Part shown: positions 1 to 64,000 of the stretch, piece by piece
Layout: each line of letters begins with the position of its first letter
Position numbering within the stretch: the stretch's first letter is position 1
Assembly (NCBI RefSeq): GCF_020463795.1
Contig: NZ_CP080025.1
Location: forward strand, 4,461,501 to 4,525,500
DNA: 64,000 nucleotides
Direction: 5' to 3'
DNA from: Echinicola marina
Lineage (GTDB): Bacteria; Bacteroidota; Bacteroidia; Cytophagales; Cyclobacteriaceae
Notes under the pieces: generated by a model
Told to the model about the DNA's origin: nothing
What the model saw: only the letters and a program-made list of their open reading frames with translations
Database searches by the model: none
Program-made: the position numbers and the translations under genes

Positions 1-1
1 G

Positions 2-1066
2 GAAGCCCGTATTTCCAAGGAAGCAGGGGCAGAGGAGTATGATATTTTTGTTTCAGGAACTGCCCAACCGGATATACCAGGCATTACGACTTCCCTGAGC
101 GTTACCTATGAAAATGGGGCCTTGACCATTGAAGGATCGGCTTCCTACAGTCGTGGCATGCTCAGCGGAACCGTGAATGTAGGAGCTACCAATAGGGCCA
201 TTGGTGATGACGGGGAGCCCACCGGAGAACCCGATGATACCATGCGGGTATATGGTGGAGGCAGCCTGACCTTACAACTCACTCCTTGGCTGGCAGCCAC
301 TGCAGGGGTGAATTTTACTCATGAAGGTGAAATTGAAGTCACTGCCAGGCTCTCTTCAGATAGTTATGAAGTATTCAGAAGAAGGGAAATCAATAGAAAC
401 CTCTTCAGTGTTCCTACCATAGAAATCCCTCTATTCGCCATTCCATTGGGACCAAGAAGTCTAGGCTTGGTAGCCCAAATAGGTGGTGGCTTGGACTTTA
501 CTGCAGGTTTTGGCCCTGGGGAATTAAGAAACCTATATGCAGAAATCACCTATAATCCAGAAAGAGAAGAGGAAACTACTATAGCAGGCCATGGGGAATT
601 TGCTATCCCTGCAGATGCTGGTTTGACCCTTAGAGGGGATTTAAGTTTAGGGGTCAGTGTGGCCATTGCCAGCCTTAGTGGTGGTATTGAGTTGGCAGGA
701 ACCTTGGGACTGGAAGGTGAGGCAGCAGCGGAGGTGGATGTTAACTGGAGCCCTCAAACGGGTCTGGCATTGGATGCGGAAGGCAGGATCACCGTCAATC
801 CGAAATTCACCTTTGACATTAATGCTTTTGCAAGAGCCAGCTTAGGTATCGGTTGGTTTTCAGTTTCCGAAACATGGAGGCATAATCTTGCCTCTTATGA
901 ATGGGGACCGGGTATACAGTTTGGAGTCGTTTTCCCTGTCCATTACAGGGAGGGAGAACCATTTGATATGTCCTTTGATGATATCGAAGTGATTTATCCG
1001 GATTTGGATGTGATCGATATGGCCAAAGGATTAGCCAGAGATGTTAAAAACGATTTATTTGATTAA
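2..1066 (+). CDS. C-terminal part of a large beta-rich protein of a putative eCIS locus (5' end outside window)
   Basis: The reading frame is open from base 2 with no stop, so the gene begins upstream of the window; a TTG at 122 is internal, not the start. The visible 354 residues are low in Cys, rich in Gly/Ala and alternate hydrophobic and polar residues as expected for beta-strands (e.g. GDLSLGVSVAIASLSGGIEL), ending in an acidic, helical tail (VIDMAKGLARDVKNDLFD). I do not recognise a named domain. Its position directly before a TPR protein, a PG-binding muramidase and an Afp15-like ATPase suggests the C-terminus of a large protein of a contractile injection locus, such as the eCIS-associated DUF4157 proteins; that link is inference from context, because the diagnostic N-terminal part is not in the window. 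Confidence 0.75.
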   Translation, partial: EARISKEAGAEEYDIFVSGTAQPDIPGITTSLSVTYENGALTIEGSASYSRGMLSGTVNVGATNRAIGDDGEPTGEPDDTMRVYGGGSLTLQLTPWLAATAGVNFTHEGEIEVTARLSSDSYEVFRRREINRNLFSVPTIEIPLFAIPLGPRSLGLVAQIGGGLDFTAGFGPGELRNLYAEITYNPEREEETTIAGHGEFAIPADAGLTLRGDLSLGVSVAIASLSGGIELAGTLGLEGEAAAEVDVNWSPQTGLALDAEGRITVNPKFTFDINAFARASLGIGWFSVSETWRHNLASYEWGPGIQFGVVFPVHYREGEPFDMSFDDIEVIYPDLDVIDMAKGLARDVKNDLFD

Positions 1067-1069
1067 ATT

Positions 1070-1945
1070 ATGATTATGGAAAAGGATAACGCTATATCAC
1101 TCAATAATCAGGGAGTAAAGCATTTTCTCCACCAAGAATTTGAGCAGGCGATGGACTGCTATGAAGCTGCTTTTGAGCTAGATCCCAATAATGCATCACT
1201 GCTAAACAACCTTGGGCTATACCACCATCAACAGCAAAATTTTGAAAAAGCCCTGGAGTTTTTTGAATTGGCCCTTGACCAGGAAAAGAAGCCTAATTTT
1301 ATAATCAATGCTGGGAATTCACTGGCCATGATGGGCAAAAATGAAGCAGCACGTAAAAGATACATGGAAGCAGTTGATTTAGATCCAAAGCATGCCAATG
1401 CTTGGCTGTCCTTGGCAAAATTGGCCAGTTATGAGGGTAATCTGGATGATGCTGAGAAATATTGGGAAGCCCTGCTGAATATTAACCCGCAGGAAAGTCA
1501 CCTTATTGAGCTAGCGAAAACCCTGATTTTGAAAAAGGAATTTGACAAAGCTTTAAATATACTTTACCAGCAAGGAAATAATAGTGATTCAGCTGCACTT
1601 TGGTTTCAAATTGGAAGATGTGAATTCCAATTAAGAAATCATGGTTTAGCTGAAAAAGCCCTCAAAAAATCCTTGGCAGATTTCCCTGATCATCCAGATT
1701 ACAGGTATTATTTGGCTATAAACTATTTAGCAACGGGCAATATGGATGAGGGTTTAAAGCATATCAACCTCCTTCTGAAATTGAACCCTGAAAACGCTCA
1801 AATTTTAACCGAAAAGGGCATTATTTTTTGTAGTCTTCATCAGTATGAAGAGGCCCTAAAGCTTTTTGAAAAAGCGCTGGAAATCCAGCCAGAAAATAGA
1901 AAAGCCCAGCATTATAAAAACCTAGTGGAGAACCAAACATCCTAA
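1070..1945 (+). CDS. Tetratricopeptide repeat protein
   Basis: 291 residues made almost entirely of TPR helix pairs; about seven units can be traced from residue 8 to 285 by the spacing of small residues and the recurring A-x-x-x-Y/F...DP/NP pattern (for example LDPNNASLLNNLG, INPQ, LNPENAQ, IQPENRK). There is no signal peptide or membrane segment, so it is probably a cytoplasmic scaffold. It starts 3 bp after the previous stop (ATG at 1070; a second ATG at 1076 is possible) and ends 4 bp before the next start, so it is co-transcribed with the muramidase. TPR proteins occur in contractile injection loci, but the partner cannot be told from sequence. Confidence 0.9.
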   Translation: MIMEKDNAISLNNQGVKHFLHQEFEQAMDCYEAAFELDPNNASLLNNLGLYHHQQQNFEKALEFFELALDQEKKPNFIINAGNSLAMMGKNEAARKRYMEAVDLDPKHANAWLSLAKLASYEGNLDDAEKYWEALLNINPQESHLIELAKTLILKKEFDKALNILYQQGNNSDSAALWFQIGRCEFQLRNHGLAEKALKKSLADFPDHPDYRYYLAINYLATGNMDEGLKHINLLLKLNPENAQILTEKGIIFCSLHQYEEALKLFEKALEIQPENRKAQHYKNLVENQTS

Positions 1946-1949
1946 CCTT

Positions 1950-2774
1950 ATGCAAACCCTAAGATACCGTTCTAGAGGACCTGAAGTCCAATATTTAGAG
2001 GAAATTTTATCAGGTCTGGGATATGATATTATTGTTTCCAATTATTTCGATATGAAAACCCATGAAGCCGTCATGGACTTTCAAAAGAAAAATGATTTGG
2101 TCGTTGACGGAATTGTTGGCATAAAAACCTGGACAAAAATATTAGCCAAAAACCCAACTGTTTTGGGTCAGCACAGCAAATTATTGTCCGAACAGGACTT
2201 GATCAACTTTGCCATAGAATATGATCTCGAACTGGCAGCAGTAAAAGCTGTGAACGAGGTAGAAAGCAGCGGAAAGGGCTTTTTACCAGACGGAAGGGCT
2301 AAAATTTTGTTTGAAGGACATGTTTTCTGGAGACAGCTAAAGAAGTTGGGCATAGACCCAGGCAATTATGCCAATGAGGAAACCAAGGATGTTTTATACT
2401 CCAAATGGACCAGAAGCCATTATAAGGGTGGTGCAGGCGAATACCTAAGACTACAAAAAGCAGCTGAAATCAACCATAATCCCGGCTTTAAGGAGGCAGC
2501 TTATAAATCCGCTTCCTGGGGCGCATTTCAAATAATGGGCTACCACTGCGATAGCTTAGGTTATTCCTCCATAGATGATTTTGTAGCTAAAATGCAATTA
2601 CATGAAAGAGAGCATTTAAAAGCCTTTGGGAAATTCTTAGCGGTCAATAATTTGATCAAATACTTAAAAGAAAAAAACTGGGCCAAATTTGCCAGAGGCT
2701 ATAACGGACCGGGTTATGCCCAAAATAAATATGATATCAAAATGCAAAGAGCTTACGAAAAATATAGTTTATAG
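1950..2774 (+). CDS. Peptidoglycan-binding N-acetylmuramidase (PG_binding_1 + DUF3380-type muramidase)
   Basis: Residues 1-66 form a PG_binding_1 domain (LRYRSRGPEVQYLEEIL ... FDMKTHEAVMDFQKKNDLVVDGIVG). Residues about 85-274 match the N-acetylmuramidase/DUF3380 family of phage-like lysozymes: the likely catalytic Glu is E105 in VNEVESSGKGF, followed by ILFEGHVFWRQL, SASWGAFQIMG and ARGYNGPGY. It should cleave the MurNAc-GlcNAc glycan. There is no signal peptide, which fits a protein delivered with or acting from inside the cell, such as a contractile particle-associated lysozyme that opens the wall for assembly or release (inference). It lies 4 bp after the TPR gene and 81 bp before the AAA+ gene. 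Confidence 0.9.
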   Translation: MQTLRYRSRGPEVQYLEEILSGLGYDIIVSNYFDMKTHEAVMDFQKKNDLVVDGIVGIKTWTKILAKNPTVLGQHSKLLSEQDLINFAIEYDLELAAVKAVNEVESSGKGFLPDGRAKILFEGHVFWRQLKKLGIDPGNYANEETKDVLYSKWTRSHYKGGAGEYLRLQKAAEINHNPGFKEAAYKSASWGAFQIMGYHCDSLGYSSIDDFVAKMQLHEREHLKAFGKFLAVNNLIKYLKEKNWAKFARGYNGPGYAQNKYDIKMQRAYEKYSL

Positions 2775-2855
2775 TATTGAATCTTGAGTAAGGAGTCTGG
2801 AGTCTTACTTAAGGCAGCAGACGGGACACTAGAGTTTTAAAAAACGAGGCCACAG

Positions 2856-4163
2856 ATGAACGAGTTATTACAGTTTTTAAATATCGCTATTCGGTCAAGG
2901 TTGGATTTTGAATTGGGCAAAAACAAAACATTGGAAAAGCCCCAGATGGACCTTCATTTGAATAAGGAAGCCTCCCTGGGTAAATTTATATTTGAGCATA
3001 ATATAAAAAACCAAGATCTCTTATTGCTTATCTTAGCGCTCGTTCCCCATATTGATCCCGGTTTTTTCAATAGAATCATACAAGACTATTTTCCAAAAGG
3101 AGGGGAGTTTCCAGAATTTGGGGGGGTAAAAGCCAAGCACCATAGGGGGATTATACCCACCGGAGAAACAGCCCTTTATATATTAGCAGGCAATGATCCT
3201 GAGACCCGAAAGAAATATTTTCCCTTATTCCATCAATCCAAATTATTCCAAAAAGGGATTCTATATTTAGATGAATGCGACAGAAATGAGCCCCTATGGT
3301 CTACAGCCCTGCTAATGGATAATGAATATGCAGAACTATTTACCACAGAGCATATCAATAAACCCAAATTGAGCAATAATTTCCCTGCTCAACTGATCAG
3401 CACTGACTTGGAATGGGAGGATATTGTGCTCAACAGCAAAACCTTGAACCAAATTCAAGAAATAGAAGAATGGCTCAAACATGAACAAACCTTATTGCAT
3501 GATTGGGGAATGAAAAACAGGCTTAAACCCGGTTATCGGGTCATGTTTTTTGGTGTTCCAGGAACAGGCAAAACCCTTACAGCTAGCTTATTGGGTAAAT
3601 ACACCAATAAGGATGTCTATAGAATAGATTTATCCTTGGTCACCTCTAAATACATTGGGGAAACCGAAAAGAACCTTTCTTCACTGTTTGATAAGGCTGC
3701 CAATAAAGATTGGATCTTATTTTTTGATGAAGCAGATGCCATTTTTGGCAAACGAACCAATGTCCGCGATGCCCATGACAAATATGCCAACCAGGAAGTT
3801 TCTTACTTATTGCAGAGGATCGAAAACCACCCTGGACTTGTGATCCTGGCCTCCAATTTCAAAAGCAATATAGATGCGGCATTTACCAGAAGATTTCAAA
3901 GTATCATCGAGTTCCCGATGCCTGTTGCTGCAGAGCGATTGGTATTATGGGAAAAGAATATCCCTCCAAAAGCCGCATTGGCAGAGGGCTTAGATCTCAA
4001 TATCCTGGCAAAAAAATATGAATTGTCCGGTGCCAATATTGTGAATGTCATCCAATTTGCCAGCCTTAAAGCCCTGGCCAAAGAGCAACAGGTTTTAGAA
4101 CACGAAGACCTACTTGCCGGAATCAAAAAAGAGTTGGTGAAGGAAGGGAAGATGGTGAATTAG
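2856..4163 (+). CDS. AAA+ ATPase, Afp15/eCIS type
   Basis: 435 residues. An N-terminal helical region (1-180) precedes a single AAA+ module: Walker A GVPGTGKT at 233-240, Walker B ILFFDEAD ending at 294, sensor 1 N334 in LASNFKSN, and an arginine-finger region TRRFQS at 344-349. The N-terminal region plus a classical AAA core is the layout of the ATPases found at the end of eCIS clusters (Afp15/Pvc15-like), which are needed for particle assembly or cargo loading. It is the last gene of the presumed CIS operon; the next gene is a DUF559 protein after 72 bp. An unrelated AAA+ chaperone cannot be excluded, but the adjacent muramidase supports the CIS reading. Confidence 0.85.
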   Translation: MNELLQFLNIAIRSRLDFELGKNKTLEKPQMDLHLNKEASLGKFIFEHNIKNQDLLLLILALVPHIDPGFFNRIIQDYFPKGGEFPEFGGVKAKHHRGIIPTGETALYILAGNDPETRKKYFPLFHQSKLFQKGILYLDECDRNEPLWSTALLMDNEYAELFTTEHINKPKLSNNFPAQLISTDLEWEDIVLNSKTLNQIQEIEEWLKHEQTLLHDWGMKNRLKPGYRVMFFGVPGTGKTLTASLLGKYTNKDVYRIDLSLVTSKYIGETEKNLSSLFDKAANKDWILFFDEADAIFGKRTNVRDAHDKYANQEVSYLLQRIENHPGLVILASNFKSNIDAAFTRRFQSIIEFPMPVAAERLVLWEKNIPPKAALAEGLDLNILAKKYELSGANIVNVIQFASLKALAKEQQVLEHEDLLAGIKKELVKEGKMVN

Positions 4164-4178
4164 TTATCTTGTTCTTTT

Positions 4179-4193
4179 CCAACACTGGGCGTA
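4179..4193. repeat. Half copy of the 14.6-kb palindrome
   Basis: The 15 bases CCAACACTGGGCGTA are identical to the left half of the perfect 38-bp palindrome at 14614-14651, but here the sequence continues differently (CGTAAATTT), so only one arm is present. It lies just after the ATPase stop codon. It looks like the relic of a palindromic repeat truncated next to the DUF559 gene. Confidence 0.6.
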
Positions 4194-4235
4194 CGTAAAT
4201 TTAATACTCGTTTAATGTAATTAAATCTAAGGCAA

Positions 4236-4616
4236 ATGGGGTTTAAAAAAATCATATATAATGTACCATACTTAAAAGCAAAAAGAAAAGCACTCAGAAA
4301 CAATGGCACGCCTGCTGAAGCTACTTTGTGGAAAGCCCTAAGTAATAAAAAACTAAATGGAAGAAAATTTAGAAGACAGTACAGCGCAGGTAATTATATA
4401 TTAGATTTTTACTGCCCTTCTGAAAGATTGTGTATTGAATTAGATGGAGCTTATCATTTTACTGAGGCAGGATATGAATATGATAAGGAAAGAACAAAAT
4501 ATTTAGAAAACCTAAATATTTGCGTAATAAGGTTCAAAAATGAGGAGGTATTTAATTCATTGGAGAACGTTTTATCTGAAATCAAACGAAATTTCACCAC
4601 CCCTAACCCCTCCTAA
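4236..4616 (+). CDS. DUF559 (VSR-like fold) endonuclease-domain protein
   Basis: 126 residues with the DUF559 pattern: TPAEATLWKAL, KFRRQYSAGNYILDFYCPSERLCIELDGAYH, then ERTKYLENLNICVIRF and a final NEEVFNSLENVLSEI. D of ILDFYCP and E/D of CIELDG are the expected metal-binding residues of a restriction-endonuclease-like fold. DUF559 proteins are common solitary genes in Bacteroidota with no firmly known role. The gene ends in a proline/threonine tail encoded by the start of a GC-rich hairpin (4606-4628), so its 3' end is built from that repeat. It has no linked methylase or repair gene here. Confidence 0.85.
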   Translation: MGFKKIIYNVPYLKAKRKALRNNGTPAEATLWKALSNKKLNGRKFRRQYSAGNYILDFYCPSERLCIELDGAYHFTEAGYEYDKERTKYLENLNICVIRFKNEEVFNSLENVLSEIKRNFTTPNPS

Positions 4617-4704
4617 AAATTAGGAGGGGAACTTGATCATAATATTTATATAAATCATCTTTTGAAAGATAATCTATGCTCCCCTTTATTTAAGGGGAGC
4701 TGTC
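4606..4704. repeat. Two GC-rich hairpins downstream of the DUF559 gene
   Basis: The first hairpin is CCCCTCCTAA-AAA-TTAGGAGGGG (4606-4628; 10-bp stem) and overlaps the DUF559 stop codon. The second is CTCCCCTT-tattt-AAGGGGAG (4680-4700). Both contain CCCCT/AGGGG arms and lie about 50 bp apart, giving a structured tail between two convergent genes (DUF559 on +, OsmC on -). They may act as terminators, although no long T-run follows. Confidence 0.65.
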
Positions 4705-4725
4705 CAAAGGACTGAGGGATTAATT

Positions 4726-5142
4726 TCACACCAGTTTCGCATCCATGGTGATTTCTGTGTCCAGGGACTTGGAGATGGGGCATTCTTCTTTGGCTTCTTT
4801 GGCGGCCTTTTGGAAGTCTGCATCGCTCATCCCTTCAACAGAAGCACTTAATTTTAGATGGATATTGCTGATTTTCCCATCTTCAAAAGTCACTTTTGCC
4901 TCTGTATCTATATTGGATGCAGTAAATCCCTTCTCATTGATCACAAAGGCCAGTTTCATGCTAAAACAACCGGCATGTGCAGCTCCCACCAGTTCTTCCG
5001 GATTGGTACCTTTTCCGTCAGCAAAACGGGCTTTGGTAGAATACTTTGCTTTATCTAATACACCGCTTTGGGTGCTGACGGTTCCCAATCCATCATCACC
5101 AGTTCCTTGCCAATTTGCCGATGCTCTTCTTGTAAATTTCAT
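4726..5142 (-). CDS. osmC: OsmC-family peroxiredoxin
   Basis: 138 residues from the chosen ATG (an ATG 12 bp upstream, at 5154, would add MTII). The chosen start places the conserved Trp of ANWQG at residue 11, as in E. coli OsmC. Family hallmarks are KGTNPEELVGAAHAGCFSMKLA with the first redox cysteine and KEECPISKSL with the second; the pair reduces organic hydroperoxides using the thiol pocket formed at the dimer interface. Cytoplasmic, monocistronic, with its own spacer to the haemoglobin gene. Reads convergently with the DUF559 gene. Confidence 0.93.
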   Translation of the reverse strand: MKFTRRASANWQGTGDDGLGTVSTQSGVLDKAKYSTKARFADGKGTNPEELVGAAHAGCFSMKLAFVINEKGFTASNIDTEAKVTFEDGKISNIHLKLSASVEGMSDADFQKAAKEAKEECPISKSLDTEITMDAKLV

Positions 5143-5401
5143 AATTATGGTCATTTTTAAGGTTGTAAAACTATAAGTTAAGCTTAAGTATCGACCTTAA
5201 CAAGACTTTACTTTTTTAAAGTACGAAGTATAAGGTACAAGGTACAAAGTCGGAAGAAGTGACTGTGACTAGCTGCCTATTGGCTTAAATCTAATATCAA
5301 ACTGGATAACTCAGGGTACTCTGCGACACCTCTGTGACCTCTGTGGTTAATACTCAAGACTGAAGACTAAATACTCAAGACTAAATTGCTAACTTTACAC
5401 T

Positions 5402-5797
5402 ATGGCAAATCACGATATCCGAAATAGGGAAGATGTAGAAAAGCTGGTGCATACTTTCTATGCCCAGGTAAGGGAGCACCCCAATCTTGGCCCCATTTTT
5501 AATGGGATTGTCACCAATTGGCCTGAGCACTTGGAGCGACTCTCTGATTTCTGGGAAATGATTTTACTACAAAGCGGACCAGGGAAAAACAAATTCAACC
5601 CGCTCAAAGCTCATAAGGAAGTAGACCAGAAAACAGGGCAGGGGCTGAGCCAAGTTCATTTTGGCAATTGGCTGGAACTTTGGTTTACCACCTTGGACAT
5701 GCTTTTTGATGGCAAAGTAGCCGACCACGCCAAGGAACATGCAAGAAATATGGCAAGTATATTATTTTTGAGGATTTATGAGGCAAGAGACAATTGA
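5402..5797 (+). CDS. Group III truncated haemoglobin
   Basis: 131 residues with a 2-on-2 globin pattern: VHTFYAQVREHPNLGPIF (B10 Tyr20), LSDFWEMILLQSG, and the proximal haem ligand His86 in QVHFGNWL. Group III trHbs bind O2/NO in the cytoplasm and are usually linked to NO or microaerobic stress. It sits alone, 248 bp from the OsmC gene in divergent orientation; both are stress-related, but a shared control region is not evident. The upstream spacer holds only degenerate ACTCAAGACT-like sequence. Confidence 0.9.
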   Translation: MANHDIRNREDVEKLVHTFYAQVREHPNLGPIFNGIVTNWPEHLERLSDFWEMILLQSGPGKNKFNPLKAHKEVDQKTGQGLSQVHFGNWLELWFTTLDMLFDGKVADHAKEHARNMASILFLRIYEARDN

Positions 5798-6147
5798 GAT
5801 ATTAGACACTAGATGCTAGACGTTAGATATTAGATTTAAGAGGAAAGAGCAAAGACTAATGTCATGCTGACGATAGGAAGCTTCTCTTCCAGTAACTATT
5901 AACTAAAGAGATCCTATCGCCGCGGCGAATGACATCGATATATATAGAAAAGGCTCCATATTAACGATCCGTGCACATCTATTACCTCATTTTTCCCCTC
6001 GATCCGAGTATTCCCAACGAACTCACATACCAACCGAAATCCAGTCTTTTATCTTTTGTCTAGCTTCTTTTATCTTGTCGCAAGCTCCTCGCGATGACTT
6101 AACCTGACTCCAATCTCAATACTCAGGACTCATTACTCAATACTACA
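5798..6147. repeat. Repeat-rich spacer with a 77-bp inverted repeat (5859-5935)
   Basis: No gene here. The arms ATGTCAT...GACGATAGGA and the complementary TCCTATCGCC...ATGACAT face each other at 5859-5935, forming a long imperfect hairpin; a related single arm (GTCATTCCGACAAAGGAGG) recurs at 7847-7865. The rest is degenerate sequence resembling repeats of TTAGATATTAGA and ACTCAATACT, typical of spacers in this window. Confidence 0.55.
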
Positions 6148-7614
6148 CTAAAACGGATAAACTTTCAAATCCAATCCCCATAATACCGGCATCAGGTAAT
6201 AGACAAAGAGACTTATAAAGATGATGGACAATATATTCATCCACAAGCCGGCCTTGGCCATGGCTGGGATAGTGAGATAGCCAGAGCCAAAGACCACCGC
6301 ATTGGGTGGAGTGGCTACAGGGAGCATAAAGGCGCAACTTGCCGCCATAGTCGCACCCACCATCAAACCATAAGGATGGACACCCAAAGCCAAGGCTACG
6401 GAACCTAAAATCGGCAATAGCATGGATGCTGTGGCTACATTTGAAGTGATTTCTGTTAAGAAGTTCACAGAGGCAACGATTACAAAAAGGAAAATCAGGA
6501 AATGGATGTTTTGTAGGGCTTCAAAATGCCCGCCCAACCAAGCTGCCAAACCAGTCTCTTTAAAGCCTGCTGCCAAGGAAAGTCCACCGCCAAAAAGCAA
6601 TAAGATGCCCCAAGGGATATTTTCGGCTGTTTTCCAGTCCAATAATCGCTTGTTTCCCTGCCCGGAAGGAATGATAAACAATAATAAAACACCGGCCAAG
6701 GCAATAATGGTATCATTTAGAAAGGGGAGGAGCTCCTGCAGTAAAAACACCCTAGTGATCCAACAAAAACTTACCAAACTAAAGACCGCCAAAACTCGCT
6801 TTTCCTGTACTGAAATTTTTCCCAAAGTCTGGAGCTGCCTTTGGATTTCCTGTTTACCGCCAGATAGGGACATATTAGCTGGAAAAGGATAAGCAACTTT
6901 CACCAAATACCACCAACAAATCCCCAATAATCCTAAAGAAACGGGCAAACCAATCATCATCCATTCCGCAAATCCAATCTCAATGCCATACAATTCCTTT
7001 ACTATTCCCACTAAAACGATATTGGTAGGGGTCCCGATAATCGTAGCCACGCCGCCAATGGAAGCACTATAGGCAATCCCCAGCATTAAGGCCTGGCCGA
7101 TCATCGTTTCGCTCACCTTTGTGCCGGAAAGCCCTTCGGACAACTGATGGACCACCGCCACAGCTATGGGCAGCATCATCAGGGAGGTGGCGGTATTGGA
7201 GATCCACATCGAAAGAAAGGCTGTGGCCAGCATAAAACCTAGCACGATCAAACGCATATCCGTTCCTATAAATGCGATGATAGAGAGGGCTATACGCTTG
7301 TGCAGGTTCCATTTCTCGATGGTCACCGCAATCATAAATCCGCCCATATACAATAACACTTTAGGGTCAGCATAAGGACTGGCCGCATCATCCATGGACA
7401 AAGCACCGGTCAGGGGAAATATCAATAAAGGCAATAAGGCCGTAGCAGCTATGGGAATGGCTTCAGAAATCCACCAAATCGCCATCCAAACAGCCAAGGA
7501 CAACACAGCCCGGGCATCGGCCGATAAATCCTGTGGATGAAAAAATAAAAGAATCAATGTAAAAGCCAGCGGTCCCAAAATTAATCCGGCACGCCTCCAA
7601 ATAGGGTTATTCAT
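6148..7614 (-). CDS. DASS/SLC13-family sodium:anion (dicarboxylate) symporter
   Basis: 488 residues with about 12-13 hydrophobic segments. The two signature repeats of the divalent anion:Na+ symporter family are present: SNTATSLMMLPIAVAV (about residue 140) and SNVATASMLLPILGSV (about 390), each forming a re-entrant hairpin with an SNT/SNV motif that coordinates Na+ and carboxylate. A third hallmark is PVATPPNAVVFGSG near 430. Likely imports C4-dicarboxylates or citrate/sulfate-type anions; the substrate cannot be fixed from sequence. Monocistronic; ends close to a repeat-rich spacer. Confidence 0.92.
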   Translation of the reverse strand: MNNPIWRRAGLILGPLAFTLILLFFHPQDLSADARAVLSLAVWMAIWWISEAIPIAATALLPLLIFPLTGALSMDDAASPYADPKVLLYMGGFMIAVTIEKWNLHKRIALSIIAFIGTDMRLIVLGFMLATAFLSMWISNTATSLMMLPIAVAVVHQLSEGLSGTKVSETMIGQALMLGIAYSASIGGVATIIGTPTNIVLVGIVKELYGIEIGFAEWMMIGLPVSLGLLGICWWYLVKVAYPFPANMSLSGGKQEIQRQLQTLGKISVQEKRVLAVFSLVSFCWITRVFLLQELLPFLNDTIIALAGVLLLFIIPSGQGNKRLLDWKTAENIPWGILLLFGGGLSLAAGFKETGLAAWLGGHFEALQNIHFLIFLFVIVASVNFLTEITSNVATASMLLPILGSVALALGVHPYGLMVGATMAASCAFMLPVATPPNAVVFGSGYLTIPAMAKAGLWMNILSIIFISLFVYYLMPVLWGLDLKVYPF

Positions 7615-8137
7615 AGAGATTGATTGCTAACAAGACAAAGTAAAGTCCCAATAATAAGGATTATTGTCGGTATTTGGTAATCGGTAATCAGTAAACGGTA
7701 ATCTGTAGTCAGTAGAGGAATCTCTTTTACTAATCGTATTGAAGTCATCTCAGCTTAGTATATTATAAACCACAGATGCATAGGATTAACACAGATGGTT
7801 TTAGGATTCATCAAAATTGTAATCAATCCTCAATAATCGCTGTCATTCCGACAAAGGAGGAATCTCTATTACTAATCAAGCCATCAAAAGGGGAGCAAAG
7901 CACAAATCAGCAGAAAACTTAATGAATAGGGCTCTGGATCAAAATATAGGAGGTGTTGAATTCTTTATTTAACATAATGTAAATTATATAACAAATCCAA
8001 TACCTTAAGAGCTACTATAAAATGTACATGTACAAGATCTAAAATTCTATGTAATTCTCCTCGATTAAGATTTTAGTAAAAGTTACAAGAGTTCTGGATT
8101 TCATACTTATGATAAGGCTAATACACGGTTCAATATA
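7615..8137. other. Gene-free spacer, 523 bp
   Basis: Contains the transporter's upstream region, degenerate repeats (GGTAATCGGTAATCAGTAAACGG at about 7677) and a single arm of the GTCATTCCGAC repeat at 7847. The last 200 bp become very AT-rich, the same composition as the following two genes, so the left boundary of that AT-rich block is probably near 7920. I see no RNA gene or coding region. Confidence 0.5.
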
Positions 8138-9313
8138 TTAATTAGAATTCTCCGGATATTTAAAACTATTAATTGTAGCAATTATTAACGCTTCAAAATC
8201 ATCATTTATAACCTTAAGATTTTCATCATATTCTGTCGGTAATGACCTAAAACTGTGAAAGACAAGCGAACGCGTCTTATAAACTGCAATCTGAGGCGAA
8301 CTTTGTTCATATTCAGGATTCACCTGTTTTAGTAGTTTATTGCAAGAAATTTTAAGAGCTTCCAATAAGGCGTTTTGTCCTATACAATAATTACTAAACA
8401 GTTTAGTAATTCTAGATTTTTCATTTGCTACAATGGTTAGTTTCTCTTTAATGTCATAAAAATTATTTACGTTATTATCGAAATCTTGAATTATAGATCC
8501 TAATTCACTTTGGAATACTTTTTCAATTAGTAATTCAATTACCTGATACAATAAATGAAATCTTATTAGTTCATGTTTCTGACTGTATAGAAAGGAAGTA
8601 AAAAGATTTAGTATAAACGGATCAGTCCTAAGATCTGGAGCTATTGATGTAAATTCTATAATCCCATTAATAGGCTTTTCTGCTCCATTTCCGTGTTCTT
8701 TATCCTTATATAGAACATTAAAGTTAGATTCTTCAATACTCATATAACCATATGACCATAAGCAAGGCAGAAAGTATTTAATTTCAAACTTAATTGCATG
8801 CACTTTCTCCCAAATTGTAACATATGGTTTATGAAGTATAAGTACATGCGTATTTTCTCCATATATAGCTTCCAAGTCAATAAAAACAGAATTTGGTATA
8901 CCCAATCTTTTATATGGCAATGCATTTTTATCAGAAAGTAATATTCTTATTGCGTGATATGCATAAGGGGAAAAATGTTCATTATCACCATAATCATGTT
9001 CTGCATTAATTAGGGATTGAATAGGTATTAAATAGCCCAATCTTCCGCGATTAGCCTCTGTCCTACTTTTTGAGTCTGAAATTTGATAAATATCATTTGC
9101 TGCAAAAGCTGAATTATGAAATAAATAAACATCAAATTGTGAATCTCGCAGGTGTGAGTAACTAGGATTCTTTTCAAAACAAAAATCACAATAGAATTCA
9201 TTTCCTGGATCCTGTGATGAACTTAACAAAAATTTATTTTTACCAGGCAGAAAACGAACTTTATCAAGATTTAATGGTTCAGGATCGTCTATTCTTAAAA
9301 ACTTTAGGCCCAT
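8138..9313 (-). CDS. Unrecognised protein with HEPN-like C-terminal domain (putative defence partner)
   Basis: 391 residues, no signal peptide. The N-terminal half is beta-rich and contains YCDFCF near residue 42, a possible half zinc knuckle. The C-terminal 170 residues are predicted helical, include HELIRFHLLYQVIELLIEKV, and end in TRSLVFHSF, which fits the HEPN nuclease motif Rx4-6H (R348, H353). HEPN proteins are typically RNases in toxin-antitoxin or abortive-infection systems. Its start codon overlaps the stop of the upstream DGQHR-like gene (TAATG), so the two are translationally coupled. Coding sequence is visibly more AT-rich than the neighbourhood, suggesting transfer. The HEPN assignment is motif-based and moderate. 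Confidence 0.75.
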   Translation of the reverse strand: MGLKFLRIDDPEPLNLDKVRFLPGKNKFLLSSSQDPGNEFYCDFCFEKNPSYSHLRDSQFDVYLFHNSAFAANDIYQISDSKSRTEANRGRLGYLIPIQSLINAEHDYGDNEHFSPYAYHAIRILLSDKNALPYKRLGIPNSVFIDLEAIYGENTHVLILHKPYVTIWEKVHAIKFEIKYFLPCLWSYGYMSIEESNFNVLYKDKEHGNGAEKPINGIIEFTSIAPDLRTDPFILNLFTSFLYSQKHELIRFHLLYQVIELLIEKVFQSELGSIIQDFDNNVNNFYDIKEKLTIVANEKSRITKLFSNYCIGQNALLEALKISCNKLLKQVNPEYEQSSPQIAVYKTRSLVFHSFRSLPTEYDENLKVINDDFEALIIATINSFKYPENSN

Positions 9314-10509
9314 TATAAGAATTCAACATTATACATTTGTCTTGCTTTCTTTATAGCCTTGTATACATCTAGCTTATTTTCTCCATGAACATTTAGTAGA
9401 GCTTTAAAGAAATGGTAAAAATACCTCCTTTGACTATTTCCAATCTTTTTTGAGGTTGATCGTATAAACTCTAAATTTTTTAAGAACTCTTCATACACTT
9501 CACTTGATTCTCCTCCCAAACTTAAATTGTCTAGTTCACTTGATAACGTATCCAAATCGGTAATCACATCATTTTCTTCTAAAATACCGATTGCAGCACC
9601 AAACGCTGTTACAACCTGAGGTCGTAAAAAGAAATTTGCAACATCTCTTCCAAATGGATGCGTATAATCTTCACTATAATCCATTTTCGTAAAATCCCAA
9701 TCATCACTCACCTGGTTAATCTTTTCCATGAACTTATGAAACACTTTTAAAAATTGCTGAAAAAGCTCCACATTCTGTCCTTTCTTTGCTAGCTTTTCCA
9801 AGCTTTTAATATCATCTAGTAAAGTTGCTCGATCTATTGATAACTCATTCTTTTCAAGGTATGATTGAAAACCGTCTACCACATCGCTGAACTTGTAATT
9901 GCCAATCCCAATTACTCTTGCTCCATCGACTTCTCTTAACAAATTCACCCCCGGAATTTTGGTATCAGTAACATAATCTTGATATAAAATCTCAATTTGA
10001 TGTCTTATAGACATAGGGGTTTGCCCAGTATTTAAAGTCAACATTCGATAAAGAATCCCGATTTTATTTATTCCAACATAAATTTCCAATCTCAATGTTC
10101 TACCTTGGAATTTCACTAAAGCTTCACTTTCTCCTGATTTCTTTAATTCATCTTCTAAGGCTAACATTTGATGTGTCCTCTGAAGTCCATCTAGTATAAT
10201 CAACTGTTTATCTCTAATTGACTGTTTAATTTCATCATCAGTTACCTTTGATAAAAATTCTTGTTCATCGCCATCAATAGCTTCTTTCCTTATTGCCAAA
10301 AAAATCGGAGGAATTGTACAACCATCTTTTAAATCATTTCTTAACAATGAGTAAACGGTTTTAGAAGACTTGACTTTCTTCCGTTGCATTTCATTATCAT
10401 CTATAATGTATTTGGCAATTTGTAAATAATCTCCAACTTTGATTTCTGCAAGGACATTCAAAGCCTCAATTTTCTCATCTATAATGCGTGAAAGAATGTC
10501 TATATTCAT
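9313..10509 (-). CDS. DGQHR/ParB-like (DndB-related fold) protein
   Basis: 398 residues. LIILDGLQRTHQMLAL (DGLQR at 107-111) resembles the DGQHR/DGQQR signature shared by DndB, DGQHR and DUF262 proteins of the ParB/sulfiredoxin-like superfamily. A second family-like block, LNTGQTPMSIRHQIEIL (from residue 159), follows at the expected distance. Residues about 60-75 (IPPIFLAI) match the strand preceding the motif. Such domains bind or hydrolyse nucleotides and occur in DNA-modification-linked and other phage-defence loci. It is the first gene of a two-gene operon with the HEPN-like gene. A dyad at 10699-10716 lies 190 bp upstream. Family-level call only; no Dnd genes are nearby. Confidence 0.8.
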   Translation of the reverse strand: MNIDILSRIIDEKIEALNVLAEIKVGDYLQIAKYIIDDNEMQRKKVKSSKTVYSLLRNDLKDGCTIPPIFLAIRKEAIDGDEQEFLSKVTDDEIKQSIRDKQLIILDGLQRTHQMLALEDELKKSGESEALVKFQGRTLRLEIYVGINKIGILYRMLTLNTGQTPMSIRHQIEILYQDYVTDTKIPGVNLLREVDGARVIGIGNYKFSDVVDGFQSYLEKNELSIDRATLLDDIKSLEKLAKKGQNVELFQQFLKVFHKFMEKINQVSDDWDFTKMDYSEDYTHPFGRDVANFFLRPQVVTAFGAAIGILEENDVITDLDTLSSELDNLSLGGESSEVYEEFLKNLEFIRSTSKKIGNSQRRYFYHFFKALLNVHGENKLDVYKAIKKARQMYNVEFL

Positions 10510-10698
10510 ATACTATTTTTTTAAATTATTACTTTAAATCTTTAACAAGAAAAGGCAAAATACTCAATTTAAAAATATTCTTAATTCTATAATCCTTCCA
10601 GAAATTTTACTCTTTTGTATTTATCTTAAAGGTAATCGTAATTAAAACCATGTTTAAAAACTAAACTCCAAATCTATCCAATACATATTCTTCTCGCA

Positions 10699-10716
10699 AT
10701 ACCCCATCTGGGGTAT
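10699..10716. promoter_or_regulatory. Dyad ATACCCCA-TC-TGGGGTAT, copy 1
   Basis: Perfect 8-bp arms around a 2-base centre, followed on + by a T-run (to 10721). A near-identical dyad lies at 12297-12314. Each stands upstream of a minus-strand gene (the DGQHR-like gene and the 248-residue protein), so it may be a shared operator; the very short loop is poor for an RNA hairpin. It is 28 bp from the motif array. Confidence 0.5.
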
Positions 10717-10744
10717 TTTTTCATTAAAACATGAATTTTTTACC

Positions 10745-11116
10745 CACCCTGTAGTCAATTCTCTACTTCCTGTACATAATTCTACCCTTCCTGTATCACT
10801 TCCCCTCTCCCCTGTTACCTTTTCCACCCTTCCTGTAGCCTGTGGACTGCATCCTGTTTGACCGGAAGGCTTTGGGAAGCTACAGGACGGGCTAATGGGT
10901 TGACCGGAAGCCTTTATACTATGACCGGAAGCCTTCATATACCTACAGGAAGGCATTACCCACCTACAGGAAGCCCTACTTTACCTACAGGAAGCATAGT
11001 TTTGGCTACAGGAAAGGTCCCGGACCTACAGGAAGGGTCCCGGACATACAAGAGGGTTCATTTGCCTACAGGAAGCCATACCTTGGGTACAGGACGGCTT
11101 CTTCAGCTACAGGAAA
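10745..11116. repeat. Helically phased array of 19 CTACAGGAAG-like motifs with two outward-facing arms
   Basis: Six motifs read on the minus strand (10-mers starting on + at 10745, 10766, 10787, 10808, 10829, 10850) and thirteen on the plus strand (10859, 10880, 10901, 10922, 10943, 10964, 10985, 11006, 11026, 11046, 11066, 11087, 11107). Spacing is 21 bp exactly through the left arm and first eight right units, then 20-21 bp, i.e. two helical turns. The consensus is CTACAGGAAG, with variants TGACCGGAAG (three units) and CTACAGGACG. The 10-11 bp between motifs are not conserved. The motifs diverge from a centre at about 10859. This resembles a multi-site protein-binding array (iteron/centromere-like) rather than CRISPR; function unknown. 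Confidence 0.85.
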
Positions 11117-11155
11117 GGTGTTTCCCCAAATTTTATTTGGAAAAAATCTAGTTTA

Positions 11156-11271
11156 ACCCGTTTTTGCAAGGTATCTTGCTAAATCAAAGCATTGCAATGC
11201 GGTTAATTGATTTTATAAATAAGGCGCTATAAACGCACGGATTTAAAAGTCCTCGTTGCAAACAAGGACTA
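11156..11271. repeat. Intergenic repeat, copy 1 (ends with GTTGCAAAC hairpin)
   Basis: Shares blocks in the same order with 14558-14740: an ACCCG start, TTGCTAAATC, TTGCAATGCGG, and the terminal hairpin GTCCTCGTTGCAAACAAGGAC (11249-11269). The copy at 14.6 kb has the large palindrome between the second block and the hairpin, here absent, which suggests that palindrome was inserted. Looks like a dispersed non-coding repeat. Confidence 0.6.
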
Positions 11272-11347
11272 GATTGCGGTTTATAGAATTAGATTGCGGT
11301 TTCATGGTGTGAGATCACTTCGCGCTGCTCGTGATGACGTGAAACCA

Positions 11348-11379
11348 TTACTAGGAGTAGCATATGCTACACCTAGTAA
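11348..11379. repeat. Palindrome family copy A (core GTAGCATATGCTAC)
   Basis: 32-bp palindrome: arms TTACTAGG / CCTAGTAA flank the 14-bp core, with one A-A mismatch on each side of it. Related copies at 12332, 13279, 14614 and 17128 have the same or a variant core but different arms that remain self-complementary. It is preceded by GATCACTTCGCGCTGCTCGTGATGAC-type repeat sequence (about 11310-11337). Confidence 0.8.
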
Positions 11380-11423
11380 CCGTACATAATCCTACCCCGC
11401 ATTTGTATTGCAACTTATGCAAC

Positions 11424-11456
11424 AAAAAAAGCCGCTTCCTAATTAAAGAAAGCGGC
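11424..11456 (-). terminator. Rho-independent terminator of the 248-residue protein gene
   Basis: On the minus strand: stem GCCGCTT/AAGCGGC (7 bp, arms at 11450-11456 and 11431-11437) followed by seven T. It lies 29 bp after the stop codon at 11485, in the right orientation for that gene. Confidence 0.8.
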
Positions 11457-11484
11457 ACTATCTTACTGATAAATATAGACTAAC

Positions 11485-12231
11485 TTAATTGTCCATAAAA
11501 TCCTCTGATGATCTTTCAGGGCGGCCTTTATTGATCTTGCGATAGTAGGCACTGGTAAAGCCTTTGAGCTTTTCGGGATTTTTACGGAATACATATTTGC
11601 CCGTCTCCCGAACTTCGTCCACGGCTGTTTTCAGCAGCGTATAGGCCTTGTCCCGTATGATCTTGGCCTCATTATTCGTGGCGCTTTCCCCATTCATCTG
11701 AGCCAATAGCTCAGACATTTCTGTAGCAGTATCCTCGGCCAGCTGTAGCTTTTCGGCACTCACCCCAATGGCTTTGAGCAAGGAAAAATTGGCATTGCCC
11801 AAGGCTGCCAGATCACTCAGGTCCTGCACCATATCCGCATGGCTGGTCCCCTGCTCTACTTGCTGAACCTTGGCCAGTAGATCGGATCGCTTACGGAAAG
11901 CAAAGCGGCAATCTGCCTCTAGGTCATTTTTCAGCTCCAATGCCACAGGAGACTTTTCCTCCCATTTTCGTCGGGCCTCTTCCTGGATATTGAATTCCTT
12001 CATCCACAGGGACTGTGCATGGCGCAAGGCTCCGGCATATATCGGTAGTTTTTCGGCAAACTCCCAATCCATACCGGCCTTTTTCATCGCTGATTTTTCA
12101 TCTTCCACCCATACAGCTAGGTCTGCTGCCTCTTGGACATAAATATCCACGGGAATGGCCGGGATATTGGCATCTTCGGTGGAAATGGTCTTAAGCTCCT
12201 CAAGGGTAGCTTCATAATTTTGTTTTGACAT
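11485..12231 (-). CDS. Unrecognised helical cytoplasmic protein next to the motif array
   Basis: 248 residues, predicted almost wholly alpha-helical, no signal peptide or membrane segment, no cysteines apart from one. Notable features: repeated charged helices (ALRHAQSLWMKEF, DLEADCRFAFRKRSDLLAKV), a central HADMVQDLSDLAALGNAN, and a basic C-terminus (RKNPEKLKGFTSAYYRKINKGRPERSS). I cannot assign a family. It has its own terminator and a dyad 66 bp upstream of its start, and the spacer downstream of it holds the phased motif array, so a DNA-binding or packaging role for this protein on that array is a testable idea, not a conclusion. Codon use is more GC-rich than the DGQHR/HEPN pair. Confidence 0.8.
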   Translation of the reverse strand: MSKQNYEATLEELKTISTEDANIPAIPVDIYVQEAADLAVWVEDEKSAMKKAGMDWEFAEKLPIYAGALRHAQSLWMKEFNIQEEARRKWEEKSPVALELKNDLEADCRFAFRKRSDLLAKVQQVEQGTSHADMVQDLSDLAALGNANFSLLKAIGVSAEKLQLAEDTATEMSELLAQMNGESATNNEAKIIRDKAYTLLKTAVDEVRETGKYVFRKNPEKLKGFTSAYYRKINKGRPERSSEDFMDN

Positions 12232-12296
12232 AAAAACTTGGATTTAGTTAAAAAATACTTTTCACCTAAACCTAAAATAATCAGTTAATTAAGTCA

Positions 12297-12314
12297 ATAC
12301 CCCATGTGGGGTAT
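12297..12314. promoter_or_regulatory. Dyad ATACCCCA-TG-TGGGGTAT, copy 2
   Basis: Same 8-bp arms as the dyad at 10699 with the centre changed from TC to TG and the same following T-run (to 12319). It lies 66 bp upstream of the start codon at 12231 (minus strand), in promoter range, and 18 bp from the palindrome at 12332. Confidence 0.5.
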
Positions 12315-12331
12315 TTTTTACATCCCTAACC

Positions 12332-12365
12332 ATTCCAGGGTGTAGCATATGCTACACCCTGGAAT
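12332..12365. repeat. Palindrome family copy B
   Basis: Perfect 34-bp palindrome: arms ATTCCAGGGT / ACCCTGGAAT around the core GTAGCATATGCTAC. Located between the divergent 248-residue gene (minus) and the TauE gene (plus). Confidence 0.85.
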
Positions 12366-12502
12366 TACCAAGTAATTACACAAGTGCATTGAGATTGTAA
12401 TTAATTTCTGATTTAAGCCAGCTTATTTCGCCGGTCTTCCGGCTCTTTTTTTTAAGTTTGCGGGATTGAATAGATTTTGTCATTCCCTTTTGACCACCAT
12501 TT

Positions 12503-13258
12503 ATGTTTTTATCCCTTATCTCAGAAATCAGTACCGCTTCATGGATTTTAAGTTTTTTAGCCGCTTTTGTGATCGGATTGTCCAAAGCCGGCATCAAAGG
12601 AATAGCAGTCATCAATGTGATTTTTATGGCCATAGCCTTCGAAGCTAAACAATCCACTGGCATCGTATTGCCCCTATTGATAGTGGCAGATGTGTTTGCG
12701 GTGATCTATTATAATCGACATACCCAATGGAAATACGTGGCCAAATTTCTTCCCTGGATGATATTGGGAATCGTGCTGGGAAGTTGGTTTGGTATGGACC
12801 TTCCTGAGCAAACCTTTAAAATCATTATGGCCATCATTATCTTCCTTACCGTAATCTTTATCGTCTGGTGGGATCAAAAAAAGGTAAAAGATGTACCGAC
12901 TCACTGGGCGTTTGCAAGTGGTGTTGGGACCTTGGCTGGCTTTACCACCATGGTCGGTAACTTGGCCGGGCCAATATCCAATATTTACTTTTTGGCCATG
13001 AGACTACCCAAAAATCAATTTATAGGAACCGCTGCCTGGCTTTTTATGATTATCAATGTGTTCAAATTACCCTTCCATTTCTTTGTCTGGAACACCATTA
13101 CTGAAGAAACCCTCCTACTCGATCTGAAATTGGTTCCAGGAATAATTCTCGGATTTATATTAGGAATCAAGATCGTTAAAAGGATCGATGAAGCCTTTTT
13201 TAGAAAAATGATTTTGGTATTAACAGCCCTGGGAGCTATTGTTATTTTGTTTAAGTAA
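12503..13258 (+). CDS. TauE/SafE-family sulfite/organosulfonate exporter-like membrane protein
   Basis: 251 residues, about eight hydrophobic segments, with TauE/SafE (DUF81) features: FVIGLSKAGIKGI in the first repeat and LAGFTTMVGNLAGPISNIYFLA in the second, the two inverted halves typical of the family. Members export sulfite or sulfoacetate-type anions, or have unknown cargo; substrate is not determinable here. The chosen ATG at 12503 places the first helix directly at the N-terminus. Flanked on both sides by palindromic repeats (12332 and 13279), as if a single-gene cassette. Confidence 0.9.
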   Translation: MFLSLISEISTASWILSFLAAFVIGLSKAGIKGIAVINVIFMAIAFEAKQSTGIVLPLLIVADVFAVIYYNRHTQWKYVAKFLPWMILGIVLGSWFGMDLPEQTFKIIMAIIIFLTVIFIVWWDQKKVKDVPTHWAFASGVGTLAGFTTMVGNLAGPISNIYFLAMRLPKNQFIGTAAWLFMIINVFKLPFHFFVWNTITEETLLLDLKLVPGIILGFILGIKIVKRIDEAFFRKMILVLTALGAIVILFK

Positions 13259-13278
13259 GCGATGCTGGTTAGAAAAGG

Positions 13279-13312
13279 TTACTAGGTGTAGTAAATACTA
13301 CACACCTAGTAA
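13279..13312. repeat. Palindrome family copy C (imperfect)
   Basis: Arms TTACTAGGTGTAGTA and TACTACACACCTAGTAA are complementary apart from a two-base CA bulge. The central bases are changed relative to the other copies (GTAGTAAATACTAC instead of GTAGCATATGCTAC), again symmetrically. Sits between the convergent TauE and AhpD-like genes. Confidence 0.75.
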
Positions 13313-13341
13313 TAATAAATCACTATACCCAGTATTGGCTT

Positions 13342-13800
13342 TTAAACCTCAAAATTATATTCCTCCATTATAGGTTTTGAAGTACTTACGGAAATCCTAT
13401 TCCACGCATTAATGGTGACTATTGCCATAATTATCTGCGCTATATAATTCCCATCAAACCGCTCAATGGCCTTCTCATAGGTTTCATCTGTCAGGCCTTT
13501 CTGATGGATCAGGGTAACTTCCTCTGTCATTTGAAAGATCAGTTTTTCCTCCTCACTAAAGCAATTGGACTCTTTCCAGGCATTGAGTAGAAATAGTCTT
13601 TGCTGTGTCTCTCCATCGCGCAAGGCTTCTTTGGTATGCATATCTATACAAAAGGCACAGCCATTGAGTTGAGAAGCCCTTATATAAATCAAATGCTTGT
13701 GACGGACATTTAAACTACTCACTTTCAAATAGTTTTCCAGCCTAAACATACCTTTATAAGCATCAGGCGCTATTGATTCAATTTGAATTCTGCTTTTCAT
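13342..13800 (-). CDS. Carboxymuconolactone decarboxylase/AhpD-like alkylhydroperoxidase
   Basis: 152 residues, all-helical, with the AhpD core C48-A-F-C51-x3-H55 (GCAFCIDMHTKEAL), the redox pair and general base of the family. Members act as thiol peroxidase/reductase adaptors in the cytoplasm. It follows a Crp-like regulator gene by 65 bp on the same strand, a frequent Bacteroidota arrangement in which the regulator controls the small oxidative-stress gene; that link is inferred. Confidence 0.92.
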   Translation of the reverse strand: MKSRIQIESIAPDAYKGMFRLENYLKVSSLNVRHKHLIYIRASQLNGCAFCIDMHTKEALRDGETQQRLFLLNAWKESNCFSEEEKLIFQMTEEVTLIHQKGLTDETYEKAIERFDGNYIAQIIMAIVTINAWNRISVSTSKPIMEEYNFEV

Positions 13801-13865
13801 AGTCTTTTTTGTTTTTGTCTATGACAAAGCTATGGGGCATGGTGGTGATAAGTCCTTAAACTGGT

Positions 13866-14462
13866 TTAAGAAAGTTGTTTCCTCCGTATTTCGCTCACAT
13901 ATTCTGGCGTTAATCCCAAATAGGAAGCAATGAGGTATTGGGGGACCCTTTGTTCGAAGTCAGGAAAGTTTCTAGTAAAATGTAAATAGATCTCCTCCTT
14001 TGACAGTTCAAATTGATACTTTACCCGCATTAATGAGGCTCCATAGGCTATCTGGAGCACTTTTCTAAAGTACTTTTCCAATTTTGGAAACCTTTCTAGG
14101 AGTTGCTCTTGGCTTGAAAAATCGATACTGAGAATGGTAGCAGGTTCAACCGATTGGATAAAAAACTCCGTTTTCTGCTCATTGCCAAAAGCCAAATAGT
14201 CTGTAATCCACCAGTTTTCTATGGCAAATTGAAGAGTTTGCTTGGAGCCGTTTGCATCGATAAAGTACATGTTCAAGCAACCATTAAGCACAAAAAATTG
14301 CTTATCACATAATGTATCGGCAAGCATCAAATGCTCCTTTTTCTTCACTTTTAAGGTTTGGAATGCTCCAAGGATTTCTTCAAAATCATCTTCCCTTATA
14401 TCGGTGAACCGATTTATATGAAGAAATAAAGGATGCGTTGTATGGGGATTGTTCTTATTCAT
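13866..14462 (-). CDS. Crp/Fnr-family transcriptional regulator
   Basis: 198 residues: a cyclic-nucleotide-binding-like beta-roll (about 15-120; ADTLCDKQFFVLNGCLNMYFIDANGSKQTL) and a C-terminal winged-helix (VPQYLIASYLGLTPEYVSEIRRKQ). It lacks the Cys cluster of Fnr and the full cAMP-contact motif of Crp, so its ligand is unknown. It is the gene before the AhpD-like peroxidase and probably controls it and/or itself. Confidence 0.92.
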   Translation of the reverse strand: MNKNNPHTTHPLFLHINRFTDIREDDFEEILGAFQTLKVKKKEHLMLADTLCDKQFFVLNGCLNMYFIDANGSKQTLQFAIENWWITDYLAFGNEQKTEFFIQSVEPATILSIDFSSQEQLLERFPKLEKYFRKVLQIAYGASLMRVKYQFELSKEEIYLHFTRNFPDFEQRVPQYLIASYLGLTPEYVSEIRRKQLS

Positions 14463-14557
14463 CTATTATAAATTTAAGAACGATCCCAAAGGTTTTATAC
14501 CTTTTTATTCCTAAAAATTCCTGACCTCTCCCCTCTTATATTATGAAAAGCGTCCTG

Positions 14558-14740
14558 ACCCGCGTTTAAAAGGCGAGTTGCTAAATCCAAGTATTTGCAA
14601 TGCGGCTATTGATCCAACACTGGGCGTAGCATATGCTACGCCCAGTGTTGGTAATGCATTTAAAATGCAGTTGTTTAATTATTGAAAAATGCGTTAAAAA
14701 TGCTAGAATTTAAAAAGTCCCCGTTGCAAACGAGGACTAA
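14558..14740. repeat. Intergenic repeat, copy 2, interrupted by palindrome D
   Basis: Same ordered blocks as 11156-11271 (ACCCGCG, TTGCTAAATC, TTGCAATGCGG and the hairpin GTCCCCGTTGCAAACGAGGAC at 14717-14737). The 38-bp palindrome at 14614 lies between the second block and the hairpin. Confidence 0.6.
14614..14651. repeat. Palindrome family copy D (perfect, 38 bp)
   Basis: Arms CCAACACTGGGC / GCCCAGTGTTGG, 12 bp each, around the core GTAGCATATGCTAC, with no mismatch over 38 bp. Its left arm and the first three bases of the core recur alone at 4179-4193. Confidence 0.9.
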
Positions 14741-14753
14741 GTATTGTATCAGC

Positions 14754-15380
14754 TTAAGCTAATGCTTCTTTCAAAGCTTTGGCAGCGGCTGCAGGATCTT
14801 CAGCACCATAAATAGCCGCTCCAGCTACAGCAACTACTGCTCCTGAATTTTTCACGGCTTCAATACTGTTCATATTTACGCCACCGGCAATGGAAACAGG
14901 AACCCCTGCCCTGCTGGCTTCATCGATCAATACCTGAATGGAATAACCCGGTTCAGCTTGCTCATCCAAACCTGCATGCAACTCTACAAATTCTGCTCCA
15001 AGGGCAATAACCTCTTTGGCACGCTGCACACGGTCTTTTACACCGATAGTATCCACTACAACACCTTTATTATACTTTTTGGCAGCTTCCACGGCACCAA
15101 CAATGGTGGAATCCCCTGTAGCTCCTAAAATGGTAATATAATCCGCTCCAGCTTCAAATGCCATTTGGGCTTCCAAAGCACCTGCATCGGCTGTTTTAAA
15201 ATCCGCAAATACTTTTTTGTCTGGAAAGGCCGCTTTCATAGCAGTAATGGCTCCTAAGCCTTCACTTTTGATCAAGGGTGTTCCCAATTCTATAATATCA
15301 ATATAGGGAGCCACTTTGGTGGCCAAGGCGATCGCATCTTCTGTCTTCAACAAATCGATGGCTACTTGTAGTTTTGTCAT
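14754..15380 (-). CDS. hxlA: 3-hexulose-6-phosphate synthase
   Basis: 208-residue TIM barrel of the OMP-decarboxylase suprafamily, with the DxKxxD catalytic motif as D60-F-K62-T-A-D65 and the phosphate-binding loop SIAGGVN near 165. It condenses formaldehyde with D-ribulose 5-phosphate to D-arabino-3-hexulose 6-phosphate. The isomerase gene hxlB lies 52 bp upstream on the same strand, so formaldehyde is fixed and converted to fructose 6-phosphate. In a heterotroph this is most likely formaldehyde detoxification or pentose-phosphate supply rather than methylotrophy. A related KGPDC activity is possible, but the adjacent SIS isomerase argues for HPS. Confidence 0.93.
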   Translation of the reverse strand: MTKLQVAIDLLKTEDAIALATKVAPYIDIIELGTPLIKSEGLGAITAMKAAFPDKKVFADFKTADAGALEAQMAFEAGADYITILGATGDSTIVGAVEAAKKYNKGVVVDTIGVKDRVQRAKEVIALGAEFVELHAGLDEQAEPGYSIQVLIDEASRAGVPVSIAGGVNMNSIEAVKNSGAVVAVAGAAIYGAEDPAAAAKALKEALA

Positions 15381-15432
15381 AATATTTGGCTTGTTTTAAA
15401 TGATAATATTGTTCTTATTTTTTCTAATCGGC

Positions 15433-16008
15433 TTACTCCATATTGGCATGCCGCTTCCAAAGCTCTTCCGCTGTGCTCCCTCCCTGCTTCCACAAATGCT
15501 GTATGAGCGCATCAAAGACCAATAAAAAGGCCTGTTCAAACAGACTTCCTGCATACTGTGCAGAAACATTTCCATGATGATCTTGCTTCCCTGCAGCAGG
15601 GATCTTGATGGTAAATTTGGCCAATTGGGCAAGTGGGGACTCAGCATTGGTGGTGAAGCAAATCACTTTTGCATCGTTTTTACGGGCTGTTTCTGCAGCC
15701 TTTACAATAGAGGAAGTAGTCCCTGAACCTGATGCTGCAATCAAGACATCTCCCTTTCCTATGGCGGGTGTAGTGGTCTCACCAACAACATGTACAGAAA
15801 ATCCCAAATGCATTAATCTCATGGCCGCTGCCTTGATCATAAACCCTGTTCTCCCCGCACCGATCAAAAAGATATTTTCCGCTTCTGGTAATATGGGGAT
15901 GATAGTACTTAGGGATTCAAATTGAAGCTTATTGGATAAGTCCACATGTTCCTTGATGATCAAATCAAGGGCCTCCTGAATGGCATTGGTTTCTATGACG
16001 GCTTCCAT
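15433..16008 (-). CDS. hxlB: 6-phospho-3-hexuloisomerase
   Basis: 191-residue single SIS domain: FLIGAGRTGFMIKAAAMRLMHLG and VLIAASGSGTTSSIVKAAETA are the sugar-phosphate-binding loops; FAQAYAGS-like C-terminal NVSAQYAGSLFEQAFLLVFDA supplies the catalytic Glu. It isomerises 3-hexulose 6-phosphate to fructose 6-phosphate, the second step of the ribulose monophosphate route. First gene of the hxlB-hxlA operon, divergently transcribed from the AraC-type gene at 16203 with a 194-bp shared control region. Confidence 0.93.
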   Translation of the reverse strand: MEAVIETNAIQEALDLIIKEHVDLSNKLQFESLSTIIPILPEAENIFLIGAGRTGFMIKAAAMRLMHLGFSVHVVGETTTPAIGKGDVLIAASGSGTTSSIVKAAETARKNDAKVICFTTNAESPLAQLAKFTIKIPAAGKQDHHGNVSAQYAGSLFEQAFLLVFDALIQHLWKQGGSTAEELWKRHANME

Positions 16009-16202
16009 TTTATTGTTCTTTATATCTGCTGCTTGCTTTGCTTAAATATTAAATACAAAATTAGGGAGCTGCCTTGGAGCTCTTTGTACACTATTTGACA
16101 GATATGTGGTACAATTAGCCCAAGCCTGTAAAACCTTGGGTGATATTCGCTATTTTTGTGGTACTATTTGGAAATACATAAAAACCCTGATAAAATAAGA
16201 CC

Positions 16203-17045
16203 ATGCTGAGTGATAAGGTAATCTATATTCGTAATCTTGATAACTGTCCTCCTTCCTATCTGGATGATCCGGGAAGAAAGGAGTTTTTTGAGATTGTCTG
16301 GCTCAAGGATGAAGAAGCGCTTCACGTTCCACAGCATAGCTTCCAAACCTTACAAGGTGATTGGATTTACCTCATCCCTCCCTATCGTGTACATCAATTG
16401 AACAAGGCTGGTAAAAAAGGCTTATTGATTTCCTTTAAGCGAGAATTATTGGAAGGAGACCTAAAGGAGTTTTTACTCGACGTCTTCCGGATGTTCAATA
16501 TCCAAGGAGAATTTTCCTGCCTACAGGTCAATGAAGAAAGTTCCAAAAGGTTGAATACTGTTTTTAACCTGATGAATGAAGAATACCAACAACCAGTACT
16601 GAACCTGATCATGATCAAAGCACTGCTTAAGGTATTTTTACTGCAATTGATCCAATTGAAAGAACAGCATTTTACCTTACAGGATATCAATGAAAAGCGC
16701 ATTTATGAATTCATGCTTCTATTGGAAATGAATTACCTTGAAGAGCGCACAGCTGAATTTTATGCAGATAAACTGGGAATCAGCACCAAGAGGCTTAACC
16801 AGATACTGAGGGAAAAGCTGAACAAAACCGGCACACAGCTGATCCATGACAGGGTATTGTTAGAAGCCAAAAGACAGATCATCCATAGTGAAAATACCAT
16901 CAAAGAAATAGCCTTTAACCTAGGCTTTAAGGACAGGTCTTACTTTAGCCGTTTCTTCAAACAACATGCTGGACAAACACCCCAGGAATTCCAGCTAAGC
17001 GTAAAAAACCATATCAGCACCTACGACAATACGCTAATAAACTAA
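16203..17045 (+). CDS. AraC-family transcriptional regulator (divergent to hxlBA)
   Basis: 280 residues: an N-terminal cupin-like sensor (1-150, with LIPPYRVHQLNKAGKKGLLISFKRELL) and a C-terminal AraC double helix-turn-helix (YLEERTAEFYADKLGISTKRLNQIL, then TIKEIAFNLGFKDRSYFSRFFKQHAGQTPQEFQ). Its divergent position makes it the probable activator of hxlBA, perhaps responding to formaldehyde or a sugar phosphate. A TATTTTTG sequence at 16151-16158 could be its -7 element. Confidence 0.92.
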   Translation: MLSDKVIYIRNLDNCPPSYLDDPGRKEFFEIVWLKDEEALHVPQHSFQTLQGDWIYLIPPYRVHQLNKAGKKGLLISFKRELLEGDLKEFLLDVFRMFNIQGEFSCLQVNEESSKRLNTVFNLMNEEYQQPVLNLIMIKALLKVFLLQLIQLKEQHFTLQDINEKRIYEFMLLLEMNYLEERTAEFYADKLGISTKRLNQILREKLNKTGTQLIHDRVLLEAKRQIIHSENTIKEIAFNLGFKDRSYFSRFFKQHAGQTPQEFQLSVKNHISTYDNTLIN

Positions 17046-17127
17046 CCCGCGATTATAAAGCTGGCTATTAGATTAAAGCACTTAAAATGAAATGTTTAGG
17101 TTTTAAAATGGAAGCGTAAAAAAGCAG

Positions 17128-17167
17128 CCTATTACTGGATATTGCATATGCTACACCCAATAATAGG
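17128..17167. repeat. Palindrome family copy E (imperfect)
   Basis: Arms CCTATTACTGG / CCAATAATAGG (one mismatch) surround ATATTGCATATGCTACAC, a degraded version of the common core. Located between the convergent AraC gene and the lipoprotein gene. Confidence 0.7.
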
Positions 17168-17198
17168 CGGTCAAATCAAAGCATGTGAAATCTGCTTT

Positions 17199-18620
17199 CT
17201 ATTTTTGTTGCAGATAGGCCTTAATGCCAGTGGTATCTACATTGCCCTGAATAGACCAAGCAAAGTCAAGCAATAATTGTCCATCAAATATTTTATCTGA
17301 TCGGCTGACATAGGAATTGCCTACATAGGGTGTTTTGGAATTGGAGGAAGTGGACAATCCTTCTGGATTTACTGTGGCCATTCGGTGACAACTCATACAG
17401 TTGGTCCTGACCCCAGCATAAGTATCTATTTTTCCCCCTTCAGTATCCACGAAGCTGATCGCATCATCAAATACTTTTGGACCAAAACCTGCCTCGAGAT
17501 ACGGGTTAAAGGCATAATTGGGACTGCCAGTAATATTTTCTCCTTCATAGGGTTCATTGGGGTTCACCATATAATAAGCTACCGCCATGGCATAATGGCG
17601 GGCTGCCCCCTTCAGCTGATCAGGTCTGCTGTCCGCAATGGACTTTGAGCTAGGTGCTGTAGGATTGTTAGGATCAGGTACCCACCAGAAAGTTTGCCAA
17701 GTCCAATTGGTGATTTCTCTAGTTCCCACATGCATACCTACCAATATGGCCACATCCCCAGGTTTTGCATTGAATTGGTTGCCTGTATTTTCCGAAAATT
17801 CCCTATTCAGAAAATAAGCATCCTCATCATTGAGTTTGAAATGGATAAAATCTTCCAAGGGATAAATGTTTTCTTCTTTACTCCCCTTGTTCTCCACATC
17901 CACTGTTACATAGCTCTCCCAGTCCTGTTCAGGAAAAGCCACCAGGGAATCGATAGTTCCTGGCCAAGTGGCAATGTCAAACTGCTGCTCTCCGCCCGAT
18001 GTGGGCAAAAGTTTAAAGACCGGTTTGATGGTGATGGCATCCGTTGGGAAAAAAGGAATTTCCTTCCTGCTTTCCTTTTTGGCCATATCGTACAAGGTGG
18101 TGGCCATAAAGATCTTATTTTCGATAGCAAATTTAGCTGCACCGGGACTATAGGAAACAGATTCGAAAATACTATCATTCACGGTCTTTTGCTTTGAGGC
18201 AAAATGGGTGAATTGATTGGGGACATTCAGATTACCCCGATTGGATCTCTTGACCGGCTCATTTTTGATGGAATCGATCATTTCTTCCGGTGTCATCCAT
18301 GTTTCAAATACGCGCAAATTTCTTGGGTCTCCGGGGATTTTCTGAGAACTCAGTGAAGTGATTCCCGTCCAAATTCCCCAGCCATGCAAATGGATCTTTT
18401 CTGTATTCATTTCATGAATCCATTGGTTTAATACCGTAGAATCTTCAGGGAAATTAAATCCCGGAATATTAAGCTGAGGAAAATCAGCTGGCACCACCTT
18501 GTCATAGGAAAAGTGCATCAAAACATTGTTTGCGGCTTCTTGGTCTTTTTTTTCTTCCTTACAAGAAAAGAGCGCCATCAGTAAAACCGCCATTAAACGA
18601 TAAGGTAAATGATTCTTCAT
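17199..18620 (-). CDS. Outer-membrane/periplasmic lipoprotein with a CxxCH haem-type motif
   Basis: 473 residues. A lipoprotein signal peptide is visible (LMAVLLMALFSCKEE; Cys20 the lipidation site). Most of the protein is unfamiliar, but near residue 410 TNCMSCHRMA is a canonical c-type haem attachment motif, and the C-terminal part (YAGVRTNCMSCHRMA...GQLLLDFAWSIQ) resembles domains found in some Bacteroidota surface cytochrome-like proteins. Probably a lipid-anchored monohaem protein with an unknown N-terminal domain. It stands alone, followed by a 550-bp spacer on its upstream side. Confidence 0.85.
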   Translation of the reverse strand: MKNHLPYRLMAVLLMALFSCKEEKKDQEAANNVLMHFSYDKVVPADFPQLNIPGFNFPEDSTVLNQWIHEMNTEKIHLHGWGIWTGITSLSSQKIPGDPRNLRVFETWMTPEEMIDSIKNEPVKRSNRGNLNVPNQFTHFASKQKTVNDSIFESVSYSPGAAKFAIENKIFMATTLYDMAKKESRKEIPFFPTDAITIKPVFKLLPTSGGEQQFDIATWPGTIDSLVAFPEQDWESYVTVDVENKGSKEENIYPLEDFIHFKLNDEDAYFLNREFSENTGNQFNAKPGDVAILVGMHVGTREITNWTWQTFWWVPDPNNPTAPSSKSIADSRPDQLKGAARHYAMAVAYYMVNPNEPYEGENITGSPNYAFNPYLEAGFGPKVFDDAISFVDTEGGKIDTYAGVRTNCMSCHRMATVNPEGLSTSSNSKTPYVGNSYVSRSDKIFDGQLLLDFAWSIQGNVDTTGIKAYLQQK

Positions 18621-19174
18621 GATTATTGTATTTGGTGTAAAAAAAGTGAATTAAATCGTCAAACTCTTTGATCACCACTACCCTATTCCTGTATCCATAA
18701 GGTAAGGATCAATACTATAATCTACAATCAAATTCCATTGTGCTATGGGGCTAGCAATAGTTTCCATTTCCCATACTCGCACTACAACTTTAAAATCTAC
18801 TTGCTAAAAAGGCCTGGTCTCTTTCTCATTCCTGAGTTCCAAAAATACTATCTATGGAAACCAGTATTACTGTACTGATTCCCAATAACTTCGTGTTAAC
18901 TTCCTGTAAATCTAAGGAATAAAATTTCATAATAATATTTTTATTCCATTTTTTATACCTGATAAGACTCAGTTGATACGTGATTTCCATCAGTTTATAT
19001 TAAATCCAAAATATGCATTAGCTTATTTACACCGCGGAACACAAGTTTTACGGACTTAAAATGCTTTAAAATCAGACGCATGGCACTATCGCTAAAAATG
19101 AAGTGAATGATAGAAATTCATCAGTAATCTCATCGACAAACTGATGGAAACAGCAGATATATATCCTGGCCCAG
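18621..19174. other. Gene-free spacer, 554 bp
   Basis: AT-rich sequence upstream of the haem lipoprotein. I find no convincing ORF, hairpin or RNA gene; only its promoter region is expected here. Confidence 0.5.
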
Positions 19175-19438
19175 TTATCTGTTATCCAAAGCTACCCTGG
19201 AGCCAGAATACAAGTCATAAACCGCTATCAATCCTTCCTCTCTGGAATTGTTGGGATAAAACTCAAAGCTATTGAATTCACTGCGGTCTTCTACATAAAC
19301 GGGCAAGTATTTCTCTTCAAAGGCATTCCAGATGATCAAGAGGTAATTATAGCTGATCTTCTTGCTGCGTCCCTCTTCCAACCAGGATTCAAAAAGTGCT
19401 TCATTTAGGGATTGGGGATAATCGGAGCTATCGAACAT
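19175..19438 (-). CDS. Small conserved-looking hypothetical protein
   Basis: 87 residues, acidic, no signal peptide or membrane segment (FDSSDYPQSLNEALFESWLEEGRSKKISYNYLLIIWNAFEEKYLPVYVEDR). I do not recognise the family. The even amino-acid composition, the absence of a competing longer frame and plausible start favour a real gene. It is divergent from yjdM. Confidence 0.65.
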   Translation of the reverse strand: MFDSSDYPQSLNEALFESWLEEGRSKKISYNYLLIIWNAFEEKYLPVYVEDRSEFNSFEFYPNNSREEGLIAVYDLYSGSRVALDNR

Positions 19439-19568
19439 AGGTATATAATCAATATTTTTTTCGAAGGTAATGATCTAAAATTGCTGTGCCAAGTAAAAGG
19501 AGGAGGTATATTATACTATTGCCCTCAGCTCTCCTTTTGCTTTTCTCCAGTAATATCCAAGATTTTTG

Positions 19569-19576
19569 TATCTTTG
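19569..19576 (+). promoter_or_regulatory. -7 element TATCTTTG upstream of yjdM
   Basis: Matches the Bacteroidota TAnnTTTG -7 consensus, 29 bp before the ATG at 19605; no well-placed TTG -33 element could be identified. Confidence 0.5.
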
Positions 19577-19604
19577 GGGCCTTATTATAAAAAACAATAC
19601 CAAA

Positions 19605-19943
19605 ATGTCTGAAATTTTACCATGCCCAAAATGTGGCTCCGAATATACCTACCCTATGGATGCTTTGATGGTTTGTCCAGAATGTGCACATGAGTGGAAT
19701 CCTGAGGAAGTAGTAGAAGAGGAAACTGGCCTAGTGGTCAAAGATTCCAATGGCAATATTCTTCAGGATGGAGACGCAGTGGTGGTGATCAAAAATCTAC
19801 CTGTAAAGGGAGCCTCTTCCTCTATTAAAGCGGGTACCAAAGTAAAAAATATTCGATTGGTGGAAGGTGACCATAATATCGACTGTAAAATTGATGGTTT
19901 TGGCAGCATGGCCCTGAAGTCAGAATTTGTGAAAAAGGCTTAG
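19605..19943 (+). CDS. yjdM: YjdM/PhnA-family zinc-ribbon protein
   Basis: 112 residues from the ATG at 19605, which places the zinc ribbon ([10 protein letters not shown]...[10 protein letters not shown]) at the N-terminus as in the family; a more distant upstream ATG would add 13 untypical residues lying over the -7 element. The C-terminal domain ([42 protein letters not shown]) is the conserved beta-barrel. Once called PhnA, members are not phosphonoacetate hydrolases by default; function is uncertain. Confidence 0.93.
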
Positions 19944-20177
19944 TTCAGTCTTGGGTATTGAGTATTGAGATAAAAGTAATTTGAGACTTACTTGAGATAT
20001 TAGTTGGCGTAATTCCCACTTTGTACTTTGTACTAAGTACTTGATACTATCTACTTTTTAATACTTTCATTTATCGCAATATTCCCTTCGTTTATCTCAA
20101 TTCTTAATGATCATAGAATACTTAAGGTAATTTAGTGCTTGTACTATTTATCAATTACCATAATAATTCATTGCATC

Positions 20178-20900
20178 ATGGAGAAAAGAACATTTATCAA
20201 AAAATTAGGTTTAGGCGGATTGGCCTTTCCATTCCTAAGCCATTGTATTGAGAATGAAGACAATATTATTGAAGAAGGTAATACAGAAACGAATGAAGAC
20301 GGCAGCTGTACTACAACAGCTTCAGAGACTGCAGGCCCCTTTCCTACCAAGAACCCTTCCTCCTTACAGCGGGTTGATATTAGGGCAGACAGAACGGGTA
20401 TAGTATTGGATATTGAAATTGCCATATTGAATTTCAATGCCAACTGTGAACCCTTAGAAAATGCCATTGTTGATATTTGGCATTGTGATAAGGACGGATA
20501 TTATTCGGAATATGGTGGAACGGGGATGCAGCAGTCTGATTTTACAGGTGAGCACTTCCTTAGGGGACGACAAATAACGGATAGCAATGGGAAAGTAGCT
20601 TTCACCTCCATCTTCCCAGGTTGGTATCAAGGGCGCGCAACCCATATTCATGTACATATCTACAATTCCTCTGGCAAATCACTTTTGGTCACTCAAATAG
20701 CTTTCCCAGAAGGATCGAACAGTGCCGTAAACCAGGTAAATGCCTCTTCAGACAATGGCTACACTAAGGGAATGAGCGGTTATACCACCAATTCAAGAGA
20801 CAATGTCTTCTCAGATGGGGTGCAAACAGAAATGTCTAATATCTCTGGCAGCATCGCAGAGGGCTTCAGCTTAACACACTCTATAGTGGTAAAAGCTTAA
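20178..20900 (+). CDS. Intradiol ring-cleavage dioxygenase-like lipoprotein
   Basis: 240 residues from the ATG at 20178. The N-terminus MEKRTFIKKLGLGGLAFPFLSHC is a lipoprotein-like signal with Cys after FLSH. The core matches the intradiol dioxygenase C-terminal domain: TTASETAGPFPTK, IVDIWHCDKDGYYSEY, FTSIFPGWYQGRATHIHVHI; the Tyr/His ligands of non-haem Fe(III) are candidates Y in DGYYSEY, Y in GWYQGR and H in THIHVHI. Secreted relatives exist in many Bacteroidota and their substrates are unknown, so catechol cleavage is not assumed. Followed by a cupin gene and the LytS/LytR pair on the same strand. Confidence 0.9.
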   Translation: MEKRTFIKKLGLGGLAFPFLSHCIENEDNIIEEGNTETNEDGSCTTTASETAGPFPTKNPSSLQRVDIRADRTGIVLDIEIAILNFNANCEPLENAIVDIWHCDKDGYYSEYGGTGMQQSDFTGEHFLRGRQITDSNGKVAFTSIFPGWYQGRATHIHVHIYNSSGKSLLVTQIAFPEGSNSAVNQVNASSDNGYTKGMSGYTTNSRDNVFSDGVQTEMSNISGSIAEGFSLTHSIVVKA

Positions 20901-20930
20901 AATGGAGTAAATCTTCATTTATGTCATATT

Positions 20931-21611
20931 ATGAATAGGATGATAATGATAGATCAAGGCCTTAACACTAATATTTATCTAGGCAAGAACAGGAGATTAT
21001 TGGAAACAAGTAGCCTACAAAGCTATTTGGTGATGGATCCGGATATAAATGGAAGTCAAATGTCCCAACCGTTTGGCCAAATTAGAAGTTGGGAAGATGC
21101 TTTATTACTCCCCGGGCAGGTATATATATTTAAAGGTGTAGAGGAAGCCTCATTGATTGTAATTCCGCTGACTGGTAATATAGCCAATCCACTCAAACCA
21201 ACTGAAATAATTAAAGTTGGAGAGTTGTTATTATTCCCAGTTCAAATTGGCGAAGAAATAAGCATCGTTAATCCAGATGATGAAAAACCTGTTAATCTGC
21301 TTCTCTTAAAATGCACACCGTTGACCCTTAGTCAATGTGTGGTAATGAAAATCCCTGGGGAAGAAAACGAACAATACCCCTCACAGATCAAAATACTTAT
21401 AGGGGAATTTGAAGAGCGAAAAGAGTATGAATATAAAGTAAAAAGGAAATCCAGAAATATCTTTGCTTATGTTCTTTCTGGGGCCTTTGAGGTGAATAAT
21501 TGCCTGCTTTCTGCTAGAGATGGCCTGGCAATTTCTAGAACAAAATTGTTGGAGATGGAAGCCTTGTCCAATGATGCTATTATATTGGTAGTAGAAATGA
21601 CTGAATTATAA
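20931..21611 (+). CDS. Pirin/YhaK-like bicupin, apparently metal-free
   Basis: 226 residues. The C-terminal 50 residues (YVLSGAFEVNNCLLSARDGLAISRTKLLEMEALSNDAIILVVEM) match the quercetinase C-terminal cupin of pirin-like proteins. In the N-terminal cupin the metal ligands (H-x-H...E...H) are missing: the region around FGQIRSWEDALLLPGQVYIFKG contains no histidine. So it is a degenerate pirin homologue, probably structural or regulatory rather than enzymatic. It lies 30 bp after the dioxygenase-like gene and 12 bp before the kinase gene, so it is in the same operon. Confidence 0.75.
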   Translation: MNRMIMIDQGLNTNIYLGKNRRLLETSSLQSYLVMDPDINGSQMSQPFGQIRSWEDALLLPGQVYIFKGVEEASLIVIPLTGNIANPLKPTEIIKVGELLLFPVQIGEEISIVNPDDEKPVNLLLLKCTPLTLSQCVVMKIPGEENEQYPSQIKILIGEFEERKEYEYKVKRKSRNIFAYVLSGAFEVNNCLLSARDGLAISRTKLLEMEALSNDAIILVVEMTEL

Positions 21612-21623
21612 CTCAAATTCCCC

Positions 21624-22712
21624 TTGGCAAAGAACAAAAACCACCTTGCTTGGCATATATTGGCTGGATTGATTTTTATGGCCCTTCCAGCCATTATATC
21701 TCCCCATCCACCAGGGGAAAAGGACTACTTACTTTCAGGCCCCACCATTAGGGACTTTATCTCGAATGGCATGATGCTGATCTTTTTCTATTTCAATTAT
21801 TATTTCCTCATCAGCAAACTATATTTTAGAAAACATTACGTTTGGTATGGATTGATCCTGGTCATTACTATGCTGATCATCATCTTTGTACCTTCATTGA
21901 TGACAGGTTTCAACCCTTTTTCCCATGCAGAATTTACAGGTAAAATGCCAGATGTCAGCATTCAGGACCATCATTTGCCCAATAATTTCCGTGGAGGGCC
22001 AAAAGGACACAACCAAGATATTACCAGTTTCCTTTACATGGTAAACCATAATATTTTGCTCTTTGTATCAGTGATACTATTTTCCATATTACTGAAAACG
22101 AGCGATAGATTATTACTCAGCGAAAAATCAAAACATGATGCAGAACTTGGTTCACTAAAGAGTCAGATTCAGCCACATTTCCTTTTCAACACCTTAAATA
22201 GCATTTATGTAATGGCCATAAGGGAACAATCCTTGAATACAGCTAACAGCATCCTAAAGCTTTCTGGATTGATGCGCTTTGTAGTAAGTGAAACGGGTAG
22301 GAAATATGTTTCCCTGGAAAAGGAATTGGCTTACCTCAATGATTATATTGAATTGCAAAAGCTTAGGCTAGACAAAAAAGTAAAACTGAATTATATGGTG
22401 GAAAACAAGGGTGAAGGTTGTAAAATTGCCCCCCTATTATTAATGCCATTCATTGAAAATGCCTTTAAACACGGAGTGAACCCTGATGAAGATTCCAAAA
22501 TCAATATTTACATTAGAGTGGAGGGAAAACTTCTAGAAATGTTGGTGGAAAACAATAAAGTAAAGGTTCTTTTGGAAGAGCATGAAACCAGTGGGCAAGG
22601 TATTCAAAATACCATGGAGAGATTGGAGCTTATATATCCCAAAAAACATCAGCTCACTATAAAGGAAACCCCACAGCAATATCGGGTAGCGCTAAGTATA
22701 AACCTATCATGA
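21624..22712 (+). CDS. LytS-type sensor histidine kinase (His_kinase family)
   Basis: 362 residues starting at a TTG (21624), 12 bp after the cupin stop; no ATG lies upstream in frame and the next ATG at 21678 would truncate the first membrane helix. Four membrane segments occupy about residues 8-160, followed by the LytS phosphorylation site SQIQPHFLFNTLNS (H185) and the N-box PLLLMPFIENAFKHGVN. The ATP lid ends in GQGIQNTMERLELIYP. No extracellular sensor domain. It pairs with the overlapping LytTR regulator (4-bp ATGA). Confidence 0.93.
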   Translation: MAKNKNHLAWHILAGLIFMALPAIISPHPPGEKDYLLSGPTIRDFISNGMMLIFFYFNYYFLISKLYFRKHYVWYGLILVITMLIIIFVPSLMTGFNPFSHAEFTGKMPDVSIQDHHLPNNFRGGPKGHNQDITSFLYMVNHNILLFVSVILFSILLKTSDRLLLSEKSKHDAELGSLKSQIQPHFLFNTLNSIYVMAIREQSLNTANSILKLSGLMRFVVSETGRKYVSLEKELAYLNDYIELQKLRLDKKVKLNYMVENKGEGCKIAPLLLMPFIENAFKHGVNPDEDSKINIYIRVEGKLLEMLVENNKVKVLLEEHETSGQGIQNTMERLELIYPKKHQLTIKETPQQYRVALSINLS

Positions 22713-23395
22713 TCAGAGCCATTGCCATAGATGACGAACCCCTAGGTTTGGAAATACTTGAGACCTATTGTAAAGAAATAGATTTCATACAATTGGAAAA
22801 GACTTTTACCCAATTGAAGGAAGCCCAATGGTATCTTCAGAATTACCCTGTTGACCTTATTTTTCTGGATATCCATATGCCTAGCATGTCCGGCATTGAG
22901 TTTTATAAGCAGCTGGACCAAGAAACAATGGTCATCTTCACCACTGCCCACAGCCAATATGCCCTAGAGGGGTTTAATTTAAGTGCCTTGGATTACTTAT
23001 TGAAGCCCTACCCTTTTGACCGTTTTCATAATGCCGTTAATAAAGCCCATGATTATTATCGATTTATGTACAAACAGGGAGATGTCAAAGAGGAACTGTA
23101 CCTAAGGGCAGATTACAGTTTGGTAAAAATAGCCTTATCGGATATTTTATATATTGAAGGCTTGGCAGATTACTTAAAGATTCACTTAGTTACAGGAAAA
23201 CCTATTATCACCAGGATGACCATGAAAGGAATTATGGATGAATTGCCAGCCAGTTTTTTACGCGTACACCGCTCTTATATTGTACCCAAAAAGCGAATTG
23301 AGAGTATTAGAAACAAAGTTATCTACCTTGGAGGTTTAGAAATTCCAATTGGAGCTACCTATAAGCAAGCTGTCGAAGAAGCTATGGGGAAATAA
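22709..23395 (+). CDS. LytTR-family response regulator
   Basis: 228 residues: receiver domain with the phospho-acceptor D54 in DLIFLDIHMPSMSG and K in LLKPYPFDRF, then a LytTR DNA-binding domain (LPASFLRVHRSYIVPKKRI; VIYLGGLEIPIGATYKQAV). Overlaps the kinase stop by 4 bp, so both are translated together. In Bacteroidota such pairs regulate nearby or envelope genes; the dioxygenase and cupin genes in the same operon are candidate functional partners. Confidence 0.94.
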   Translation: MIRAIAIDDEPLGLEILETYCKEIDFIQLEKTFTQLKEAQWYLQNYPVDLIFLDIHMPSMSGIEFYKQLDQETMVIFTTAHSQYALEGFNLSALDYLLKPYPFDRFHNAVNKAHDYYRFMYKQGDVKEELYLRADYSLVKIALSDILYIEGLADYLKIHLVTGKPIITRMTMKGIMDELPASFLRVHRSYIVPKKRIESIRNKVIYLGGLEIPIGATYKQAVEEAMGK

Positions 23396-23418
23396 AGGCA
23401 AATCAGCCAAATAGTTTA

Positions 23419-23904
23419 TTAGCTTATCCCCTCTTCCAGTTCCTCCAATAAATACTGGTAGTCGTATTGTAAATCCTCATGAAGCCCAGAAATGAGCTTT
23501 TGAATCTTGTTCAACTGCATTTGGTAAAGGTTGCCAATAACCGGATGTTTGAAGTCAAGGTAGCCATTTTCTATTAGGCCTCGGCAAAAAAATCCTATCA
23601 GTTCAATCTGTATGGTCTTTTCTTTGGTGAACTTTAGGTACTTGTTCAGCTTCCTACGGATAGCCTGCGCTGACTTCTTGGCAAAGTGGGCATGGTCCAA
23701 ATTAGCATTCTCAAATGCCTGCTGGAGTTCTTCTTCTACCATTTCCTGAAAAAATCCTGGATTCTCCCTTCCATAAACCTTAAAAAATAAAAACTGCTTA
23801 TTATCTGTAGTGAACTTCGCCGTTTCCATCAATAAGGATATCAGCTCTTCCTCTGAAAGATGAGAAAGTTCTTTTTTTATCTGGGCTAGGCTGGGTAGTT
23901 TCAT
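23419..23904 (-). CDS. DUF6155-like helical protein
   Basis: 161 residues, helical and charged, no signal peptide (LAQIKKELSHLSEEELISLLMETAKF ... FFKVYGRENPGFFQEM). It resembles DUF6155-type proteins of Bacteroidota with the motif around the SLPQIKKEL-like N-terminus, but I assign it only on overall pattern. Reads convergently with the response regulator. Confidence 0.7.
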   Translation of the reverse strand: MKLPSLAQIKKELSHLSEEELISLLMETAKFTTDNKQFLFFKVYGRENPGFFQEMVEEELQQAFENANLDHAHFAKKSAQAIRRKLNKYLKFTKEKTIQIELIGFFCRGLIENGYLDFKHPVIGNLYQMQLNKIQKLISGLHEDLQYDYQYLLEELEEGIS

Positions 23905-23999
23905 AAAAGGAAATAATAGTATATATCGGCAAGTTGATAAACAAAACTATTGATTTTTGATTTAAAGTTTTAATCATAAAGCCATCTTCCCAACTTAAA

Positions 24000-24250
24000 C
24001 ATTTCCCCCCTTAATGCCTTAATGGTTTAAAATCAAAAAACATGAAGAAATGAAGAACATGAAGCTTTCTTCTCCACATAAAACAACCCCAGACCTTAAT
24101 GACCCTTAATCCCTTAATGGTTAAAAAGAATATTAAAACATGAAGAAATGAAGGTATTAAGAACATGAAGCTTTCCTCCCCACAAAAACAACCCCAATCC
24201 TTAATGCTCCTTAATGACCCTTAATGCCTCAATGGTTAAAAAGAATAGTA
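24000..24250. repeat. Tandem ~105-bp intergenic repeats, left part
   Basis: Two full units (about 24037-24134 and 24135-24250) plus a partial one before them. Each unit contains ACATGAAGAAATGAAG, GAACATGAAGCTTTC, CACAAAAACAACCCCA-type sequence, CCTTAATGACCCTTAAT and ends in GGTTAAAAAGAATA. The same units continue on the other side of the IS200-like element. Confidence 0.8.
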
Positions 24251-24251
24251 A

Positions 24252-24800
24252 ATAATCCTCGGGGCAAGCCCACGAGGCATTATTGGTCAATCGAATATTT
24301 TTAATTGATAATTGGTCTTCAGTTTTTTATATCCTTTTTCCAGCCCTTGACTCTTTACATAATTAGCGATCTTTTCCTCTGTTCCATGTTGGCCTACCGT
24401 ATTGACAAAATATCCCTTACCCCAAAACTCCCCTCCCCAGAGCTGTTTTTTCACCTCTGGGCATTCTTTAAACACCTCTCGTGACACTAAACTCTTTATC
24501 GTTCTCACTATTTTGGTTATACTATACGTTGGAACCGATTGGATCAGAAAATGTACATGGTCAGCATCTGTACCGATTTCCAGAAATTTAATCTCATATC
24601 TTAGTTCTATCTGTTCACACGTCGATGTCAGAACTTTATCAACCTCTTTACTGAACACTACTCGTCTATATTTTGCTGAGCAAACTATATGGTACAGCAA
24701 AACTGATACATTATGACTCTTATGGATATACTTACTTTCTTGCGACATCGAGTCACAAGATAGTAAAACGAGGCTAGCCTCGGGGAATTTGACCCTAAGA
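24252..24800 (-). mobile_element. IS200/IS605-family element
   Basis: About 550 bp containing only a tnpA gene. Subterminal imperfect hairpins mark both ends: CCTCGGGG...CCCACGAGG (24257-24277) on the left and CGAGGCTAGCCTCG (24769-24782) on the right, with no terminal inverted repeats and no obvious target duplication, as expected for the HUH single-strand transposition mechanism. It lies inside the tandem repeat array, interrupting one unit. The exact ends are estimated from the broken repeat units. Confidence 0.8.
24287..24748 (-). CDS. tnpA: IS200/IS605-family HUH transposase TnpA
   Basis: 153 residues, full length for IS200-type TnpA. The HUH metal site is H64-V-H66 in GTDADHVHFLIQ; the nucleophile is Y130 in KIANYVKSQGLEKGY. 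The frame is intact with no internal stop, so the element is possibly still active. No tnpB is present. The gene begins inside the element with an ATG at 24748. Confidence 0.95.
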   Translation of the reverse strand: MSQESKYIHKSHNVSVLLYHIVCSAKYRRVVFSKEVDKVLTSTCEQIELRYEIKFLEIGTDADHVHFLIQSVPTYSITKIVRTIKSLVSREVFKECPEVKKQLWGGEFWGKGYFVNTVGQHGTEEKIANYVKSQGLEKGYKKLKTNYQLKIFD

Positions 24801-24803
24801 GAT

Positions 24804-25020
24804 TAAACCTTGAAGAAATGAAAGAATTGAGAACATGAAGCTTTCTTCTCCACATAAACAACCCCAATCCTTAATGCCCCTTAATGTCTCAATGGTTAAA
24901 AAGAATAATAAACCATGAAGAAATGAAGGAATTAAGAACATGAAGCTTTCCTCCCCACAAAAAACAACCCCAATCCTTAATGACCCTTAATCTCTTAATG
25001 GTTAAAAAGAATATTAAAAC
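24804..25020. repeat. Tandem ~105-bp intergenic repeats, right part
   Basis: Two more units (about 24806-24910 and 24911-25016), each with GAAGAAATGAA, GAACATGAAGCTTTC, ACCCCAATCCTTAATG and GGTTAAAAAGAATA, followed by the start of a fifth (ACATGAAGACC). With the left part this gives four near-complete tandem units. Confidence 0.8.
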
Positions 25021-25095
25021 ATGAAGACCAGATGAGCTTAAAGACTAAATCAGCATTTTTTTTTAACTTTAACACTGTCGCTTAACAATAATACC

Positions 25096-25446
25096 ATGCA
25101 GGAATCCTGGAAATTCAAACTGAAAAACACCCATTCTGGCCCCAAAGATCTGATTAGGGAAACAATCCTTAAAGAGAAAAAGGAATGGAACATTTTTATT
25201 TCCCTGTATGCTAAATTGGACGGAGCCATTGCTGAAGATATTTCACTTAAAGAAATAAAGTCCATGGATACAGATCTTACAGGGACAATAATTCTAGCTT
25301 TTAAGAAGATATTCTATAATGCCTGCCTGAATATTCATGAACAGGATAAGGACAAAATTGAATTGGATTATCAAATAGATACTGAAAAAGATGAAATTGT
25401 GTTCACTGGTCCACTGATACCAGAAAGAGGAATGGATGATATTTAG
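25096..25446 (+). CDS. Small hypothetical protein
   Basis: 116 residues, charged, no signal peptide (SGPKDLIRETILKEKKEWNIFISLYAKLDGAIAEDISLKEIKS). Family not recognised. The central helix-rich part and acidic C-terminus are compatible with a soluble cytoplasmic protein. It starts 76 bp after the tandem-repeat array. Confidence 0.7.
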   Translation: MQESWKFKLKNTHSGPKDLIRETILKEKKEWNIFISLYAKLDGAIAEDISLKEIKSMDTDLTGTIILAFKKIFYNACLNIHEQDKDKIELDYQIDTEKDEIVFTGPLIPERGMDDI

Positions 25447-25712
25447 AGGTTAGACACAAGACGAAAGACAATAGACTTAACTCGTCCCTTTTCAAAAATC
25501 CCTCTTCGTACTTCTCTCCTCGTTCTTTGTGCATACATGGGGTTCTTTGTGCAAGCTTTGTGACCTTTGAGGTAAATTAAACAGTAAAATATTGACCTTA
25601 AATAGCCCAATTTTCCAAAAACTCATTATGCAGCCCATTAATTTGAAATTCCATTTCAGACATCTATCTTTATTGCCCAACTTTTAATACAACCTATAGA
25701 AAACCTTATAAC

Positions 25713-26861
25713 ATGACCAAGAAAATTAATGTGGCCATTGTGGGCACAGGATTTATCGGACCAGCCCATCTGGAGGCTTTGCGCAGAATTCCCAATATCG
25801 AAGTTACCGCATTATGTGAAGTCAATATTGAATTGGCAAAGGAAAAAGCCAACTTGCTAGGTATTCCAAATGCCTATCTTTTTGATGATATGTTGAAGCA
25901 AGATGATATTGATGTTGTTCATATCTGTACTCCTAACTTCTTGCACTATTCACAGTCAAAAGCTGCCTTATTAGCTGGAAAACATGTAGTTTGTGAAAAG
26001 CCATTGGCCACCAAAATCGAGGAAGCTGAAGAATTGGTAGCCCTGGCCAAAGAAAAAGGCCTTGTAAATGCAGTTCACTTCAACCTGCGCTATTATCCAA
26101 TGGTGCGCCAAATGAAGACCATGAGAGAGAATGGTGAATTGGGCGATATTTATAGTATTATGGGTTCTTACTTGCAGGACTGGTTATTCTTGAAAACTGA
26201 CTATAACTGGAGATTGGAGCCAGACAAATCCGGTGATTCCAGGGCTATAGCTGATATTGGTTCCCATTTATTGGACTTGACTGAGTATGTAACTGGACTA
26301 AAAGTTACCGAGGTAATGGCTGATTTCTCAACGGTACATAAAACCCGATTGAAGCCATTGAAAGCCATCGAAACCTATTCAGGTAAAATGCTTCAGGAAT
26401 CAGACTATGCAGAAGTGCCTATTGACACTGAAGACCATGCAACTGTAATGCTAAGGTTTGACAATGGCAATAAAGGTTCTGTGACGGTAAGTCAAGTAAA
26501 TGCCGGTAGAAAGAACAGATTGAATATTGAGATCGCAGGTTCCAAGTCCAATTTTGAGTGGTGCTCTGAGAAGCCCAATGAAATGTGGATCGGTAAGCGT
26601 GAAACTGCGAACCAACAATTGATGAAGGATCCTTCCTTATTTACCCAAGAGGCTGCTGGCTTGATCAGTTTCCCTGGAGGACATAATGAAGGCTTCCCTG
26701 ATACCTCTAAGCAAATGTTCAAAGAAGTTTATGCAGCTGTTGCTGAAGGAAAGCAGCCTGAGGCACCAAGCTTCCCAACTTTTGCTGATGGATACAGAGA
26801 ATTGTTGATTTGTGAGCGAATCATAGAAAGTAATAAAAAGCAGGCTTGGGTGAAAATCTAG
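25713..26861 (+). CDS. Gfo/Idh/MocA-family oxidoreductase
   Basis: 382 residues: Rossmann N-terminus GTGFIGPAHLEAL (G11-x-G13), EKPLATK near residue 95 with the conserved Lys of the active site, and a C-terminal alpha/beta domain including SRAIADIGSHLLDL with the catalytic-type Asp/His. These NAD(P)-dependent enzymes act on sugars, cyclitols or their derivatives; the substrate cannot be read from sequence. Monocistronic, ending in a strong terminator. Confidence 0.92.
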   Translation: MTKKINVAIVGTGFIGPAHLEALRRIPNIEVTALCEVNIELAKEKANLLGIPNAYLFDDMLKQDDIDVVHICTPNFLHYSQSKAALLAGKHVVCEKPLATKIEEAEELVALAKEKGLVNAVHFNLRYYPMVRQMKTMRENGELGDIYSIMGSYLQDWLFLKTDYNWRLEPDKSGDSRAIADIGSHLLDLTEYVTGLKVTEVMADFSTVHKTRLKPLKAIETYSGKMLQESDYAEVPIDTEDHATVMLRFDNGNKGSVTVSQVNAGRKNRLNIEIAGSKSNFEWCSEKPNEMWIGKRETANQQLMKDPSLFTQEAAGLISFPGGHNEGFPDTSKQMFKEVYAAVAEGKQPEAPSFPTFADGYRELLICERIIESNKKQAWVKI

Positions 26862-26884
26862 GATTTGCAGGAATATAAGATGCT

Positions 26885-26918
26885 AAAGGCCTTTCCTGTT
26901 TTTGGAAAGGCCTTTTTA
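26885..26918 (+). terminator. Intrinsic terminator after the oxidoreductase gene
   Basis: AAAGGCCTTTCC / GGAAAGGCCTTTTT around a TGTTTTT loop; 12-bp stem and T-run, 24 bp after the stop codon. Confidence 0.9.
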
Positions 26919-26934
26919 TTGAAATACCTTTTGG

Positions 26935-27642
26935 ATGGAACTGGAAATACTATACCAAGACGATTATTATATTGCTGTCAATAAACCAGCAGGTATGATG
27001 GTACATAAATCCAATATTGCCATGGATGATGAACCTGTATATGCTTTACAAACCCTTCGTGATCAAATAGGCATAAAAGTCTATCCGCTACATCGTATTG
27101 ACCGGCCTACTTCGGGTATACTTTGGTTTGCCAAATCATCTGAGGCAGTCGCCCCATTCCAGGAACTCTTTACCAACAATGAAATCAAAAAATACTACCT
27201 CACCATTGTCAGAGGCTATACCAAGGAAAAAGAAGCGCTTATAGATCATCCATTAAAAAAGAAGTTAAAAAAAGAATTGCAAGAAGCCCAAACGGAATAC
27301 CTCAGACTGGCAGAAGTTGAAATTCCTTTTGCGAGTTCCCCCAAACATGAAACTAGCCGCTATTCACTGGTAAGAGCCTACCCTCTCACCGGTAGAATGC
27401 ATCAAATCCGGCGCCATATGGCCCATGAAAGGAATTATATTATCGGGGACAATACGCATGGCGATAATCGACAAAATAGATTTTTCAGGGAACATTTTCA
27501 AATGCACCATATGCTTCTGCATGCTTGGCAAACTGAATTTATCCACCCCATAACCAAAGAAGTCATTCGGGTGACTGCAAACCCTCCGGACTACTTTATG
27601 AAAATTGTTCAATCCTTTGGCTGGGAAAATATCATAGCGTAA
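26935..27642 (+). CDS. RluA-family pseudouridine synthase
   Basis: 235 residues. Catalytic Asp56 in the motif PLHRIDRPTSGILWFAKS, plus TGRMHQIRRHMAH and the N-terminal VNKPAGMMVHKS. The short length and absence of an S4 domain match TruC/RluA subgroup enzymes, which modify tRNA (U65) or 23S rRNA; target not assigned. Starts 74 bp after the previous stop. Confidence 0.93.
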   Translation: MELEILYQDDYYIAVNKPAGMMVHKSNIAMDDEPVYALQTLRDQIGIKVYPLHRIDRPTSGILWFAKSSEAVAPFQELFTNNEIKKYYLTIVRGYTKEKEALIDHPLKKKLKKELQEAQTEYLRLAEVEIPFASSPKHETSRYSLVRAYPLTGRMHQIRRHMAHERNYIIGDNTHGDNRQNRFFREHFQMHHMLLHAWQTEFIHPITKEVIRVTANPPDYFMKIVQSFGWENIIA

Positions 27643-27645
27643 ATA

Positions 27646-27679
27646 AAAAAACCGGCCCCCAATAAAAGCCGGCTTTTTA
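27646..27679 (+). terminator. Intrinsic terminator after the RluA-type gene
   Basis: AAAAA-CCGGC ... GCCGG-CTTTTT hairpin (CCCAATAAAA loop), 4 bp after the stop codon. Confidence 0.85.
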
Positions 27680-27714
27680 TTCCACTAACCAAATCTATAT
27701 TTGTTTTTTATGTA

Positions 27715-27854
27715 TATCCGCAATTCCACCAGTAAAAGTTAAAAGCGAATCGAAATGTTCGTTTTAATTAAAATATCAACTCCTTCGGTCTTCAGTCTTC
27801 AAACTCCCGACCACTTAAGCAAGGGATTTAAGGTTACTGGCATCATTGCGGATA
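27715..27854. mobile_element. 140-bp MITE-like element, copy 1
   Basis: Perfect 10-bp terminal inverted repeats TATCCGCAAT...ATTGCGGATA delimit 140 bp. Near-identical copies occur at 34128-34267 and 54903-55042 in the opposite orientation. Internal landmarks: TTAAAAGCGAATCGAAATG, TTAATTAAAATATCAACT and ACTCCCGACCACTTAAGC. It has no coding capacity. Confidence 0.85.
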
Positions 27855-27871
27855 ATCAGATTATTTTTTTC

Positions 27872-28594
27872 TTAGTGATCATGATCGTGATCATCTTCTT
27901 CTTCATGTGCTGCATGAATCTCAAACTTAAGATTCAGAACATCTTCTCCTGCAAATCGCTCTTCATAGTCATCAGCATTCCAATCAATACGTTCAACATT
28001 AGCCTTGGTAGCTAAATCATCAAACTTCCTAAGCACATAAGAAACAGCTCTTGACCCTCCCTCATTTGACTCTCCTACAATGAAATAGCTTAAAATGCCT
28101 GTCACTTCGTATTTGCCATCTACAGGTGAGCCATCACCATATTCCATGTCTCTTGGTTGAAAAATGGCTCCTGATTCATCGTCAGTATCAGGATTTAATA
28201 TGAAATCACTTCCGATTAAGAATGCTTTATATTGGTCCGCTGTAGCCTTATCGTTGATAAAATCCTCTTCAACACGATTTCCTTGATAGTCCCAAGCCTG
28301 TAACTCTATTTTATAGATTACTTCAGGATCCAAGTGAAGGTGACCACCACTTATCGCATTTCCCTCTGCATCAAATTCAACGGAAACAGACTCCCCTTCA
28401 GTAGCCCCATCAATTCCATGGAAGTGATCCCCGTGGGCACTTAGATGATCATCCCCCGAAAGTGCTGTAAAAACCAAATGGGCTTTTTCAATTCCTTCCT
28501 GCGGAATCACCGGCTCATCATCTTCAGTACATGAAAAAGCCAGCAATACAGCGAACAAAACAGGAAAAAGCGGTTTTTTGATAAACTGTGTCAT
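27872..28594 (-). CDS. His/Asp-rich lipoprotein of the putative metal-uptake operon
   Basis: 240 residues. Lipoprotein signal VLLAFSCTEDDE with lipidation Cys. A His-rich loop follows (LSAHGDHFHGIDG), and the protein ends in AAHEEEDDHDHDH: both are typical of metal-handling (zinc) proteins. The centre (GVDIQ..., LDPEVIYKIELQAWDYQGN) resembles all-beta lipoproteins of Bacteroidota. A 15-bp palindrome (28647-28661) lies 53 bp upstream of the start and is shared with the TonB receptor promoter. Transcribed on the same strand downstream of the receptor and DUF4625 genes, but with its own promoter region of 151 bp. Confidence 0.85.
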   Translation of the reverse strand: MTQFIKKPLFPVLFAVLLAFSCTEDDEPVIPQEGIEKAHLVFTALSGDDHLSAHGDHFHGIDGATEGESVSVEFDAEGNAISGGHLHLDPEVIYKIELQAWDYQGNRVEEDFINDKATADQYKAFLIGSDFILNPDTDDESGAIFQPRDMEYGDGSPVDGKYEVTGILSYFIVGESNEGGSRAVSYVLRKFDDLATKANVERIDWNADDYEERFAGEDVLNLKFEIHAAHEEEDDHDHDH

Positions 28595-28646
28595 AAATAG
28601 TTTGTTTTTAAGAAATTAAAATTGATTTATAGTGTTATGTATTTAA

Positions 28647-28661
28647 TGCAATACTGTTGCA
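28647..28661. promoter_or_regulatory. 15-bp palindrome TGCAATACTGTTGCA upstream of the His-rich lipoprotein
   Basis: Near-perfect inverted repeat, consensus TGcAACAnTGTTgCA, 53 bp upstream of 28594. Same pattern at 31926 and 31964. Candidate operator for a Fur/Zur-type repressor. Confidence 0.6.
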
Positions 28662-28734
28662 TATTTAAAATAGACATACCAATCCTAACTAATGAGTGCT
28701 TTACCCAACAGATGCTTGGTTTAAATTCAAATTA

Positions 28735-28749
28735 TTGAACACTGTTCAA
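28735..28749. promoter_or_regulatory. 15-bp palindrome TTGAACACTGTTCAA
   Basis: Perfect inverted repeat sharing the central AACAnTGTT with the three boxes of the metal operon but with different outer bases. It overlaps the stop codon of the 165-residue lipoprotein gene and is 141 bp upstream of the His-rich lipoprotein start. Weaker candidate of the same operator family. Confidence 0.4.
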
Positions 28750-29243
28750 TCCAGCTTTATACTAATTCCCTTCAAGGTTTGCCAACCCTCCTTATCGGTA
28801 ACTTTGATCATAAAATGATAATCTCCTGGATCGACATCTTCTGGAACGGTAATTTCCATGACTGCCTCATAGCTTTGTAAGCCTTCAGGAATAGGAAAAC
28901 TTTCAATTAATAAATAGGGATTATTTGCCGTCTTTACCGGATCCATATTGCAGTCATTCACTTCAGTGCTATGGGAATGATGGTCAAAATTGTGGTGCAC
29001 ATCCAGACTGTAACTACCTAATTCCACATTATCCTTGAATACAGCTCTAAAAACAAATGTTTCTCCCCTTTTGATCACTGCACATTGGCTTGGAAAGGCC
29101 CCTGAAAAACTATTATCTATCTCAGGTAAAATCAAGTCTTGCTCATCTTCATTGAATTGGCAACTGGTTACCAAGAATACAAAAATGGAAAACAAGCAAG
29201 TACTAAAAATGCCATTACGATTAATGTACTTCATATTATGCAT
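28746..29243 (-). CDS. DUF4625-type lipoprotein, His-rich
   Basis: 165 residues. Signal and lipidation site in FSTCLFSIFVFLVTSCQFNED. The mature part follows the DUF4625 pattern (P-x-I-x-NSFSGAFPSQCAVIKRGETFVFRAVFKDNVELGSYSLDVHHNFDHHSHS), an Ig-like fold with a His cluster HHNFDHHSH that could bind metal. Its start overlaps the stop of the next upstream gene (TAATG); a second ATG 9 bp inside is possible. Confidence 0.88.
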   Translation of the reverse strand: MHNMKYINRNGIFSTCLFSIFVFLVTSCQFNEDEQDLILPEIDNSFSGAFPSQCAVIKRGETFVFRAVFKDNVELGSYSLDVHHNFDHHSHSTEVNDCNMDPVKTANNPYLLIESFPIPEGLQSYEAVMEITVPEDVDPGDYHFMIKVTDKEGWQTLKGISIKLD

Positions 29244-29671
29244 TAGCTGATAATGTAAAACTCTTCCTTAATTTCTATTTGGACTCCATTGGTATCTACC
29301 ACAGTAAAGATAAAATCATAGACACCTATTGGAGCATTTTCAGGAATGGTAAAATGTTTATGTACATTAGTGTTCTTCAATCCATTATATTCATTCCATT
29401 CCACAAAATATTCCCATTCTTCAGTGTATGACTGATCCTGTTTTTGTTGGATTTGAACGGTTAGGGTCTCGATTTTTTCCCCGGCCACGATATCTGCATT
29501 GAAATGAAAATCCTCCCCTACTATTCCTTCTTTCTGATTATCATAACCAATCTCCATATTGGTAATCTGGGGATCGACTAAATCTGGCTGTACATCATCT
29601 TCAGAGCAGGACGATATTGCCCAGCCAAAGCATAAAGTCAATAGGATGCATACATACTTTTGTTTCATCAT
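29243..29671 (-). CDS. DUF4625-type lipoprotein
   Basis: 142 residues with lipoprotein signal ILLTLCFGWAISSCSEDD and a DUF4625-like fold (PQITNMEIGYDNQKEGIVGEDFHFNADIVAGEKIETLTVQIQQK; ENAPIGVYDFIFTVVDTNGV). Lies 8 bp downstream of the TonB receptor gene and overlaps the next by one base, so the receptor and both lipoproteins form one operon. Confidence 0.85.
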   Translation of the reverse strand: MMKQKYVCILLTLCFGWAISSCSEDDVQPDLVDPQITNMEIGYDNQKEGIVGEDFHFNADIVAGEKIETLTVQIQQKQDQSYTEEWEYFVEWNEYNGLKNTNVHKHFTIPENAPIGVYDFIFTVVDTNGVQIEIKEEFYIIS

Positions 29672-29678
29672 TTTATTT

Positions 29679-31916
29679 TTAAATATCTAATTGAAAAGAA
29701 ATATTAAAACTTCTTCCTTGTTCTGGAAGGTCGATTAATCTATAGAAACTGGTATGGTTCAAATACCGGGTATTGAAAAGGTTTCTGACTTGAAAATCTA
29801 ATTGAAGGGGCGAATCGAACAAATTAAGTTCAGCCCCAAACCTCAAATCCACCAGTCGGTATCCAGGAGTCATTTTCTCTGGTGGTACAATCTGTTCCTG
29901 TTTAGCTGTTAACCGGTAATCCACGGCTAAATATGGTTTTCCCAGACCCAAGGTCCATAATGGTTTGTAAGTAGTATTTAGCAGGACTGAGGGCGGTGGT
30001 GAGAATGGCAAAGTATAGCCCTTTTTATCCCCGGAAACCTGTTCGCTATAAACATATTCCCCCAATAACTCTATATTCATGGATTTATTGATTTGGTGAA
30101 ATACAGAAAGTTCGCCGCCAAAACGGACTACTTCTGACTGGGTATAATTAAACACCTGATTGCCTGCCCCGTATAGATAATCATATTCAGCAGATGGACT
30201 GAGGTAAATATAATTGGAGAAGTAATTAAAAAATGGACTGAAAGTGACCAGCCATTGATCTTCTTTTAATGTTCCACCCAAATCCAATTGATAAGATCGT
30301 TCAGGAGACAATTCAGCATTCCCTCTCTCATATCGATAATAGTGATAATTCACCCCATTTGCACCCAATTCCTTGGCTATGGGCACCCTAAAACCCGTAC
30401 CAATATTTCCCTTAAAACTGAACTTTCCAGGAGCATAATTAAAGCCCAGTGCCCATACCTGACTATTGAATGTTCTGGTGCTGGCTTGAGAGCGGTACAA
30501 ATAGTTGGAAGGCTGCTCCTCCTGCTCTTCAGTGGATGGAAACCAATCCTGATATGCCTCAATGGCTATTCGGCTATGATCATATCGCAAAGCTCCTTGT
30601 ATTTGCCACTCATCATTAATCTTGAACTTGTCTAAGGCATAAAGTCCAAAACTAACTTTTTGATAAGCGGGTATTAAAAATCCCCAACCCCCGATTTCAT
30701 TCATCTGCCACTCTCCACTTAGCCCAAACTGTAATTGATGCTGATCAAGAAACCATTCATCTCTGAGCTGCATACTAAAGACTTTTTTGTCAAATGAGCG
30801 CTCCAATGTGGAGGGATAGCTCAATTCATCGGGGTAATTAGGCGGCATAAAACCATGGTTGACATATTGGCTCCACTCCTTTCTTTCATTGAGCTGAAAG
30901 CCGAAATCAGCTTCTATGAGATGCTTTTCAAATCGATAGGAAAACTGATCAATGAGCTTAAAATGTCCCACTTCCTGATGAGGTAAAAGTATGTCCCTAT
31001 TAGCGCTATCATGTAGTTCCTCATTGACATTGCGCGGCTCTAATCCATGGGCATTGGCAAAAAAACCTGATTTCATATATACCCTTCCGGCGGTCAGGGT
31101 GTTTTTCAACGGGCCTTCCAAATATCCCAGCTTAACGGACCAATCAAATTCTTTTCCTGCAGTATTCCGCACCTTGCCCTGATCTAAGGCGACCCCAAAG
31201 TCATAAACATAAACGGTATCAGCGGGCACCTTAAAATCCCCGTATGAAGCATAGCTGAGACGCATATCATAAAACCATTTTTCCCTTCGTCCATAAACAT
31301 TAGCCGAAGCCCCAAGCCAAGCTGTATTGGATTTGGCATTCAAAATAAGGCTCCCTCCTTGGCTTCCCCTGTCTGGAACAGGTTTGTCCTTTATATCTAT
31401 CACCCCAGCAATTGCATCTGAGCCATAACTTATAGATGCAGGGCCTTTTATTATCTGCACTTGATCAACATTATATTGGTCCAATTCCAATCCATGATCG
31501 GCCCCCCATTGCTGTCCTTCATGTTTGATACCGTTCGTAAGCACAACAACTTGATTAAAACCCAATCCTCTTATCAATGGCTTGGAAGTACCTGAGCCTA
31601 TTCCCACCGTACTTATTCCTGGCAATCTTTCCATTGTCTTCATTAGGCTATTTCCCCTATTTTTCCGGAGAAAATCCTTTCTGACAAAAGAGATATTGGA
31701 GGATTCCTCTTTTATCATTTGCTCTAAATGATCAGAAACTGTCACTTGGCCCAATTCATAGGTCTTAATTGTTTCTTTATTGATAGTAGAATCTTTTGGC
31801 TGCTGAATTTGAGCATAGATTGGATAAGCGTCCATCTGTACATTGGTGCTATTCTCTCCACTTGGAACAGGATTTATCAAGGATACTAATAAGATGCTTT
31901 CTATAAACATAATCAA
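29679..31916 (-). CDS. TonB-dependent outer-membrane receptor (putative metal uptake)
   Basis: 745 residues. A TonB-box/plug region precedes a 22-strand barrel: LGQVTVSDHLEQ, then NSLMKTMERLPGISTVGIGSGTSKPLIRGLGFNQVVVLTNG and QVQIIKGPASISYGSDAIAGVIDIK, the plug hallmarks; the C-terminus ends in FQLDI with a terminal aromatic/hydrophobic strand (RSFNISFQLDI). The N-terminus MIMFIESILLVSLINPVPSG acts as a short, atypical signal. No SusC-type features. Two of the 15-bp boxes sit at the promoter. The operon partners (DUF4625, His-rich lipoproteins) point to a metal such as zinc rather than glycans; inferred. Confidence 0.9.
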   Translation of the reverse strand: MIMFIESILLVSLINPVPSGENSTNVQMDAYPIYAQIQQPKDSTINKETIKTYELGQVTVSDHLEQMIKEESSNISFVRKDFLRKNRGNSLMKTMERLPGISTVGIGSGTSKPLIRGLGFNQVVVLTNGIKHEGQQWGADHGLELDQYNVDQVQIIKGPASISYGSDAIAGVIDIKDKPVPDRGSQGGSLILNAKSNTAWLGASANVYGRREKWFYDMRLSYASYGDFKVPADTVYVYDFGVALDQGKVRNTAGKEFDWSVKLGYLEGPLKNTLTAGRVYMKSGFFANAHGLEPRNVNEELHDSANRDILLPHQEVGHFKLIDQFSYRFEKHLIEADFGFQLNERKEWSQYVNHGFMPPNYPDELSYPSTLERSFDKKVFSMQLRDEWFLDQHQLQFGLSGEWQMNEIGGWGFLIPAYQKVSFGLYALDKFKINDEWQIQGALRYDHSRIAIEAYQDWFPSTEEQEEQPSNYLYRSQASTRTFNSQVWALGFNYAPGKFSFKGNIGTGFRVPIAKELGANGVNYHYYRYERGNAELSPERSYQLDLGGTLKEDQWLVTFSPFFNYFSNYIYLSPSAEYDYLYGAGNQVFNYTQSEVVRFGGELSVFHQINKSMNIELLGEYVYSEQVSGDKKGYTLPFSPPPSVLLNTTYKPLWTLGLGKPYLAVDYRLTAKQEQIVPPEKMTPGYRLVDLRFGAELNLFDSPLQLDFQVRNLFNTRYLNHTSFYRLIDLPEQGRSFNISFQLDI

Positions 31917-31925
31917 AACTGTAAA

Positions 31926-31940
31926 CGCAACATGGTTGCA
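31926..31940. promoter_or_regulatory. 15-bp palindrome CGCAACATGGTTGCA at the receptor promoter
   Basis: 13 of 15 bases agree with TGcAACAnTGTTgCA; 10 bp upstream of the start codon at 31916 (minus). Candidate repressor site with the box at 31964. Confidence 0.6.
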
Positions 31941-31963
31941 AAAGTAACAATATTAAACAGAAA

Positions 31964-31978
31964 TGAAACAATGTTGCA
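31964..31978. promoter_or_regulatory. 15-bp palindrome TGAAACAATGTTGCA at the receptor promoter
   Basis: Centre-to-centre 38 bp from the box at 31926, about 48 bp upstream of the receptor start. Same central AACAnTGTT as the other boxes. Confidence 0.6.
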
Positions 31979-32124
31979 TATAAAAAATAGCCCATATTCA
32001 TCATAATTTTATTAATAGCCTCATTTTCATTTACTAATAGTTTGAAGAAAACCTAAGTATCCAATCAGGAACTAACTCTGCCATAAATCAATTATATTTA
32101 GCTATCTAATTTTAAATAAAGCTC

Positions 32125-33615
32125 ATGAAGAAAAACCTACTTTATTCATTTTTGGCCGGATTGGCATTTATGCCTACTTATACTGATGCGCGGCAAAATA
32201 AAATCGACCAATCCATCAGGGAGAAAGAAGCGATCTCCCATTTCAGGTATTTAGCTTCAGATGAACTAAAAGGCCGGGATGCTGCTCGATCTGAAATAGA
32301 TATTGCGGCGAGATATATTGCGGAGCAATTCTGGAAATATGATGCTCAGCCTATTGATGGAGCTGAAAACTATTTTCAAGAAGTTCCTTTCAGGATTTCC
32401 AGTCCTCCTAATGAAGGGTCTATTATATACAGAGATGAAACCTTGACCCAAGGTCAAGAGTTATTAGTTTTGGACGGTAAGGCTATTGAAGGGAAATATG
32501 AAACTGTCGTGGCTGGTTATGGATTAGAAGGAGATTTGGAAGGTAAAGATATAGAAGGTAAAATTTTGGTTGTCAGGGTGGGTGGGCCTGAGCAGATGGG
32601 CCCCTCACAGCTGTTTGCAGCAGGAAGAAAGAAACTGGCGCTGGCTGAAGAAAAAGGAGCACTGGCCTTGATAGAGATGTATAATCTACCCACTACTCCA
32701 TGGAGCCTATTGACCAACTATCTGAACAAACCGCAAATGACCATTGCCCAAGGTGATCCAAAGGAAGCTGGAATTCCTTATATCTGGGCCAAAGATCTTA
32801 ATGGTAGTTTGATTAAATCCATTGACCAATCCTCTGGTTCAGAAATTGATCTCAACATTAAAGGAAAGAAAAACCTATCCATAACAGGCAAAAATGTAAT
32901 TGCGAAGATTGAAGGAACAGATCCAAACTTAAAAGATGAGTATGTCATGCTTTCCGCCCACTACGATCACATAGGTGTGGGTAAGCCAGACGCAGAAGGA
33001 GACAGTATTTATAATGGCGCTAGGGATAATGCTGTAGGAACTGTAGCCATCATCAATGCTGCTAAATATTTTGCTGAAAATCCACCTAAGCGCTCCATCC
33101 TACTTTGTGCCTGGACAGCCGAGGAAAAAGGACTATTGGGCTCTGCTTATTATTCTGAAAATCCAATGGTTCCTTTGGACAAAGTGATCTATAATTTAAA
33201 TATTGATAATGGTGGTTATAATGACACCGAGATTATAACAGTCATTGGATTTGGAAGAACTTCTGCTGACCATTTGATCAAGGAAGCTGTAGATGCTTAT
33301 GGATTGAGGGTAACTGCTGATCCATCACCTGAACAGGGCCTTTATGACAGATCAGACAATGTGAACTTTGCCAAAAAAGGTATCCCTGCTCCCACTTTCA
33401 GTTTAGGTTTCACGGCTTTTGATGCTGAAATCATGAAATACTATCATCAAGCAGCAGATGAAGTGGACAATTTCGATTTGGATTATGCCATGAAATATTG
33501 GAAATCCTATTTACTCACTGCAGAAAAGATTGCCAATGCTCCTGAGCAACCAAAATGGATGGAAGGTGATAAATATGAAGAGGCCGGAAAAGCTTTATAT
33601 GCAACAGAAGAATAG
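32125..33615 (+). CDS. M28-family metallopeptidase with PA domain (secreted)
   Basis: 496 residues. Signal peptide LLYSFLAGLAFMPTYTDA. PA-domain insert about 110-230, then an M28 aminopeptidase-type catalytic core: H279 and D301 (SAHYDHIGVG ... GARDNAVGT), the bridging E333/E334 (CAWTAEEKGLLGS), D361 in NIDNGG and H of KYYHQAADE near 457. It should be a periplasmic or outer-surface zinc aminopeptidase. Monocistronic with a terminator. Confidence 0.93.
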   Translation: MKKNLLYSFLAGLAFMPTYTDARQNKIDQSIREKEAISHFRYLASDELKGRDAARSEIDIAARYIAEQFWKYDAQPIDGAENYFQEVPFRISSPPNEGSIIYRDETLTQGQELLVLDGKAIEGKYETVVAGYGLEGDLEGKDIEGKILVVRVGGPEQMGPSQLFAAGRKKLALAEEKGALALIEMYNLPTTPWSLLTNYLNKPQMTIAQGDPKEAGIPYIWAKDLNGSLIKSIDQSSGSEIDLNIKGKKNLSITGKNVIAKIEGTDPNLKDEYVMLSAHYDHIGVGKPDAEGDSIYNGARDNAVGTVAIINAAKYFAENPPKRSILLCAWTAEEKGLLGSAYYSENPMVPLDKVIYNLNIDNGGYNDTEIITVIGFGRTSADHLIKEAVDAYGLRVTADPSPEQGLYDRSDNVNFAKKGIPAPTFSLGFTAFDAEIMKYYHQAADEVDNFDLDYAMKYWKSYLLTAEKIANAPEQPKWMEGDKYEEAGKALYATEE

Positions 33616-33644
33616 AGATAAATAGGTTTTCAAATTCTATGCAA

Positions 33645-33678
33645 TAAAAAAGGGATTTCCGACGGAAATCCCTTTTTT
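33645..33678. terminator. Bidirectional terminator
   Basis: AAAAAAGGGATTTCCG / CGGAAATCCCTTTTTT, perfectly complementary over 16 bp, between the convergent peptidase and GlsB genes. Confidence 0.9.
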
Positions 33679-33697
33679 ATTGCACATTCTGATATGG

Positions 33698-33970
33698 CTA
33701 TTTTTTAGAGACATTTGGACCAATAATTTTTTTCCAGATATAGAGTATGATCAATGCTCCAATAACCGCCCAAACCAAGCCCCAGCCCATCCCAGTTCCA
33801 CCGGCACTCTCAAAACCCAAAGCCTGACCGATAAAACCTCCTACAAAGGCTCCTCCTATTCCAATCAAGATTGTAACAATAAAACCTCCAGGATCTTTTC
33901 CAGGCATTATCCCTTTTGCTAAAAGACCGGCTATCAGGCCGAAAATAATCCACCATATGATATACCCCAT
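33698..33970 (-). CDS. GlsB/YeaQ/YmgE-family small membrane protein
   Basis: 90 residues with three predicted helices and the family signature IIFGLIAGLLAKGIMPGKDPGGFIVTILIGIGGAFVGGFIGQALG. Transglycosylase-associated/stress-response membrane protein of the general stress type; precise role unknown. Confidence 0.92.
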   Translation of the reverse strand: MGYIIWWIIFGLIAGLLAKGIMPGKDPGGFIVTILIGIGGAFVGGFIGQALGFESAGGTGMGWGLVWAVIGALIILYIWKKIIGPNVSKK

Positions 33971-34127
33971 ATTATTTGTTGTTTAATAGTTTATAAAGGA
34001 TTCAAAATACTAAATTTAAATGAATTCTCTTACAACTATATTGAAAACTATCTCATCACAAGCACTTGCATGGATCATTAGACAACAAAAAATTTGTTGT
34101 CACAGAATAAGAATAAAAAAATCTGAT

Positions 34128-34267
34128 TATCCGCAATGATGCCAGTAACCTTAAATCCTTTGCTTAAGTGGTCGGGAGTTTGAAGACTGAAGACCGAAGC
34201 AGTTGATATTTTAATTAAAACGAACATTTCGATTCGCTTTTAACTTTTACTGGTGCAATTGCGGATA
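34128..34267. mobile_element. 140-bp MITE-like element, copy 2
   Basis: Same 10-bp TIRs and length as copy 1, opposite orientation; the surrounding TCTGAT on one side and TACATA on the other recur with copy 3, so the true ends may extend a few bases. It accounts for a third of the 514-bp spacer; the rest shows no gene. Confidence 0.85.
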
Positions 34268-34463
34268 TACATATAAAAAAATCAACCATGCTTTTTGCCA
34301 AGCTTATTGAAAGACTTTCAATTATTTTTTCTAATACAACAAAATTTAAACTAAAATAAATTATATTAACTCCATTCAGCATAATCAATACTACTAAAAA
34401 CCTGATGATTATTCCTGTTTAAATAATATTGGACAAAACACTCACTTTTAAACATCATTATTT

Positions 34464-35273
34464 ATTAAAATTAGAATAAGCTACTTGACCCTAGGCCTAT
34501 TACTGTCTTTTACCTGGTGTAAGGTGTATGCTCAAACTGAAGATGCCCAGTCCTCAGCTGCGGAACTTGCAAAGAAACTTGCCAATCCCATAGCAAGCCT
34601 TATCAGTCTTCCATTGCAGCAAAATATGGATTTTGGTATTGGTCCCTTAGAGGGATCCCGTTATAATATGAACATACAACCAGTGATACCAGTTAGTTTG
34701 ACCAAAGATTTCAATCTAATTACCCGGGCAATAATTCCCGTAATCAGCCAATACAATATTACAGAAACAGGCAGTAAAGAGTCAGGTATAGGTGATATGG
34801 TACTAAGTGGCTTTGTCAGTCCAAAAGAATCAGAAATTATTTGGGGCTTCGGTCCTGTTTTTTCGATCCCTACAGCTACAAATGATCTACTGGGCAGCAA
34901 GAAATTTGGAATGGGGCCAACAGCCGTGGCATTATATCAGGTTCATGCCATTACCATCGGTGCCCTGGCCAATCAAATCTGGAGTGTGGCCGGTGACAGT
35001 GAAAGGAATAATGTAAGTCAATTATTTTTACAGCCCTTTGTGGCGTATAACTGGCCTTCAGGAGCCGGAGCAGGCTTTAATTTTGAATTGACCCAAAACT
35101 GGCAAGCCAATTCGACCGTCTTATGGTTTAACCCTAATATCAGTGGAGTCACCAGTTTAGGAAAGCAAAAAGTACAATTTGTAACTGGCCCACGCATCAA
35201 CCTTGCTGCCCCGAACGGGATTAAATCAGCCTTTGGAATGAGAGCGGTAATATCCCTTATCTTTCCCAAATAA
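34464..35273 (+). CDS. Secreted hypothetical protein, probable ATT start
   Basis: About 270 residues, beta-rich and resembling outer-membrane beta-barrel or MetA-pathway-type proteins (transporter-like repeated aromatic strands: VIPVSLTKDFNLITRAIIPVISQYNI). A complete signal peptide, I-K-I-R-I-S-Y-L-T-L-G-L-L-L-S-F, can only be read if translation starts at the ATT at 34464; a TTG at 34485 would remove the positively charged n-region. No ATG exists in frame before the signal peptide, the frame being open from 34452. Ends at 35273. Exact family unknown. Confidence 0.7.
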   Translation: MKIRISYLTLGLLLSFTWCKVYAQTEDAQSSAAELAKKLANPIASLISLPLQQNMDFGIGPLEGSRYNMNIQPVIPVSLTKDFNLITRAIIPVISQYNITETGSKESGIGDMVLSGFVSPKESEIIWGFGPVFSIPTATNDLLGSKKFGMGPTAVALYQVHAITIGALANQIWSVAGDSERNNVSQLFLQPFVAYNWPSGAGAGFNFELTQNWQANSTVLWFNPNISGVTSLGKQKVQFVTGPRINLAAPNGIKSAFGMRAVISLIFPK

Positions 35274-35413
35274 TATGATTTTCCGTTTTCACAGCTGTTG
35301 CCTTATTTCTCACATCCTATCCCCGGATCGAATGTCCTGATTAATTATTCCTGTGAAACCTGTGTCATTTTTGAGGTAATCCTTTGAAGAGTATTACTTA
35401 CTGATGGAATAGT

Positions 35414-35452
35414 CAACCCGAAACATATCAATTGATTACATGTTTCGGGTTG
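35414..35452. terminator. Hairpin between convergent genes
   Basis: CAACCCGAAACAT / ATGTTTCGGGTTG stem (13 bp) with a 13-base loop, followed by a weak T-rich stretch; probable bidirectional terminator for 35273(+) and 35481(-). Confidence 0.7.
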
Positions 35453-35480
35453 ATTTTAATGTTGAAAACAGTTATTAATA

Positions 35481-36428
35481 TTAATGAATGGAGATACTTC
35501 CAGAGCTAACAGCTCCTTTTACGGTCATATTTGAATTGTTATCGATCTTCAGGCTTTTTCCTTTCTTTTCATCCCCTACTCTAAGGCTTCCGCTACTGGC
35601 CACTAAGTCAAAATTATAATCCTTTAGGTTGCTTTTAGTACTAAAATTTATAGATCCAGAAGAACATTTCAGGTTAGTGGCAGCTCCTAATCCGATATTA
35701 TCCCCGCTTATGGAACCGGACGAACTGGTTAAACTGCCTACCGCCGCAATATTATCCATAGCGATCTTACCAGAGCTCACCACTGCACTTAGCTCTCCCT
35801 CAACATTTTCAATACTCAGTTTGCCACTACTCGCCACAGCATTGATATTTCCCAAAATGTCATTTATATCAGCGTGTCCAGAAGAAACCTTGCAATCAAT
35901 ATTTCCTTTGATATTTCCCGCTTCTATATGTCCTGAACCAACACTCAGGTAAACTTGGCCTACTTTAAGGTCATTTACCTCAACATGACCAGAACCTGCT
36001 GTTACTGTTAATTCATCAGACACTATATCCGAAACAAAGGCTTTTCCCGAACCGCTGGACACTTCCAGTTGCATGTTTTTAGGTCCAGTCAGACTGATAT
36101 AACCTACATGCCTAAAGCTTCCCCAAGAATTGGTTTTGTTACTTTGATCCCATTTGACAATGAGCTTGTCACCTTCTACCTCATAGGTGATTTTTACACC
36201 GTTGTCCCTATTGGTTTCCAAATAGGCACTCAAGGCAACATCACTTACACCATCCTTCCCTTCATATGAAATTTCCAAAGGGCCACCATACAGCTCCACC
36301 TCCCTTATGCCCGAAAATGATTCCTCAATATCGGAAACCACCGTCATTTGGGAATATCCACACCCCGGTAGACATACCGCGCATAAAAGCAGTGCAAAAG
36401 AAAATATACCCGATTTATGCTTCCTCAT
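35481..36428 (-). CDS. DUF4097/head GIN-type surface lipoprotein
   Basis: 315 residues. Lipobox LCAVCLPGCGYS. The rest is a right-handed beta-solenoid of repeated SSGSIS/ SGSGHVEV/ SSGKIAMD motifs, the hallmark of DUF4097/DUF2807 putative adhesins. Lipid-anchored, probably outer-membrane. It overlaps the TM2 gene by 14 bp, so it is translated in an operon with TM2 and DUF2752. Confidence 0.88.
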   Translation of the reverse strand: MRKHKSGIFSFALLLCAVCLPGCGYSQMTVVSDIEESFSGIREVELYGGPLEISYEGKDGVSDVALSAYLETNRDNGVKITYEVEGDKLIVKWDQSNKTNSWGSFRHVGYISLTGPKNMQLEVSSGSGKAFVSDIVSDELTVTAGSGHVEVNDLKVGQVYLSVGSGHIEAGNIKGNIDCKVSSGHADINDILGNINAVASSGKLSIENVEGELSAVVSSGKIAMDNIAAVGSLTSSSGSISGDNIGLGAATNLKCSSGSINFSTKSNLKDYNFDLVASSGSLRVGDEKKGKSLKIDNNSNMTVKGAVSSGSISIH

Positions 36429-36819
36429 TTTTATCCTTTTGTACGTTCTCTTGATTAAATGATTGTCCCAATCCGTTACTCATTACAGACAAGGTTTCGT
36501 GGGCCACTTTAATATTGTACTCATATGCCAGGCTTTTATAATTCACCAAGTCCACGATGGTCCCAATAAAACAGAGCCCCACAGTAAAGAAATACAATAT
36601 TCCAAGGCCGATTTGCCCCAAAATAAAACGATGAAGACCAGCAAAGCCGAAGAAACCCAGCAATGCCAAAATCAATACCATTTGGCTGTCTTTTCTTCTG
36701 GCCCTATACACCTGGGCAAAAAGATTAGCTTGCTCATCATCCATGTTTTTTAGGATCCCCTGGATATAACCAAGTTCCATTCCTTCCAATTCGGGAAGGT
36801 GCTTTAATACATTAGCCAT
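36415..36819 (-). CDS. TM2-domain membrane protein
   Basis: 134 residues with a TM2 domain (ILALLGFFGFAGLHRFILGQIGLGILYFFTVGLCFIGTIVDL): two helices with the conserved GxHRFYxG-like loop (GLHRFILGQ). Overlaps both neighbours (14 and 8 bp). Common partner of DUF2752 and DUF4097 in Bacteroidota; function unknown, often described as surface or envelope-related. Confidence 0.9.
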   Translation of the reverse strand: MANVLKHLPELEGMELGYIQGILKNMDDEQANLFAQVYRARRKDSQMVLILALLGFFGFAGLHRFILGQIGLGILYFFTVGLCFIGTIVDLVNYKSLAYEYNIKVAHETLSVMSNGLGQSFNQENVQKDKNEEA

Positions 36820-37117
36820 AATTACTTGTTTTTTTAAATAGTTTCACCAATTCACTTATCCGAAAAGCAATGATTAACCAAGCTATGCCACCCAATGGAT
36901 GCATTTCAAAAGATGCTAAAAATTCACCTGTAGCAAAGAGTTTCATGCTCCTTCCTAATCCACAACCTGGGCACCAATCAATCCCAAGAATATCCAGTGG
37001 ACAAATACTTAAATGTGTTTGGGAATACGGATCAATTGTCAAAATCGCCACAATCGCCGAACACCAAAATAGTAATTCTACAGGAAATCTTCTGAAATGA
37101 TCAACTTTACTTTTCAT
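36812..37117 (-). CDS. DUF2752 membrane protein
   Basis: 101 residues with two or three hydrophobic segments and the DUF2752 motif CPLDILGIDWCPGCGLGRSM (C-x-G-C-G). First gene of the DUF2752-TM2-DUF4097 operon; overlaps TM2 by 8 bp. Confidence 0.93.
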   Translation of the reverse strand: MKSKVDHFRRFPVELLFWCSAIVAILTIDPYSQTHLSICPLDILGIDWCPGCGLGRSMKLFATGEFLASFEMHPLGGIAWLIIAFRISELVKLFKKTSNYG

Positions 37118-37356
37118 CTAAAACTTAAGTTACGAAAAGGATGCCATTTCTTAAAAAGTGCCTCATAAGGACATATGCCTGATTTTTAAAAACCCATTGC
37201 TACATAAACGTACAAAAATCGACCGTTTACGGACACTTCTCCCCTGCTTATTAAAGAAAATTCAGCTCGGCAAAGAAGGATTAGTCCATAGAAATTCTTC
37301 ATTCTAGATTCCTTTTGTATTTTTAGCATAACTACCAAAAATAATAGTCATTTAAT

Positions 37357-38268
37357 ATGTTTAGACTAAAGAAGGCATTTGTTTTTACCATCATCCTATT
37401 ATCCACATGGACCAACAACTCTCTCAAGGCCCAAGGCTCATATGATCTTATCAGTTTAAGATCAAAAAAGTTTCTGGGAAAATTCAGCATTGTGCCTGGA
37501 AGCGCCCAAAAACTTACCGATAGGCCTGGATATGATAACCAACCCTATTTTATCAATAATGAGCAAGTGGCTTTTTCATCTGTTTCAGATGAAGGAGTGA
37601 GCGATATCATCCTTTTTAGTTTCGATAAAGACAGTTTTACCAATATGACCCGAACGGACACAAAAAGTGAATTCTCACCAAAACTTACTGATTGTGGCCA
37701 ATATATCTCTGCAGTTACGGTGGAAGAAGACAGCAGCCAAAGGCTTTGGCTTTACCCTATCAATTTTGGGGAGCCAGAACTACTTTACGATGATATCGCA
37801 CCAGTGGCTTATTACACTTGGTACAACAATATAGCGGCAATGTCTGTGCTAGGCGAACCCAATAAATTACTTTACCCGCTCAGCCGAGACAATATACTGT
37901 CCTTAGCAGAAAACACCGGCAGAAGTATCCAGAAAAGACCCAACACGAGCGAAATCACTTATATCGATAAAAGTGCCAGTGTGGTCCTGAATGGAAAATC
38001 CACTTTTGAGATCAAATCCTTTGACATCGAAGAAAAGAGTAGCGAAAATTATGGTACCGCATTGGCTGATAGCGAAGATTTTATTTGGATTGACAAAAAC
38101 ATGATGCTTATGGCGCGAGGCCAAGACTTGTTTATCAAAAACGTAAACAAAAGCCAAGACTGGGAAAAAATCGCCCAAGTTAGTCTCCCCGGCTATGGTG
38201 CCATCTCCAGATTGGCCATCAGCCCAAAGGGAGATAAATTGGTACTGGTCATGGAAAGACTGGACTAA
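37357..38268 (+). CDS. Secreted beta-propeller-like (PD40/TolB-type) protein
   Basis: 303 residues; signal peptide (VFTIILLSTWTNNSLKAQG). The mature part repeats blade-like units (FNNEQVAFSSVSDEGVSDIILFSFDKDSFTNMTR; SPKLTDCGQYISAVTVEED; ISPKGDKLVLVMERL), as in PD40/TolB propellers. Probably a periplasmic binding/scaffold protein. Monocistronic; function unknown. Confidence 0.85.
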   Translation: MFRLKKAFVFTIILLSTWTNNSLKAQGSYDLISLRSKKFLGKFSIVPGSAQKLTDRPGYDNQPYFINNEQVAFSSVSDEGVSDIILFSFDKDSFTNMTRTDTKSEFSPKLTDCGQYISAVTVEEDSSQRLWLYPINFGEPELLYDDIAPVAYYTWYNNIAAMSVLGEPNKLLYPLSRDNILSLAENTGRSIQKRPNTSEITYIDKSASVVLNGKSTFEIKSFDIEEKSSENYGTALADSEDFIWIDKNMMLMARGQDLFIKNVNKSQDWEKIAQVSLPGYGAISRLAISPKGDKLVLVMERLD

Positions 38269-38356
38269 AATCACCCCTAAATTCACAGAAGTTATTTTGG
38301 ACATATTGGAATACTCAAATATCCGGGCTTTCCTTTAATTCTAAAGCGGCAAAACC

Positions 38357-38364
38357 TATATTTG
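38357..38364 (+). promoter_or_regulatory. -7 element TATATTTG of tyrS
   Basis: Exact TAnnTTTG match, 36 bp before the tyrS start; a clear -33 TTG is not visible at the usual distance. Confidence 0.5.
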
Positions 38365-38399
38365 CAGCTCGTTTAGATTAATAGAAGCAAAATATAAAT

Positions 38400-39698
38400 A
38401 TGAACAACTTTATAGAAGAATTGCGTTGGAGGGGCATGGTCCAGGACATGACGCCAGAATTGGAAGAGCACTTGAATAAAGGCATCACCTCTGCCTATCT
38501 AGGCTTTGACCCAACAGCTGATTCTTTGCACATTGGACATATGGTAGGTGTAATGACCCTATTACACTTTCAGCGTTCCGGACATAAACCTATAGCCCTT
38601 GTCGGTGGTGCCACAGGTATGATCGGTGATCCTTCTTTCAAATCAGCTGAAAGAAATCTTTTAGACAAAGAAACCCTTGATCATAATATTTCCTCGATCA
38701 AAAAGCAATTGGGTAAATTTCTGAATTTTGAAGAAGAGAGGGAAAATAAGGCAGAACTGGTCAATAACCATGACTGGATGTCCCAGTTTTCTTTCCTTGA
38801 CTTTATCAGAGATGTGGGCAAGCATATCACTGTAAATTATATGATGGCCAAGGACAGTGTAAAAAGAAGATTGGAAGAGGGAAATGGACTTTCCTTTACT
38901 GAATTCTCTTATCAGTTGATCCAAGGCTATGACTTTTACCACCTGTGGAAAAATAAGAACTGTACCATGCAGCTAGGGGGATCTGATCAGTGGGGAAATA
39001 TAGTCACCGGAACTGAACTGATCAGAAAAATGGATGGCGGCAGTGCTTTTGCCCTTACTGTTCCGTTAATTACCAAAGCTGATGGCTCCAAGTTTGGGAA
39101 AACCGAGGGAGGAAGCGTTTGGCTAGATCCTGAAAAAACTTCTCCTTATACTTTCTATCAGTTTTGGCTCAATGTTTCAGATGAGGATGCTGGAAAATAC
39201 ATCCGTATATTTACTACATTGGATAAAGCCACTATCGAGAGCTTGGAGAAGGAACACTTAGAAGCGCCACACTTAAGGATACTCCAAAAGGAAATCGCCA
39301 AGCAAATCACCATCATGGTCCATTCTGAAGCAGATTATGAAATGGCCGTTAAGGCTTCTTCAATTCTCTTTGGCAAATCTTCTACTGAAGACTTGGCATC
39401 CTTGGATGAAAGAACCTTCCTTCAAGTATTTGAGGGTGTTCCCCAGGTAGAAATAAGCCAATCGGCATTTGATAGCACCGAAGGTGTCTTGGATCTTTTG
39501 GGTGATAAATGTCAGGATGTGATCTTTAAATCAAAAGGTGAAGCCAGAAAAATGATTCAAGGAGGTGGTGTGAGCATCAATAAGATAAAACTGAATGATC
39601 CACAAGCGAACTTGGATGGATTGGAACTTTTACAAGGAAAATACTTACTGGTCCAAAAGGGTAAAAAGAACTACTTCATTATTAAGATAAATGGATAA
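38400..39698 (+). CDS. tyrS: Tyrosyl-tRNA synthetase
   Basis: 432 residues. Class I signature HIGH at 44-47 ([10 protein letters not shown]); KMSKS equivalent K231-F-G-K-T235 ([12 protein letters not shown]); S4 RNA-binding domain at the C-terminus ([20 protein letters not shown]). Charges tRNA-Tyr. Followed by a weak hairpin (39704-39729). Confidence 0.97.
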
Positions 39699-39703
39699 GT
39701 CTT

Positions 39704-39729
39704 TAGGGGAGATATCTACATCTCCCCTA
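39704..39729. terminator. Hairpin after tyrS
   Basis: TAGGGGAGAT / ATCTCCCCTA stem with ATCTAC loop; no following T-run, so weak. Confidence 0.5.
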
Positions 39730-39937
39730 TATAACTCTCCTTAAAATTCAATACTTTTTAAATCAATTTTACTTAAAAACACAAAATATAACCGCTTATT
39801 AATCTGAATGTTAAAAACATTCACCTACACTTTTTTAGATATATATTGCAATAAATATTTTCATAGGTTTTCTGTGTTTTTAAATAAAGTTCAATAACTT
39901 TAAACTTTATTTAAAAATCAGCCTATTCATATTTGCA

Positions 39938-40639
39938 ATGGGAAAGTACGAAAGACAAAAGAAAGAAAAAGAGATTTTAGATTCAGCCATTGGACTTTTT
40001 GCCGAAAAAGGTTACCATAGTACCAAAATGGATGAAGTGGCCAAGAAAGCCAAAATGAGCAAAGGTCTTATATACTTTTATTATAAGAATAAGGAAGACC
40101 TGTACATGGCCGTGACCCGTAAGGCTTTTGAAGAATTGAAAGATGTTTTTAGGGAAGCCCAAAAAAGTAAGGGGAAATCGGGATCAGAAATGATTAATAT
40201 CCTTGTAAGCAACTTTATAGATTTCACAGAAAACCATAAAATGTATCAGGATGCCATCCTGAATTTTATGGGGATAATGGACCAATACAATGATCCTGAA
40301 AAAAGGAAGCAAATCGACCCACTCATTATGGAAAGCCCCAATTTCACTGAATTGCTTGAAATCCAACATGATCCTGCCAAAATCGGCATTCAGATCATTT
40401 CCCATGGCGTAAGAGATGGGAGCATGAGACCGGATTTGCAGCCAGAGATCACCTTTTATACCGTATGGACCATGCTTTTGGGATTTGAGCGGCTTAGGGG
40501 CCCAATCAGTTATGAGAATAAAGAAATCAAGATCAGTAAAGAAAACTGGCAAAATGGATTCATTAAGTTGATCCAGGATATGTTAAAAGGGACTGTACAA
40601 GCCCAAAGACCAAAGGCTGTCCAAGGTTCCTTATTTTAA
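39938..40639 (+). CDS. TetR-family transcriptional regulator
   Basis: 233 residues. HTH in residues about 25-45 (GYHSTKMDEVAKKAKMSKGLIYFYYKNKEDLY). C-terminal ligand domain of unknown specificity. It stands alone before an SDR gene on the same strand 225 bp away, with a terminator between, so co-regulation is not shown. Confidence 0.93.
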   Translation: MGKYERQKKEKEILDSAIGLFAEKGYHSTKMDEVAKKAKMSKGLIYFYYKNKEDLYMAVTRKAFEELKDVFREAQKSKGKSGSEMINILVSNFIDFTENHKMYQDAILNFMGIMDQYNDPEKRKQIDPLIMESPNFTELLEIQHDPAKIGIQIISHGVRDGSMRPDLQPEITFYTVWTMLLGFERLRGPISYENKEIKISKENWQNGFIKLIQDMLKGTVQAQRPKAVQGSLF

Positions 40640-40673
40640 ACTTTGAATTTCTAAATCTGATATATTCCTCATC

Positions 40674-40709
40674 AAAAGGCCTGCTTCAATGAAGTGGGCT
40701 TTTTGCATT
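40674..40709 (+). terminator. Terminator after the TetR gene
   Basis: AAAAGGCCTGCTTCA / TGAAGTGGGCTTTTT, imperfect stem with a T-run. Confidence 0.75.
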
Positions 40710-40864
40710 TATTTACAAATGTCATTTACACACCTTTCTAATTGATTGTAAGGCTAATCCACAAATAGAATTTTTCTTAAAATAAACCTGTAATTTAAGA
40801 CCAATTGGATTAGATTTTTTTAAATTAAATTGTTTTTTCAACAGCCCTTAAAAATATATAATCA

Positions 40865-41632
40865 ATGGATTTATCATCATTATTTGCTTTAAATAACCAA
40901 GTAGCCGTCATTACCGGTGCCAGTAAAGGCATAGGACTCAGCATTGCCGAATTTTTTGCTGCAGCTGGTGCCAAAGTAGTCATCAGCAGCCGCAATCAAC
41001 AGGCCTTGGATGAAGTAGCCACCAGACTCAATGACAAAGGCTATGATGTAATAGGCGTTGCTTGCAATGTAAGTCACCCGGATGAATTGGAATCACTGGT
41101 CAATAAGACCATAGAGGTTTATGGACAAATAGATATTTTGGTCAATAATGCTGGGATAAATCCGTTCTGTGGTCCAGTACATGAAACGAGCATGGAGCTT
41201 TTTGATAAAATCATGGCCGTTAATGTCAGGGCACCTTTTGAACTTTCCAAACTTTGCCTGCCCCATTTAAGAAAATCGTCCAATGCTTCCATCATTAATA
41301 TCAGTTCCATTGGGGCCATCACTCCAGAACCGCAATTGGGGATTTACAGTGTGAGCAAATCTGCCCTGCACTCCCTTACTAAAGTTTGTGCAAAAGAATG
41401 GGGCAACCACAAAGTAAGGGTTAATGCCATTTGCCCAGGAGTGGTAAAAACCAAGTTCAGCCAGGTCCTTTGGTCAAATGATCAGGTGATGGACAATATC
41501 ATGAAAAGATTGGCCATCAAAAGAATGGGCAAGGTGGAGGAAATAGGCGCACTGGCCTTGTTTTTAGCTTCCCCTGCAGCTTCATACACCACAGGTTCTA
41601 TTTTCACCGTCGACGGGGGCTATACCAGCTAG
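40865..41632 (+). CDS. SDR-family oxidoreductase
   Basis: 255 residues. Cofactor site TGASKGIG (residues 18-25), NAG at LVNNAGINP, active-site Y157-x-V-x-K (GIYSVSKSAL), and C-terminal GSIFTVDGGY. Classical NAD(P)-dependent short-chain dehydrogenase; substrate unknown. Confidence 0.94.
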   Translation: MDLSSLFALNNQVAVITGASKGIGLSIAEFFAAAGAKVVISSRNQQALDEVATRLNDKGYDVIGVACNVSHPDELESLVNKTIEVYGQIDILVNNAGINPFCGPVHETSMELFDKIMAVNVRAPFELSKLCLPHLRKSSNASIINISSIGAITPEPQLGIYSVSKSALHSLTKVCAKEWGNHKVRVNAICPGVVKTKFSQVLWSNDQVMDNIMKRLAIKRMGKVEEIGALALFLASPAASYTTGSIFTVDGGYTS

Positions 41633-41634
41633 TA

Positions 41635-42555
41635 TTACGTTTCTGGATCTTCTTCCACTTCGACAATTTCCACCTTTACAGCTTCCTTGATGGGCCTGAT
41701 ACCCCGTCCAGTTTTCTCGGCAATATAATAGGTTATACTAGCCCCAAAGAGAAAGATAATCACCGAATAATATACCCACACCAATATAACCACTAAGGAA
41801 CCGGCAGTGCCATAAGCACTGCCTATTTCACTATTTCCCAGATAAAAACCTATAAGGTATTTTCCCAAGGCAAATAAAACCATGGTAACCACTGCTCCCA
41901 TCCAAACTGACCGCCATTTGACCTTAGCATCCGGCAAGATCTTATACATCAAGCCGAAGATGACGACCATTAAAGCCTGAGTAAGCACAAAATTGGTAAT
42001 GGTGGTGAGATAGAAAGATGCTCCCTGTAAAATTTCAGCGAGGTGATTAAAAAAAACTACAATCAAAGCATCCACCACCAAGGAAACCAAAAGAATGAAG
42101 CCTATGGAGGCCACCATCGAAAAACTCAGCAAGCGGTTGATGATAAATTTAAGTAAGCCCTTTTCTGGCTTTGGCTTGATATGCCAAATATGGTTGATAC
42201 TATTTTGTAGACTTACAAAAACCGTAGTAGCACTAAATGCCAATACCGCAATGGCTATTGACTTGGCAAAAAAGCCATCATTGTCCAAGGTGGCATTATA
42301 AATAATATCATCGATGGTCGCAGCACTCTCTGCCCCGCTTAATTTGGATATTTGGGTCAATAATTCTTCCCTTACAGTCCCCTCATTATAAAAGGTCGCC
42401 CCAATATTGATCAAAATAATCAATACTGCCGGCATGGAAAAAATGGTATAAAAAGCTGTGCTGGCGGCATAAGTCATAGAATCGCTTTTGGTAAAGGTCT
42501 GTACACTATCCTTTAAGATTCTGAAAACCGTCAACTTTTTTATTTTCTGGATCAT
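41635..42555 (-). CDS. YihY/virulence factor BrkB-family membrane protein
   Basis: 306 residues, six hydrophobic segments, pattern ILKDSVQTFTKSDSMTYAASTAFYTIFSMPAVLIILI and the YIAEKTGRGIRP C-terminus of the YihY/BrkB family. Inner-membrane protein of unknown activity. Convergent and 2 bp from the SDR gene. Confidence 0.93.
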   Translation of the reverse strand: MIQKIKKLTVFRILKDSVQTFTKSDSMTYAASTAFYTIFSMPAVLIILINIGATFYNEGTVREELLTQISKLSGAESAATIDDIIYNATLDNDGFFAKSIAIAVLAFSATTVFVSLQNSINHIWHIKPKPEKGLLKFIINRLLSFSMVASIGFILLVSLVVDALIVVFFNHLAEILQGASFYLTTITNFVLTQALMVVIFGLMYKILPDAKVKWRSVWMGAVVTMVLFALGKYLIGFYLGNSEIGSAYGTAGSLVVILVWVYYSVIIFLFGASITYYIAEKTGRGIRPIKEAVKVEIVEVEEDPET

Positions 42556-42577
42556 AGACTAAAAATATAAACAGAAA

Positions 42578-42603
42578 AAAACCGGCACAAAAGCTGTACC
42601 GGT
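42578..42603 (-). terminator. Terminator of the acyltransferase operon
   Basis: ACCGG/CCGGT stem with a poly-T run on the minus strand, between 42637 and the YihY start (42555). Confidence 0.7.
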
Positions 42604-42636
42604 ATTAATATGAAAATAATATCGATCAGATAATCC

Positions 42637-43197
42637 CTATCTTATGCCTTGATCTGGATATTTGCCCGTAACTGTACGGCCATATGCCTTCATTTCTTCA
42701 ATCTGCTCATCCATATTGCCATTTGGATAAATAACAGGGCCGATACCTGCTTGCTTCTTTTTATAGTCCAAAAAACCAATCACCACAGGAACATTTGCCC
42801 CCATGGCCACGTGATAAAAGCCAGATTTCCAGCGCTTGGCATAACTTCTTGTACCTTCGGGAGTTACCATTATCACCAATTCATCCGCTTTATTCAGCAT
42901 ATCTACCATGGCTTCGGTATAGGTTTGTTTTCTTTTACCCGCTACCTTTTTTCTATCGATGGATATCCCTCCCAAGGCCCCAATAAACCAGCCCAAAGGA
43001 CCAACCATCACTTCTTTCTTGATAGTAAATCTCACAGGTACATCCATAATATAAAAGGCTGCTCGTGCATAAAGCAAATCCCAATTGCTGGTATGGGGAA
43101 TAGCAATCATCACTGCTTTTTTAAGATCCTTGGGCCAAGCTCCAGCCACTTTCCAACCAGTAATCCAGAATACAAAACGGGCCAGTTGTTTCATCAT
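42637..43197 (-). CDS. 1-acyl-sn-glycerol-3-phosphate acyltransferase-like protein
   Basis: 186 residues. HX4D motif as H35-T-S-N-W-D40 (AIPHTSNWDLLYARAAF) and EGTRS (VTPEGTRSYAKRWKSG), the PlsC-family signatures. Short membrane-facing N-terminus. Acyl donor/acceptor unknown. Overlaps the patatin gene by 4 bp (ATGA). Confidence 0.92.
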   Translation of the reverse strand: MMKQLARFVFWITGWKVAGAWPKDLKKAVMIAIPHTSNWDLLYARAAFYIMDVPVRFTIKKEVMVGPLGWFIGALGGISIDRKKVAGKRKQTYTEAMVDMLNKADELVIMVTPEGTRSYAKRWKSGFYHVAMGANVPVVIGFLDYKKKQAGIGPVIYPNGNMDEQIEEMKAYGRTVTGKYPDQGIR

Positions 43198-43997
43198 TTG
43201 TTAGAAATAGTTTTTTCCACCTGGCCCAAATCAGCCAGGCTTGGATGGTTAATAATATAATTTTTGGCAGCTTCATAACCTGCCTTGAATAGTTCTTTCG
43301 CCTTTTTCAGGTCAAAAACCCCATATTGGGCCAGACCTTCTGCCTCTATAAAATAATCACATTTGGCCCTTCTATTGTACACATTATAGTTCATCGACAT
43401 GATCACTGTTCTTTCGATCAAACTCTTTATATTGCTCACATTGGCCACATCAGGTAAGTGGTTACAGTTTACCCCGATGAGCCAGTCACTCTTATCTATC
43501 AAAGGCTCTACAGGCATATTGTTCAAAACTCCTCCATCAATATAAAAATCTCCCTCAATTTCAATAGGTTCGAATATGCCTGGTATACAAGTAGAAGCCA
43601 TTAAAGGCCTGATAAAATCCCCTTCGGTAAAATACTCCACCCTACTCTTTTTGAGGTTTGTTGCGGCTATGCTCAGAGGCTTTTTCAGGTCGGAAAAATT
43701 ATTGTTGGGCATATGCACCCTATATAACTCTTCCAAGACTTCCATTTTCAGAATGCCTTTGCGGCTTATTGCTGGCCTTACAAATTTAAAATAATTGGTA
43801 TTGATAATGATCTCGAAAATCTCATCAGGAGCATAACCATAGCAATACATGGCACCCACAATAGCACCTGCACTGGTACCAGATACCAAATCGGGGTAAA
43901 TTCCGGATTCTTCCAAGGCCTTGATCACGCCTAAATGAGAAATACCTCTTACACCACCTCCAGATAAAGCTATAGCAATCCTAATTTTAGAGTTCAC
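43194..43997 (-). CDS. Patatin-like phospholipase
   Basis: 267 residues: oxyanion motif GGGVRG (13-18), nucleophile Ser in GTSAGA (S42), and the catalytic Asp in IDGGVLNNMP near 152. Soluble Ser/Asp-dyad lipid acyl hydrolase. Middle gene of an overlapping operon. Confidence 0.93.
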   Translation of the reverse strand: MNSKIRIAIALSGGGVRGISHLGVIKALEESGIYPDLVSGTSAGAIVGAMYCYGYAPDEIFEIIINTNYFKFVRPAISRKGILKMEVLEELYRVHMPNNNFSDLKKPLSIAATNLKKSRVEYFTEGDFIRPLMASTCIPGIFEPIEIEGDFYIDGGVLNNMPVEPLIDKSDWLIGVNCNHLPDVANVSNIKSLIERTVIMSMNYNVYNRRAKCDYFIEAEGLAQYGVFDLKKAKELFKAGYEAAKNYIINHPSLADLGQVEKTISNK

Positions 43998-44829
43998 TCA
44001 ATGAAAATGTTTGGTCTAGCCTCACTCCTTTTTCAGTCATTTTCACTGTACAGCATTCATGGACAGGATCATGTTCCAAAAAAAGGATATATTCTTTTTC
44101 TGCTGCTTCCTCCAAAAAAGCCTTCTTTTCATCTAAGGTCTTTAGCGGCCTGGTATCATACCCCATCACATATGGCAAAGGAATATGACCTACCGATGGA
44201 AGCAGATCTGCTGCAAAGATAATGGTTTTTCCTTTGTACTGGATCTTCGGAATCATCTGTTTGTCCGTATGTCCATCCGCAGTAAAAAACTCAAAGCCAG
44301 AAAACAAAGTAGGCATTTCCAAATCCAAAAAGCCCAGTTGCCCGCTTTCTTGCATGGGCCATATATTCTCCTTCAGAAAAGAGGCCTTTTCCCTTGCATT
44401 GGGTACAGTCGCCCATTCCCAATGATCTTTATTGGTCCAATATTGAGCATTGGGAAATACCATTTCCAATTGTTCAGTACCTGTCTTATACTGGACTCCA
44501 CCACCACAGTGGTCAAAGTGAAGATGCGTCAAAAAATTATCAGTGATATCATTTCTTGTAAATCCAGCTTTTGCCAAAGAACCATGTAAACTATCCTCAC
44601 CATGCAAGTAATAATGTGAAAAGAACTTTGCACTTTGCTTATCACCAATCCCATTATCTACCAGTACCAAGCGGTCTCCCTCTTCTACTAAAAGACAGCG
44701 CATAGCCCAATTACAAAGATTGTTTTCATCAGCCGGATTGGTTCTTTGCCAAAGTGATTTGGGCACTACCCCAAACATAGCCCCTCCATCCAATTTAAAG
44801 AAACCTGTATTGATCACATGTAATTTCAT
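43987..44829 (-). CDS. MBL-fold metallo-hydrolase
   Basis: 280 residues with the dinuclear zinc motif H102-x-H104-x-D106-H107 (THLHFDHCGGG) and downstream GHTDKQMI. AHL-lactonase-like fold, but substrate unassigned. Overlaps the patatin gene by 11 bp; first gene of the operon. Confidence 0.93.
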   Translation of the reverse strand: MKLHVINTGFFKLDGGAMFGVVPKSLWQRTNPADENNLCNWAMRCLLVEEGDRLVLVDNGIGDKQSAKFFSHYYLHGEDSLHGSLAKAGFTRNDITDNFLTHLHFDHCGGGVQYKTGTEQLEMVFPNAQYWTNKDHWEWATVPNAREKASFLKENIWPMQESGQLGFLDLEMPTLFSGFEFFTADGHTDKQMIPKIQYKGKTIIFAADLLPSVGHIPLPYVMGYDTRPLKTLDEKKAFLEEAAEKEYILFLEHDPVHECCTVKMTEKGVRLDQTFSLSEL

Positions 44830-44907
44830 AAGCTCATTATTTTACAAATATAAATAACTGATATACAAATAGATAAACTATATAATTTAAAGTGAAAAAA
44901 TAAAAAA

Positions 44908-44932
44908 ACCTCTGTATAATACAGAGGTTTAA
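44908..44932. terminator. Bidirectional terminator between accA and the MBL gene
   Basis: AAACCTCTGTA / TACAGAGGTTT perfect 11-bp stem with A/T-rich ends; downstream of accA on the minus strand. Confidence 0.85.
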
Positions 44933-44953
44933 ATGATATCTTTAGTACGCCTC

Positions 44954-45901
44954 CTATTCGTTAACGACGCCCATACTCGAAAACTTATCAATTCTGGATT
45001 CAATTCTTTTCTCAGGCTTCATTTTATCCAACTCCTTCAAAGCTTCCTGAATACTCGTTTTAATAGTGGCGGCCATGGCCTTCATATCTTTATGTGCCCC
45101 ACCCAAAGGTTCTGGAATAATTCCGTCAATTAGTTTGTTGTTTTGCATATCAGAAGCGGTGAGCTTTAATGCTTCTGCAGCTTGCTCTTTATAATCCCAG
45201 CTTCTCCAAAGAATGGATGAACATGATTCAGGAGAGATCACGGAATACCAAGTATTCTCCAACATCATCACCTTATCTCCTATCGCAATTCCCAAGGCAC
45301 CACCTGATGCTCCCTCTCCGATAATGATACAAATCACGGGAACCTTCAACATAAACATCTCCTTGATGTTTCTTGCTATAGCTTCACCTTGGCCTCTCTC
45401 TTCAGCTTCCAAGCCAGGGAATGCACCGGGAGTATCTATCAAAGTAACAATTGGTTTACCAAATTTTTCAGCCATTTTCATCAGACGAAGCGCCTTACGA
45501 TAGCCTTCTGGATTGGCCATGCCAAAATTCCTTTCTTGCCTTTGCTTGGTATTACGGCCTTTCTGCTGACCAATAAACATTACCGTACGTCCGTCGATAT
45601 CTCCAAGGCCACCAATCATGGCTTTATCATCCTTTACATTTCTATCACCATGAAGCTCTATAAAGTCATTGGTGATCTCATAAATGTAATCCAAGGCATA
45701 TGGTCTGTCCGCATGTCTTGACAGTTGAACCCTTTGCCATCTGGTTAAATTTTGGAATGTTTCTTTCTTCAAAGTTTTTATTTTTTCTTCCAAAGACTGA
45801 ATATCGGCTGACAAATCGATCTCTTTGCCTTTAGCCAAATCCTTCATTTCCTGAAGTTTAAGCTCTAAATCAGCAATTGGCTTTTCAAATTCTAGGACCA
45901 T
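44954..45901 (-). CDS. accA: Acetyl-CoA carboxylase carboxyltransferase subunit alpha
   Basis: 315 residues with the accA pattern: [49 protein letters not shown]-type ([17 protein letters not shown]), and [15 protein letters not shown]. Transfers CO2 from biotin to acetyl-CoA for malonyl-CoA. A TATCTTTG -7 element lies at 45923-45930 on the minus strand. Confidence 0.96.
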
Positions 45902-46552
45902 GTTTAATTATTTTAACCAAAACAAAGATAAAAAGATTATCCCGAAGAAAAATCTTTGGCCTACAGTCTTTTGTCCTCTAGCCAAAGATCAGCAAATGTT
46001 TCATTTTGCACAAACTCCCTAAAATACTATTTATCAATCAATTAGGAAATCAGTCATTAAACGCATAATTATTTTGGTTTTTGCAATTTGATCCAACTAT
46101 GAAAATAACCCATTCCAATTAAATAAGTTGCTAATAGGTCTCGATAAAAGTTAAAATAAAGTTTTCCACAGCATTTTTTTAAACCCAATAACCAGCCCAA
46201 AACTTACTACGGACCACTGCTAAAAAACATGAGGGTTTCATCCATTCTAAAAATTGACTTTCAAAGTTAATAACTGATCTTGTTTTGCAGATACAATACA
46301 ACAGACAAAATAAAGTCTTACTGGATAAATATCAGTAATAGATAAACTTATTGAAATTGGTTTTTCACCAAATATTAGCAGATAAATTTGCCACACCTGC
46401 GTAATAATGGTTAATGAGTGAAAAATTATTTAGCTGAAAAAGAGGGGGATTAGGGTATGGCACAAATATTTTTTTACAATGGGGTTTTGCTTTAAAGAAC
46501 AATACTACTACCTTTGCATCACTTCAAACGAGGAGTGATAAATATTATTAAC
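45902..46552. other. Gene-free spacer, about 650 bp, ending in the tRNA promoter
   Basis: AT-rich. Holds the accA promoter on its left (45923-45930, minus) and the tRNA-Asp promoter at its right; between them I see no gene or stable hairpin. Confidence 0.55.
46485..46516 (+). promoter_or_regulatory. Promoter of the tRNA-Asp operon
   Basis: -33 element TTTTG (46485-46489) and -7 element TACCTTTG (46509-46516) with a 19-bp spacer: the best Bacteroidota-type promoter in the window, about 36 bp before the first tRNA. Confidence 0.75.
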
Positions 46553-46626
46553 GGAGTGGTAGTTCAGTTGGTTAGAATGCCTGCCTGTCACGCAGGAGGT
46601 CGCGGGTTCGAGTCCCGTCCATTCCG
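46553..46626 (+). tRNA. tRNA-Asp (GTC), copy 1
   Basis: 74-base cloverleaf: acceptor stem GGAGTGG/CCATTCC, D-loop AGTTCAGTTGGTTAGAATGC, anticodon loop CTGTCAC (anticodon GTC), TPsiC arm GGGTTCGAGTCCC, discriminator G. CCA is not encoded. Confidence 0.97.
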
Positions 46627-46664
46627 CTTAAAAATTTTATTGAAAGAAGTTAACCTATTATCAA

Positions 46665-46738
46665 GGAGTGGTAGTTCAGTTGGTTAGAATGCCTGCCTGT
46701 CACGCAGGAGGTCGCGGGTTCGAGTCCCGTCCATTCCG
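46665..46738 (+). tRNA. tRNA-Asp (GTC), copy 2
   Basis: Identical over all 74 bases to copy 1; 38-bp spacer after it. Confidence 0.97.
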
Positions 46739-46787
46739 CTAGTTTTACAAAAGAGAATAAATAATAGTGTTAACTGATTTTATCAAA

Positions 46788-46861
46788 GGAGTGGTAGTTC
46801 AGTTGGTTAGAATGCCTGCCTGTCACGCAGGAGGTCGCGGGTTCGAGTCCCGTCCATTCCG
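46788..46861 (+). tRNA. tRNA-Asp (GTC), copy 3
   Basis: Identical to copies 1 and 2; 49-bp spacer after copy 2; followed directly by a terminator. Confidence 0.97.
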
Positions 46862-46862
46862 C

Positions 46863-46892
46863 AAAAAGCCTTGCTAAGCAAGGCTTTTTTGT
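46863..46892 (+). terminator. Terminator of the tRNA-Asp operon
   Basis: AAAAAGCCTTGC / GCAAGGCTTTTTT, perfect 12-bp stem, T-run; 2 bp after copy 3. Confidence 0.92.
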
Positions 46893-46983
46893 TTTTAAAG
46901 CTATTTACTGATGAATTATCTTAAAGAAATCAGTGGATGCAGCGTATATTTATATGGACTATTAGTTATCTGTAAATAAAACC

Positions 46984-48237
46984 ATGAGTGATTCTGTTTC
47001 TTTTGAAGGTATCGTTCAAGCGAGTCATGTTTTGGCCAATGTGGTCACCCCTACTCCTCTTCAATACAATTACCAATTGAGTGAAGAGTATGGCTGTAAT
47101 GTTTACTTAAAAAGAGAAGATCTCCAAGTAGTCAGATCTTATAAACTTAGAGGGGCTTATCATAAAATCGCAAGTTTAAGCGATGAAGAAAAAGCTCGTG
47201 GAGTGGTCTGTGCCAGTGCGGGCAACCATGCTCAGGGTGTGGCTTTTGCCTGTAAGAACCTCGATATAAAAGGCACTATTTTCATTCCCTCCACGACTCC
47301 TGCCCAAAAAATCAACCGAATGAAATTATTCGGAAAGGATAAGGTGGAAATCATACTGGCGGGTGACACTTATGACGACGCCTATAAAACTGCCTCCGAT
47401 TATTGTGATGAAAAAGGAGCTGTATTTGTGCATCCTTTTGATGATCCCAAAGTTATTGAAGGTCAAGGTACAGTAGGCAAAGAAATTCTGGAAGAGGCAA
47501 AATTTCCAATAGACTATTTATTCTTGCCTATCGGAGGGGGAGGATTAACAGCTGGAGTTTCTACTTATTTCGAAAGGACAAGCCCTTCTACCCTGATTAT
47601 TGGTACAGAACCAGAGGGCGCTCCCTCCATGTTGACCTCCATTAAAAACCACAAAAACACCGCTTTGGAAGAAATAGATGGTTTCGTGGACGGAGCGGCT
47701 GTAAAGAAAGTAGGGAACCTTACCTTTGAGATCTGTCAGAAAAATCTGGATGAGATGCTTTTAGTTCCAGAAGGGAGAATCTGTACAACCATTTTGAACC
47801 TTTATAATAATGAAGGCATAGTGGTAGAGCCGGCTGGCGCCATGACCTTGGCCGCTCTTTCCTTATATGACAAGAAAAAGATAAAAGGTAAAAATGTAGT
47901 CTGTGTAGTAAGTGGTGGAAATAATGATATCATGAGGACTGCAGAGATCAAAGAAAGGTCACTGCTCTATGAAGGCTTGAAACATTATTTTATGATTCAA
48001 TTTCCACAAAGACCAGGGGCACTGAAGGATTTTGTCACCCAAATATTAGGTCCCAATGACGATATTGCCTATTTCCAGTTTACGAAAAAGAACAATAGAG
48101 AAAATGGTCCGGCAGTGGTAGGAATAGAACTTAAAAACCCCAATGATTTGGGTGGTATTTTTGAACGGTTAGATGAAAACCGCTTCAAATACAACTACCT
48201 AAATGACAATCTGGATCTATTGAATTTACTAATGTAA
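46984..48237 (+). CDS. ilvA: Threonine dehydratase
   Basis: 417 residues. PLP lysine K54 in VVRSYKLRGAYHK, PLP phosphate site GGGGL (LPIGGGGLTAGV), and a C-terminal ACT-like regulatory domain from about 325 (QFPQRPGALKDFVTQILG). First step of isoleucine synthesis; no other ilv/leu genes are in the window. Starts right after the tRNA terminator. Confidence 0.96.
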   Translation: MSDSVSFEGIVQASHVLANVVTPTPLQYNYQLSEEYGCNVYLKREDLQVVRSYKLRGAYHKIASLSDEEKARGVVCASAGNHAQGVAFACKNLDIKGTIFIPSTTPAQKINRMKLFGKDKVEIILAGDTYDDAYKTASDYCDEKGAVFVHPFDDPKVIEGQGTVGKEILEEAKFPIDYLFLPIGGGGLTAGVSTYFERTSPSTLIIGTEPEGAPSMLTSIKNHKNTALEEIDGFVDGAAVKKVGNLTFEICQKNLDEMLLVPEGRICTTILNLYNNEGIVVEPAGAMTLAALSLYDKKKIKGKNVVCVVSGGNNDIMRTAEIKERSLLYEGLKHYFMIQFPQRPGALKDFVTQILGPNDDIAYFQFTKKNNRENGPAVVGIELKNPNDLGGIFERLDENRFKYNYLNDNLDLLNLLM

Positions 48238-48256
48238 TCCAAGCCAAGGCTTTTAC

Positions 48257-48292
48257 AAAAACAGCCCCGAAACCTATTTTCAGAGCTGTTTT
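48257..48292 (+). terminator. Terminator after ilvA
   Basis: AAAACAGC / GCTGTTTT stem, 19 bp after the stop; long loop, T-rich end. Confidence 0.7.
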
Positions 48293-48320
48293 GTTATTTG
48301 TTATATGCAAGCTAATCAAT

Positions 48321-51300
48321 CTAATAGACTACAGTAAACACCCCTCTTTGCTGTTCTGTTATGGAATTCCCTTCCAACACATAAGCGTATTCTATCAAAT
48401 AAGTATAAGTACCTGTGGTAGCATAATTGTCACCTACCTTACCATTCCAAGGCGTAGTCCCTGTGAAAATCAACTCACCCCATCTATTATAAACAGAAAG
48501 TTCATAATTTAAATTACAGTTGGAAACAGGTCGGAACAAACTCTTCTCCCCATCATCTGTCGGGTCAAAGCCTGTTGGCATCCTTACAATAGGAGCTGCT
48601 TCAGGCATTTCAGCGGTACCCAAGCTGACACAGCCATTTCGGTCCAAAACTGACACACTGTAATCCCCTTTCGGCAATCCCTCAATTTGGGCCTCTGTGC
48701 TTTGGTCATAATCCCATGTAAAGCTAAAAGGCCCATTTCCACCACTGGGTACTGCCAACAAAATCCCTGTGGATTCTCCCGGACAGCTTTTCCTTACTAC
48801 CTCCATATCAACCAAAACAGGCTCAGGACTAGGTATTTCAATTGGAAGCTCTACTTGACAGTTATTGGCATCAGTAATGGTAAATGACTGCGCTCCTCCT
48901 GCTAGCCCTGTTAAATAAAACTCATTTGATTGAAAAATTGCGGATTCATTGTCAATGAGATAGGGCGCTACACCACCACTTACTTGAATCCTAAGCGTTC
49001 CATCTTCTTTTCCATAGCAACTTGTACCTACTATTTGGACAACCTCACCTTGAAGTTGCTCGGGCTGTGTAATTTCAATATTCTCATGTACAACTTCACA
49101 TCCCTTACTGTCCTTCACCATCACCGAGTATACTCCTGCTTCTAATCCCTGGGCTGAATTGGTAGACAAAGCATCATCATGACTCCACTGGTAAATATAT
49201 GGACCATTACCACCACTGGTATTGACCACGATTTCCCCTTCATTTCCACCAAAACATCTAATATCTTGTTTAGTATATTGACTGATAATTTCTGGATAAA
49301 CTTCTACCTGTAATTTTTCAGAAACTCCTGCACACATGGCATCCAGTAAGCTGATTTCCTGATACCATAATTCCCCTTGAATACCAGGATCAGTCCATCT
49401 CACTTCCACCCGTTCAACATCTGAAACTGAAATAATTTCACCTCCTGTAATAAACCACTGATAGCTCCTCTCAGGTGCTTCTTGGGAAACCTCATAAATG
49501 TATACCTCGCTAGCATCATAACAGATTTCCACTGGACCTATAGGTGCTTCTGGTTCAATACTTTGGTCAATTTTCACTTCTAATAAGATCAGCTCTCCCG
49601 GGCAGCCACTTTCTGTATAGGGCTGTGCTGCAATATATGCCATATCATTGGCCTCTCCCCATAATACCGTCACGGATTCTGAATCGGATTCCAATAGTTC
49701 GCCACCAGATACTTCCCAATCCACACGAGCAATATTTTCAGTATTGACCAGCTGATAGGTGATTTCATCTACATCTGGACATACCATCGTAGCTCCCACA
49801 ATCTCCCCAGAGCTTTCTAACACATTTACCTCAAAAGTGATATCTTCTTGTTGCTCACATGAATTTTCACTAACTGAAGCGGTTACAGTCACGGTATATT
49901 CACCTGGGGTTTCAAAAATATGATTCACCTCCTGCCCTTCTTTTATTACTGACCCATCCCCAAAATCCCATGTAAAATAAGTGAAAATGGGGTTTTCAGG
50001 TGCTATCCCCCATAATGAGCTTGCATTTAAACAGGCTACCTTATTCCCCACCACCTCAAACTCATATTCAGGTTCTACCAAAAAATTGAGATTCTCCAAA
50101 CTTGCCCCTACTGAATAACCATAAGACTCAATTTCCCCAAAGCCATACACATAAGCAATAAATCCTTCAGGATTACTCAATTTGTGGGTTCCGCTATAAA
50201 TATTGATTCTCGCAAATTCATAATCTGGATTGAAAGGAACAGGGCTAAATTCACCCGAAATATCCCTTCCGTCCAAGCGTGTTTGGTCTACAGCTGAGCT
50301 GGCCACTATAATATTTACATAATTATATTGAATCTGCTGTACACTCATCGCCTCAAAAGTGACGCTAGTCAGCATTTGCTCATTGGGACTATAGGTGATC
50401 ATAAAAGGATCCCCTAAATTTTCATATAGCGCTGAGGATAAATTACAGTTTTGACTCTTGGAAAAAGTGGTTACACAAATAGGCTTATCGCTTTTTATAA
50501 ACCTGATGTCCTGAGATCCTAGTTCAAAATTTTTAAATTCCCCTTGATCCAAATTGCCTACATTTGTGCCATTCATGGTGATTTGAGTTCCATCCTCGGC
50601 AGCAATTATTTTGACCAATTCACCAGATGAACGGTCCTTTAATGGGATATGGATAAACTCTGTTCCCCAAGTATTTATAGGATACATCTGCTGGAACAAA
50701 TGGTCATTGGCATTTCCACACTTTCCTACACCTGTCCATTTATTTCCACCAAAAACCGCCACATTTTTACAATCATCTGCATTGGTACCTATCACCCTCA
50801 CCCGACTACCTGTCAAATCAGCCCTTGCTTTTAATTGATAAGTTTGACCAGTATTCAAAACCACCTGAAATGGCGTATCGGCCGCTTTACCATCTATGGT
50901 TCGCTCACTAGGTGTGATTTCCACGGTCGTATTATCTTCAACGGCCACCACCATAAACAAACTCTCGTTATTGTTATTCAGGTTTCCATTACCACCATTG
51001 GGAGTGGTTTCAAAATGAGAAGTAATATAATATTCCTTGCCAAGTGTGGTCACCGGAAGTACAACTGTCCCGTCAGCGCTTCTTAGCCTTTCATTAAATG
51101 CATGCACAGAAATTTTACCACTTGAGGTGATATAAATACCCTTGTTTTCTACCCTGCCAGAATTTCTATTTAAGAGGTCCTGTTGAGGTTCTGGAACTCT
51201 TAAGGTATAATTTTGACCCGCCTGTAAATTAAAGTTATAACTTAATCCTGGATTGAAATTACTGAGGTCTATCGTTCCTTGGGCTGCTTCATTGGCCGAT

Positions 51301-51458
51301 ATCACAATTACGGCAGTTCCATCTTGCCCATTGGTATTGTTTTCCATAAAGCCAAACCAAAACTCCTTCCCCACAGTGGTTAACTGACCATAGACCGTAT
51401 GGGTACTAAAAATCATTAATACGAATGCGATTGACAGAATGTATTTGGTATACCTCAT
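48321..51458 (-). CDS. Secreted T9SS type B protein with IgGFc-binding-like, PKD and SprB-like domains, paralogue 1
   Basis: 1045 residues. Signal peptide (LSIAFVLMIFSTHTVYGQ). Residues about 20-450 match the IgGFc-binding-protein N-terminal pattern (LTTVGKEFWFGFMENN; DCKNVAVFGGNKWTGVG). A PKD domain lies at 485-575 (YFTWDFGDGSVIKEGQEVNHIFETPGEYTVTV). Four SprB-like repeats of GGNGPYIYQWS type span about 745-930. It ends in the gliding-motility/T9SS type B CTD (SVYNRWGELIFTGTTPWNGKVGDN ... GTYTYLIEY). Predicted to be exported by T9SS and attached to the cell surface as a large adhesin. The 1047-residue gene 212 bp upstream is a paralogue. Confidence 0.93.
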   Translation of the reverse strand: MRYTKYILSIAFVLMIFSTHTVYGQLTTVGKEFWFGFMENNTNGQDGTAVIVISANEAAQGTIDLSNFNPGLSYNFNLQAGQNYTLRVPEPQQDLLNRNSGRVENKGIYITSSGKISVHAFNERLRSADGTVVLPVTTLGKEYYITSHFETTPNGGNGNLNNNNESLFMVVAVEDNTTVEITPSERTIDGKAADTPFQVVLNTGQTYQLKARADLTGSRVRVIGTNADDCKNVAVFGGNKWTGVGKCGNANDHLFQQMYPINTWGTEFIHIPLKDRSSGELVKIIAAEDGTQITMNGTNVGNLDQGEFKNFELGSQDIRFIKSDKPICVTTFSKSQNCNLSSALYENLGDPFMITYSPNEQMLTSVTFEAMSVQQIQYNYVNIIVASSAVDQTRLDGRDISGEFSPVPFNPDYEFARINIYSGTHKLSNPEGFIAYVYGFGEIESYGYSVGASLENLNFLVEPEYEFEVVGNKVACLNASSLWGIAPENPIFTYFTWDFGDGSVIKEGQEVNHIFETPGEYTVTVTASVSENSCEQQEDITFEVNVLESSGEIVGATMVCPDVDEITYQLVNTENIARVDWEVSGGELLESDSESVTVLWGEANDMAYIAAQPYTESGCPGELILLEVKIDQSIEPEAPIGPVEICYDASEVYIYEVSQEAPERSYQWFITGGEIISVSDVERVEVRWTDPGIQGELWYQEISLLDAMCAGVSEKLQVEVYPEIISQYTKQDIRCFGGNEGEIVVNTSGGNGPYIYQWSHDDALSTNSAQGLEAGVYSVMVKDSKGCEVVHENIEITQPEQLQGEVVQIVGTSCYGKEDGTLRIQVSGGVAPYLIDNESAIFQSNEFYLTGLAGGAQSFTITDANNCQVELPIEIPSPEPVLVDMEVVRKSCPGESTGILLAVPSGGNGPFSFTWDYDQSTEAQIEGLPKGDYSVSVLDRNGCVSLGTAEMPEAAPIVRMPTGFDPTDDGEKSLFRPVSNCNLNYELSVYNRWGELIFTGTTPWNGKVGDNYATTGTYTYLIEYAYVLEGNSITEQQRGVFTVVY

Positions 51459-51670
51459 TTTGGACTTAGTAATCCTGATTTATTATAAAAACATTTCATG
51501 AAAATAGGTGAATTAGAGCCTATATCAATTGTTTGGAAGGCTAATTATATCATTATTTCTTATAAATTCTACCAATATGACCCCAATTTAATTTTAGGAT
51601 GATCATAATTGATCAAAAGGTGGATCATTTAACCTGAAGAAAAAATAGCCAGTAAGCTTTACTGTTTTTA

Positions 51671-54600
51671 TTAATCAATAACCTGGAATGTTCCCTTAAT
51701 ATTTTTATTAATCTGTTTATCTTCCAAACGATAGGTATACTCTAGTACATAATTATAGGTATCTGGAAGGGCTCTCTCACCAGCAACTGTTCCATCCCAA
51801 GCCTGATTTCCCATATAAATCAACTCGCCCCACCTGTTATAAATGATAATTTTAAATACAAGTGGACAGTTAGAAACCGGTTCAAAATATGGCACCCCAC
51901 TGTTATCACTTGGTCTAAAGCCATTTGGCATCCTGACCGTCGGGGCCATTTCATCGAGTTGGGCACTTCCAAAACTAATACAGTTGTTTTGGTCTGTGAC
52001 CGTAACGGAATAGCTCCCCTTGGGAGCATTAATCAAATGAGCAGTTGATTGATTTTCATAATCCCAAGTATAAGCGAATGGCTCAAGGCCACCACTCGGA
52101 ACCGCAATCAGTTCTCCGTCCGCTTCACCAGGACAACTTCTTCTCAATACCTCTATTCCAACTTCCAAAGGTTCAGGGCTGAAAATTTCAAGACTAATGG
52201 GGATTGAACAGCCATTTTGATCTACAATTATAAATTCATGATGGCCACCGGATAAGCCTGCCAAAGACATTTTTCCTTGTGACAGCATATAATTATCATA
52301 ATCTATGGTATAGGGTTTCGTTCCTCCCCTAATTTCCAATTCAGCAAGTCCATCTGCACGACCAAAACAACTGGTTCCACTTAACGATACTATATCTGCT
52401 TGTAAAAGTTCTGGGTATACAACCTCTATATTATCCATTCTTTTTTGGCAGCCATTGGCATCTTTAACTGTAACACCATATATACCTGCAGGCAGGCCTT
52501 CAGCCTTTGAGGTGGTTAAAGAAGGATCGTGGTCCCAAGAAAATGAAAATGGGGCAACTCCTTCCCTAGGTTCCAGTGCAATAAAAGCGCTTTGATCGTC
52601 GAAACACAAACCATTTTGCACAGTAACATCAAATTTAATCTCTTCCTTTACATTTACAGCAAGGATATCCGATATTCCACTACATTCTCCCCCATTTGAT
52701 TCCTCAAACCATAGCTCACCTGTTATTCCAGCCTGATTCCAACTCACTTCTACCAGTGTGTCATTCTTCACGGAAATAATTTCCCCTCCCGACACATACC
52801 AGTCCACCGTCCTTCCACTTATTACATTATTAGCCATATATTCATAATGAATATCCGGATCAAAACAGACTTCCTCAGCTCCTATAGGGATCTCCGGACG
52901 GATATCATTGCTAATATTTACCTTGAGAACTATAGGCTCTCCAGGACAGCCCTCTATAGTAAATGGCTGAACAATCAGTGCTGCATCCTCATTATTTTCT
53001 CCCCATCTAATGCTTACCTCTTTATCTTCCTGATGGATAATTTCCCCACCTTCTACTTTCCAAGTAAAGTTTTCAATACCAAGTTCATTGGTTAATGCAT
53101 AATCCATTTCTTCAAATGGACAGGAAGTTTCAGGGCCTGTTATTTCACCATTTGTTTCCAATACCTCAACTTCAAAAACTACTTCTTCCTGTTGGTCACA
53201 GGAAGACTGGCTTACTGCGGCTAGGATCGATATGGTATAAGTTCCTGGTTCTTTAAAAATGTGGTTCACTTCATTTCCTTCCTTTTTTTCCGAACCATCT
53301 CCAAAATCCCATTGAAAATACGTAAAGATCGGATTTTGGGGGACTATTGACCACAAGGCCCCTTGATCCAAACATGCTACTTTCTCTCCGAAAACGTCAA
53401 ATTCATATTTAGAATCCACCTCAAAATTAAGGTTTTCCAAATTTGCACCTACAGAATAACCATATGATTCCAGATAGCCAAAGCCATATACATACCCTAT
53501 AAAACCATTGCTATTTTGTAAACGATGTGAGCCGCTACTAATCTCGATCCTGGCATAGGAAAAATCAGTATTGCCAGGAACCGGTTTAAATTGGTCGCCA
53601 ATATTCTGCCCATCCAAAGTGGTTTGACCGGCCCCATCGGTGAAAGCGATGATGTTTACATAATTCTGTTCTATCGAAATAATATCCAATGCCTCAAAAG
53701 TAACATCCTTTAGCAGCTGCTGATTGGGACTCAGGCTGATCATAAAGGGATCACCATAGGTGGACAATGCTTGGCTCTGGTCATTGCACATTTGGCTTTT
53801 AGCAAAAACGGAAACATCAGCGGGTTGGCTCGTTTCAATTTGGACAACCTCATCCATCCCAAAATCCAAAGCAGTATATTCTCCTGCTGCCAAAGTGGTA
53901 TAATATTGTCCATTAAGATTGACCTCAGTACCATCGGAAGCAGCTAGTACTTTGACCATTTCTCCAGAAGTTCTCCCTCTAAAGGGCACATGTATAAACT
54001 GTGTTCCCCATGTGCTGATGGGATAAATTTGCTGAAACAAATGATCATTTGCCTCACCGCATTGCCCAACACCTGTCCATTTATTCCCTCCAAAAACAGC
54101 TATATTTTTACAATCATTGATATCATCTCCCAATACCCTCACCCTGGAACCACTAAGGTCGTCCCTGGCTCTGAGCTGGATACTCTGCCCTTCATTGAGC
54201 ACCAATTCAAATGGCACATTTGCTGGTTTCCCATCATCGGTATTGACCGATGGAGTTATTTCAACTCTGGTATTATCTTCAACACCTACAACCAGCAATA
54301 AACTTTCATTTTTGGCATTGAGCTCTACCAAAGGATTATCGCTTCCAGGCGAAACCTCAAAATGTGAAGTCACCAAATAATCTTTGCCCAAAGTGGACAA
54401 TGGAAGAACCACCGTTCCATCTGCACTTCTATATCTTTCATTAAAGGCATATACAGAAACCTTACCCTCTGAAGAAACAAACACTCCCTTATCTTCAACA
54501 ATACCTGAGGAACGGTGCATCAGGTCTTCCTGATAGGTGGATATACGCAATGTATAACTTTGCCCAGCCTGTAAATCAAAACTCTCCGTCCAATTAGGAC

Positions 54601-54814
54601 GAAAATTGCTTAAATCAATGGTGCCCTTTGCAGCCTCATTTGCTGTAATTATCAAAACTGAATTACCGTATGATTCTTCAGTAAAGTTTTCCATAAACCC
54701 CACCCAAAATGCCTCTCCTACTGTTGTTAATTGTGCTGTGGCAGTCTTAATGCATATCATGCAAAAAGTAAAAGTGAATAAAAAAAATAATGATAAGGAC
54801 TTCATTTTAAACAA
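51671..54814 (-). CDS. Secreted T9SS type B protein, paralogue 2 of the IgGFc-binding-like pair
   Basis: 1047 residues, domain-for-domain homologous to the gene at 48321-51458: signal (LSLFFLFTFTFCMICIKTATA), IgGFc-binding-like region (LTTVGEAFWVGFMENFT; DCKNIAVFGGNKWTGVGQCGEANDHLFQQIYPISTWGTQFIHVPF), PKD (YFQWDFGDGSEKKEGNEVNHIFKEPGTYTIS), SprB-like repeats (GGLEPFAYTWDY), and a T9SS type B CTD (IIYNRWGELIYMGNQAWDG ... TYNYVLEYTYRL). The two arose by tandem duplication and have diverged throughout their length rather than in one part. Confidence 0.93.
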   Translation of the reverse strand: MFKMKSLSLFFLFTFTFCMICIKTATAQLTTVGEAFWVGFMENFTEESYGNSVLIITANEAAKGTIDLSNFRPNWTESFDLQAGQSYTLRISTYQEDLMHRSSGIVEDKGVFVSSEGKVSVYAFNERYRSADGTVVLPLSTLGKDYLVTSHFEVSPGSDNPLVELNAKNESLLLVVGVEDNTRVEITPSVNTDDGKPANVPFELVLNEGQSIQLRARDDLSGSRVRVLGDDINDCKNIAVFGGNKWTGVGQCGEANDHLFQQIYPISTWGTQFIHVPFRGRTSGEMVKVLAASDGTEVNLNGQYYTTLAAGEYTALDFGMDEVVQIETSQPADVSVFAKSQMCNDQSQALSTYGDPFMISLSPNQQLLKDVTFEALDIISIEQNYVNIIAFTDGAGQTTLDGQNIGDQFKPVPGNTDFSYARIEISSGSHRLQNSNGFIGYVYGFGYLESYGYSVGANLENLNFEVDSKYEFDVFGEKVACLDQGALWSIVPQNPIFTYFQWDFGDGSEKKEGNEVNHIFKEPGTYTISILAAVSQSSCDQQEEVVFEVEVLETNGEITGPETSCPFEEMDYALTNELGIENFTWKVEGGEIIHQEDKEVSIRWGENNEDAALIVQPFTIEGCPGEPIVLKVNISNDIRPEIPIGAEEVCFDPDIHYEYMANNVISGRTVDWYVSGGEIISVKNDTLVEVSWNQAGITGELWFEESNGGECSGISDILAVNVKEEIKFDVTVQNGLCFDDQSAFIALEPREGVAPFSFSWDHDPSLTTSKAEGLPAGIYGVTVKDANGCQKRMDNIEVVYPELLQADIVSLSGTSCFGRADGLAELEIRGGTKPYTIDYDNYMLSQGKMSLAGLSGGHHEFIIVDQNGCSIPISLEIFSPEPLEVGIEVLRRSCPGEADGELIAVPSGGLEPFAYTWDYENQSTAHLINAPKGSYSVTVTDQNNCISFGSAQLDEMAPTVRMPNGFRPSDNSGVPYFEPVSNCPLVFKIIIYNRWGELIYMGNQAWDGTVAGERALPDTYNYVLEYTYRLEDKQINKNIKGTFQVID

Positions 54815-55332
54815 TACTATTAAAGGTCTGTAGTAATAAACTATTTATTGATTGGTAAAATTCTAAACATTATTGGTAATTGCAAATTATTTAATTTCTG
54901 ATTATCCGCAATGATGCCAGTAACCTTAAATCCTTTGCTTAAGTGGTCGGGAGTTTGAAGACTGAAGACCGAAGGAGTTGATATTTTAATTAAAACGAAC
55001 ATTTCGATTCGCTTTTAACTTTTACTGGTGCAATTGCGGAGATACATAATTTAATTTTACTGGAAATTATTTTAAAAAAATTAACTGATTTTCTTCCGAC
55101 CATCAATTATTCTATATCCTTCGGGCTTTTACCAATTTTCATCTGCTATAACCAAAAGACCACCTATCAGAAATTTCAGTAAACTATTAATTACTTAATA
55201 GAATCATATCTTTACAGCCCTTTTATTGACTATAAACCAATGAAACAATTAGAAAATTATGAACCAAGCATAAGTAATTCCTGTTAAGAATCATTGGGTT
55301 TATTTTGGCTGAATCAATAAAGAGGTTTTGAG
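54815..55332. other. Gene-free spacer, 518 bp, holding MITE copy 3
   Basis: The element at 54903-55042 fills its centre; the remainder is AT-rich with no gene seen. Confidence 0.5.
54903..55042. mobile_element. 140-bp MITE-like element, copy 3
   Basis: Same left terminal repeat TATCCGCAAT; right end ATTGCGGAGATA shows a two-base insertion. Same orientation as copy 2. Confidence 0.85.
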
Positions 55333-56568
55333 ATGAGTAAGAAACAGTATTTTGTAGTTATTTTGATTTTGGGTGCTTTAAGTACGATTAGTCCTTTTTC
55401 CATTGATATGTACTTGCCTGGATTTCCTGCAATTGCGGAAAATTTAGGAACCAGTATTGCCAATGTTCAACTATCTCTAACAAGTTATCTGATAGGTATT
55501 GCAATTGGACAGTTGTTTTACGGACCTCTATTGGATAGATTTGGACGGAAAAAACCCCTATACATTGGATTGATAATATATGTATTGGCTTCTGTTGCTT
55601 GTGCATTTACAACAAGCGTAGAAAACCTGATATTGATGCGCTTCTTTCAGGCCATTGGTGGATGTGCTGGAATGGTAGCTGCCCAAGCTTTGGTCAGAGA
55701 TATATTTCCTGTCAATAAAATAGCCCAGGCAATGGCTTTGCTGATGTTGGTTATAGCGGTTTCCCCTATGATTGCCCCTACATTGGGAGGGTATGTTACT
55801 GCCCATTTTTCATGGCATGTGGTCTTCTTAATTTTAGCTGCAATTACTACAATCATCATTATAGCCTCTTATTTCTTTCTACCGGATGGATCAAAGCCAG
55901 ATACTGATGTATCATTAAGGCCAAAGCAAGTAGTAAAAAAGTATATCGAGGTCAGCAAAAACCGTCAATTCTTAGTCTATATGCTGATTGGAGGTGTAGC
56001 TGGAGCTGCTCCATTTGCATATATATCCGGTTCTGCAGATGTTTTTATGAACATCTACCATGTTACCGAGCAGCAATATGGATGGATCTTTGCATTATTA
56101 GCCACTGCAATGATTGGCTCCACTCAATTGAACCATATCCTACTGAAAAGATTCAGTAGTGAGCAAGTCATCAAGGTAGCCTTGACCTATCAGACCATCA
56201 TCGGATTTATAATGATCATTGGAGTTTGGAATGACTGGCTAAATGTCTTTTCCTTAATTGGCCTGATGTTTATATTCCTTACAGGTCACGGATTGAGCAA
56301 CCCAAATGCTGCTGCGCTTACTTTGGCTCCCTTTACCAGAAATGCTGGAAGTGCTGCTGCCTTAATGGGAAGCGCTAGGATGGCCATGGGTGGCTTGGTT
56401 TCAGCGGCTGTAAGCATATTTCACAATGGAACAGCCAATCCCATGGTAATTATGATGAGCTTCTGTGCTGTGGGTGGTTTACTGACATTGATATTGGACA
56501 GCAGCTTTAAGAAAAATGCCCAAAAAAGAAAAGAAACAGAAGAAAAACAGCACTCCATGGCCCTATAA
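55333..56568 (+). CDS. Bcr/CflA-family MFS drug exporter
   Basis: 411 residues, 12 TM segments. Signature GPLLDRFGRKKPLYIGL between TM2 and TM3 and motif LPGFPAIAENLGTSIANVQLSLTSYLIG; C-terminal half GHGLSNPNAAALTLAPFTRNAGSAAALMGS. H+-driven efflux of drugs is the family role; substrate unknown. Confidence 0.92.
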   Translation: MSKKQYFVVILILGALSTISPFSIDMYLPGFPAIAENLGTSIANVQLSLTSYLIGIAIGQLFYGPLLDRFGRKKPLYIGLIIYVLASVACAFTTSVENLILMRFFQAIGGCAGMVAAQALVRDIFPVNKIAQAMALLMLVIAVSPMIAPTLGGYVTAHFSWHVVFLILAAITTIIIIASYFFLPDGSKPDTDVSLRPKQVVKKYIEVSKNRQFLVYMLIGGVAGAAPFAYISGSADVFMNIYHVTEQQYGWIFALLATAMIGSTQLNHILLKRFSSEQVIKVALTYQTIIGFIMIIGVWNDWLNVFSLIGLMFIFLTGHGLSNPNAAALTLAPFTRNAGSAAALMGSARMAMGGLVSAAVSIFHNGTANPMVIMMSFCAVGGLLTLILDSSFKKNAQKRKETEEKQHSMAL

Positions 56569-56601
56569 ATTATACTGATTACCAGCCGTATTTTGTTGAT
56601 T

Positions 56602-56638
56602 AATCCCGATAGCTTATTGATAACTATCGGGATTTTTT
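56602..56638 (+). terminator. Terminator after the MFS gene
   Basis: AATCCCGATAG / CTATCGGGATT stem followed by T7; 34 bp after the stop codon. Confidence 0.9.
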
Positions 56639-56775
56639 TATTTTCTCTTTCTTGAAAACTTAATATTCCATCTCTTAGAGCTTCCTTCTGGTATCAGGTT
56701 TATTTATTGTCAAAAAGAAAGGCCCTTGGACTTTCTTTTCGCTGACATTTTGGTTCCATGACCCAATAAAATTTG

Positions 56776-56783
56776 TATCTTTG
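56776..56783 (+). promoter_or_regulatory. -7 element TATCTTTG of the ABC-F gene
   Basis: 31 bp before the ATG at 56814; TTTTG at 56748-56752 is a candidate -33 element with 23-bp spacing, a little long. Confidence 0.5.
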
Positions 56784-56810
56784 GCACTTGTAAAAATAGA
56801 AGCGAAATAA

Positions 56811-58433
<1,623 letters not shown>

Positions 58434-58456
58434 TGTCCTTATAAGATAAAGATCAC

Positions 58457-58505
58457 AAATCCCTTTTTGTATTGACCATATGGTTTAAACAGGAAGGGAT
58501 TTTTT
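58457..58505 (+). terminator. Terminator after the ABC-F gene
   Basis: AAATCCCTT / AAGGGATTTTTT stem with a long loop; 13 bp before the next start. Confidence 0.7.
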
Positions 58506-58518
58506 AGCTTCAGATCAA

Positions 58519-59703
58519 ATGAACAACTATCCTAGTATCATATTAAAAAAAGGCAAGGAGATATCTTTAAAAAGAAAACACCATTGGGTATTTTCCGGTG
58601 CAATTGCTAAAACAGCCGATAATCTTGAAAATGGCCAGCTTGTAAGTGTTTATAGTAACAAACAAGAGTTTCTTGGTATAGGTCACTATCAGATTGGCTC
58701 TATCACCGTTAGGATCATTTCCTTTGAAGACAGGATAATTGATGCTGCCTTCTGGGTAGAAAAGATAAAATCGGCCTATGAAATGCGAGCAAAAATAGGT
58801 CTAACAAAAAGCCAACACACCAATGTTTACAGGTTAGTCCATGGAGAGGGTGACTTACTGCCAGGTCTGATCATTGACTTTTATAATGGAACAGCAGTAA
58901 TACAGGCCCATAGCGTAGGGATGTACCAACATAGAATGGATATAGCCGAAGCATTAAAGCTGGTTTATGGAGAAGGGCTTGATGCTGTTTATGACAAAAG
59001 CGCCGAAACCCTAGCCAAAAATCAGGTCAAAGCTGAAAACCAGTTTTTATTTGGCAGCCCCAAAACCAATCTAGTAAAGGAATATAATTCAAACTATGAG
59101 ATAGACTGGGAAAAAGGCCAAAAGACAGGCTTTTTCATCGACCAAAGGGAAAACCGTAATTTGTTGGGCAGCTATAGCAAAGGAAAAAAGGTGCTTAATA
59201 CCTTTTGCTATTCAGGAGGTTTTTCCATAGCAGCACTCCAAGCAGGCGCAAAAGAGGTGCATTCTGTGGATATCTCTGCCAAAGCCATAGAATTGACCGA
59301 AAAGAATTTAAAACTCAATCCAGATTTGAGCGGAAAGCATGAATCCAAAGTGGCTGATGTGGTCAAATATATTCGGGAAATCCAGCAGGATTATGATGTC
59401 ATCGTACTGGACCCTCCGGCTTTTGCAAAAAACATGAAAGCCAGACATAATGCCGTTCAGGCTTATAAGCGCCTCAACGCAGAGGCATTGAAACACATTA
59501 AGCCAGGTGGGATTCTTTTCACTTTCAGTTGCTCACAGGTAGTTGATAAGGCATTATTCGCCCATACCCTTACGGCAGCTGCCATTGAGGTGGGAAGAAA
59601 TGTGAAGATCCTGCAATACCTCTCCCAACCCGCAGATCACCCAATCAATATTTTCCATACGGAAACTGAATACCTAAAAGGATTGGTATTATACGTGGAA
59701 TAA
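58519..59703 (+). CDS. rlmI: Class I SAM-dependent rRNA methyltransferase (RlmI-like)
   Basis: 394 residues. N-terminal PUA-type domain (LKKGKEISLKRKHHWVFSGAIAK) and C-terminal Rossmann methyltransferase (VLNTFCYSGGFSIAALQAGAKEVHSVDIS; DVIVLDPPAFAK). The DPPAF motif and PUA/RlmI-like layout fit 23S rRNA m5C methyltransferases (RlmI/YccW type). Symbol is assigned by family resemblance. Confidence 0.9.
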   Translation: MNNYPSIILKKGKEISLKRKHHWVFSGAIAKTADNLENGQLVSVYSNKQEFLGIGHYQIGSITVRIISFEDRIIDAAFWVEKIKSAYEMRAKIGLTKSQHTNVYRLVHGEGDLLPGLIIDFYNGTAVIQAHSVGMYQHRMDIAEALKLVYGEGLDAVYDKSAETLAKNQVKAENQFLFGSPKTNLVKEYNSNYEIDWEKGQKTGFFIDQRENRNLLGSYSKGKKVLNTFCYSGGFSIAALQAGAKEVHSVDISAKAIELTEKNLKLNPDLSGKHESKVADVVKYIREIQQDYDVIVLDPPAFAKNMKARHNAVQAYKRLNAEALKHIKPGGILFTFSCSQVVDKALFAHTLTAAAIEVGRNVKILQYLSQPADHPINIFHTETEYLKGLVLYVE

Positions 59704-59708
59704 AAGCT

Positions 59709-59740
59709 AAAGCCCCTTTAAATAACTAATGGGGCTTTTA
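59709..59740 (+). terminator. Terminator after the methyltransferase gene
   Basis: AAAGCCCC / GGGGCTTTT stem, loop TTTAAATAACTAAT, T-run. Confidence 0.85.
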
Positions 59741-59749
59741 CTATATATA

Positions 59750-59894
59750 TATCCGTAATTGTATCAGTTTAGATTGATAGAAGTTCTAAACGATTGTTTA
59801 AACTAAAATAATAGCCACTTCAGTCTTCAAGTTTCCGTCTTCAATCCTCTTCATCAAAGGACTTCCGGTCACTGGCATCATAGTGGGCAATAAG
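59750..59894. repeat. Decayed fourth copy of the MITE-like element
   Basis: TATCCGTAAT (one mismatch to the terminal repeat) at 59750, CAGTCTTCAAGTTTCCGTCTTCAA and a GGCATCATAGTGGGCAATAA end; similar length and orientation to copy 1, with many substitutions. It ends 2 bp before the FNT gene stop. Confidence 0.6.
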
Positions 59895-59895
59895 C

Positions 59896-60753
59896 TTATT
59901 TAATATCGATATTGGAAACAAAAGCCCGGTATTTTAATAAAGCCACAAATACTGCTCCGCCTATAGCATTTCCAAGCAAAGCGAAAAATTGAAAATTAAG
60001 GTAATTCAACAAATTGATTTTATCCGAACTCACCAATCCCGAAAACACCTCCACATTACCTATGATACTGTGGTGTAAACCTGTAAAGGACATCATTGCA
60101 GTAATAATAAAAATAATTACTATTCGGCTGAGTGTATCTCTGGATGAAGTTATTAACCAAGATAGCAAGCCCATTAGCCAACCTGCCAAAACAGCACTGG
60201 CAAGTATAACAAGTGGGGAAAACTCAGTTACATGCAAAGCAATCTTTTCTACCGTAGATAAATTAAATATGCCTAATCTTGGACCTATCCACATTAATAA
60301 AAATGAAATAAGATAACCTCCAATCATATTCCCCGATATCACAAGGCCCCATATTTTCAAAAGGCTAGTAATGCTTCTCTTTTTATTAAGCACAGGCAAG
60401 GTCAGTAAGGAGGTCTGCTCTGTAAATAATATGGACTGTCCCAAGATCACCATGATAAAGCCTACAGGATAAACTAGGGAAATAAGTTTATAACTGTTTT
60501 CTTCACTGATAACACCTGAAAAAAACTGGAAAACTGTACAAATAAGCAAATAACTAAAGCCAATCTCCAAACCTGCTGTGATAGAGCTTAACAATAAACT
60601 AATAGGCTTTCGGTCATAGGTTGCCTGTCCTTCTGTGATCTGCTGTTTTAGGATTTCTCCATGCGATTTGGAAGCATCCTTTGATACAGAGGAAGATTTC
60701 TTTAACTCAGAGTCAATGCTTCTTTGTTTCTTTTCTTCTTCTTTGTCGGCCAT
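59896..60753 (-). CDS. Formate/nitrite transporter (FNT) family channel
   Basis: 285 residues, six helices, and the FNT motif around VLAGWLMGLLSWLITSSRDTLSRIVIIFIITAMMSF with NMIGGYL and NAIGGAVFVALL. The hydrophilic N-terminus (EEEKKQRSIDSELKKSS) is longer than usual. Transports formate, nitrite or hydrosulfide-like anions; specificity cannot be assigned. MITE remnant at its 3' end. Confidence 0.92.
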   Translation of the reverse strand: MADKEEEKKQRSIDSELKKSSSVSKDASKSHGEILKQQITEGQATYDRKPISLLLSSITAGLEIGFSYLLICTVFQFFSGVISEENSYKLISLVYPVGFIMVILGQSILFTEQTSLLTLPVLNKKRSITSLLKIWGLVISGNMIGGYLISFLLMWIGPRLGIFNLSTVEKIALHVTEFSPLVILASAVLAGWLMGLLSWLITSSRDTLSRIVIIFIITAMMSFTGLHHSIIGNVEVFSGLVSSDKINLLNYLNFQFFALLGNAIGGAVFVALLKYRAFVSNIDIK

Positions 60754-61110
60754 ATTTCATCAATTGAAAAGACCAAAGTTACAAAATCTGTACCTTTAAT
60801 TCGTCTCATGCTACATCTCAAAATAAATCTATTGTATAAGTCAACATTCCATATGGAGAAAATAAGCGTAAAAAACCAATCAAACTCAACTATGCTATTA
60901 AATCCGATAATTCTAGATATAGTCCTAAAAATCAATTTTATAACTTGAAATCCAAAGCATTATGTTTATCAACAATAGTATAGAAAAACCACTGAATATT
61001 GTATTTGCTTATGTACCCTTTACGAATATCACATTGTAATGTATATTTGTAAGGTTATTGTAAGTACCTTACTAATCGTAAAACTACTTACACCTGACTC
61101 TCCAAAATTT

Positions 61111-62313
61111 ATGACATACGATATTATAATTATAGGTGGCGGTATTGTTGGACTAGCCACAGGCTTGAAGATAAAACAACAAAATCCAGCTTTAAAGGTG
61201 GCTATCCTTGAAAAAGAAGATGAACTGGCCAAACACCAAACTGGCAATAATTCCGGAGTTATCCACTCTGGACTTTATTATAAACCAGGATCTTTAAAAG
61301 CTACCAACTGCATCAATGGTTACCATGAGTTGATCAATTTCTGTGAAGAAGAAAACATCCCCTTTGAACTTACTGGAAAAGTTGTTGTAGCTACCAAAGA
61401 TGAACAAATTCCATTATTACAAAACCTACTCCAGAGAGGCCTGCAAAATGGCTTGGAAGGTACCCGTCAAATCTCACTGGATGAATTAAAGCATTATGAA
61501 CCCTATTGTGCGGGAGTTGCTGCTTTACATGTTCCCCAGACGGGAATTGTGGATTATAAAAAAGTAGCCTTAGCCTATGGAGAAAAATTCAAAGCTATTG
61601 GAGGAGAGATTTTACTAAATCATAAAGCACTGAAAATAAATAATAAAGATAATTTATCTGAAATCATTACTTCAAATAGTAATTTCACTTCAAAACTAAT
61701 CATTAATTGCGCTGGTCTATATTCTGATAAAGTGGCTGATATGAATGGTGAAATGGATCTAGATGTCAAAATCATTCCATTCAGAGGAGAATATTATAAG
61801 ATAAAAAAGGAAAGAGAATACTTGGTTAAAAACCTGATCTATCCAGTTCCTGATCCTAACTTCCCTTTTCTGGGAGTTCACTTTACCAGGATGATGAAAG
61901 GCGGCGTGGAAGCTGGACCGAATGCCGTGATGGCATTCAAAAGAGAAGGCTATAAAAGAACAGATTTTAACTTTAGTGAGTTCAGGGAATCTATCACTTG
62001 GCCCGGTCTTCAAAAAGTAGCCAAGAAATATTGGAAAACTGGTATTGGAGAGTATTATAGATCTTTCTCCAAAGCAGCTTTTACTTCTGCCTTACAAGAA
62101 CTGATTCCAGATATCAAAGAAGATGACTTAGTGGATGGTGGCGCAGGTGTAAGGGCCCAAGCATGCGACAGAACTGGCGGACTGCTGGATGATTTTGCAA
62201 TCACTGAAAATGCCCATGCCATCAATGTACTAAATGCTCCGAGTCCCGCTGCCACTAGTTCCCTGAGCATTGGTGGAACAGTCTCTAACCTTGCTCTAAA
62301 AAGATTTGAATAA
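61111..62313 (+). CDS. lhgO: L-2-hydroxyglutarate oxidase (LhgO)
   Basis: 400 residues from the ATG at 61111, whose product begins directly with the FAD motif YDIIIIGGGIVGLATGL (GGGIVG); an upstream in-frame ATG at 61039 would add an atypical leader. Other landmarks: HQTGNNSGVIHSGLYYKPGSLKA, GAGVRAQA and the C-terminal SIGGTVSNLAL. Oxidises L-2-hydroxyglutarate to 2-oxoglutarate, repairing a side product of metabolism. Confidence 0.93.
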   Translation: MTYDIIIIGGGIVGLATGLKIKQQNPALKVAILEKEDELAKHQTGNNSGVIHSGLYYKPGSLKATNCINGYHELINFCEEENIPFELTGKVVVATKDEQIPLLQNLLQRGLQNGLEGTRQISLDELKHYEPYCAGVAALHVPQTGIVDYKKVALAYGEKFKAIGGEILLNHKALKINNKDNLSEIITSNSNFTSKLIINCAGLYSDKVADMNGEMDLDVKIIPFRGEYYKIKKEREYLVKNLIYPVPDPNFPFLGVHFTRMMKGGVEAGPNAVMAFKREGYKRTDFNFSEFRESITWPGLQKVAKKYWKTGIGEYYRSFSKAAFTSALQELIPDIKEDDLVDGGAGVRAQACDRTGGLLDDFAITENAHAINVLNAPSPAATSSLSIGGTVSNLALKRFE

Positions 62314-62341
62314 AAAAGGAGGCTTTAAAGCCTCCTTTTTT
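62312..62341. terminator. Terminator between lhgO and the FMN enzyme
   Basis: AAAAAAGGAGGCTTT / AAAGCCTCCTTTTTT, perfect palindrome with T-run; serves lhgO and possibly the opposing gene. Confidence 0.9.
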
Positions 62342-62421
62342 ATTCATCCTACTTTACCATATTACTAAAAAGAACTAGACCAGACAAGCCTACAAACCCA
62401 TTTTCAACTTAACAACTAGGA

Positions 62422-63930
62422 TCAATCCACTCTATTCAACACCGAATCAGGAAAGTATTTATTGCTCAGTGCTACCATTTCATCCCCCTTCACAAACATG
62501 CTTATATCTATCTCATCGGTGTGTTTCACTCCACAGGCTCCCAAAAGCTCTAAGACAGCATGCATGGTATTTCTATGAAAATTATAAGCTCTTTCTGCCT
62601 TATCTTCCACTACCAAACCTTTAACCAGCATATTATTTTGTGTTGCTACTCCAGTCGGGCAATCATTGGTATTACATCTTAGGGCCTGAATACAGCCTAC
62701 GCTGAACATAAAAGCTCTCGCAGAATTACACATATCTGCTCCCAAGGCCCGCATTCTCAATATCGAAAAAGCCGTCAACACTTTCCCACTGGCAATGACT
62801 TTTACTTCTTTTCTTAACCCATACTTTTCCAAGGTTCTCGTCACAAAAATCAAAGCTGGCTCAAGGGGAATGCCAACCGAATCGGAAAATTCTAAGGGTG
62901 CGGCCCCGGTACCTCCTTCAGCACCATCCACCGTAATAAAATCAGGTGCAACCCCCGATTTCTTCATCACTGCACACAAATCAATAAACTCCTCTGTCCT
63001 ACCAATACATAGCTTAAATCCAATGGGTTTACCACCACTCAATTCTCTTAACTCCTTAATAAAATCAACCAAGCCCTCAGGATTCGAAAATTTCTTGTGA
63101 CTAGGAGGAGAAACTACGGTTGTATGTGCCTTCACACCTCTTATTTTGGCAATTTCAGGCGTGTTTTTTTCTCCCGGCAAAACACCACCATGTCCTGGCT
63201 TAGCACCCTGTGATATTTTGATTTCAATCATTTTGATCTGCTCATGGGCAGCCGTTTCCTTGAATTTTTCTGGATCAAATTCTCCATATTCATTTCTACA
63301 ACCAAAATATCCAGTCCCGATTTGCCAAACCAAATCACCGCCTTCCTTTAAATGATAAGGAGAAATACCACCTTCACCAGAGTTATGGTAAAATTTACCT
63401 TTTTTAGCCCCTCTGTTAAGTGCCATCACCGCATTTTTGCTCAGAGAGCCAAAGCTCATGGCTGAAATATTCAAAATAGAAGCGCTGTAAGGCTGTTTAC
63501 AATCCTTTCCGCCAACAATTACCCTAGGAATCTCTGTCACTGGGGGCGTGGCATAAATGGAGTGACGTATCGCCTCATAATTTTCCCCAGAAATATCCAA
63601 CTGTGTCCCAAAAGGATGTGTATCATTGACATTTTTTGCCCTACGGTAAACCAGTGCCCTATGATTTCTACTGAAAGGTTTACCATCTGTAGTTCTCTCA
63701 ATAAAATATTGCTGGATCTCTGGAGAGATCATCTCAAACAAATACCTGAAATACCCCAGTATTGGGAAATTGCGAAGAATAGTATGCTTCTTCTGAAACC
63801 TATTATATATCCCTATGAGCGCCATCGGAATCAGAATAAGAAACGCCCAGATCCATTGTTGATAATAGTAGGTTAAAATGGAAAAAATGATGACAAGAAC
63901 AATTGTTATATTATAAAATAAATACCTCAT
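62422..63930 (-). CDS. Glutamate synthase-family FMN-binding protein
   Basis: 502 residues. Two N-terminal membrane segments (YNITIVLVIIFSILTYYYQQWIWAFLILIPMALIGIY), then the FMN/TIM-barrel domain of glutamate synthase large subunit: GGKDCKQPYSASILNISAMSFGSLS, KPGHGGVLPGEK, DGAEGGTGAAPLEFSD, and the Fe-S-type cysteines CIQALRCNTNDCPTGVATQ (the C-x5-C-x4-C of the 3Fe-4S site). Lacks the GAT and GXGXG domains, so it is a single-domain, membrane-anchored GltB relative with unknown donor. Start at 63930; 70 bases remain to the window edge. Confidence 0.92.
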   Translation of the reverse strand: MRYLFYNITIVLVIIFSILTYYYQQWIWAFLILIPMALIGIYNRFQKKHTILRNFPILGYFRYLFEMISPEIQQYFIERTTDGKPFSRNHRALVYRRAKNVNDTHPFGTQLDISGENYEAIRHSIYATPPVTEIPRVIVGGKDCKQPYSASILNISAMSFGSLSKNAVMALNRGAKKGKFYHNSGEGGISPYHLKEGGDLVWQIGTGYFGCRNEYGEFDPEKFKETAAHEQIKMIEIKISQGAKPGHGGVLPGEKNTPEIAKIRGVKAHTTVVSPPSHKKFSNPEGLVDFIKELRELSGGKPIGFKLCIGRTEEFIDLCAVMKKSGVAPDFITVDGAEGGTGAAPLEFSDSVGIPLEPALIFVTRTLEKYGLRKEVKVIASGKVLTAFSILRMRALGADMCNSARAFMFSVGCIQALRCNTNDCPTGVATQNNMLVKGLVVEDKAERAYNFHRNTMHAVLELLGACGVKHTDEIDISMFVKGDEMVALSNKYFPDSVLNRVD

Positions 63931-64000
63931 ATTCTACTAATATTGTTTATACATTAAATATACCTCTTAAGCTGAAAGGAAAAAACTACCAGCTAGATTT

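Follow-up and report, generated by a model that had tools for sequence, protein, structure and literature searches.

The window, a 64,000-nucleotide stretch of Echinicola marina DNA, contains at 10745–11116 an array of 19 short words and, beside it, a gene for a 248-aa protein. The features of this region are the following:

10698..10717, no strand: outer dyad AATACCCCATCTGGGGTATT, beyond the left arm of the array
10745..10859, minus strand: left arm of the array, 6 words in minus-strand orientation at 21-bp steps
10850..10868, no strand: central dyad, where the arms stand back to back, with the innermost words 9 bp apart (10850 to 10859)
10859..11116, plus strand: right arm of the array, 13 words in plus-strand orientation
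11126..11140, no strand: CCAAATTTTATTTGG at the outer end of the right arm, read by eye
11424..11456, minus strand: probable intrinsic terminator of the 248-aa gene, a hairpin followed by a T-run on the minus strand, identified by eye
11485..12231, minus strand: gene for the 248-aa all-helical protein, with a putative reading tail at the C-terminus around GFTSAYYRKINK, from residue 224
12296..12315, no strand: matching dyad AATACCCCATGTGGGGTATT, just upstream of the 248-aa gene

A mismatch scan for CTACAGGAAG-like 10-bp words gave 6 words on the minus strand and 13 on the plus strand, the numbers reported in an earlier note on this DNA; word 10808, with 5 mismatches, falls below the limit of the scan and was read by eye. 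Left-arm words start at 10745, 10766, 10787, 10808, 10829 and 10850, and right-arm words at 10859, 10880, 10901, 10922, 10943, 10964, 10985, 11006, 11026, 11046, 11066, 11087 and 11107. The two arms point outward from one centre, the dyad at 10850–10868, as the earlier note had described. Its run of 21-bp steps over the first 14 words holds within each arm but not as a single run, since a 9-bp step separates the arms. In the right arm, 21-bp steps over the first 8 sites are followed by steps of 20, 20, 20, 21 and 20 bp, in agreement with the 20–21-bp spacing previously described there. Six of the 19 words are degenerate, with at least 3 mismatches (10808, 10850, 10859, 10901, 10922 and 11046).

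Beyond 10701–11151, the window contains no perfect word and, on both strands together, four words with at most one mismatch. When 181 overlapping 700-bp tiles of the window were scored by autocorrelation at lags of 20, 21, 41 and 42 bp, the two tiles holding the array came out on top (0.56, the next at 0.44); in a genus-mate control, 2 of 340 sampled tiles reached 0.45 and none reached 0.50. A coding repeat was considered as a reading of the array and rejected, since the words lie on both strands and the 20-bp steps break the frame. The open frames across the array are trivial for the same reason, and the view that conservation acts on the DNA motif and not on codons is upheld. The bracketing dyads that had been reported are present at 10698–10717 and 12296–12315, where they form a direct repeat around the module, and both ends are also recognisable in a second genome, G207. 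Hairpin cores of the type GTAGCATATGCTAC, which are REP-like dispersed repeats, lie at 11357–11370, 12342–12355 and 14626–14639; near the module, four matches with at most 2 mismatches were found against 0.12 expected.

The 248-aa protein matched nothing in Pfam at E ≤ 1, found no convincing match in PHROGs or PADLOC (best PHROGs E 0.076) and had no relative among PDB sequences (best E 0.57). Its predicted structure is all-helical (mean pLDDT 89.3, pTM 0.72). Foldseek searches with this model returned nothing at E ≤ 0.001 in the PDB or a viral library, long helical bundles being hard cases, and no known DNA-binding fold was recognised in these two sets. The one NCBIfam match, to NF052641 (‘PQLLE family’), is weak (E 2.7e-6) and at 27.2 bits lies far under the 80-bit cut-off, which does not place the protein in that family. 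On the other side of the array, at 8138–10509, genes match PADLOC DzbA (E 5.3e-134) and DzbB (E 3.1e-59), a pair from the Dazbog anti-phage system.

Linkage of the gene to a helically phased array

Of 295 genomes from the same family, 27 have homologues of the 248-aa protein, spread over 10 of 84 genera, at up to 4 copies per genome. An order-wide draw contained them in 6 of 390 genomes, a phylum-wide draw of 395 genomes in the window's own genome only, and a further family (f15) in 2 of 15; a named genome collection added one Salinivirgaceae bacterium and three Sunxiuqinia genomes. Searches of 37 candidate viral stretches, 72,556 plasmid records (tblastn) and 50,697 phage records gave no homologue.

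Forty-nine loci were oriented by the gene and examined for arrays on the 3' side; this set omits repeat fetches of one place and broken or fragmentary copies (L031, L045/L046, L059). Periodicity was tested at 47 loci, excluding L011 and L055, where the contig ends 3' of the gene. At 43 of the 47, periodicity at 20, 21, 41 and 42 bp in the 3' 700 bp exceeded that of all 200 dinucleotide shuffles, which supports the proposed tie between array and gene; 6 of the 46 upstream flanks and 1 of the 47 gene sequences did likewise. At L009 and L030, one shuffle of 200 was as periodic; at L006 the number was 48, because the array there begins 583 bp from the gene, largely past the tested 700 bp. A gene kept without its array, which the earlier note held would speak against a linked system, was encountered at one testable locus, L027 (128 of 200 shuffles as periodic), leaving 46 loci for motif comparison. 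An autocorrelation of 0.45 was reached by 41 of the 47 3' flanks versus 2 of the 340 random tiles. Six of the nine loci flagged upstream (at most 2 of 200 shuffles) were viewed as possible upstream arrays and rejected: the G131 paralogues L021 and L051 carry heptamer repeats of the CAACTGG/ACTGGGT type there, and in the other four no such array was visible by eye.

Arrays contain 6 to 19 counted sites. Word-to-word steps of 19, 20, 21 and 22 bp numbered 1, 93, 246 and 10; of the 350 steps shorter than 30 bp, 339 thus measure 20 or 21 bp. As the chain search admitted only steps of 19–22 bp, what informs is how the steps divide among these lengths. The word itself is GC-rich, and GC content falls to a minimum of 0.20–0.27 about 13–15 bp after the word start, roughly one turn on, from which we infer that on one helix face each GC-rich segment is followed, a turn later, by an AT-rich one. 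Wherever both orientations occur, the words face outward. Once in register, the central step is 9 bp in L001, L006, L007, L021, L052, L058, L113 and L114 and 10 bp in L024, and it deviates in L028, L029, L047, L051, L060 and L061. Many Cyclobacteriaceae-type arrays have the far arm only, and the hairpin near the gene end there often includes the motif. Such motif-holding hairpins were flagged at 15 of 46 loci, and in L016, L020, L022, L025, L065 and L066 a hairpin is followed by at least 4 T in 9 nt. In many loci the array starts right behind the stop codon. Spacers of the type AATWTTATTTG recur, by eye, in other arrays, and spacers of the types AATATTATTTG or AATTTTATTTG turn up again in arrays whose words differ (L010, L013, L014, L022, L030 and the window at 11126–11140), as if a second, common factor bound between the words.

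When ORFs of at least 120 aa from 26 loci were clustered, no family recurred in more than 3 loci, and neither ParA, ParM, TubZ or Rep genes nor a transposase or recombinase gene recurred beside the homologues. The gene neighbourhood thus gives no backing to an iteron or centromere function as the earlier note had suggested it.

Arrays also occur away from the gene. In the window's own genome, a second and smaller array with this word lies at a distance of 1.14 Mb, and G207, which has a single gene, carries four arrays that all share one word. Of the 295 genomes, 27 contain a strict four-word CAGGA pattern, which on inspection marks arrays of this kind in 18 and simple or coding repeats in 9. 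The 18 genomes fall into 6 genera, all within the 10 gene-carrying ones; 5 have no match to the gene and 1 has a fragment only. Intact arrays without a gene are found in G190, G111, G055, G235 and G124, whereas G000 has the gene but a shrunken orphan array. Two orphan loci tested by alignment proved orthologous to the orphan arrays of G190 and G111, both of which lack the gene. Orthologous orphan arrays change faster than their flanks, mainly by indels, and the G000 and G190 arrays differ by an exact 42-bp (two-unit) deletion. These stand-alone arrays fit a protein acting in trans, or arrays that have outlived lost genes. In G221, all that is left of the gene at L120/L031 is a C-terminal fragment, accompanied by its own array of 20-bp period, and three stand-alone arrays lie elsewhere in the genome.

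The place of the gene is kept between G000 and G207. In their gene-linked arrays, word columns are 79–81% identical and spacers 61%, a comparison biased by the picking of columns for consensus match; four other array comparisons were dominated by gaps or near-identity. Coarse GC skew in G207 (20 samples of 12 kb) changes sign near 1.2–1.5 Mb and 4.2–4.8 Mb. The arrays, at 0.44, 3.13, 3.53 and 4.39 Mb, are not grouped around either skew switch, though the gene-linked one lies near the second.

At three weak NF052641 matches (L152–L154), a strong 21-bp array immediately precedes the gene, and its words contain GGAA or GTGGAA. NF052641 matches occur in 5 of 295 genomes of the class, the window's own among them. 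One strong match above the cut-off (L151, on contig C58 of G1212) has no 21-bp array and ends in GRPRGRKRKS, which is AT-hook-like. Since profile comparison of L154 with the 248-aa family was weak (probability 9.9%, E 0.0032), the link to L152–L154 rests on the shared NF052641 matches, by which they are probable distant relatives. If this relation is real, the association of array and gene predates the family. L152 and L154 have extra C-terminal stretches, that of L154 resembling, by eye, a carboxypeptidase-regulatory-like domain.

Covariation and joint replacement of protein tail and array word

Consensus words differ from gene copy to gene copy: the right half, GGA(A), is common, and the four preceding bases are variable (register set by eye). 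Using a register-free motif similarity and the last ~8 residues as the tail, the partial Mantel correlation of motif with tail, given the protein body, was 0.376 at the 46 loci (0 of 5000 permutations), and 0.368 (0 of 5000) when near-duplicates were collapsed to 38 loci. The partial correlation of motif with body given tail was 0.364, as expected from shared descent. Among pairs with body identity above 0.7, motif similarity was 0.72–0.99 for the 11 with tail identity of at least 0.85 and 0.28–0.95 for the 16 with tail identity below 0.6 (Mann-Whitney p 0.001). The word tends to change with the last few residues of the protein.

The tail follows the pattern G-Y-x-S-x-Y-z. In tail classes that were picked after the data had been seen, all 4 loci with z = L (L022, L057, L065, L066) have TCAGGA, all 3 with H-W (L012, L030, L047) have CATG, 5 of the 8 with z = H have CCGGGA and 4 of the 9 with z = F have GCAGG. 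The exceptions with z = H, L062–L064, come from two genomes of one genus and have ACAGGG; L014 and L029 also depart from the relation, and G208 has a GCAGGA array without a GCAGGA-type tail. A class test on pairs limited by body identity gave 0 of 2000 permutations below 0.7 and 1 of 2000 below 0.6. Below 50% body identity, tail class did not predict the word (260 of 2000), and any tail code is therefore confined to the main family and not common to all relatives. Within that family, the pairings YL/TCAGGA, HW/CATG and YH/CCGGGA may represent a short recognition code.

Paralogues in one genome mostly have words of their own. By consensus, copies carry different motifs in 9 of the 12 genomes with at least two readable arrays (G131, G225, G007, G133, G284, G289, G032, G103 and G200, the two of G032 being similar). 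TCAGGA is common to two of three copies in G191, and in G072 and G339 both copies agree in word and likewise in tail.

Two contigs of the draft genome G200, C65 and C93, are nearly identical over an alignment of about 24.7–24.8 kb, with 18 mismatches in 6.8 kb at the far contig end and then 1 in 17.9 kb. The last ~140 bp of the gene contain at least 10 mismatches, and there is no alignment past the gene. Because the contigs part within this segment, tail (GYKSAYFRNR of L008 in C65, GYKSMYHSK of L032 in C93) and array (word CGCAGGA and CCCGGGA, respectively) change together. The case comes from one draft assembly with a listed contamination of 5%, and the contigs may represent two variants in the sequenced population, a large duplication or an effect of the assembly. 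An ORF with the motif HIYNH...MPNHFHFLV lies 3' of the C93 array (L032); it is presumably a TnpA_REP-like, REP-associated Y1 transposase.

A second pair within one genome is L026/L056 in G133, whose bodies are 97% identical. DNA identity is 0.94–0.95 in the body and 0.92–0.97 between 240 and 120 bp ahead of the gene end; it then declines to 0.87, reaches 0.58 over the final 60 bp of the gene and is 0.51 or less beyond it. Pairs with the same tail (L048/L049, L062/L063, L065/L066 and L060/L061) retain an identity of 0.79–0.98 over the first 100 bp on the array side; the same-tail pair L001/L006 is an exception at 0.58, and other repeats lie between gene and array there. Since the tail-coding end adjoins the array, one recombination could swap both.

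Proposed working and alternatives

These results suggest an undescribed family of DNA-binding proteins, each reading its own address label. We favour, as a probable explanation taken as a whole, that gene and array form one module in which the C-terminal tail of a DNA-binding protein reads its own helically phased array and the protein assembles there into a partition-like (centromere) complex. We infer direct binding, oligomerisation and double-stranded DNA as the target. The conserved all-helical body would serve oligomerisation, and the short basic, aromatic tail (G-Y-x-S-x-Y-z...) would read a word of ~7 bp, roughly N4-GGA(A), in the major groove. Molecules would occupy successive words on one helix face, 20–21 bp or two turns apart, and assembly would run outward both ways from the central dyad to give an extended nucleoprotein assembly. 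With its own tail and its own word for each copy, paralogues in one cell need not cross-react, and arrays elsewhere in the genome could be bound in trans. More speculatively, the likeliest cellular use would be a partition- or organiser-like complex that clusters or tethers DNA; it might also control its own gene, the terminator of which frequently overlaps the dyad at the centre.

Such control could be the whole function. An autogenous regulator acting in cis on its own 3' region, terminator dyad and array together, would have no DNA-organising role, and it would account for arrays that begin right past the stop codon and for the motif within the gene-end hairpin of L016, L020, L022, L025, L065 and L066. 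Stand-alone arrays of the same word elsewhere in the genome speak against it; moreover, 6–19 sites are many for simple autoregulation, and the probable distant relatives have the array upstream instead. We consider cis-regulation alone unlikely.

The patchy distribution (27 of 295 genomes, up to 4 copies each) could also reflect a selfish or mobile element, with the array as its recognition or maintenance site and stand-alone arrays as remnants after gene loss. The restriction of stand-alone arrays, by inspection, to gene-carrying genera, the direct-repeat dyads at both ends of the window module and the presumed TnpA_REP-like transposase adjoining one array are compatible with this reading. 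However, no transposase or recombinase gene recurs nearby, the gene has the same position in G000 and G207, and the viral stretches, plasmid and phage records contained no homologue (0 in 37, 72,556 and 50,697, respectively), which makes a mobile element an improbable account.

Since arrays lie 3' of the gene and close by, they might be transcribed as a 3' UTR, with the protein binding repeated RNA words. The window array does fold better than 100 of 100 shuffles (z -3.33), but this follows from its two inverted arms: one-armed arrays gave no clear fold (z -1.75 and +0.83, with 10 and 161 of 200 shuffles as good). Words in both orientations about a dyad, a 21-bp helical phasing that is meaningless for single strands and the lack of an Rfam match in the window at 9000–14000 make an RNA target very unlikely. 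Hitch-hiking, in which arrays and genes are co-inherited tandem repeats without physical contact between protein and DNA, would explain arrays kept in genomes without the gene and near-identical copies that have both by descent, but it is hardly credible given that motif–tail covariation survives the control for body identity, that phasing is exact despite unrelated spacers and that the differences between orthologous arrays come in whole units, such as 42 bp.

Relation to known systems and meaning

A tail-reading protein assembled on its own array would have parallels in plasmid partition, where a protein assembles along DNA repeat sites (PMC5016525) and the specificity of ParR families for their parC sites separates coexisting plasmids (PMC9426499). 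Like type II ParR–parC, the module would combine a DNA-binding protein, here putative, with an adjacent short-repeat array on which it assembles, and it would have cognate specificity between families and several systems per cell (PMC9426499, PMC5016525). Unlike ParR–parC, it is chromosomal with no ParM-like motor gene alongside, it has 20–21-bp steps in two outward arms instead of ~10-bp iterons, and its helical body has no recognised ribbon-helix-helix, the putative specificity following a short C-terminal tail. No adjacent actin-like ParM gene recurred among the clustered ORFs of the 26 loci, the window neighbours being DzbA and DzbB, and no ribbon-helix-helix protein was detected by Pfam (E ≤ 1), the all-helical model or the PDB search (E ≤ 0.001). 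Single-protein plasmid partition by pSK1 Par and StbA uses a repeat array, no NTPase and helix-turn-helix domains. The 248-aa protein resembles these in pairing one protein without an NTPase with a repeat array, but no likeness to them was found in its sequence or fold. The type Ia sites sopC and parS are likewise short, being inverted repeats embedded in longer iterons, either at a single locus or spread across the genome (PMC5016525); the words here, by contrast, are single outward half-sites around one dyad, and no ParA or ParB homology was found. Since no motor gene, known DNA-binding fold or plasmid was seen, we do not file the module as a partition member.

An iteron origin with a winged-helix Rep on a plasmid finds no match either in Pfam or, by tblastn, in the 72,556 plasmid records. 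CRISPR arrays have repeats of ~21–48 bp with spacers and cas genes; the window array has 10-bp words with 11-bp gaps in both orientations, and no cas gene was noticed beside it. Phased single words without a recurring transposase also differ from REP/RAYT systems, which consist of dispersed short palindromes and a Y1 transposase. At the NF052641 matches L152–L154, strong 21-bp arrays also adjoin the gene but lie upstream. We found no published description of this gene–array system in the open-access literature searched, within which the earlier view that no named element matches holds. Tentatively, the module could represent a new class of DNA addressing, in which the last ~8 residues of a helical protein are an exchangeable reading head, head and adjacent array are rewritten together in one recombination, and stand-alone arrays are further chromosomal addresses.

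The signal lies at the motif level beside a hypothetical gene, where annotation pipelines have missed it. If binding is confirmed, the modules would define an unnamed protein family of unassigned fold with a short programmable DNA-reading tail, and the tail code could serve the design of short DNA-binding peptides. The natural swaps of tail plus array would then be ready-made cognate and non-cognate pairs, and would provide natural near-isogenic variants to test how paralogous DNA-organising systems stay separate in one cell.
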